A stretch of DNA of 27,530 nucleotides, from the IMG/VR virus record IMGVR_UViG_3300044993_000137, positions 1-27,530 of that record. One strand, 5' to 3'. Every line of letters starts with the position of its first letter. Position 1 is the first letter of the stretch. Origin of the DNA: a virus. Of this stretch, positions 1 through 27,530 are shown in pieces. The notes under the pieces are model-generated. The model was not told the DNA's origin. It worked only from the letters and a program-made list of their open reading frames with translations, and ran no database searches. Both the position numbers and the translations under genes were made by a program.

Positions 1-1398
1 ATTTCGAGGTTGGAGCAAGAGCGGGCGCGCATTGTTGCGCAGTTAGAGCAAGCGAACCAACAAGGTGGATTCGATATCGTTGATCCGTTGACCGGTATGG
101 TCACGCGGATGTTGCCGGGCGCGCTGGACGCGGAACTGCAAGCGATTGACCAGCGTCTTCAAGCGTTGCGTCAACAGAGTCAACAATACCAAGAGCGTGC
201 AAGGGAGATTCTTCAAGGGCAAACCCGAACGGGCGCGAACGAAGCGGAGTTGCGGCGGCAGCGCGCGGCCGAAGATATTGCTAAATTGCGCGAGACGTTC
301 GACGCAAGGCTACGGATCGAGCGCGAGTATCAAGAGCGGCTAGATCGCATCCGCCGGGCTGCTGAAACTGGCGCGATTGATAAGGGACAGAGAAGGGAAC
401 TCGAAACCCAAGCGCTGCGCGCCCGCGAAGAGGCGCTGCAGAGACTTGCGCGATCGGGGAGCGACGCCGAGGAGCGTCGAATTGACGCGCTTCGTCGACA
501 GCTTGAGCTCGCGAGCCTGGTCGACGAACGTGAACGGTTTGTCGCCGAGCGCGTATCTGGGCTGACTGGTGAGCAGCGTATTGAAGCAGAGCGACTTGCG
601 AACGCGCTGTTTGACCTTCAGCAGGCGCGGCGAGAAGAGAACCAAGCGCTTAGCGAGGTCGCGCGTCTCTACGACGAGACGCGGACGCCGATCGAGCGCT
701 ACATCGAAGCACTGGAACGTCTCGGCGAACTGCGACCGCTGCTGGAAGTCCGCTTTGGCGTTGAGGGTGCAAGCGAGATTATCAGTCGGCGTGCGGAGGC
801 TCTTGTTGACATTCTCAACAAAGCCGAGAACCAAGCTGGCAAAACAAACGACGTCGCAAGACAGTTGGGCTTTACGTTTGAGAGCGCGTTTGAGGATGCG
901 ATCTTGCGCGGACGCAAGTTGTCGGAGGTGCTGCAAGGCATAGCGACAGACATCGCGCGCATCTTCATCCGCCGCACGATCACAGAACCGATCGCTAACT
1001 GGTTTGGCGGGTTGTTTAGCGGTATCTTCGGCAGCGCCAAAGGCAACGTGTTCGAGCAAGGCGACCTGGTGCCGTTCGCGCGCGGCGGCGTGGTGGATCG
1101 GCCTACAATCTTTCCGTTCGCGCGCGGCATCGGGTTGATGGGCGAGGCCGGGCCGGAAGCGATTATGCCGCTGGCGCGTGATTCGCAAGGTCGTCTCGGC
1201 GTGCGTGCCAGCGGCGCTTCCCCCGTCATCAACCAGACAATCAACGTCAACGTGTCTGGCGGCGGTGTAAGCGACATGGTCGAGCAACAGCGTCTTGCGC
1301 GTGAGATTGGTCGGCTGACGCGAGCTGGCGTCATTGCTGCCATTCAGGAGCAGCAGCGCGCGGGCGGCTTGTTAAGGCCTAGCCCACAGATGGTGTAG
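1..1398 (+). CDS. Tail tape measure protein, C-terminal part (5' end outside window)
   Basis: This is the C-terminal 465 codons of a tail tape measure protein, which sets tail length and helps DNA ejection. The frame is open to the first base of the window, so the gene starts upstream. The first ~270 residues are charged and helical (many E/R/Q/L), predicted coiled coil. A turn-rich region follows (GGLFSGIFGSAKG), then the segment GLMGEAGPEAIMPLARDSQG and a Gly/Asn/Val-rich end. That GEAGPEAIMPL segment is typical of the C-termini of lambda gpH-like tape measures. The next gene is a gpM-like tail-tip protein 2 bp downstream, as expected in a lambda-type tail module. Function is confident; full length is unknown. 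Confidence 0.88.
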   Translation: MSRLEQERARIVAQLEQANQQGGFDIVDPLTGMVTRMLPGALDAELQAIDQRLQALRQQSQQYQERAREILQGQTRTGANEAELRRQRAAEDIAKLRETFDARLRIEREYQERLDRIRRAAETGAIDKGQRRELETQALRAREEALQRLARSGSDAEERRIDALRRQLELASLVDERERFVAERVSGLTGEQRIEAERLANALFDLQQARREENQALSEVARLYDETRTPIERYIEALERLGELRPLLEVRFGVEGASEIISRRAEALVDILNKAENQAGKTNDVARQLGFTFESAFEDAILRGRKLSEVLQGIATDIARIFIRRTITEPIANWFGGLFSGIFGSAKGNVFEQGDLVPFARGGVVDRPTIFPFARGIGLMGEAGPEAIMPLARDSQGRLGVRASGASPVINQTINVNVSGGGVSDMVEQQRLAREIGRLTRAGVIAAIQEQQRAGGLLRPSPQMV

Positions 1399-1400
1399 CA

Positions 1401-1757
1401 ATGCCAGCCGTGACTTTCACGCCGCCTCGTCCGCCACGGATCGATGCGACGCGGGTCATGCAACCGCGCGTGATCGTGGCGTCATTTGGCGATGGCTATT
1501 CGCAGCGGACAGGAGCGGGTCTGAATACAAGGCCGCAAAGCTGGTCGCTGACATGGGGGCCAATGAGTGCAGCGCACATCGACACGATTGAGGCGTTTCT
1601 GGCGGCGCGCGGAGGCGTGGAACCGTTCCGTTGGACCCCGCCGCGAGCGTCTTCGCCGCGTGTTTTTATTTGCCAAGAGTGGCAGGTTGTCGAGCGCGGT
1701 GCATCGCTTGCTGAGTTGACGGCGCGCTTCGATGAAGTGTTCGACCTTGGAGCTTGA
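1401..1757 (+). CDS. Minor tail protein, lambda gpM-like
   Basis: A 118-aa protein matching the phage minor tail family of lambda gpM, part of the tail tip complex. Visible family features are the N-terminal proline-rich start, VIVASFGDGYSQR, a central W..TWGPM segment, a 'IEAFLAARGG.EPFRW.PP' turn region and a terminal stretch describing the tail-tip domain. Length is normal for the family (about 110 aa). It starts 2 bp after the tape measure stop and is followed within a few bases by the gpL-like gene, so the tail-tip genes are one transcription unit. Confidence 0.9.
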   Translation: MPAVTFTPPRPPRIDATRVMQPRVIVASFGDGYSQRTGAGLNTRPQSWSLTWGPMSAAHIDTIEAFLAARGGVEPFRWTPPRASSPRVFICQEWQVVERGASLAELTARFDEVFDLGA

Positions 1758-1760
1758 GCG

Positions 1761-2465
1761 ATGCCGCCGGTGCAATCCGTAGCGCAGCAGCCATCCGCCG
1801 ATTCTGTGGTGACGCTGTATACGCTCGACGCCACCGAACAGGTCGGCGAGGTGTTTCGCTTTGTGGCGGGCACCGATGAACAACGGCAGCCGATCCGCTT
1901 CCAGGGCTACGAGTATCAGCCGTTCCCGATTGAGGCCGAGGGCTTTGCTTGGTCTGGTCGTGGAACGCCGCCGCGCCCGAAGCTACGCATCTCAAACATC
2001 GGCGGCATTGTTGGGAGTCTGCTTGGTCCTGGCGGCGATCTTATCGGCGCAGAGTTGACCCGGCTGCGCACGTTCCGGCAGTTCCTGGATGGTGAGCCTG
2101 GCGCTGATCCGAACGCGCACTTCGAGCCTGACATCTGGCGCGTCGAGCGCAAAACGCGGCAAGACCCCGTAATGGTGGAGTGGGAACTCGCGTCTGTGTT
2201 GGAGCAGGAGGGCCAGCGTATTCCAGGTCGCCAGATGCTGCGTAATCTGTGCACGCACACCTATCGGCGGTGGAATGGCGCAGAGTTCGACTACACAGAC
2301 GCGACGTGTCCTTACACTGGCACGGTTTATTTCACCGAAGCTGGCGTGCCTACCAGCGAGCCACACGATCGCTGCGGTAAGCGGCTAGGCGACTGTCGTC
2401 TTAGGTTCGGCGTCGGCGGAGTGTTGCCGACGCGAGCTTTCCCTGGGATCGGCACGGTGCGTTGA
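1761..2465 (+). CDS. Minor tail protein, lambda gpL-like, with four-cysteine Fe-S type C-terminus
   Basis: A 234-aa tail-tip protein of the lambda gpL family. The N-terminal two thirds has the recognisable core (RFQGYEYQPFPIEAEGF, then PRPKLRISN..G). The C-terminal part holds exactly four cysteines, at about residues 164, 183, 205 and 212 (LCTH, TCPY, RCGK, DCRL). Lambda gpL carries a C-terminal iron-sulfur cluster bound by four such cysteines, so a cluster is expected here too; the sequence shows only the ligands. The stop overlaps the start of the next gene by four bases, indicating translational coupling. Confidence 0.9.
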   Translation: MPPVQSVAQQPSADSVVTLYTLDATEQVGEVFRFVAGTDEQRQPIRFQGYEYQPFPIEAEGFAWSGRGTPPRPKLRISNIGGIVGSLLGPGGDLIGAELTRLRTFRQFLDGEPGADPNAHFEPDIWRVERKTRQDPVMVEWELASVLEQEGQRIPGRQMLRNLCTHTYRRWNGAEFDYTDATCPYTGTVYFTEAGVPTSEPHDRCGKRLGDCRLRFGVGGVLPTRAFPGIGTVR

Positions 2466-3196
2466 TGTTCGGTCCAGACGTCGAAGCCGCGATCGTCGCA
2501 CACGCGCGTGCGGAGTATCCACGCGAGGCCTGCGGGTTGGTGATCAACGGTGCCTACGTGCCTGTTGATAATCTTGCCGACAACCCGCGCGAGACCTTTA
2601 TGATCGACGCCGCCAAGACGATGCAGCCTGGCGTGCAAGCAATCGTGCACTCGCATCCTGACGGTGATCCGTGGCCGTCGATGGAAGACATGGCCGGGCA
2701 GATCGCAACCGCCTTGCTGTGGGGTGTGCTGACTGTCAGTTCAGGCGGCGCTGGTTCGGTCCTGTGGTGGGGACCTGGCGTGCCACGTCCGCCGTTGATC
2801 GGTCGCGACTTTCGGCACGGTCCATCAGGCAGTGACGGTCGAGGCGACTGCTACGCGCTGATCCGCGATTGGTTCGCCGAAGAGCGCGGCATTGAGTTGA
2901 TGGAGTTCCCGCGCAAGGACCGCTGGTGGTCGGACGAGGAGCAGCCGCGGAATCTCTATCTCGACAACTTCGCGAAGGCTGGGTTCAAAGAGATCGCCAT
3001 TCAAGAGCTGCAGCCGGGCGACGTTGTGCTAGCTCGCGTCATGTCGCGTGTTCCTAATCATGGCGGCATCGTGCTGGCAAACGGGCTGGTGCTGCATCAC
3101 CTGACGAATCGTCTGTCGAAAACAGAGCCGCTCGGGCGATGGATGTCGCATGTCACGCACGCGTTGCGCTACGTGGGGCCGAGCGATGCTGCGTGA
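2462..3196 (+). CDS. Tail tip protease/peptidoglycan hydrolase, lambda gpK-like (JAMM + NlpC/P60)
   Basis: A 244-aa two-domain protein of the gpK family. The N-terminal JAMM/MPN domain shows E22, H63-x-H65 (VHSHPDGD), S73 and D76, the metalloprotease zinc ligands and catalytic residues. The C-terminal NlpC/P60 domain shows a likely nucleophile C130 in GRGDCYALIRDW and H200 in VPNHGGIVL, as in cell-wall endopeptidases. The two activities are thought to process the tail tip and cut peptidoglycan during entry. It overlaps the previous gene by ATGA-type coupling, and the next gene by a few bases. Confidence 0.92.
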   Translation: MMFGPDVEAAIVAHARAEYPREACGLVINGAYVPVDNLADNPRETFMIDAAKTMQPGVQAIVHSHPDGDPWPSMEDMAGQIATALLWGVLTVSSGGAGSVLWWGPGVPRPPLIGRDFRHGPSGSDGRGDCYALIRDWFAEERGIELMEFPRKDRWWSDEEQPRNLYLDNFAKAGFKEIAIQELQPGDVVLARVMSRVPNHGGIVLANGLVLHHLTNRLSKTEPLGRWMSHVTHALRYVGPSDAA

Positions 3197-3893
3197 CATC
3201 TATCTGCACGGCGCGCTCGGTAAGCAGTTTGGCCGCCATCATCGCTTCGACGTCGCCACACCAGGCGAAGCGATTCGAGCGTTCTGCTCGCAGTATCGCG
3301 GGTTTCGCCAAACGTTGTCTGTCGGGCACTGGCGTTTGATTCGTGGCGATCGTCGCAAGGGCCAATCGCTAGGGCTGGACGAGATCGAGTTCCATCTCGG
3401 CAGCGCGCCGTTGCACATCGTGCCTGTAGCGGCAGGCAGCGGAGGTCGAGGTGCAGCGAAGATTCTGGTGGGGATTACGCTGGTCGCGGTGGCGGTCGGC
3501 TTCGCAGCAGCTGTGCCGTTTGGCGCAACAGCAGGATCAAGCGCAGGCGCGCTGGGGCTGACGTGGGGAGCAGAAGTCGTGCCGGGGCTGCTAACGGCTG
3601 GCGGCCTTGCCAAAGCCGGTGCGGCGCTCGTGTTTACAGGCGTTGCGGCGCTGCTTTCGCCGCAGCCCAAGGCGCCGCACTACGGTGCGACTGAGCGGCG
3701 CGAGTCGTATCTGTTGACTGGGCCGACTAACGCCACAGCGGAGGGCGTGCCGGTGCCGATCATCTACGGCCGGTGCCGCGTCGGTTCGGTGGTCGCATCG
3801 GTCAGCATAGACGTTGAGGACTGGGGCGCGGCTGGTAACTCGGGGCCGCCGCCTAGTGGTAAGCTTGGCGTCCTAGCGTGGGGCAGGACGTGA
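3186..3893 (+). CDS. Tail assembly protein, lambda gpI-like
   Basis: A protein of about 235 aa in the place and with the features of lambda gpI. A small ubiquitin-like N-terminal domain (LRDIYLHGALGKQFGRHHRF) is followed by a hydrophobic Gly/Ala segment (ILVGITLVAVAVGFAAAVPF) and a C-terminal part with GPTNATAEGVPVPIIYGRCRVGS, which is typical of the family. I use ATG 3186, which overlaps the gpK stop and gives the usual N-terminus. The frame stays open further upstream to 3150, but that would add a non-conserved tail inside gpK. It is a tail-tip assembly factor; lambda gpI is not found in the mature virion. Confidence 0.85.
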   Translation: MLRDIYLHGALGKQFGRHHRFDVATPGEAIRAFCSQYRGFRQTLSVGHWRLIRGDRRKGQSLGLDEIEFHLGSAPLHIVPVAAGSGGRGAAKILVGITLVAVAVGFAAAVPFGATAGSSAGALGLTWGAEVVPGLLTAGGLAKAGAALVFTGVAALLSPQPKAPHYGATERRESYLLTGPTNATAEGVPVPIIYGRCRVGSVVASVSIDVEDWGAAGNSGPPPSGKLGVLAWGRT

Positions 3894-6800
3894 CGACGGT
3901 GATCCGTGGTCGCGGTGGTGGCGGTAAGGGCGGCGGTGGCAGCCAGCCCACACCGCGCGAGGAGCCAAACACGCTTCGCGCTAAGGCAACGGCGCGCATT
4001 ATCGACGTGCTTGGCGAGGGGCCGATTGTCGGCCTGGTGAACGGCCCGCGAAGCATCTACTTCGACGGCACGCCGCTCGTTAATCCGGATGGTTCGCCGA
4101 ACTTCAAGGGCGTCACATGGGCGCTCATGGCAGGCCTGCCGGATCAGGAGCCGCTGCCAGGTGCTAGCGCGACAGAGACCGAAGTGGCGGTCGGTGTTCG
4201 CGTTCGCGCAGACACGCCGGTAGTGCGAACCATCACCAGCACGCCGCTAGACGCAGTGCGCGTCAAGATTCGCATCCCTGCGTTGTCGCGTGTCGATCAG
4301 TCCAGCGGGAGCATCTACGGCACGTCTGTCACTATTGCAATCGATGTCAAGACCAACACTGGCGCGTGGACTGAAGTCAGGCAGGACACGATCGCTGGAA
4401 AGTGCACGTCGCCTTACGAGCGCGAGTATCGTATTGACCTGCCGCCGGGCGGTGCGCCATGGCAAGTGCGCGTGCGCAGACTCACGCCGGATAACGATAC
4501 GACAACGACTCTTCAGAATGAGACGTGGTGGTCGTCCTACACGGAAGTGCTGGACTGGAAGCTGTCCTATCCGGACACCGCTTATATGGGCTTGGCGGTT
4601 GACGCGGCGTATTTTTCGTCGATCCCGAAACGCGAATACGACGTTCGTGGTCGTCCACTCAAGGTTCCTGTCAATTACGATCCAGTGACCCGCACCTACA
4701 CTGGCGTGTGGAACGGGACGTTCAAGACAGAGTTCACAGACAACCCTGCTTGGGTGTTCTACGACTTGCTCACAAACAAGCGCTACGGGCTAGGTCGTTA
4801 CATCCGGCCGGAGTGGGTAGATAAGTGGGCGCTCTACGAGATCGCGCAGTACTGCGACGAGCTGGTGCCGGATGGCGCTGGCGGGATGGAGCCTCGCTAC
4901 ACCTTCAATGGCCAGCTTGTGGTCTCATCTGATGCTTGGGATGTGCTGCAGACGGTGGCGGCTTCATTCCGCGGAATGATCTATTATGGTGCGGGGCGAA
5001 TCACAGTAACGCAGGATCGGCCCGGCGATCCGGTGAAACTCGTCACGAACGCAAACGTCATTGACGGCGTGTTCTCTTACCAGGGGTCTAGCTTGTCAGC
5101 ACGCCACACTGTCGTGCAAGTCACGTGGAACGATCCGGATAACGACTTTAAGCCGACCATCGAGTGGGTGGAGCATCCCGAAGGCATCAAGCGCTGGGGC
5201 GTTCGACAGACGGAAATCGCGGCGGTTGGCTGCACGTCGCGCGGCCAGGCACGACGTCTCGGACGGTGGTTGCTTGACACTGAGCAGACGGCGACGGAGA
5301 CCGTGACGTATCGCGCGGCGCTGGATCACGCTGATCTTCGGCCTGGCGATATCATCGCTGTAGCGGATCGATGGATTGCCGGGTTGCGGATGGGCGGACG
5401 TCTGGCAGCCGCCACCACGACGACGCTCACGCTGGACGCGCCCGTGACGCTGGTGCCTGGTGAGACATACGCGATTCGCGTCACCTTGCCGTCGGGTCAA
5501 GTGTTAGAGCGGCAAGTCACGAACGGCGCTGGCACACACACGACGTTGACGATCACGCCAGCGTTGCCAGAAGCACCAGCTGCGAACGCTGTGTGGCTGC
5601 TTGCGGCTGGCACAGTGCAGCCTCGCCAGTTCCGAGTGATCAGCGTTACCGAGGTCGAGCCAACGATATTCGAGGTCGTGGCACTGTTCCACGATCCAAC
5701 GAAATACGACCGCGTCGAGCTTGGCTTGAACGTGCATAGCCCGAGCTTCACGGCGCTGCCAACCGGGCCGCTTCCAAGGCCGAGGAATCTAACGGCGCAG
5801 GAATACATCGTTGTCTCGGGCGGATCCGCAAGCGCCGCGCTTTCGGTGTCGTGGCAGATGCCTAGTGATCCACGGTTGAGGTCTGCGCAGGTGGAAATTC
5901 AACTGCCGGGTGATCCGACGTGGTATCTCGTCGGCGAGACGGCGACGAGCAGTATTGAGTACGTCGGCACGCGCGAAGGCCTAGGCCGAGTGCGTGTGCG
6001 TGCGCGTGACGTGTTCGGTCGCGCTTCGGCTTGGACCGAACTCGAAGTGGCGTTGCTGGGCTTGAACGCGCCGCCTACCGATGTAGAAGACGTGCGCGGC
6101 ACCGTGCTCGGCAATACGCTGCGGCTGACGTGGAAGCCGCATCCGGCGCAGGGGTTCGTTACGTATCGGGTGCGGTTCTCAGCCGCACTCAGCGGCGTGT
6201 TGTGGTCGTCGGCAGTAGATGTGGCGGAGCGCCTGGCAGCGCCAATCGCTGAGCTCCCGCTGATGGTCGGCACGTATCTGGTGAAGGCGGAGACGCCAAG
6301 CGGCGTGTTGTCGCTGACGCCAGCGCTGTTCGTGAACACGGCAACGCCGATACAGCCGCTCAATGCAGTGGCGTTGTTGACACAGCACCCGACATGGAGC
6401 GGGACTAAGGTCAATGTATCGGTGGCAAACGACAAGCTGTCGCTCAATGCTGGGCAGACGGTGGGCACATACTCATTCGCGTCGCCAGACCTCGGCGATG
6501 TGTATACGTCTCGCGTCTCCGCGCAGATTGCGGCGGCTGGGTTTCGCAGCCAGGATGACATGTTTGCCTGGGCAAACGTGTTTGACGTGGAGGACATCTT
6601 CGGCACGACGTCCGATCAATGGGACGTGGCGTTGGAACTGCGCGCAACTAACGACAATCCGGCCGGTTCGCCAACGTGGGGACCGTGGCAGCCTTTCATG
6701 GTCGGCGATTACAGCGGGCGCGCGTTCCAGTTTCGCATGACACTAGAATCGCTGGACGGTGGTGAGACGCGGCCAATGGTGGACACGCTGGCGGTCGAGA

Positions 6801-7057
6801 TCGACATGCCGGATCGCGTCGAGAGTGCGGACGGAATCAATGTTCCGGCGGCAGGCATGACCGTGCAGTTCAACGTGCCGTTTGCGGCGACGCCTGCGAT
6901 CACTGTGACTGGCCGGAATCTGCAATCGGGCGACTACGTGGAGATTACGAATCAGAGCGCGGCTGGCTTCAACGTGCGATTTAGAAACGCATCGGGCGTT
7001 GGCGTCGCGCGCACAATGGACTGGATCGCATCTGGCTACGGTCGCAAGCTGAACTGA
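3878..7057 (+). CDS. Central tail tip / host specificity protein, lambda gpJ-like
   Basis: A 1059-aa protein of the lambda gpJ family, which forms the central spike of the tail tip and contacts the host receptor. The start GRGGGGKGGGG...PNTLRAKATARIIDVLGEGPIVGLVNG is diagnostic, as is the later WVFYDLLTNKRYGLGRYI and the LGRWLLDTE region. Around residues 630-830 there are two fibronectin-III-like segments. The last ~150 residues are variable and probably set receptor choice. Start codon is uncertain: GTG at 3878 or GTG at 3890, the latter giving a GTGA overlap with the gpI stop. Length is close to lambda gpJ (1132 aa). Confidence 0.93.
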   Translation: MGQDVTTVIRGRGGGGKGGGGSQPTPREEPNTLRAKATARIIDVLGEGPIVGLVNGPRSIYFDGTPLVNPDGSPNFKGVTWALMAGLPDQEPLPGASATETEVAVGVRVRADTPVVRTITSTPLDAVRVKIRIPALSRVDQSSGSIYGTSVTIAIDVKTNTGAWTEVRQDTIAGKCTSPYEREYRIDLPPGGAPWQVRVRRLTPDNDTTTTLQNETWWSSYTEVLDWKLSYPDTAYMGLAVDAAYFSSIPKREYDVRGRPLKVPVNYDPVTRTYTGVWNGTFKTEFTDNPAWVFYDLLTNKRYGLGRYIRPEWVDKWALYEIAQYCDELVPDGAGGMEPRYTFNGQLVVSSDAWDVLQTVAASFRGMIYYGAGRITVTQDRPGDPVKLVTNANVIDGVFSYQGSSLSARHTVVQVTWNDPDNDFKPTIEWVEHPEGIKRWGVRQTEIAAVGCTSRGQARRLGRWLLDTEQTATETVTYRAALDHADLRPGDIIAVADRWIAGLRMGGRLAAATTTTLTLDAPVTLVPGETYAIRVTLPSGQVLERQVTNGAGTHTTLTITPALPEAPAANAVWLLAAGTVQPRQFRVISVTEVEPTIFEVVALFHDPTKYDRVELGLNVHSPSFTALPTGPLPRPRNLTAQEYIVVSGGSASAALSVSWQMPSDPRLRSAQVEIQLPGDPTWYLVGETATSSIEYVGTREGLGRVRVRARDVFGRASAWTELEVALLGLNAPPTDVEDVRGTVLGNTLRLTWKPHPAQGFVTYRVRFSAALSGVLWSSAVDVAERLAAPIAELPLMVGTYLVKAETPSGVLSLTPALFVNTATPIQPLNAVALLTQHPTWSGTKVNVSVANDKLSLNAGQTVGTYSFASPDLGDVYTSRVSAQIAAAGFRSQDDMFAWANVFDVEDIFGTTSDQWDVALELRATNDNPAGSPTWGPWQPFMVGDYSGRAFQFRMTLESLDGGETRPMVDTLAVEIDMPDRVESADGINVPAAGMTVQFNVPFAATPAITVTGRNLQSGDYVEITNQSAAGFNVRFRNASGVGVARTMDWIASGYGRKLN

Positions 7058-7064
7058 GGAAGCG

Positions 7065-8282
7065 ATGGCGCAACACGACTACGGCAACCCGGTATCGCCA
7101 TTCACCGGCACGCAGTTGAACAATCGGCTGCGTTCCTGTTTCGATGCGCTGCACTCGCTACATCGCGGCACATCGCGTCCGAATTACGCGGTGGCCGGGA
7201 TGTTGTGGCTGCGGGAGATCAGCTCGACCGAATGGCGGCTGCATCTCTACGACGGCGACACTGATATCCTGCTCGGCACGATCAACCCGACGGCGAACAC
7301 GTTTACACCGGCTGGCGTTACAGGATTCGCGCCACTGACAGGTGCGACGTTCACTGGTCCGGTAGTGGTGCCGAACGCAACGGCAGATGGACACGCGCTG
7401 AACCGCATCACTGGTGATGAGCGGTATGCACGTCTGACAGGCGCGACGTTTACGGGCGATGTGAGCGTCACCAAAGCCAACCCGGCGCTGTTCCTGCACA
7501 AGACAGCGGCTCAACAGCTAGCGCGCGTGATAAGCACCGTGAACGGTGTCTTTCGTTGGAGCGTTGAGGTAGCAAATGCGCAGAGTGAAACTGGCGGTAA
7601 CGCTGGTAGTAACTTTGTCATTGTGCGCTGTGCTGATAACGGCGCGCCTATTGGGATACCGCTGTTCATTAACCGCGCAACTGGCGAGGTGACGCTGGAA
7701 GCGCCGCTGACGCTGCCCGCCTCCAACCCGACGGATGCCAACCACGCGGCGCGCAAGGCGTATGTGGATGCTGGAGATCGGTGGGTTACGCTTGTGGATG
7801 AGGCCGTTACCAACAGCACGACTATCGACGTCACGGGATTCAGTTTGCAGAACTACAGAATGCTAAAGGTGCTGTTGCTTGGTGCGCAGCTTTCATCAGC
7901 GTCCGCGTCAGGCAGCACCACGGCGCGAGTATATCGTGGTGGCTCGTTGGTAACGACAGGCTACGCTTGGCAGAGGCTTACAACTTCCTCATGGACAGCT
8001 ACTGCGGGCAATGTCGATAATCATGCTAATGTTACACTGACGTTTAGTGGAATGTCCACAGATCCAGTCTTTATGGATATCGACGTCACGCAATCGGCTA
8101 GCAGTAGCAACGCGGTCTTTTATGCGAATGTTTTTTACAATACAACATCCGCTCCTGTCATTAACTGTGTGGTTGGCCGTGCGACCGGTGGTAGTGGCTG
8201 GACCGATGGCGTTAGGATCACCGCACCTGACACGTTCCAGAACAACGTCGGCCGTATCGTCGTGCTGGGGCTCAAGCCATGA
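7065..8282 (+). CDS. Tail fiber protein
   Basis: A 405-aa fiber following gpJ, preceded by a good ribosome-binding site (GAGGAAGCG before ATG). The N-terminal ~80 residues probably attach to the tail tip. The middle carries repeated beta-structured fiber motifs, LTGATFTGPVVVPNATADGHALNR and LTGATFTGDVSV, and DANHAARKAYVDAGDRW, all common in phage tail fiber shafts. The C-terminal ~150 residues (from VTLVDEAVTNSTTIDVTGF) look like a globular beta-sandwich tip that would bind the host surface. Codon use in the last 300 bp is more AT-rich than its neighbours, often seen when fiber tips are exchanged between phages. Confidence 0.85.
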   Translation: MAQHDYGNPVSPFTGTQLNNRLRSCFDALHSLHRGTSRPNYAVAGMLWLREISSTEWRLHLYDGDTDILLGTINPTANTFTPAGVTGFAPLTGATFTGPVVVPNATADGHALNRITGDERYARLTGATFTGDVSVTKANPALFLHKTAAQQLARVISTVNGVFRWSVEVANAQSETGGNAGSNFVIVRCADNGAPIGIPLFINRATGEVTLEAPLTLPASNPTDANHAARKAYVDAGDRWVTLVDEAVTNSTTIDVTGFSLQNYRMLKVLLLGAQLSSASASGSTTARVYRGGSLVTTGYAWQRLTTSSWTATAGNVDNHANVTLTFSGMSTDPVFMDIDVTQSASSSNAVFYANVFYNTTSAPVINCVVGRATGGSGWTDGVRITAPDTFQNNVGRIVVLGLKP

Positions 8283-8677
8283 CCACAATCCGCATCCAGA
8301 CTATCAACGCGGCGACTGGTGAGACAATCGTCCGCGACGCAACCCCCGACGAGATCGCCGAGATCGAGGCGTTGCGCAACGCCCCGCCGCCTGTGCCAGA
8401 GGTCATTTCGCGGCGTCAGTTCCTGCTTGCGCTGCACGCCTCCGGCCTCGTCACTGAGCAGGAGGTGCTCGCCGCCGCGCAGACCGGCGCGGTTCCGGCG
8501 GCGATCGATGCATTCTTCGCGACGCTGCCGCCAGCGCAGCAGACGGCGGCGCGGATCACATGGGCGACTATGACGCAGGTGGAGCGTCATCATCCGCTGG
8601 TCCAGGCCGTGATCGACGCGCAACTTGCCACCGCTGAGCAGGTTGACGCGCTGTTCAGCGCCGCAGCTAACCTGTGA
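8279..8677 (+). CDS. Small fiber-associated protein, function unknown
   Basis: A 132-aa protein whose start overlaps the tail fiber stop (ATGA). The first ~40 residues resemble a fiber-linked linker (TIRIQTINAATGETIVRDATPDEIAEIEAL). The rest is a helical domain, with SRRQFLLALHASGLVT and AIDAFFATLP followed by HPLVQAVIDAQLATAEQVDALFSAAANL. Proteins of this shape are common after fiber genes in phages and prophages of GC-rich proteobacteria, but their role (assembly chaperone or structural) is not settled. Real gene: high confidence; function: low. Confidence 0.8.
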   Translation: MTTIRIQTINAATGETIVRDATPDEIAEIEALRNAPPPVPEVISRRQFLLALHASGLVTEQEVLAAAQTGAVPAAIDAFFATLPPAQQTAARITWATMTQVERHHPLVQAVIDAQLATAEQVDALFSAAANL

Positions 8678-8687
8678 TGAGGAGACC

Positions 8688-9431
8688 ATGACCGAAAACC
8701 GGCGCTTTGCTGAATGCGTGGCGATCGTGTTGAAGCACGAAGGCGGCTTTATCGATCACCCGCGCGACCCGGGTGGGGCCACAAACATGGGCATCACGCT
8801 GCGCACGTTGCGTGAGTGGCGCGGTGACGACACCCTGACCGTCGACGCCGTGCGCAACCTTACTGAGGCCGAGGCGCGTGGAATCTATCTCGCGCGTTAC
8901 TGGAACCCCGTCCGCGGCGACCAGCTTCCGCCAGGTGTTGACCTCGCGGTGTTCGACTGGGCCGTCCATGGTGGTGTTGGCCGTGCTGCGCGTGACCTGC
9001 AGACCGTCCTCGGCGTGACCGTGGACGGTGCGATAGGCCGCCAGACAATTGAAGCCGCCAAGCGCGCTGATCCGGCCGAGGTGATCAGCGGCGTGTGCGA
9101 ACGGCGGTTGAACCACCTGCGCTCGCGGCTGCATTGGGATGCGTTCGGGCGCGGCTGGTCCCGCCGCGTGCGCGAGATCGAAGAGGCGGCGCTGGCGCGG
9201 GCGGAAGGCCCCGCGTTGACGCCAACCGAGGCCCAGAAAACCGATACCGTGAAGGCGGCGACTGGAGTGGCTGCCCTCATCACGCCTGCCGCCGCCGCGT
9301 TGCCGCAGATCATCAGCGCATTCTCCGGGCTCGACCGATGGGTCAGCCTCTGGCTGATCGGTGCCGGGCTAGTGGCGCTGGTGGCGATTGCCTGGTCGGG
9401 TAGTGTCTGGTGGCGGGCGCGTCGGGTATGA
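8688..9431 (+). CDS. Endolysin: GH108 N-acetylmuramidase with C-terminal membrane segment
   Basis: A peptidoglycan-cutting endolysin of about 247 aa. It starts at ATG 8688, just after an AGGAGA ribosome-binding site; the frame is open upstream to 8625 but that part overlaps the previous gene. The GH108 signature is clear: VLKHEGGFIDHPRDPGGATNMGIT, with the Glu of EGGF (E18) the expected catalytic acid. A peptidoglycan-binding-3 type region follows (FDWAVHGGVGRAARDLQ, VTVDGAIGRQT). The last ~60 residues add a hydrophobic helix (LWLIGAGLVALVAIAW) ending in WWRARRV, so the enzyme is probably membrane-anchored, unlike simple soluble members. Overlaps the inner spanin start by four bases. Confidence 0.93.
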   Translation: MTENRRFAECVAIVLKHEGGFIDHPRDPGGATNMGITLRTLREWRGDDTLTVDAVRNLTEAEARGIYLARYWNPVRGDQLPPGVDLAVFDWAVHGGVGRAARDLQTVLGVTVDGAIGRQTIEAAKRADPAEVISGVCERRLNHLRSRLHWDAFGRGWSRRVREIEEAALARAEGPALTPTEAQKTDTVKAATGVAALITPAAAALPQIISAFSGLDRWVSLWLIGAGLVALVAIAWSGSVWWRARRV

Positions 9432-9652
9432 TCGGGGCGCTGTTCTCTCGGCTGTGGGGCTATCTTGCAGCCGCTGGTGCCGTGCTTGCCGCCGTTGCGA
9501 CTGTGTGGCTAAGCGGCCGCCGCGCCGGACGCACCGCCGCACAGGTTGAGGCGATGCGCCAGGAGCAGCAGACACGCGCGCGGGCTGAGGCCGCCGAGCG
9601 CGACGCGCAGCAAGAAGACGTGGTCAACCGCCTGCGCCACGGAGGGTTCTGA
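9428..9652 (+). CDS. Inner-membrane spanin, Rz-like
   Basis: A 74-aa protein with an N-terminal membrane helix (LWGYLAAAGAVLAAVATVWL), positive charges after it (SGRRAGR), then a charged, probably coiled-coil periplasmic region (QVEAMRQEQQTRARAEAAERDAQ). This is the layout of inner spanins. I chose ATG 9428 because its ATGA overlaps the endolysin stop; an open frame extends to 9410 with no better start. Together with the lipoprotein that follows it would fuse inner and outer membranes at lysis. Confidence 0.82.
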   Translation: MIGALFSRLWGYLAAAGAVLAAVATVWLSGRRAGRTAAQVEAMRQEQQTRARAEAAERDAQQEDVVNRLRHGGF

Positions 9653-9873
9653 TGATGCGCGCAGCTATTGTTGCCCTGACGCTCGCCGCGCTGCTCACTG
9701 CGTGCGCCGCGCCGCCTGTAGCAAACCGGCCGTGCCCACGTGTGACCGAGTTCCCGCCCGAGCTGCAGCAGCAGGCCGCTGACGAGCTTACCACCTATCC
9801 TGTCCCGGCGCTCACGCGCATAATGCAAGCGATGGCCGCCGACCGCGCGTTCAACCGCGCAGTCTGCCCGTAA
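9652..9873 (+). CDS. Outer-membrane spanin lipoprotein, Rz1-like
   Basis: A 73-aa lipoprotein. The signal peptide MMRAAIVALTLAALLTAC ends in a lipobox (LTAC), so Cys18 would be lipidated. The mature part is proline- and alanine-rich at first (AAPPVANRPCPR). It starts one base inside the inner spanin stop, the usual adjacent (not embedded) arrangement for an outer spanin. The pair indicates a Gram-negative host. Confidence 0.85.
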   Translation: MMRAAIVALTLAALLTACAAPPVANRPCPRVTEFPPELQQQAADELTTYPVPALTRIMQAMAADRAFNRAVCP

Positions 9874-9901
9874 ACGATGACACGCTAACACGGAGACAAA
9901 G

Positions 9902-12900
9902 ATGCGCAACAACATCACTCCGAACGCGAATCTACTCACTGTCACCGTTCCATATGCCGACGGCGTTGTAGCTGGCCAGTGCATCGTTGTCGGACCACAC
10001 ACTGGTGTGGCGCTTTCGTCGGCCGCTTACAACGAGACGGTCGAGATTGCATCTGCTGGCTTGTTCGACATCGATAAGCAACCTGGCCTGTCGATCGCAG
10101 ACGGCGAACGCGTGTTCTGGGACCCGGTGAATCGGTGGCTCACGACAAGCGCGACTGGCAACGTCTTCATTGGCGTTGCGCGTGCGGCCGCAGCTGGCCA
10201 GAACACCAAAGTGCAGATCACGTTCCAGCGTGTGCTGCGTGTGGAAGACGGCAACAATCAACCGCCGTCGGACTCGATTACGATCAACGCGCTGCCGAAC
10301 ACATTGTCGGCTAATCTGCACATTCCTGTGTGGGGCATTTATACCGGGTCGCCAACAAGCATCACCATCGTGTGGCGGCAGAATGGCGCGAACGTTGGGT
10401 CTCCCGTCAACGCGTCGGATATCTCCGGCGGTAGCTGGTCAGGCACCATCACAACGCCATCCACGCCAGGTGTTTACACACTGCGGGCGGCATTCAACGG
10501 CACAACGCCGGTTGCAGAGAGCAACCCGGTCACAATCTCGGCAGACGCTAGCATCACAATCAACACGCCGCCGAGCCCGCAGATCGCTGGGGCACCGGTT
10601 TGGGTCTCGGGAACCTACGCAGGATTGCCGACCAGCATCACCGTCGTCTGGCGTCAGGGCGGCGCGAACGTCGGATCGCCAGTCAACGTCGGGAACATCT
10701 CCGGCGGCGTGTGGTCCGGTTCGATCACCGCACCGGCGAACGCAGGCACCTACACGCTCCGGGCAGCGTTCAACGGCACAACGCCGACTGCCGAGAGCAG
10801 CGCGATCACGATCGAAGCCGGGCAAGCACCGGGCACGATTGCGAACTTCGTCTTCGAGGGCACCGGCGCGCCGAATAACAGCATCGCGCTGTTTGGCCAT
10901 GCGTTCCCGCAGGGGGACATTCCAGAGAACGCCTCTGTGCTGTTCCGGCGTCAGGACACTGACGATCCACTGCGCACGCAGATGAACGTGCTCACGCGGT
11001 GGCCCGACAACAGCGTCAAGACCGCGCTGCTGGCAGCCGAAATGCCAGTCGTCGCCGACACGGCCATACTCGGCGTGCGCATGATGGTCGGCCAGACGCA
11101 TCCCAACCCTGGTCCAGACTTGGACCTTGCGACGCTGCTGGCTGGCCGCACTGTTGTCGTCAAGACATGGACACCGGGCGACACCACCACACCACTGTGG
11201 ACGTTCAACGCCCACGCCAACGTTGGCACTGATCGTTGGCGTCAGGGGCCGCTTGCAATCTCGACGCGCGTGGTGACGCCTGTGCCGTCAAGTGCGGTGC
11301 AGAATACCAGCGGTGCCACGGGCACTATCGAGTCCGTTCGCCTCATCGTGGATATCACCGTCACCAAGGACGGCTACATCGAAGCGGACGTGTGCTTCGC
11401 GAATGACCGCGTGATGCACGTAAACGGTGGCATCGCGCGCTTCGGCTACACGATCGAGATCGACGGCGAAGTCCTCTACGATCAGCGGCCGTCCACAGGA
11501 CCTGCGCGCGATCTGCTGCAATACTCAAACTGGATCAGGCGCGTTGGCCGGAATGCCGATGGCAGCATCAAAGTGGGCCGTGGTCATCCACGCGAGGAAC
11601 TGTTCTACTTCCGCCCCGACTTCGATCTGCTGGTTGAGAGCGGCGTGCAGCTCGCTTTTGACCGTTCCATGCCGCTCGATCCGACGCACAAGACAGCGTA
11701 TCTCGTCGATTGGCCCGGTCCAGTCGACGCCAACCACACCGCCCCCTACTACCCATGGTCGCTGGCGCGCAGCGCAGGCGCGGTTGGTGGTCGTCCGGAG
11801 ATTGGCTATCGCGCCTATTCCAATGCAGTGTGGTTGCGCGACGGCGACCGTCTCGCCATCCGCATGGCGATGCGCGACTTCGAGGCAGGGGCTACGCGCG
11901 GCATCTACTACTACGACTGGGAGCTTGACCGTTGGCTCAACCCGGTCGATTGGCCGAAGATGTCGCTGACGGTGCACACTTCCTCGCCTGCCGGCACGCC
12001 ACGCGAGACGGCGCAGGGTCTGCCCTCCAATCAGCGGCCTACGCACAACCAGACCGATCACATCACGGTCGATCACGCGCATCACGGCTCGCACAACTGG
12101 ACTCCGGCGCTGCTAGCGGGCCGCCGCCTTTGCTATGACAGTCTGGCCGCGCGCTCGGCCTGGGCCGTGATGGACATTCAGGACAGGGCGAACGGAGTCC
12201 TGGGAAGCAACAATCCAAACTGGCGCACGTTCACGCCAGATCACACCACTGGACGTGCTTGGGCTGTGCGGCCTTGGTTGGTGCAAACGCGTTCTTGGGC
12301 TTGGGACCTCCGCGACATTGTTGACTGCGCGGTGATCTTGCCAGACGCCTATCCTAACCGTCTCTTCTACACGCGCAACGCCGAGGCGATGTTCAACAGC
12401 TTGAAGGACGTGCTGCCGACGATCCGCAGCATGTTCCCAGCCGTGCTCGGTCTGCCGATGATTCACGCCGAAGGCAATCATGTGCCCGGCTTCATGTACT
12501 CATTCATTCTCTACGGCGCGGCAACAGCCGCGCGCACTGGCGTGGGCGGCCCGAACATGCCGGAGATCGTGCGCGAGTTGCTGACGTTCCGCGCCAACTC
12601 GATCATGGATGGTGGTGTTCCATACCGCAACGCGATGACTGGCTCGGACCTGCAAATGCGTGGCAGCACGACCGGGCCGACCAATGCGCAGAGTTGGGCT
12701 GATGTGTGGGCCAAGTCCACAACATCGCCAGCGAATGGTGGCATTGGATTGGTGCCGGTGCCACCGGACTGGTCCGTTGGCACGCAGGAGGGTGACTGGC
12801 AGCGCAACGTGCTGTCGAGCTTCTCGTTCTCGCGTGAAACCCCCAATGTGCCACTGGAGTTGCAGGCGAAGTTGGCCGATGCGCTTGTGTTGGCGCGTTC

Positions 12901-14773
12901 CGAACGGCAGGCAGTCAATGACCATCCGCGCCTGATGCCAGGAGCCATGAACGGCGCCTTCTTCATGTCGAATTCGGTCACGGCGCGTGGCATCTCGTGG
13001 AGGTGGGATTCCGCGCCAACGATTGTGCAAGGGCAGAGCTTCCAGGTTGATGGTGACGCGCCATTTGGTGCGATCATTGGCGTCGTGCGCTTCACCGGAC
13101 CGGTGCCGCGCAACAGCGAACCGGGGCTGACGCCAGCCACGCAGGCATGGGAGATTGTCAGTCAGCCGCCCGGCAATCCGTTCACCATCTCAATGGGTGG
13201 TGTGCTCAAGCTTGCTGGCAATCCGCCAGCCGCAGGCACGTCGCAGGTGACGCTGCGGTGCCGGACCTATAACGGCAACAACGCCACGCCACTAATTTCT
13301 GATCCTGTGACGGTGGATGTGGTGACCACGGCGATCGCTGCGCAGATCACCAACATCGCGCCGGCAAGTCCGCAGGATGTGCTCGAGGGCGCTGCCATTG
13401 GCACGGTGATCTTCACCGTGACGGTGCGCGGCAATGCGCCGATCACGCCGAGCATTACCAGCGGCAACACCACGCTGTTTGAGTTTGTGCAGTCTGGCAG
13501 CGCCTTTGTCGTGCGCACCAAGGCATCACTCACTGGCACGATTGGCACCTATCCGTTGACGCTGCGCGTCGAGAACGCACATGGTTCCGACACGGCCAAC
13601 GTGTCGATTGGTGTGGTTGCAAACGCCGAGCCCGCAATCATCACGCCAGGGCAGACCGTGACGTTGTTCGAGTCCTTGACGCCACGGGAAGCGGAGCAGT
13701 CGATCGCCTACACTGGCGATCCGCCATCGAGCGCCATCATCACGGCCGGCGATGGTGGCGTGTTGGCCTCACCGCTGACCATCACGGGAGGTGTTGTCCG
13801 GCTGTTCTCGTCGGCCCCGATCCGCCGACGCAACACGTCGCAACTGACGCCCACTGTGCAGATGTACAATGCGGCGAACGTGAGCAGCCCATCGAGTGCC
13901 ACTGTAACGGTGAACATTGCGCATCCGTGGGTGCATCGCACAGACGCGCCGAGTGTGGTCTATATCGGCGTGTGGTCCATCGCACGGCGTGTAGTGAGCA
14001 CCTACACCGGCCCGCTGATCCGCATCCGCCGTGCTTCCGACAACACCGAGCAGGACATCGGTTTCGTCGAGAGCGGTGGGCACCATGTGCTGGATGAGGG
14101 CGCGGTGACGAGCTTCGTTGGTTCAAGCGACTGGTTCATCCGTACGATCTACGACCAATCGCTGGAAGGGGTGAACCTGGAACAGACAAACACGTCGTTG
14201 CAGCCGATCGGCGGCACGGCGGGCGGGTTCAACCGGGTCGGCTCGAACAACCGCGTCGGGGCGCAGTTCGGATCGAATCGACGCGTAGCCGGCACGTTCA
14301 GCACGCTGCCTGTGGGCAATATGGTTGGCGCGATGGTTAGCGGTCGCACTGGTGCGGTTGGTACGGACTGGCAGGCGCCGATGTCTATTGGGACCGGACC
14401 GACTAGCAGCCAAACGTTCAACATTCTTCTTGTCGAAGTCGGCAAACCGCGCGTTCGCTACGGTAATGGCGACATAACGCACTCTGCGGCTCTGGCTGCC
14501 AATCAGGATTTCGTTGTGTATGGCCGCTTCGTCAATCAAATTAACCATCCGGAGCGTTTCCGAGTCGGCTTCACTGGGCAGGCAGTAGAGAACCGCATGA
14601 CTGGCAACACGTCTCTTCTAATCAATAATCAGGAGGTCAAGATGGGCGTTGCCAGTACAAATGACATCACATTTTTCGGCCGCTTGTCGGAGCTAGTGTT
14701 GATCAGGGACATCCCGGCCGGGTCCGAGGAAAGCGGTCTTTACAACGCGGCGGGGACGTTCTTCGGGGTCTAG
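9902..14773 (+). CDS. Giant multidomain protein: DUF2190 head, Ig-like repeats, lyase-like core, LamG/arabinofuranosidase-like tail
   Basis: A 1623-aa protein. Residues 1-110 match DUF2190 (RNNI..N.LTVTVPYADGVVAGQ, then GLFDIDK, RVFWDP, GVARAAAAGQN), a phage capsid decoration/fiber domain. Residues ~124-213 and ~217-306 are two near-identical Ig-like domains (SITIVWRQNGANVGSPVN, SGTITTP, YTLRAAFNGTTP). From ~312 comes a RIFT-barrel-like segment with NVLTRWPDNSVKTALLA, resembling the N-terminus of the exo-rhamnogalacturonan lyase (YetA/PcRGLX) group, then an alpha-helical toroid-like region with DHAHHGSHNWTPALL (~724). Residues ~1040-1340 are more Ig-like modules; the last ~280 (GVWSIARRVVSTYTGPLIRIRR) resemble arabinofuranosidase/LamG folds. 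Likely a virion polysaccharide-binding or degrading protein; catalysis is inference. Confidence 0.7.
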   Translation: MRNNITPNANLLTVTVPYADGVVAGQCIVVGPHTGVALSSAAYNETVEIASAGLFDIDKQPGLSIADGERVFWDPVNRWLTTSATGNVFIGVARAAAAGQNTKVQITFQRVLRVEDGNNQPPSDSITINALPNTLSANLHIPVWGIYTGSPTSITIVWRQNGANVGSPVNASDISGGSWSGTITTPSTPGVYTLRAAFNGTTPVAESNPVTISADASITINTPPSPQIAGAPVWVSGTYAGLPTSITVVWRQGGANVGSPVNVGNISGGVWSGSITAPANAGTYTLRAAFNGTTPTAESSAITIEAGQAPGTIANFVFEGTGAPNNSIALFGHAFPQGDIPENASVLFRRQDTDDPLRTQMNVLTRWPDNSVKTALLAAEMPVVADTAILGVRMMVGQTHPNPGPDLDLATLLAGRTVVVKTWTPGDTTTPLWTFNAHANVGTDRWRQGPLAISTRVVTPVPSSAVQNTSGATGTIESVRLIVDITVTKDGYIEADVCFANDRVMHVNGGIARFGYTIEIDGEVLYDQRPSTGPARDLLQYSNWIRRVGRNADGSIKVGRGHPREELFYFRPDFDLLVESGVQLAFDRSMPLDPTHKTAYLVDWPGPVDANHTAPYYPWSLARSAGAVGGRPEIGYRAYSNAVWLRDGDRLAIRMAMRDFEAGATRGIYYYDWELDRWLNPVDWPKMSLTVHTSSPAGTPRETAQGLPSNQRPTHNQTDHITVDHAHHGSHNWTPALLAGRRLCYDSLAARSAWAVMDIQDRANGVLGSNNPNWRTFTPDHTTGRAWAVRPWLVQTRSWAWDLRDIVDCAVILPDAYPNRLFYTRNAEAMFNSLKDVLPTIRSMFPAVLGLPMIHAEGNHVPGFMYSFILYGAATAARTGVGGPNMPEIVRELLTFRANSIMDGGVPYRNAMTGSDLQMRGSTTGPTNAQSWADVWAKSTTSPANGGIGLVPVPPDWSVGTQEGDWQRNVLSSFSFSRETPNVPLELQAKLADALVLARSERQAVNDHPRLMPGAMNGAFFMSNSVTARGISWRWDSAPTIVQGQSFQVDGDAPFGAIIGVVRFTGPVPRNSEPGLTPATQAWEIVSQPPGNPFTISMGGVLKLAGNPPAAGTSQVTLRCRTYNGNNATPLISDPVTVDVVTTAIAAQITNIAPASPQDVLEGAAIGTVIFTVTVRGNAPITPSITSGNTTLFEFVQSGSAFVVRTKASLTGTIGTYPLTLRVENAHGSDTANVSIGVVANAEPAIITPGQTVTLFESLTPREAEQSIAYTGDPPSSAIITAGDGGVLASPLTITGGVVRLFSSAPIRRRNTSQLTPTVQMYNAANVSSPSSATVTVNIAHPWVHRTDAPSVVYIGVWSIARRVVSTYTGPLIRIRRASDNTEQDIGFVESGGHHVLDEGAVTSFVGSSDWFIRTIYDQSLEGVNLEQTNTSLQPIGGTAGGFNRVGSNNRVGAQFGSNRRVAGTFSTLPVGNMVGAMVSGRTGAVGTDWQAPMSIGTGPTSSQTFNILLVEVGKPRVRYGNGDITHSAALAANQDFVVYGRFVNQINHPERFRVGFTGQAVENRMTGNTSLLINNQEVKMGVASTNDITFFGRLSELVLIRDIPAGSEESGLYNAAGTFFGV
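10270..10822 (+). repeat. Two tandem Ig-like domain repeats inside the giant protein gene
   Basis: Two coding repeats of about 275 bp (roughly 10270-10540 and 10550-10822) encode near-identical Ig-like domains; both contain VWRQ.GANVGSPVN and TLRAAFNGTTP. The DNA copies differ mainly in synonymous positions, so the duplication is fairly old but kept in protein sequence. Confidence 0.8.
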
Positions 14774-14807
14774 TTGCAGACATAGCCAGATTCTGATACA
14801 GATAGTG

Positions 14808-14826
14808 CGCCCGGAAGCCCCGGGCG
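14808..14826. other. Small GC hairpin after the giant gene
   Basis: A 7-bp stem (CGCCCGG at 14808-14814 with CCGGGCG at 14820-14826) around a 5-base loop. There is no T-tract. It lies between the + gene stop and the terminator. Confidence 0.45.
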
Positions 14827-14852
14827 TGGCTGACGTTTCTCCTCCCTACCTG

Positions 14853-14885
14853 GGCCGCGCAGCTTGACGCTGCGCGGCCTCTTTT
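14853..14885 (+). terminator. Rho-independent terminator ending the late operon
   Basis: A perfect 11-bp stem GGCCGCGCAGC (14853-14863) / GCTGCGCGGCC (14869-14879) with loop TTGAC, followed by TCTTTT. It lies just after the + strand late genes and immediately overlaps the end of the convergent - strand gene, so it separates the two. The reverse strand lacks a T-run. Confidence 0.85.
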
Positions 14886-15178
14886 CATGGAAGAGCGCCA
14901 GGCGTCGATCGTCGCTTGACACCAGCAGCACCAGCCGCCACGTGGTCGACCATCCGAGCCAGCAAATCGAAACCGGACATGCCAGCGGTTAAGTCGCCGC
15001 TGCCGGTCGGTATTCTGATCGATGCTGGCAGCGCGCGCAGGAAAGCAGTCACTGTAGCGGCTGCTTCTCGCGAAGCATCGCCGCCCGGAGCATTGCCCGT
15101 GTCGCCACGTGCGCGACACAGTGCCAGCGCCGCTGCATTGAGAGCGGCGCGGACCTCATCGATACTCGCGTATTTCAT
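14885..15178 (-). CDS. Small hypothetical protein (AFLRALPA family, copy 1)
   Basis: A 97-aa protein with no family I recognise. It starts at ATG 15178 after AGGAGATAGGC. Its segment AALNAAALALC...ASREAAATVTAFLRALPAS is alignable with the 134-aa protein encoded at 17774-18178 (AALLAAARAWC...REEETARIINAFLRALPAA), so the two are paralogues within one accessory cluster. It overlaps the upstream HTH gene by 23 bases. The last gene of the - strand cluster. Confidence 0.65.
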   Translation of the reverse strand: MKYASIDEVRAALNAAALALCRARGDTGNAPGGDASREAAATVTAFLRALPASIRIPTGSGDLTAGMSGFDLLARMVDHVAAGAAGVKRRSTPGALP

Positions 15179-15392
15179 GCCTATCTCCTTTAGCGCTCGA
15201 TAAGTGTGGCGGCGGGTGCTCGGCGTGCCAAGCGGCAGCCTGGGCTAGCCAGGCTGCCACGTCCTCAGGCACGCGCGCAGCATCCCGAGCCCACCGCCGC
15301 ACGCGCGTCTCATCGACACTGAGACGGCGCGCAAGCTCGCGCTGGGACCATCCAATGGTCCGCAGCGCGTCAGCCAGCGTGCGGCTGGTCAT
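15156..15392 (-). CDS. Small HTH DNA-binding protein (copy 1)
   Basis: A 78-aa protein starting at ATG 15392. It carries a helix-turn-helix: TLADALRTIGWSQRELARRLSVDETRVRRWARD, followed by ARVPEDVAAWLAQAA. It aligns with the 71-aa protein at 16172-16387 (W..GSARPPAEVVAWLERR), a second copy in the same cluster. It overlaps the gene upstream by 23 bases and the gene downstream by 23 bases. Probably a phage regulator; its target is unknown. Confidence 0.7.
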   Translation of the reverse strand: MTSRTLADALRTIGWSQRELARRLSVDETRVRRWARDAARVPEDVAAWLAQAAAWHAEHPPPHLSSAKGDRHEIREYR

Positions 15393-15729
15393 CGGCGTTT
15401 GCACCCGCGCCGTACTGCGCGTAGTGCTCGTCCTTGTATACGGAGACGCCGGCCGCGATCGCCGCCAGCGCGCCGGCGTCGAAGGCTTCTTCCTCAGCAG
15501 GCGTGTTAAACCGGAAGTAGCGCCGCTGCTCTTGGCGCACGAGCTCCCACCAAACGTCTTCGTGCCAGTCCCGGTCAGCCGCCATGCCGGCGGTCCAGGC
15601 CTCGTAGTCAAGCCGTTCGATAGCTTTTGTTTCCAGACGGGCGGCCACCAGCCACCCATCTCTATAGGCCTCGGCCAGGGCCGGATCGGCCCGGTAGGCT
15701 TCGGGGATCGTGTCAGGGTAGTTGCGCAT
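15370..15729 (-). CDS. Hypothetical accessory protein
   Basis: A 119-aa acidic protein starting at ATG 15729 behind a strong GGAGGAGAAG ribosome-binding site. It has a W/Y-rich helical composition (YRDGWLVAARLETKAIERLDYEAWTAG, DVWWELVRQEQRRYF). No family recognised. It is the first gene of a small unit driven by the promoter module at 15778-15843 and has a hairpin in its 5' leader. Confidence 0.7.
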   Translation of the reverse strand: MRNYPDTIPEAYRADPALAEAYRDGWLVAARLETKAIERLDYEAWTAGMAADRDWHEDVWWELVRQEQRRYFRFNTPAEEEAFDAGALAAIAAGVSVYKDEHYAQYGAGANADDQPHAG

Positions 15730-15747
15730 GGTCTTCTCCTCCTGCCT

Positions 15748-15767
15748 GCCCGGCACCATCGCCGGGC
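15748..15767 (-). other. 5' leader hairpin of the 15729 gene
   Basis: A 7-bp perfect stem (GCCCGGC / GCCGGGC) with a 6-base loop that reads GATGGT on the transcribed strand. It sits between the promoter -10 and the ribosome-binding site. The leader at 17657-17677 has a similar hairpin with TGG in its loop. Confidence 0.6.
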
Positions 15768-15777
15768 TACGAGCGTC

Positions 15778-15843
15778 TATATGCCGCATTTCGCGGCGCG
15801 GCGCAACCGCAAAATGCGGCGCAGGCGATCACGAATTGTTACA
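15778..15843 (-). promoter_or_regulatory. Promoter module R1 with upstream conserved element
   Basis: On the - strand: -35 TTGCGC (15806-15801), 17-bp spacer, -10 CATATA (15783-15778). About 20 bp upstream of the -35 is the element TGTAACAATTCGTGATCGCC (15843-15824), shared with modules R2 and R3. The element also encodes the last residues of the gene ending at 15829. GATCACGAATT begins 26 bp from the -35 start on the + coordinate. Confidence 0.7.
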
Positions 15844-16179
15844 ACGTGGGTCCAGCGCTGCCACAATCGGCGGCAACTCGCCGCGCCGGATCGCGTCGCG
15901 TTCAGTAAAGCCACTAAAACGAATCGTGACTCCGTTCTGGTAGTCGATCCCAGTGCCGTAGCGCGCAGGACGGCACGGTGTGGTCTCAGTGACCCCAGTG
16001 ACGCGCTTCACCTCAGGCCAGTGCTTGCGCAGCGCGGCGATCAGCGCGCATAGCGACCTGCTGGACGTGTAGGCCAGCAGGAACCGCGCGCCCATGACGA
16101 ACGCGCCGGGCGAGGGGAGGGCGATCACGATCTCGTAGCGCGTCCGACGGCCGCGCAACTGCGCGAGGCGCTCAGCCAT
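15829..16179 (-). CDS. Hypothetical accessory protein
   Basis: A 116-aa protein from ATG 16179 (MAERLAQLRGRRTRYEIVIALPS). Composition and the segment FLLAYTSSRSLCALIAALRKHW suggest a small alpha/beta domain; no family recognised. Its C-terminal residues CNNS and stop are encoded by the conserved R1 upstream element. It overlaps the upstream HTH gene by eight bases, so the two are probably co-translated. Confidence 0.65.
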   Translation of the reverse strand: MAERLAQLRGRRTRYEIVIALPSPGAFVMGARFLLAYTSSRSLCALIAALRKHWPEVKRVTGVTETTPCRPARYGTGIDYQNGVTIRFSGFTERDAIRRGELPPIVAALDPRCNNS

Positions 16180-16387
16180 CTGTGTCGCACCCTCCGAATC
16201 GAGGGTCAGGCGGCAGGCGCGGCGGCTTGTCTGCCAGCCGCCGTTCCAGCCAGGCGACCACCTCGGCAGGCGGCCGTGCGCTGCCGTCGCACCAGCGGTC
16301 CACGGCGGATCGGGTGCGGCCGGTGGCGCGCGCAAGCCACGGGCGGCTGACGCCAGCCGCCCGCAGCAGGGCGGTGAAGCTGCTCAT
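16172..16387 (-). CDS. Small HTH DNA-binding protein (copy 2)
   Basis: A 71-aa protein from ATG 16387 with a helix-turn-helix (FTALLRAAGVSRPWLARATGRTRSAVDRWCDG) followed by ARPPAEVVAWLERRL. This matches the layout and motif order of the HTH protein at 15156-15392, so the two are paralogues. The ATGA overlap with the preceding gene indicates coupling. Confidence 0.7.
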   Translation of the reverse strand: MSSFTALLRAAGVSRPWLARATGRTRSAVDRWCDGSARPPAEVVAWLERRLADKPPRLPPDPRFGGCDTDG

Positions 16388-16644
16388 GGCGCGGCGGTCT
16401 CGGCGCGGGCGGCCTCGATGACAATTTCCATGGCGTCGGCCAGCGCCGCCGCACACTCGCACCACTCGGCCAGCAGCTCGCCGAGGTGCCACTCCTCGAT
16501 ACACTCGAGGGCCAGATCCTCTGGCGTCTCGTCCAGCGTCTCGGGATATGGGCGCTCGCGCCAGCCGTAAATCCAGGCGGTCGCCACCGCCGCAAGAGCG
16601 TCCTCTACGGTGCTGTAGCTGGTGCCCTGGAACTCGTAGCTCAT
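16384..16644 (-). CDS. Small hypothetical protein
   Basis: An 86-aa acidic protein from ATG 16644 (MSYEFQGTSYSTVEDALAAVA). It is helical, with LDETPEDLALECIEEWHLGELLAEW in the middle. No family recognised. It is followed directly by HTH copy 2 (4-base overlap) and preceded by a hairpin at 16694-16720. Confidence 0.7.
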   Translation of the reverse strand: MSYEFQGTSYSTVEDALAAVATAWIYGWRERPYPETLDETPEDLALECIEEWHLGELLAEWCECAAALADAMEIVIEAARAETAAP

Positions 16645-16693
16645 CGTCCTGTCTTTTGTCTGTCTTGGTTGTGCCATCCGTCTGGCGTTGATC

Positions 16694-16720
16694 GGGTCGC
16701 GCGCTACAAGCGCGCGACCC
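16694..16720. terminator. Strong inverted repeat between small genes
   Basis: A perfect 11-bp stem, GGGTCGCGCGC (16694-16704) and GCGCGCGACCC (16710-16720), loop TACAA. It lies 12 bp after the stop of the 68-aa gene in the - direction. No T-tract follows on either strand, so it may slow, stabilise or partly terminate transcription rather than stop it fully. Confidence 0.6.
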
Positions 16721-16731
16721 AGGGAGGGGCG

Positions 16732-16938
16732 TTAGGCTGTGTGGGCCTTTGCCTTCAGGGCGCGAAGCTCGGCAAGAATCTCGGCCAATCGCCGACGCCA
16801 CACAGCTGCGCCATCCAGGCAGTAGGCGGTGCCGTAGCAGCTGCCGCCCTGCCGTGCGTAGGTGAGCCAGTGCCTATGGCTCAGCCGCGCATGGGCGGCG
16901 AGGCTCTCGAGGCGCTGAATGTTGGCGATCTGCTGCAT
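16732..16938 (-). CDS. Small hypothetical protein
   Basis: A 68-aa basic protein from ATG 16938, behind CGGAGGACAGC. Sequence features are a helical body (LESLAAHARLSHRHWLTYARQGG) and a C-terminal segment AVWRRRLAEILAELRALKAK. No family recognised. It is the first gene downstream of promoter module R2, with a leader of about 40 bases. A longer frame to 17028 exists but would run through the promoter. Confidence 0.65.
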   Translation of the reverse strand: MQQIANIQRLESLAAHARLSHRHWLTYARQGGSCYGTAYCLDGAAVWRRRLAEILAELRALKAKAHTA

Positions 16939-16985
16939 GCTGTCCTCCGTTTTTCTCGGCCGCGCCATCCGCGTCCGATGTGTGT

Positions 16986-17050
16986 GATATAGCGCCCATC
17001 CGGGGCGAGTGCAAGCGAAATCGCGCAAAGGGCGATCACGAATTGTTACA
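16986..17050 (-). promoter_or_regulatory. Promoter module R2 with upstream conserved element
   Basis: On the - strand: -35 TTGCAC (17014-17009), 17-bp spacer, -10 TATATC (16991-16986). The conserved element TGTAACAATTCGTGATCGCC lies at 17050-17031. From the -35 start (17009) to the GATCACGAATT core (17034) is 25 bp, identical to R3. The stretch AAGCG-A/G-AATCGCGCAA just upstream of the -35 is also shared with R3. Confidence 0.8.
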
Positions 17051-17070
17051 GACAGGCTGCGCGCGATCGC

Positions 17071-17631
17071 TCACAGGCGACGATCCTTCGCGATGTAGAG
17101 CGCACCGTCCTGCAGCTTGGCCCGGCGGGCGAGATAGTGCGCCGCCTCGCGAGCGGTGAAATGCTCCGGCATGTGCTCGATGTAGCGCCGCCCATTGCGC
17201 GCCACGTAGGCAGCACAGCGCGCCACCAGCTCGGCAGACTCGTCGCGCTGGCACGATACCCAAACACCGGTGCGGATCAGCTTCGCGTCGGGGTGCGGCA
17301 TCCATTCCCGCACCGGGCGATACGCGCCGCCGCTGCCGACGCTGCCAGGATCACTCGCGACGACGCAGGTGCCATCCGGCAGCAACCACAGATCGGCCTC
17401 CCACGCGAGGTCGATCGAACCGTCGAACCGACGGTCCTCGAACCTCTTCGCGACCGCCTCGACCTCGCTGACCAGCGGACCATCCGTCCACCGGACGTAG
17501 ATAGACGCCCCGCCTGAATAGCTCTTGGCGCGCACACTGAACTTCACGGCAGGGAACGCCCTGGCAAGCGCGACGCGGACCAGCTTCGCCGTCTCGGCCG
17601 GGCGGAGATAGTGCGTGGTGATGGTCTTCAT
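17071..17631 (-). CDS. LPD29-domain protein
   Basis: A 186-aa protein. The N-terminal ~75 residues match the LPD29 domain (YLRPAETAKLVRVALARAF, then VKFSVRAKSYSGGASIYVRW and FDGSIDL), seen in phage and mobile-element proteins including polyvalent proteins. The rest (WVSCQRDESAELVARCAAYVARN, HFTAREAAHYLARRA) is helical. I use ATG 17631 behind GGAGCG; the frame is open to 17742 but that reads across the promoter and leader hairpin. Domain function is not established. Solo copies like this one are usual in phages. Confidence 0.75.
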   Translation of the reverse strand: MKTITTHYLRPAETAKLVRVALARAFPAVKFSVRAKSYSGGASIYVRWTDGPLVSEVEAVAKRFEDRRFDGSIDLAWEADLWLLPDGTCVVASDPGSVGSGGAYRPVREWMPHPDAKLIRTGVWVSCQRDESAELVARCAAYVARNGRRYIEHMPEHFTAREAAHYLARRAKLQDGALYIAKDRRL

Positions 17632-17656
17632 CTTAGCGCTCCTTCTTGGGCTTGCT

Positions 17657-17677
17657 AGCCCCGGACCATCCGGGGCT
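17657..17677 (-). other. 5' leader hairpin of the LPD29 gene
   Basis: A perfect 9-bp stem, AGCCCCGGA (17657-17665) / TCCGGGGCT (17669-17677), with a 3-base loop. It sits in the transcript 12-30 bases after the R3 -10 and before the ribosome-binding site. Confidence 0.65.
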
Positions 17678-17688
17678 TTCATGTGCGC

Positions 17689-17755
17689 TATATAGCGCCC
17701 ATCGCCTCCAGATGCAAGCGGAATCGCGCAAGCCGGGATCACGAATTATTTCAGA
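17689..17755 (-). promoter_or_regulatory. Promoter module R3 with upstream conserved element
   Basis: On the - strand: -35 TTGCAT (17717-17712), 17-bp spacer, -10 TATATA (17694-17689). The upstream element has core GATCACGAATT at 17737-17747, 25 bp from the -35 start as in R2; flanks differ (ATTTCAGAC instead of GTTACAGAC). Drives the LPD29 gene. Confidence 0.8.
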
Positions 17756-17773
17756 CGGGCTGCCGCATCAGGC

Positions 17774-18178
17774 CTATTTAACCGGACGGGAAGGCAGCGG
17801 CAGTTCGCGGAGATTCGCCGCCATCGTCGCGTAACAGTGGCCGCCGATAGGGCACAGCCAGTCCGGGCGGGGCGTGCCTCCGCGCTCCATCGCGGCCAGC
17901 ACGTCCGCGCGCGCCGAGCATCGGCAATCCACCTCTGCCGCGCACGCTTCACGCATCGCCTCGGCACCAGCGCGATAAGCCGCCTCCTCGCGCGCCGCTG
18001 CAGGCAGCGCGCGCAGGAACGCGTTGATGATGCGTGCAGTCTCCTCCTCGCGCGCCTCGCACGGTCCGTGCATCTCGCCGTGTCGCGTCTCGTAGCACTC
18101 ACCCTCGCAGATGCACCACGCGCGCGCGGCCGCGAGAAGCGCAGCTTTCATCCGGTTTTCATCGTCCGCATCGATCAT
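17774..18178 (-). CDS. Small cysteine-rich hypothetical protein (AFLRALPA family, copy 2)
   Basis: A 134-aa protein from ATG 18178 (MIDADDENRMKAALLAAARAW). It has nine or so cysteines including CICEGEC and VDCRCSA. The segment ETARIINAFLRALPAA aligns with the 97-aa protein at 14885-15178. ATGA overlap with the gene upstream. Function unknown. The frame is open further upstream but lies in the neighbouring gene. Confidence 0.65.
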   Translation of the reverse strand: MIDADDENRMKAALLAAARAWCICEGECYETRHGEMHGPCEAREEETARIINAFLRALPAAAREEAAYRAGAEAMREACAAEVDCRCSARADVLAAMERGGTPRPDWLCPIGGHCYATMAANLRELPLPSRPVK

Positions 18179-18414
18179 GCCGCGCCTCCGTCGATCACAC
18201 GAAACCTCCGCAGCCGATCGTCTGCCGCCCACCGGACCGTCGGCGGGCGCCCCAGGCACGCCACCTGCTGCTCCAACGCCGCTGCCTGCTCGGCCAGGTC
18301 TGCCAACACGTAGTGCAGGGCGCGCGCCGACTCCGCGCTTAACATGTGACCGCCCTGCACGCTGTATTGCGCGAAGGCGGCGGCCAGCGCGTTCAAACCG
18401 TTGCTCAGCATCAT
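18175..18414 (-). CDS. Small hypothetical protein, first gene of the leftward accessory unit
   Basis: A 79-aa protein from ATG 18414 (MMLSNGLNALAAAFAQYSVQGG), preceded by GGAG. It has a helical heptad-like region (LSAESARALHYVLADLAEQAAALEQQVACLG). No family recognised. It is the gene nearest to the divergent operator at 18443-18527, so it is read when that promoter fires. Confidence 0.65.
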   Translation of the reverse strand: MMLSNGLNALAAAFAQYSVQGGHMLSAESARALHYVLADLAEQAAALEQQVACLGRPPTVRWAADDRLRRFRVIDGGAA

Positions 18415-18442
18415 GCTTCTCCGTCGTTGCGTGCAGCCCAAA

Positions 18443-18527
18443 CCTTATGCCAAGGGGCGCTACAAAAGCAATCGGTCTTTGCGCAGCCGATTGACTTTGT
18501 AACGCCGCCTTGCTAACGTCTTGGCAT
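18443..18527. promoter_or_regulatory. Symmetric divergent promoter/operator region
   Basis: Right promoter: -35 TTGACT (18491-18496), 17-bp spacer, -10 TAACGT (18514-18519), with the ATG of the HTH gene at 18526. Left promoter (- strand): -35 TTGCTT (18471-18466), 16-bp spacer, -10 CATAAG (18449-18444). The two -35 regions are inverted copies (TTGACTTTGTAACGCC and, on the other strand, TTGCTTTTGTAGCGCC; 13 of 16 match). ATGCCAAG (18447-18454) and CTTGGCAT (18520-18527) form a second inverted pair. Most likely an operator for the HTH protein next to it. Confidence 0.7.
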
Positions 18528-18771
18528 GCGAAACCCGGACGCAACAAGCATCATCGCCAAATGGCCGAGCGCGTCTGCGCTGGCAGAGGACCTCGGGATC
18601 GCAACCGTCACGGTGCGAGCCTGGCGCACGCGAGGTATCCCAGCCAACCGCTGGACCGCAATTGTGCGCGCGGCGCAAGCGCGCGGCTTGCGCGGTGTTA
18701 GCTTGATTGCACTCGCGAGAGCGCACGAGCATAGGCCAGAAGCAACGCAGAAGACGCCACGCCATGAGTGA
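18526..18771 (+). CDS. HTH transcriptional regulator (Cro/carph-isopro-like), probably leaderless
   Basis: An 81-aa regulator. Motif layout: ALAEDLGIATVTVRAWRTRGIPANRWTAIVRAAQARGLRGVSL, a helix-turn-helix followed by the IP-x-x-R/Y-W...A...RG segment shared with the protein at 25168 (LIPSRYQPILLAAARKRGIALT). It starts at ATG 18526, seven bases after the -10, and no ribosome-binding site precedes it, so the mRNA is probably leaderless as with lambda cI from its maintenance promoter. It likely binds the operator next to it and controls both directions. Confidence 0.75.
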   Translation: MRNPDATSIIAKWPSASALAEDLGIATVTVRAWRTRGIPANRWTAIVRAAQARGLRGVSLIALARAHEHRPEATQKTPRHE

Positions 18772-19484
18772 TTGTAGAGCAGAGCCTACGCCGGTTGAAC
18801 AGTATCCCTGCCCGTGGAGACGGCGCGAGGTGATCGGGCTGGCGACCTTGTATCTCGGCGACTGCCGCGATATTGTGCCAACGCTTGCGCGTCCGGCAGC
18901 GGTGATCACCGACCCGCCTTATGGGCTTGGCGATCTTTGGCGAGGCGGCGCGAAGAAATGGCCGCTACGACACCGTGACGGGCTTGATCAAGGCGGCGCA
19001 TGGGACGCGACAAGGTGTGAGTTTGTTGTTCAGCTTCCCGGCCTATCAGCTTCCCGGCCTAGCTGATATCTGCATCATTTGGGGTGGACACCTATACGAG
19101 CGCCCGCCTGCGCGCGGATGGCTGGCATGGGACAAGATTGTCCGTGATTTCAGCAGCGGACATCTTGAGTTGGCCTGGACTACCTTGGATCAGCCCATCC
19201 GCGCGTTCAACTACTCGCACGGTCAGCTTGCAATCGAAGGCAAAGAACACCCCACGCAGAAGCCCATCGCCCTCATGCGTTGGTGCGTCCAGCAAGCGAA
19301 GGTCCCGCCCGGCGGCGTGATCCTCGATCCCTACATGGGTTCGGGCAGCACCGGTGTTGCCGCCGTGCAGTTGCGCCATCCCTTCATTGGGATCGAGATC
19401 GAAGAACGCTACTTTGACATTGCCTGTCGCCGCATCGCTGATGCGCAGCGGCAGGGCGACCTGTTCCGAGATGCAGTGGCATGA
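18764..19484 (+). pseudogene. DNA methyltransferase, frameshifted by a 16-bp tandem duplication
   Basis: An N4/N6 amino-methyltransferase of the DPPY type in two frames. Frame 1 (from ATG 18764, overlapping the HTH gene) holds YLGDCRDIVP and catalytic motif DPPYG (18911-18925), and ends in [16 protein letters not shown]. Frame 2 continues with [16 protein letters not shown] and SAM-binding motif [10 protein letters not shown], then [18 protein letters not shown], to 19484. The motif order (IV then I) is beta-type. The break is the 16-bp repeat TCAGCTTCCCGGCCTA at 19030-19045 and 19046-19061. Removing one copy restores [16 protein letters not shown] exactly. Either a dead gene or a reversible on/off switch; it would modify DNA to protect against restriction or mark it. 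Confidence 0.85.
19030..19061. repeat. Perfect 16-bp tandem duplication inside the methyltransferase gene
   Basis: Two adjacent copies of TCAGCTTCCCGGCCTA, 19030-19045 and 19046-19061. Sixteen is not divisible by three, so the extra copy shifts the reading frame. Confidence 0.97.
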
Positions 19485-19695
19485 ATCTGTTCTGCTCCTC
19501 ACCTACATCGCGCCGGCTGCCTGGAAGCACCGCGTCGGCATCGGCTCAGACGACAAGCGCGACGCCATTGCGCGCGCTATCGAGCGACGCCCCGATGCCG
19601 CTCCGTTGTTGCGGGGCACCCAGGATTACGGCCGCGCCGCAGCACTGTTGATCGCTATCGTTGGCGGACGCTGCATCACAACCCCGCTCGCCTGA
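19471..19695 (+). CDS. Small hypothetical protein
   Basis: A 74-aa ORF from ATG 19471 overlapping the end of the methyltransferase gene. Core segment: [43 protein letters not shown]. The residues after the overlap look like a real helical protein, but no family is recognised and no strong ribosome-binding site is seen. It converges with the end of the leftward operon (overlap 20 bp). Confidence 0.5.
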
Positions 19696-19954
19696 TCCGT
19701 CGCAGCTCGGCTTCCATCTCGCGCCGTTCGATCTCAGCGTCGCGCAGCATTTCATCGGCGGCTGCAGTCAGATCCCGACGCCATGCAGGCGCGTTCGACG
19801 TCGGATCAACCACAATCGTGCAGACGTATTGACCTGCTTGATCAGCACGATCCTCGGCCACAGCCTCGACCGCGTACTGCTCCGCGATATGCAGAGTGAC
19901 CTCGTATTTCTGCAGCGTGCGTGGTGCACGCCAGACGTTGATCCACAGTGCCAT
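19676..19954 (-). CDS. Small hypothetical protein, last gene of the recombination operon
   Basis: A 92-aa protein from ATG 19954 behind GAGGAG, 10 bp after the RecT stop. It begins ALWINVWRAPRTLQKYEVTLHI and ends in a charged helix ([19 protein letters not shown]). No family recognised; position suggests an accessory to recombination or replication. Confidence 0.6.
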   Translation of the reverse strand: MALWINVWRAPRTLQKYEVTLHIAEQYAVEAVAEDRADQAGQYVCTIVVDPTSNAPAWRRDLTAAADEMLRDAEIERREMEAELRRIRRAGL

Positions 19955-19964
19955 TGTTGTCTCC

Positions 19965-20762
19965 TCAGTTCGCCGTCTCAGCCGACGCGACAACATCTTC
20001 CGTCGCGGTCGCCTGCACGATTGCGTCCAGTCGACTGCCGTTGCGACGCGGCTGTGCTGGTGACGCGTCAAGTTCAACGTCCTCGTCGACGCGTTCAACC
20101 GCCGAGACCAATCGCGCTACTGGATCACCTGGCCGATCGGTTGACAGCGGCAAGCGCTTGATCAGCCGCCGCAGCACGGTCTTACGCGCCATCTCGCCCC
20201 ACCACTGCGACCAGGCCGGACCGTCCTTTGACCGCGACACCGCGCGCACCTGTTCGATCTCGGCTCGAGACATGACCTCCGCCACCACCTCGCCAGACGT
20301 CAGCCGCGCGATTGCGTATGCACCTATTGGCTTGCCACGATCCTCAGCTAGCGACGGCACCGCGTGCTCGATCGGCCGTTCCGTGTCAGCCGGTCGCCAC
20401 ACAAACTGATCATGCTCGTACACGACCTGCGCGACCAGTGACTTAATCTGCCCGGAGTTGCGCGCGAGCATCATCAGCCCGCCGACCATGGGCATCCACT
20501 GCGCCTGCTCGCGGAAACCGACGATCGCGCCCTGTCGGCCGTCGGGCAGCAACCCATCCTGTGCGGCCCTCAGGCAAGCAAGGAACAGGCTCTGCCGATC
20601 GAGATTCAGCAGCGTCGGCGTATTCTGAATAGCCGTCACGACCACGCGCGTGAACTTTGCAGGTGTGATGTGCTCGGGCAACGCTGCGGCGATCTTGTCG
20701 CGTTGCGATTCCAAGATTGCGACAAACTCCGCAGCGCGTTCCTTCGTTGTGAGTGCGGTCAT
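19965..20762 (-). CDS. recT: RecT-family single-strand annealing recombinase
   Basis: A 265-aa RecT-type annealing protein that pairs complementary strands after exonuclease resection. Core features: LPEHITPAKFTRVVVTAIQN, SLFLACLRAAQDGLLPDGRQGA, MVGGLMMLARNSGQIKSLVAQVVYEHDQF, MSRAEIEQVRAVSRSKDGPAWSQWWGEMARKTVLRRLIKRLP. These are the hallmark RecT regions, in order. The start ATG overlaps the stop of the YqaJ exonuclease gene upstream (GAATGACC), with AAGGAG before it: classic exonuclease-annealase pair. Confidence 0.95.
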   Translation of the reverse strand: MTALTTKERAAEFVAILESQRDKIAAALPEHITPAKFTRVVVTAIQNTPTLLNLDRQSLFLACLRAAQDGLLPDGRQGAIVGFREQAQWMPMVGGLMMLARNSGQIKSLVAQVVYEHDQFVWRPADTERPIEHAVPSLAEDRGKPIGAYAIARLTSGEVVAEVMSRAEIEQVRAVSRSKDGPAWSQWWGEMARKTVLRRLIKRLPLSTDRPGDPVARLVSAVERVDEDVELDASPAQPRRNGSRLDAIVQATATEDVVASAETAN

Positions 20763-21754
20763 TCTTCGGTCTCCTTCTGCTGTTTCACAATCAGTCGCAC
20801 GCTTGCCGCGCGGCCAGGTAGCTTCTGGCCAACCATCTCAGGCGTGATCTCACGCGCAGGCTGCGCCGGTACATAAACGGCGCTGACGCGATACGCGCCC
20901 GCCGTGCCGTAGCGGTGGCCGCCGAGCTTCGCAATCAGCCGATTGCGAGCCTCGTCGCGCTGGCGCGTTAGCTCCGCAATCTGCGCGCTCAGTTCCAGAT
21001 AGCGCGCAGCAAGCGCGGAGGCCTCATCGTCACCGCTCCAGTCGGCTGGTGTGTCGTCCTGCGCTGCATCAGCCACCAGCGCGCGATATGTCGCGTCAGA
21101 TCCATCAGGCGCGGGTGGCCGGTTCTCTGCGATCGATCGCCAGAACGCCTCTACGCGCCGACGAATCTCATCGTGGACGTCGGGTCGCGCGGCATAGCGG
21201 TAGACGCGCAACTCATTCCCGCCGACCAGCGCAGCGATCGCGCCCCACTGATAGCCGGTGGCAAGCAACTGCGCCTGGAGCTGCAGCAGGATGTGCAGCG
21301 GAGGTTCGCCGTCCCAACGTTCGCGATGCGTGATCCAGTCGACGTTCTTGAGTTCGAGCACGCCAGGTCCGGATGCTGCATCACCCAGCGCGGCGCGATC
21401 GGCGGAGGTCGGCTCCGCAATGCATCGGTCCAGCGTCGCGCCGAGCCCGCCGCAGGTCGCGTAGACACCTGGCAAGAGAAGCCATCCCTCGCGTTCGGCT
21501 GCAGCGGCGGCGATGGCGTCCTCAAGTCGCAGTCCCCAGGCCGCGCGCTCCGCTGTGACGTCAGGCGGTTCCATGCGGCCCGCCTTCACCAGCCACAGCG
21601 CGTAGACGCCCATCGCGTAAGCAGGCTGCGCGCTGAACAGCGCTGCGACTTCTGATGCGCCGATGTATCGACGTCGCAACGCCAGCCACGCATCACGATC
21701 CTCTGGAATCGGACGGATCGTGCGATCGAGGTGTTGGGTTCGCTCCTGGATCAT
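20759..21754 (-). CDS. YqaJ-type phage exonuclease (RecT partner)
   Basis: A 331-aa exonuclease of the YqaJ/lambda Exo fold that would resect ends for RecT. Visible residues: RRRYIGASEVAALF near the N-terminus, E78 in GLRLEDAIA, GATLDR with D109, and LELKNVDW with E134-x-K136. The end has a coiled coil (LELSAQIAELTRQRDEARNRL). The start ATG (21754) lies inside the last variable block of the 18-bp array; the first residues MIQERT come from array units, and an in-frame TGA lies just upstream. Ribosome binding must use array DNA (GAGAGCGAGCC). Confidence 0.93.
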   Translation of the reverse strand: MIQERTQHLDRTIRPIPEDRDAWLALRRRYIGASEVAALFSAQPAYAMGVYALWLVKAGRMEPPDVTAERAAWGLRLEDAIAAAAAEREGWLLLPGVYATCGGLGATLDRCIAEPTSADRAALGDAASGPGVLELKNVDWITHRERWDGEPPLHILLQLQAQLLATGYQWGAIAALVGGNELRVYRYAARPDVHDEIRRRVEAFWRSIAENRPPAPDGSDATYRALVADAAQDDTPADWSGDDEASALAARYLELSAQIAELTRQRDEARNRLIAKLGGHRYGTAGAYRVSAVYVPAQPAREITPEMVGQKLPGRAASVRLIVKQQKETEE

Positions 21755-22339
21755 GGCTCGCTCTCAGAAGTCGGTTCTGTCCTGTGTCACGGCTCGCTCA
21801 CCGCTGACGGTCCTCTCACGAAACGCGGCTTGCTCGACGGCTACGGTTCTCTCACGATTAACGGCTCGCTCGCGATTGACGGTTCCCACTGACGTGGCGG
21901 CTCACTCGCGATAACCGGCACTCTCCGCGCCGACGGCTTGCTCCCTGCGTCTGGTGCTCTCAGAGCTGACGGCTCGCTCATCACATCCGGGTCTCTTCGC
22001 CGGCTAGGCTCGCTCCAACCCCTCGGTTCTCTCGGGTCATCCGGCTCGCTCGCAATCCCAGGTTCTGTCCGGCCATTCGGCTCGCTCGCGTGCTACGGTT
22101 CTCTCAACCACCGTGGCTCGCTGATACGCAACGGTTCTTTCGGGCTGCACGGCTCGCTCGCGGGGAACGGTTCTCTCCCGATGCCTGGCTCGCTCGTCGT
22201 GTGTGGTGCTCTCTTGCGGAGTGGCTTGCTCATGGCGCATGGTTCTCTCCGCTTGCGCGGCTCGCTCACCATTTACGTGTCGCTCTCTTTTTTCGGCTCG
22301 CTCCAGCGGTTCGGTTCTCTCACGCTATATGGCTCGCTC
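21737..22339. repeat. Phased 18-bp constant/variable array, 34 units, alternating A and B constant blocks
   Basis: Thirty-four units on an exact 18-bp pitch with no indel over 603 bp: 9-bp constant plus 9-bp variable. Even units (from 21755, every 36 bp) read GGCTCGCTC (12 of 17 exact, the rest one change). Odd units (from 21737) read GGTTCTCTC (6 of 17 exact, most others 1-2 changes, the last weak one at 22277 GTGTCGCTC). All 33 nine-base spacers differ, though many end in AC before the next GG. On the transcribed (-) strand the blocks read GAGCGAGCC and GAGAGAACC. The gap 21755-22343 (589 bp) has no other gene. Five stops break the (-) frame and one breaks the (+) frame (TGA at 21890), so it is not clearly coding. 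Not a CRISPR. Unknown. Confidence 0.93.
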
Positions 22340-22343
22340 GGCG

Positions 22344-23177
22344 CTACTGCATCGGCCAGTTCGGCGGGCCGATGTAGTGCGCATGGCCCTTGATCGCGAT
22401 GATGTAAGGCTTGGGCGGCGGCTCTCTGAACGTCACTTCATACATGACGTGGTGCAGATGGGCGAGGAACAACTTCACCGCGTATCTCTCAGCGCGAAGC
22501 TGAATACGCGCAGGCGGTAGACGACCAGCCTCGTAGTGCTTCCGCGCTTCGGTATCGGCACCGAATCGCTTGGTCCGCAGCGCTTCGGCTGCCTGCTCGG
22601 CGTACTCGCCCGCTTCATTTTTCGCGATCTCGTAGGCCTTGCGGGCTTTGTAAATCTGGCCATAGAACGCGTCGTCTGCGTTTGACACTTTCACAAAAGA
22701 CTGTCCCGCCTTCCAAGCGACGAGCTTTAACGCGGCATTCCACGGGCGCTTCTGGCCCTTCTCCCATTTCACAGTCGGATCAAGCCCGGCGAACCGCCAA
22801 ATGTGCCCAACCGTCGGCGCCTTGCGGATGTCAATGTGCGCAAGCAGACCCGCTGCAATCACTGGGCCGATCCCCTTCACAGTCATCAGCCACGCGCCGA
22901 CCGGATGATGCTCGACGTAAATGCCGAGCGTTCTCTTGATTTGCGCCTCAATGCGCTCATGCCGCTGCGCCAGCCATTCAAGCATGGCGTGCGGCGCGCC
23001 TTCCTGCACACAGGCGCGGACTTGCGCAGCATCGCGGATGCGATCCTTCTGCATCTGGTAATACGCCGCTACCAGATACTTCGCTTCGCGATCGCCAAGC
23101 GTCTTACACGCCTCTTTGAGATCGCGAGTGATCCGCCACTCGGCGGCGTCGTCAAGCGTTCCCATCGTTCTCTCCAT
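22344..23177 (-). CDS. IS110-transposase-like protein without the N-terminal RuvC domain
   Basis: A 277-aa protein. Residues ~100-170 match the C-terminal transposase_20 domain of IS110 elements: helix-hairpin-helix VKGIGPVIAAGLLAHI, then HIWRFAGLDP and WNAALKLVAWKAG. A helical coil precedes it (HERIEAQIKRTLG). The N-terminal ~90 residues are helical and lack the DEDD RuvC fold, and the region where IS110 has its catalytic serine reads WEKGQKRP with no serine. So it is not an active mobile transposase; it may be a DNA- or RNA-binding relative. Start 23177 or the second ATG at 23165 (M5); the latter follows GGAGAGAACG. The stop abuts the 18-bp array. Confidence 0.75.
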   Translation of the reverse strand: MERTMGTLDDAAEWRITRDLKEACKTLGDREAKYLVAAYYQMQKDRIRDAAQVRACVQEGAPHAMLEWLAQRHERIEAQIKRTLGIYVEHHPVGAWLMTVKGIGPVIAAGLLAHIDIRKAPTVGHIWRFAGLDPTVKWEKGQKRPWNAALKLVAWKAGQSFVKVSNADDAFYGQIYKARKAYEIAKNEAGEYAEQAAEALRTKRFGADTEARKHYEAGRLPPARIQLRAERYAVKLFLAHLHHVMYEVTFREPPPKPYIIAIKGHAHYIGPPNWPMQ

Positions 23178-23198
23178 GGTTCGGTCTCCGGCACTCTT
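23166..23198 (-). promoter_or_regulatory. Array-like units flanking the IS110-like start codon
   Basis: On the + strand, CGTTCTCTC (23166), GGTTCGGTC (23178) and GGCACTCTT (23190) resemble array constant blocks but are spaced 12 bp. On the - strand the start codon lies directly after GACCGAACC and before GAGAGAACG, as the YqaJ start lies between two array units. Confidence 0.4.
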
Positions 23199-23211
23199 AC
23201 ACGCTGCGGCG

Positions 23212-23703
23212 CTAACCCATCATGCGCGCCAGCCACCGTTGCGCAACAACAGAAACCGGCTCGGGCTTAGTTGGCGCATCATCAGTCAGCTTCGGCGCGC
23301 GCTCTCTCGCCGCGTGTTCGATAATCCCAAGCACGCCGAGTTCGTGCACCGCCCGGCGCCGCACCTCCACCGGAAGATCGTTCACTCTTCGGGTTGCCTC
23401 GTTGATTGAACGTGCCGCGCGCTTGGCTGAACGCGCGATATGCTTGCGCGCGGCTGGGGCGACCACGGCAACGGTGCGTTCGGCGTCAAGGCGCTGGTAT
23501 CCAATGCCGCGCACGCTGGCGAAGACGGCCCCGGCTTCGCGCTCCACAACACGTCGCGCGGTGACAATGATGTGGCGATGCTTTCGGATGTCGCGGCCGA
23601 TGGCGTCAGACATGGAAGCAAGGCTGACAGTGTCGCCGATCGGGCACGCTAACAGCAGATCCGCGATAGCGCGGGTGTCAGCAGAGAGTTCAGTTATAAG
23701 CAT
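23212..23703 (-). CDS. Winged-helix-like phage protein, probably DNA-binding
   Basis: A 163-aa protein from ATG 23703, with AGGAGGT upstream. The N-terminal ~75 residues look like a winged helix: PIGDTVSLASMSDAIGRDIRKHRHIIVTARRVVEREAGAVFASVRGIGYQRL, whose end (VRGIGY.RL) resembles the wing of response-regulator effector domains. The rest is a basic helical region (RKHIARSAKRAARSINEATRRVND). The role is unknown; position between the arrays and the recombination genes makes an operon regulator or DNA organiser plausible. Confidence 0.7.
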   Translation of the reverse strand: MLITELSADTRAIADLLLACPIGDTVSLASMSDAIGRDIRKHRHIIVTARRVVEREAGAVFASVRGIGYQRLDAERTVAVVAPAARKHIARSAKRAARSINEATRRVNDLPVEVRRRAVHELGVLGIIEHAARERAPKLTDDAPTKPEPVSVVAQRWLARMMG

Positions 23704-23730
23704 CGTGACCTCCTAGCGTTGGTTGATGAG

Positions 23731-23880
23731 GCGTTGCGTGGCGACGCGGAGCGGTGCGACGCGAAGCGTCGCGGAGCGCTGCGGCGCGGAGCGCGGCGCT
23801 GCGGGACGTTGCGCGGAGACGCGAGACGTTGCGTCGCGAGGCGTGGCAATGCGGAGCGGAGCGACGCGCTATGGTGCGCA
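23731..23880. repeat. Phased pentamer array B1, (GCG)NN, 30 units
   Basis: Thirty consecutive 5-bp units with constant GCG and two variable bases, no indels; 25 are exact GCG and the others are ACG, GAG, GCA or ATG. The variable pairs are highly diverse (TT, TG, AC, GA, GT, AA, TC ...). It lies in the leader of the winged-helix gene and ends 27 bp from its start codon. No reading frame is kept because the pitch is five. Confidence 0.92.
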
Positions 23881-23881
23881 T

Positions 23882-23941
23882 GGCACCTCGGACCGTCTGT
23901 GGCCCAGGCGGTCGAAGGTGCCAGCCCCCGAAGGGGCTGGC
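23882..23941 (-). other. Paired hairpins between arrays B1 and B2
   Basis: Hairpin 1: arms GGCACCT (23882-23888) / AGGTGCC (23916-23922), plus inner GACCG / CGGTC and CTG / CAG. Hairpin 2: GCCAGCCCC (23920-23928) / GGGGCTGGC (23933-23941), 9 bp; on the - strand the loop is TTCG closed by C-G, the stable cUUCGg type. The two share three bases, so they partly compete. No T-run follows, so termination is unlikely to be intrinsic. The insert spans 65 bp, so the arrays on both sides keep the same 5-bp phase. Confidence 0.8.
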
Positions 23942-23945
23942 CGTC

Positions 23946-24065
23946 GCGGTGCATTGCGGGACGATGAGGTGCAACGCGGCGCGGCGAGTCGCGGCGCAGC
24001 GCGCTGCGATGCGCTGCGAAGCGTGGCGCCAAGGCGCGTGGCGGCGCGGCGCGATGCGGCGCATC
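23946..24065. repeat. Phased pentamer array B2, (GCG)NN, 24 units
   Basis: Twenty-four consecutive 5-bp units, 16 exact GCG; the rest are GCA (4), GAG (2), ACG and AAG. In phase with B1 across the hairpins. It ends inside the stop codon of the gene at 24064-24657. The gap 23704-24063 holds only B1, hairpins and B2. Confidence 0.9.
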
Positions 24066-24657
24066 AAGTCACCAGCGACCGGTTGTCGGTCCATGCTAGC
24101 GACTTGATCCTAAAGCGGCCATTGGTCCCGCCCTTCTCAGGCCTGAACCGGCCAATGCCAATGAACATGCCCGCGATCTCGACCATCTCGCGAAACACGT
24201 CCTCCGTGATGATCGGATCGAGGATGAACACGTCAAACGTCGTCTCCCAAGACGGAATAATCGGGAAACGACGCGGCACGCGCTTACCACTGCCGCGCAC
24301 ACCATCCGCGTTCGCGCTGATTGTCACGCACTGAACCTCATCCGGGCCGACATTCAGCGCGGGATCTTCCGGGATCATCAGACCTGCCGTGAACTTCGCG
24401 GTCCAGGTCGCTTTGCCTTGGCCTGGGATCTGCCGCTTGCTATATTTCGCCGCCGCAGCGAACGACTGGTGTAGGCCGTGTGCCGGGATCACTACTACCT
24501 TGCGGCCGTTACGCTCGGCGATGTTCATCTTCGCGCGCCAGGTGCGCGCGTCGTAGGCATCGCGGCTTTCGCCTTCCAGCATTGGCTCGTCGTGCTGGCG
24601 AGATTGCGAGTAGGGCGACAGGCTTTCGAGCGTCAGGTGTGCTTGAGTGAACCTCAT
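24064..24657 (-). CDS. Conserved phage protein of unknown function
   Basis: A 197-aa protein from ATG 24657 (MRFTQAHLTLESLSPYSQSR), with a GGAGGT leader. Features: RDAYDARTWRAKMNI, AAAAKYSKRQIPGQGKATW, ANADGVRGSGKRVPRRFP and a C-terminal GIGRFRPEKGGTNGRFR. This family recurs in phage early operons near recombination genes; I recall no defined function. The glycine-rich basic end suggests nucleic acid binding. Its leader holds array C and its stop codon overlaps array B2. Confidence 0.7.
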   Translation of the reverse strand: MRFTQAHLTLESLSPYSQSRQHDEPMLEGESRDAYDARTWRAKMNIAERNGRKVVVIPAHGLHQSFAAAAKYSKRQIPGQGKATWTAKFTAGLMIPEDPALNVGPDEVQCVTISANADGVRGSGKRVPRRFPIIPSWETTFDVFILDPIITEDVFREMVEIAGMFIGIGRFRPEKGGTNGRFRIKSLAWTDNRSLVT

Positions 24658-24681
24658 GTGTTACCTCCGTGCGTTGTTAGG

Positions 24682-24761
24682 ACGTTGCGTTGCGCTGCGA
24701 CGCGGGGCAGAGCACTGCGCAGCGGTGCGGCGCGCCGCGCAGCGTGGCGTGGCGCCGCGCT
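24682..24761. repeat. Phased pentamer array C, (GCG)NN, 16 units
   Basis: Sixteen 5-bp units, 13 exact GCG, the rest ACG and GCA, no indels. It ends 24 bp from the start codon of the 197-aa gene. The stretch between the array and the ribosome-binding site (GCGTTGTTAGGACGTTGCG on the + strand) resembles that beside array B1 (GCGTTGGTTGATGAGGCGTT), so the two leaders share an origin. Confidence 0.9.
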
Positions 24762-24789
24762 GTTATCCCGGGCGGACGCATGCAGGCTA

Positions 24790-25044
24790 TCACAACTCGC
24801 GCGCTGCCATGTGCATCCGCGCTTCTCCGCACGATCGGTTGATCATGCGCGTCAACGCCATGAACTGCTCCTCGCACTGCTTTGTGCGAGCGAACACGTT
24901 CAAGACGTCGTGGCCGTTCACCGCGATCGTGAGCCAAACGACGTCTTCAAACCGACCCGTATCGTCTTCTCGACGATGCACGAGCGCACTTACCTCGTGC
25001 GCGTTGTGCACCGACAGCATTATGTGCGGGTGTTCAGGCGGCAT
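24790..25044 (-). CDS. Small hypothetical protein, first gene of the leftward recombination operon
   Basis: An 84-aa protein from ATG 25044, behind GGATGGAGGAC. Sequence: MPPEHPHIMLSVHNAHEVSAL..., then VVWLTIAVNGHDVLNVFARTKQCEEQFMALTRMIN. It looks like a small mixed alpha/beta domain. No family recognised. It is the nearest gene to the divergent operator at 25090-25128. Confidence 0.65.
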   Translation of the reverse strand: MPPEHPHIMLSVHNAHEVSALVHRREDDTGRFEDVVWLTIAVNGHDVLNVFARTKQCEEQFMALTRMINRSCGEARMHMAAREL

Positions 25045-25061
25045 GCGTCCTCCATCCGTTC

Positions 25062-25082
25062 AGCGCGTCACGGCGACGCGCT
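25062..25082 (-). other. Leader hairpin of the recombination operon
   Basis: An 8-bp stem AGCGCGTC / GACGCGCT (25062-25069, 25075-25082) with a 5-base loop. It sits between the putative promoter and the first gene, the position where lambda has its nut site, though no boxA sequence is evident. Confidence 0.5.
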
Positions 25083-25086
25083 AAAC

Positions 25087-25128
25087 ACATTGCGAAAAAC
25101 GCAGTTGCATGTCAATGCGTTTTTCGCA
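25087..25128. promoter_or_regulatory. Divergent operator: paired TGCG-N5-CGCA sites and leftward promoter
   Basis: Two copies of a 13-bp palindromic site: TGCGAAAAACGCA (25091-25103) and its inverse TGCGTTTTTCGCA (25116-25128), centres 25 bp apart. Between them on the - strand is a perfect -35 TTGACA (25115-25110) with -10 CAATGT (25092-25087), spacer 17. Repressor on the sites would block it. The operator lies between the recombination operon and the Cro-like gene at 25168. Confidence 0.75.
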
Positions 25129-25167
25129 CATTCTCGTGCCTACGGATTAATGCAAGGGTGACGCAAA

Positions 25168-25413
25168 ATGCGGCGCAACGGAACCGCGACCACACCAGCA
25201 GCACGAGTGATCCAGATCTTTGGCGGCACCGAAGCCGTCGCAGCGATCGTCGGCCTCAGCGTCTCGCGCGTCTATCGCTGGACACGACCGCGATCGCGCG
25301 GCGGCACAGACGGGCTCATCCCGTCGCGATATCAACCAATCCTGCTCGCGGCCGCGCGCAAACGCGGCATCGCGCTGACGCCCGCCGACCTAGTGCCAGA
25401 CTGGCACGCATGA
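25168..25413 (+). CDS. Cro-like HTH regulator (carph-isopro type)
   Basis: An 81-aa protein from ATG 25168. The HTH is VIQIFGGTEAVAAIVGLSVSRVYRWTRP, followed by GLIPSRYQPILLAAARKRGIALTPADLVP, a carph-isopro-like tail as in the HTH protein at 18526. It probably binds the TGCG-N5-CGCA operators upstream. A weak AAGGGTGAC ribosome-binding site precedes it. Its stop overlaps the helicase start (ATGA). Confidence 0.8.
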   Translation: MRRNGTATTPAARVIQIFGGTEAVAAIVGLSVSRVYRWTRPRSRGGTDGLIPSRYQPILLAAARKRGIALTPADLVPDWHA

Positions 25414-26807
25414 TTACGCTGCGGCCATATCAGCAAGAAGCAATCGCGCGCCTACGCGCGGCCTACGCTGCAGGCGCGCGCGCGCCTCTGCTTGTGATGC
25501 CTACCGGCGCCGGCAAGACCGTCGTGTTCGCGCACGTCTGCGCGTCGATCCTCGCACGCGGCCGCACAGCTCTTGTCCTGGTGCATCGCCGCGAGCTGAT
25601 CCGCCAAGCCGCAGCCAAGCTGCACGCTGCTGGCGTCGCGCACGGCATCATCGCGCCAGGCTTTACACCGACACGCGATCCGATCCAGGTCGCGTCAGTC
25701 CAGACGCTGCAACGCCGTCTCTCGACTCTGCCATTGCAGCACGTTGACCTGATCGTGATCGATGAGGCGCACCACGCCAGCGCCGGATCGTGGCATCGGA
25801 TCATCTCCGCGTTTCCGAACGCACGTCTCCTCGGCGTAACTGCAACACCGGAACGCCTCGACGGCAAAGGCCTTGGCACACACACAGGCGGTTGCTTCGA
25901 CGCGCTTGTCGATGGGCCATCCATCGCTGACCTGGTGCGCGCTGGCTACCTGGTGCCCGCCGAGATATACGCGCCTTCCGAAGCCCCGGACCTTTCGCGG
26001 GCTCGCGTGCGCGCTGGCGACTGGGCGCGCGACGATCTCCAACACTTGCTCGACCGCCCGCAGATCGTAGGCTGCGCTGTCGAACACTACGGCCGACTGT
26101 GCCCTGGACAGCCCGCGATCGCGTTCTGTGTCTCGGTTCGCCACGCGCACGACGTTGCCGCCGGATTCCGTTCGGCCGGTTGGCGTGCAGCGGCCGTTGA
26201 CGGGACCATGAGCACTGCCGAGCGTGATCGAGCGATCGCAGGCCTCGCAGACGGATCGGTGCAGGTGCTGACGTCGTGCGACTTGATCTCCGAGGGCCTT
26301 GACGTGCCTGCCGTGAGCGCCGTGATCCTGCTCCGACCGACCATGAGCCTCGTGTTGCACATGCAACAGCTCGGTCGCGGCATGCGCCCAGCCGCTGGCA
26401 AGCCATCATTGATCGTGCTCGATCACGCAGGCAACGTATTGCGCCATGGTCTGCCAGACGAGCCGCGCGCGTGGTCGCTGGACGGCGCGACGGCACGACG
26501 CGCCAAGGCAACGCGCGCGCTGCCAGCGCTGAAACGTTGCCCGGCGTGCTTCGCCGTCCACAAGCCCGCGCCACGTTGTCCTGCCTGCGGCCACGTCTAC
26601 GAATCCGACGCGCGGCAGGTGCGCCAAGTAGCTGGCGAACTAACGAAGCTCGATCCAGACTGCATCGCCGCGTTGCGCGGCACCCCGCTGCGAACACTGC
26701 TGCGCACCGCCCGCACCGAAGCCGAACTGCGCGCGATCGCTGCAGCGCGTGGATACAAACCAGGTTGGGTATGGCACATCCAACAGAAGCGGAGACAACG
26801 CGCATGA
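25410..26807 (+). CDS. SF2 DEAD/DEAH-box helicase with C-terminal zinc finger
   Basis: A 465-aa superfamily 2 helicase of the phage replication type. Motifs in order: Q-like LRPYQQEAI, Walker A MPTGAGKTVV (~residue 30), motif II DEAH (~118), motif III TATPERLDGKG, and motif VI QLGRGMRP (~320). A C4 zinc finger, CPACFAVH...CPACGHVYE, lies at ~376-395. ATG 25410 is chosen because it overlaps the previous stop; the frame is open upstream but unlike a protein. It would unwind DNA in replication or recombination. Confidence 0.93.
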   Translation: MITLRPYQQEAIARLRAAYAAGARAPLLVMPTGAGKTVVFAHVCASILARGRTALVLVHRRELIRQAAAKLHAAGVAHGIIAPGFTPTRDPIQVASVQTLQRRLSTLPLQHVDLIVIDEAHHASAGSWHRIISAFPNARLLGVTATPERLDGKGLGTHTGGCFDALVDGPSIADLVRAGYLVPAEIYAPSEAPDLSRARVRAGDWARDDLQHLLDRPQIVGCAVEHYGRLCPGQPAIAFCVSVRHAHDVAAGFRSAGWRAAAVDGTMSTAERDRAIAGLADGSVQVLTSCDLISEGLDVPAVSAVILLRPTMSLVLHMQQLGRGMRPAAGKPSLIVLDHAGNVLRHGLPDEPRAWSLDGATARRAKATRALPALKRCPACFAVHKPAPRCPACGHVYESDARQVRQVAGELTKLDPDCIAALRGTPLRTLLRTARTEAELRAIAAARGYKPGWVWHIQQKRRQRA

Positions 26808-27202
26808 CGTCCGAATCTGACCTGTTACGGATGACACTAGCCGCGCTTGGCTCGCGGCCTGACGTCCGGCTGTTCCGAAACCACGTCGGTGCGGGATGGA
26901 CCGGAAATGCAGTCACGTCATCATGCTGTACCCTTGTCATGCTATCGGACGCGCAACGCTGCACGTTTGGCCTCGCACCAGGCTCCTCCGACCTAATCGG
27001 CTGGCGATCCATCAAGATCACGCCAGACATGGTCGGCAAGCCCGTCGCCGTGTTCGTTGCCATCGAAACCAAATCACCGCGCGGCCGCCTCACACCCGAA
27101 CAACGCGCGTTCATCGAAACAGCCAAGCGGATGGGCGCGCTTGCTGGCGTCGCGCGATCCGTCGAAGAAGCCACGACAATCTTGGAGGGGAAACATGACT
27201 GA
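26804..27202 (+). CDS. VRR-NUC domain nuclease
   Basis: A 132-aa protein in the PD-(D/E)xK nuclease superfamily, VRR-NUC type. Visible: RLFRNHVGAGW, FGLAPGSSDLIGW (D63), then VAIETKSPRGRLTPEQ with E88-x-K90 and Q100, and the closing GALAGVARSVEEA. Such nucleases accompany SF2 helicases in phage replication operons and may process flaps or junctions. ATGA overlap with the helicase. Confidence 0.9.
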   Translation: MTSESDLLRMTLAALGSRPDVRLFRNHVGAGWTGNAVTSSCCTLVMLSDAQRCTFGLAPGSSDLIGWRSIKITPDMVGKPVAVFVAIETKSPRGRLTPEQRAFIETAKRMGALAGVARSVEEATTILEGKHD

Positions 27203-27374
27203 GGAACTCGAACAACTGATCCGCCGCCGCCTCAACATACTTTGGCACCTGGCGAGCACGAAACCGCGCAGCGAGCGCGAACGTCTGGTCGAGCTAGAAA
27301 CGTCAATCATCTGGTCGCACGTAGCGCACGCCCTGAAGCGCGCCGCCGAACGGGAGAACCAGCGCCATGAATGA
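27195..27374 (+). CDS. Small hypothetical protein
   Basis: A 59-aa protein from ATG 27195, behind GGAGGGG, overlapping the nuclease stop. It is helical and charged (LEQLIRRRLNILWHLASTKPRSERERLVELE). Function unknown. Confidence 0.7.
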   Translation: MTEELEQLIRRRLNILWHLASTKPRSERERLVELETSIIWSHVAHALKRAAERENQRHE

Positions 27375-27530
27375 CAGACGCGCGCTGCAAACCGAACTGC
27401 TCAAGGCGATCCTGATCGAGATCGAGTTGCGCGAAGCAACCGCTGCCGACGCCCTAATTGCGCTGACAGCGGCGTTGGCAACGTGCATCGAAGCCGCGCT
27501 CGAACAACACGGCAAGCCGGACTACGCCGC
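27367..27530 (+). CDS. Small hypothetical protein, truncated by the window edge
   Basis: The first ~54 codons of a gene starting at ATG 27367, overlapping the previous stop. The visible part is a helical, Ala/Leu-rich stretch (LLKAILIEIELREATAADALIALTAALATCIEAALE). Its 3' end lies outside the window. Confidence 0.6.
   Translation, partial: MNDRRALQTELLKAILIEIELREATAADALIALTAALATCIEAALEQHGKPDYA

What the first reader, a model, noticed from the sequence alone, without database searches (positions are those of the whole stretch)
21737..22339. A 603-bp array of 34 phased units with alternating constant blocks and 33 different 9-bp spacers
The array has an exact 18-bp pitch, no indels over 34 units, and a strict A/B alternation (GGCTCGCTC, GGTTCTCTC) giving a 36-bp higher-order period. 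Ordinary tandem repeats diverge evenly; here half of each unit is conserved and half is free, which suggests selection on block spacing and identity. Spacing of 18 is not a whole number of helical turns. The spacers are all different but half-biased toward ending in AC. It lies wholly between an IS110-like gene and yqaJ. The two blocks are synonymous as Gly-Ser-Leu on the + strand, and two-thirds alike as Glu-Arg-(Ala/Thr) on the - strand. Possible roles: a binding array for a phage protein, a structured or guide-like leader RNA, a recombination substrate, or a dead coding repeat. I do not recognise it.
Basis: partly seen in the sequence, partly recalled or inferred. Interest (0 to 1): 0.95.

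Follow-up and report, generated by a model that had tools for sequence, protein, structure and literature searches.

The report
Phage TIGR guide-RNA array with TasA
The strange repeat is a store of 17 tiny two-part RNA guides (a TIGR array) that a soil phage carries next to the gene of the matching RNA-guided DNA-binding protein, TasA: a new example of a system first described in 2025, and its relatives give one clue to what such guides are aimed at.

Summary
In detail: 34 units at an exact 18-bp pitch, two alternating constant 9-mers, 33 different spacers. It is a dual-repeat TIGR array (Tandem Interspaced Guide RNA; Faure et al. 2025, PMC12045711), read on the minus strand directly downstream of its partner gene. 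That gene (22344-23177, minus), taken for 'IS110-like', is a nuclease-free TasA: it passes the NCBIfam TIGR-Tas cut-off (208 bits, cut-off 100), fails the IS110 one (33, cut-off 140), and its model matches solved TasH/TasR best. The constant blocks are the edge (GAGCGAGCC) and loop (GAGAGAACC) repeats; two spacers make one 36-nt tigRNA. Sixty-three of 80 viral relatives have such an array beside tasA, with mostly unrelated other neighbours. The characterised Salicola phage array has nearly the same repeats. So: new member of a known kind. Beyond that, close relatives show turnover of whole units, the last unit supplies the yqaJ start codon, and arrays contain duplicated units. In the one close relative with a sequenced host, three of five tigRNAs match, in the published geometry, 0.9 kb of excisionase and replication genes of a second prophage (0 of 400 simulated genomes as good). 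Targets of this window's own array were not found.

The parts
21737..22339 (-). TIGR array: 34 repeats at 18-bp pitch, 33 complete 9-nt spacers
22331..22339 (-). first edge repeat, GAGCGAGCC; edge repeats recur every 36 bp down to 21755 (17 in all)
   Evidence: edge assigned from the shared-unit phase test and the Salicola phage CGphi29 array
22313..22321 (-). first loop repeat, GAGAGAACC; loop repeats recur every 36 bp down to 21737 (17 in all, more degenerate)
21719..21736 (-). probable last spacer B (CAACACCTC) and degenerate/truncated edge repeat (GATCGCACG), inside the yqaJ ORF
   Evidence: inference
22344..23177 (-). tasA, 277 aa, Nop-domain RNA-guided protein without nuclease domain; ends 4 bp before the array
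   Evidence: NCBIfam NF052498 207.8 bits; PDB TasR/TasH; AF2 model pLDDT 89.5 and Foldseek
20759..21754 (-). YqaJ/RecE-like exonuclease; its ATG lies in the last spacer A of the array
   Evidence: Pfam YqaJ, phrog_434; start region
19965..20762 (-). RecT annealing protein, downstream in the same direction
   Evidence: Pfam RecT 6e-40
23212..23703 (-).

Best explanation
This is a dual-repeat TIGR-TasA system of a tailed phage. The minus-strand transcript of the array is expected to be bound by TasA dimers and cut in the middle of each edge repeat into seventeen 36-nt tigRNAs (edge half, spacer A, loop, spacer B, edge half). [quoted passage not shown] Because this TasA has no HNH or RuvC domain it should bind and bend the target without cutting it, so the most likely use is to block transcription or replication of other mobile elements, above all related competing phages. 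Shown here: the array, the Tas protein, their conserved linkage, and the unit of inheritance. Inferred from the characterised relatives: transcription, processing, DNA binding. Inferred, with limited evidence from one relative: the anti-phage role (about 0.5). The single confidence figure refers to the identity as TIGR-TasA together with the RNA-guided DNA-binding mechanism.
For: Protein: NCBIfam TIGR_Tas_endo NF052498 207.8 bits against a cut-off of 100, IS110 equivalog only 33 of 140; phmmer/hmmsearch to TasR 9mty (1.6e-14; 1.5e-25 with the 50-member profile) and TasH 21kl, IS621 only 1e-4; Foldseek puts 11 TasH/TasR chains first (E down to 5e-8), IS110 recombinases only from 1e-2. Array: period 36, two 9-nt repeats with common ends GA...CC(R), 9-nt spacers, as in PMC12045711. 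Linkage: 63 of 80 viral relatives found by protein alone have a period-36 array beside tasA on the same strand, with repeats GAGCGAGCC/GAGAGHACC and variants, while other neighbours mostly differ. Positive control: the array of Salicola phage CGphi29, the paper's TasH system, shows (A)AGCGAGCCA / (A)AGACAACCA at period 36 with the same detector. Phase: units shared out of context between close arrays are edge-A-loop-B 35 times and the other phase 2 times. The array RNA folds worse than its shuffles (z +2.8), as expected for a dual-repeat and not a stem-loop array. No nuclease: the model is all-helical and Pfam finds no HNH/RuvC. Anti-phage role: the KBS 96 target cluster.
Against: No transcript or processing data for this phage. 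No terminator follows the array and it runs into yqaJ, unlike the typical TIGR locus in the paper. No target of this window's own array was found in 2 Mb of related phage DNA, nor convincingly in IMG/VR. The near relatives have yqaJ-recT downstream, so a role tied to phage recombination is not excluded.
Confidence: 0.9

Rival explanations
1. TasA with its tigRNAs is an RNA-guided helper of the phage's own recombination or integration (DNA bending next to RecT and YqaJ), not a weapon.
For: Here and in near relatives the array is fused to the start of yqaJ-recT; other tasA neighbours include helicases, primases, RecT/RecE and integrases; the authors of the family raise the idea.
Against: Only four of 80 relatives have a homologue of this YqaJ and three one of this RecT in the fetched stretch; the 17-35 guides per array differ between close relatives, which does not fit one fixed integration site.
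Confidence: 0.15
2. The guides regulate the phage's own or its host's genes.
For: TasA lacks a nuclease, so binding would be harmless; one prophage tigRNA has a 17/18 match in its host chromosome.
Against: No excess of matches in the phages' own DNA over control geometries or permuted spacer pairs; the one host match lies in another prophage, and the TIGR prophage's own homologous gene has no good match.
Confidence: 0.15
3. The array is a degenerate protein-coding repeat (Gly-Ser-Leu or Glu-Arg-Ala).
For: The period is a multiple of three and one plus-strand frame is open for 149 codons.
Against: Only 5 of 51 homologous arrays have any fully open frame, in different frames and strands; the repeats are conserved as nucleotides beside a Tas gene.
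Confidence: 0.01
4. The array is a protein-binding (operator-like) or recombination substrate without guide function, served by an IS110-type transposase.
For: IS110 and Tas share the Nop-like RNA-binding domain (Pfam Transposase_20).
Against: Fails the IS110 family cut-off, no DEDD/RuvC domain in the model, spacers all different, match to the TIGR architecture.
Confidence: 0.02

Closest known systems
TIGR-TasH of Salicola phage CGphi29 (SpTIGR; Faure et al. 2025, PMC12045711)
   Same: Tailed phage; array beside the tas gene at period 36; edge repeat core GCGAGCC and loop GACAACC against GCGAGCC and GAGAACC here; processed to 36-nt tigRNAs in the authors' experiment.
   Different: That Tas carries an HNH nuclease domain; the window's protein does not. 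The proteins are only about 27% identical over 45% of the query.
TIGR-TasA (solo Nop, e.g. Flavonifractor plautii FpTIGR, same paper)
   Same: Nop-only effector with dual-repeat array; FpTasA bound 36-nt RNAs.
   Different: This clade was not compared in sequence with FpTIGR (sequence not in hand). Here the array has 17 units (the paper's usual range is 5-15), no terminator, and overlaps the start of yqaJ.
IS110/IS621 bridge-RNA recombinases
   Same: Same Nop-like RNA-binding fold; Pfam Transposase_20.
   Different: No DEDD/RuvC catalytic domain, array of guides instead of one bridge RNA, NCBIfam IS110 cut-off not met.
CRISPR arrays
   Same: Repeats with different spacers; guides against foreign DNA proposed.
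   Different: Repeats of 9 nt of two kinds, 9-nt spacers, no Cas proteins; target read in two halves on opposite strands.

Membership tests
TIGR-Tas (dual-repeat) | Two distinct alternating 8-12-nt repeats with about 9-nt spacers (36-nt unit) | tested here: met
   z about 54 over simulated sequence
TIGR-Tas (dual-repeat) | Adjacent gene for a Nop-domain Tas protein | tested here: met
   NF052498 207.8 bits, cut-off 100; PDB TasR/TasH by sequence and fold
TIGR-Tas (dual-repeat) | Edge and loop repeats share box D / box C ends that covary | tested here: met
   both repeats GA...CC(R) here; edge and loop share these ends in most relatives, and similar ends in the Salicola and Microcystis phage arrays
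TIGR-Tas (dual-repeat) | Array and tas gene conserved together in relatives | tested here: met
   63 of 80 loci
TIGR-Tas (dual-repeat) | Array begins with 5'-truncated edge, ends with truncated edge and a rho-independent terminator (typical, not universal) | tested here: not met
   first edge complete; no terminator near 21700; array runs into yqaJ; a degenerate half edge may end it. The paper words this as typical, so it does not exclude membership.
TIGR-Tas (dual-repeat) | Processing into 36-nt tigRNAs bound by Tas; tandem-spacer DNA binding | not testable with these tools
   needs RNA-seq and binding assays
TasA subtype | No HNH or RuvC nuclease domain | tested here: met
   Pfam on 50 members: no nuclease family, Transposase_20 in 37; all-helical AF2 model with no RNase H or beta-beta-alpha fold
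IS110 transposase | Family score and DEDD catalytic domain | tested here: not met
   33 of 140 bits; domain absent
CRISPR-Cas | Cas proteins and direct repeats of 25-36 nt | tested here: not met
   no PADLOC hit for tasA and the two proteins upstream of it, no Rfam hit, repeats of 9 nt

The most novel reading that the evidence does not exclude
TIGR-TasA arrays of this clade are inter-phage weapons: whole tigRNAs are traded, duplicated and replaced, and are aimed at early (excision, replication, promoter) regions of related competing phages while sparing the owner's own homologue. In Acidobacteriaceae bacterium KBS 96 three of five tigRNAs of the TIGR prophage match 0.9 kb of a second resident prophage in the published geometry; this would be a first natural target of a TIGR system.
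Probability: 0.45. Interest if true: 0.82.

Novelty: new member of a known kind. Interest (0 to 1): 0.55.

Why it matters
TIGR-Tas was described in 2025 with its natural targets, the origin of its spacers and the use of the nuclease-free TasA all open. This window is a clear member, and its 80 viral relatives give material the original paper says is hard to obtain: arrays of very close phages, compared unit by unit, and one host genome with a plausible target. If the target holds, these compact, PAM-free, nuclease-free systems would be natural RNA-guided repressors used by phages against their kin, and the question becomes testable in a cultured soil bacterium.

Tried and rejected
Self or cross targeting among TIGR phages: 886 tigRNAs against up to 2.2 Mb of masked, de-duplicated phage DNA in the published geometry and control geometries, with exact, mismatch, gap, clustered and codon-aware scoring: no overall excess. 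IMG/VR scans for two of the window's tigRNAs: 4 and 2 hits in the published geometry, 0 and 2 in the alternative one, not distinguishable from chance. Kin phages with RecT/YqaJ but no TIGR array (L097-L099) as targets of the window lineage: no excess. A fixed partner gene for TasA: none found. IMG/VR scan with the core of the KBS 96 tigRNA1 target: nine contigs, in different genes. Defence-system library and Rfam: nothing. A plasmid search found only distant, mostly IS110-like, matches.

Full report
1. The observation. At 21737-22339 there are 34 units of 18 bp without an indel; on the minus strand they read GAGCGAGCC-N9-GAGAGAACC-N9. The 33 complete spacers are all different; the closest two differ at 2 of 9 positions. 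Edge columns carry 1.85 bits on average, loop columns 1.49, spacers 0.26 and 0.32. A period-36, 16-copy score of 35.7 compares with 10.6 +/- 0.5 in simulated sequence of the same dinucleotide make-up. Corrections are in the observation check; the most useful is that the last unit is also the start of yqaJ.

2. What it is. The gene 4 bp upstream of the array on the minus strand (22344-23177) was called IS110-like. Pfam indeed gives Transposase_20, but the specific models separate the families: NCBIfam TIGR_Tas_endo 207.8 bits (cut-off 100) against IS110 33 bits (cut-off 140). A 50-member profile finds TasR (1.5e-25) and TasH (5e-17) in the PDB, IS621 only at 1e-4. The AlphaFold2 model (mean pLDDT 89.5, pTM 0.86) is all-helical, and Foldseek ranks eleven TasH/TasR chains first, IS110 recombinases after a gap of two orders of magnitude. 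No HNH or RuvC domain is found, so this is TasA. The array matches the published definition of a dual-repeat TIGR array (PMC12045711): alternating 8-12-nt repeats, 9-nt spacers, 36-nt unit, repeats that begin with a common box D and end with a common box C. Here both begin GA and end CC followed by a purine: 31 of 33 spacers in the window start with A or G, and about 94% in all arrays, so the 'first spacer base' is read as part of box C. The characterised Salicola phage CGphi29 array, taken as a positive control, gives period 36 with edge (A)AGCGAGCCA and loop (A)AGACAACCA, nearly the window's repeats.

3. Relatives. A protein-only search of IMG/VR gave 80 loci (43-96% identity). In 63 of them a period-36 array lies beside tasA on the same strand, with recognisable edge and loop repeats, 1122 units in all including the window's. 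Two further loci, L043 and L078, score at periods 35 and 34. Apart from L001-L003 the other neighbours mostly differ, and are a mixture of helicases, primases, recombination genes, integrases, ParB-like proteins and terminases. In the phage collection only Salicola phage CGphi29 and, unannotated, Microcystis phage Mvi-JY20 carry relatives. Among species genomes, one close relative is a prophage of Acidobacteriaceae bacterium KBS 96.

4. How the array changes. Five near relatives (window, L001, L002, L003, L094) could be compared unit by unit. Units shared out of context are edge-A-loop-B in 35 cases and the other phase in 2, which supports the unit of the published model from inheritance alone. 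The yqaJ-side half is largely collinear, while the tasA-side half is mostly different and partly out of order. This is suggestive of polarised turnover, but recombination anchored in yqaJ would give the same picture. Across all arrays, near-identical units occur in the same array about 18 times more often than between unrelated arrays (29 of 11,719 pairs against 82 of 583,106) and mostly 1-4 units apart, so arrays grow at least in part by duplication. Matched units differ at about 6-8% of sites in repeats and spacers alike, against 16-33% at third codon positions of the flanking genes. That comparison is biased, because only units already similar were matched.

5. The yqaJ junction. In the window, L001, L002 and L094 the last unit reads GAGCGAGCC ATGATCCAG GAG(C/A)GAACC CAACACCTC, with the ATG starting YqaJ (MIQERTQHLDRTIRPIPEDR in the window), and L003 has a variant of it. 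A relative without a TIGR array in the fetched stretch (L099) starts at MTRTVRAIPEDR. The array thus supplies the start and about nine residues. If TasA-dependent processing cuts the last edge repeat in its middle, the yqaJ message would begin 5 nt before its start codon; that is inference.

6. Function. The array RNA is less structured than its shuffles and is rarely translatable. By homology with FpTasA, TaTasR and SpTasH it should give 36-nt tigRNAs, spacer A pairing with one target strand and spacer B with the other. The published 8-nt 3' overhang and 'C-5' rule imply the target strand 5'-spacerA-rc(spacerB)-3' (called T1). This was my derivation from the text; one sentence of the paper can be read the other way.

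7. Targets. No overall excess of T1 matches was found among TIGR phages or for the window lineage. The one close relative with a sequenced host is different. Of the five complete tigRNAs of the KBS 96 prophage, tigRNA1 matches the chromosome at 17 of 18 positions in T1, tigRNA4 at 15 of 18 and tigRNA5 at 13 of 18, all within 910 bp (6,329,052-6,329,962). The place is a second prophage: integrase, excisionase-like gene (tigRNA1), O-like replication gene (tigRNA4 and 5; the O-like call is weak, E 0.004), protease and major head protein. The differences look like homologous coding sequence: ICPQAT against VCPEAT, (L)TYKPG(V) against (L)TYKPG(I), IKAESN against VKAESN (sequences). The TIGR prophage has its own homologue of that replication gene (59% over the C-terminal half), and at the tigRNA4 site it differs from the guide at 7 of 18 positions. 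Controls: in 80 kb the 5 native pairs give 3 hits with at most 2 of 16 mismatches, the 20 mispaired combinations none; in 400 kb of the rest of the genome the native pairs give none, the mispaired ones 4. In 400 simulated genomes of 6.7 Mb the best three-tigRNA cluster within 1 kb had 7 mismatches in one genome and more, or no cluster, in the others, against 5 observed. Extrapolated, that is a chance of a few in 10,000, before allowing for the choice of geometry and gap. It rests on one host, and two of the three matches are imperfect.

8. A weaker second case: array L041 has a 16/16 and a 15/16 core match 146 bp apart in the phage of L026 (G015), the first lying across the spacer and -10 box of a TTGACA-17-TATAAT promoter-like sequence. 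No control geometry or permutation gave a pair within 500 bp with fewer than 3 mismatches in all. AT-rich guides fit promoters easily, so this is a lead only.

9. Verdict. Ordinary in kind (TIGR-TasA, already described), well established here, and useful because its relatives make the open questions of targets and array growth testable.

Noticed in passing
L019/L082 (KBS 96 prophage array) and L196:18961-19734, L191:1743-2003 (second prophage): Three of five tigRNAs match 0.9 kb of excisionase and replication genes of a second prophage in the same chromosome, in the published geometry; 0 of 400 simulated genomes as good. Candidate natural target.
   Followed up: yes
L041 array to L135:7425-7590 (G015): Two tigRNAs of one array match (16/16 and 15/16 core) 146 bp apart in a control region of another TIGR phage, one across a near-consensus sigma-70 promoter.
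   Followed up: partly
window array, L001, L002, L003, L094: Close arrays share the yqaJ-side units in order, while the tasA-side units are mostly replaced or reshuffled; possible polarity of unit turnover.
   Followed up: partly
all arrays: Near-duplicate units within an array are about 18 times more frequent than between arrays and mostly 1-4 units apart: growth by duplication.
   Followed up: yes
L190:3830-4900 (PP438412.1, Microcystis phage Mvi-JY20, about 21367-22430): Unannotated TIGR system (Tas relative plus period-36 array followed by a terminator-like sequence) in an isolated cyanophage.
   Followed up: partly
window 21719-21754: Last array unit supplies the start codon and first residues of YqaJ; a relative without a TIGR array has a shorter start.
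   Followed up: yes
window 18707-19484: DNA methylase reading frame is split between two frames; a perfect 16-bp tandem duplication lies at 19030-19061, near the change of frame.
   Followed up: no
window 23740-24062 and 24702-24760: GC-rich degenerate short tandem repeats (periods 15-22) around the 5' part of the operon, unrelated to the TIGR array.
   Followed up: no
L098:12367-12669 and L097:5461-5763: Kin phages without a TIGR array carry a 101-aa ORF resembling the first 46 residues of TasA downstream of recT: a possible remnant or a separate small protein.
   Followed up: no
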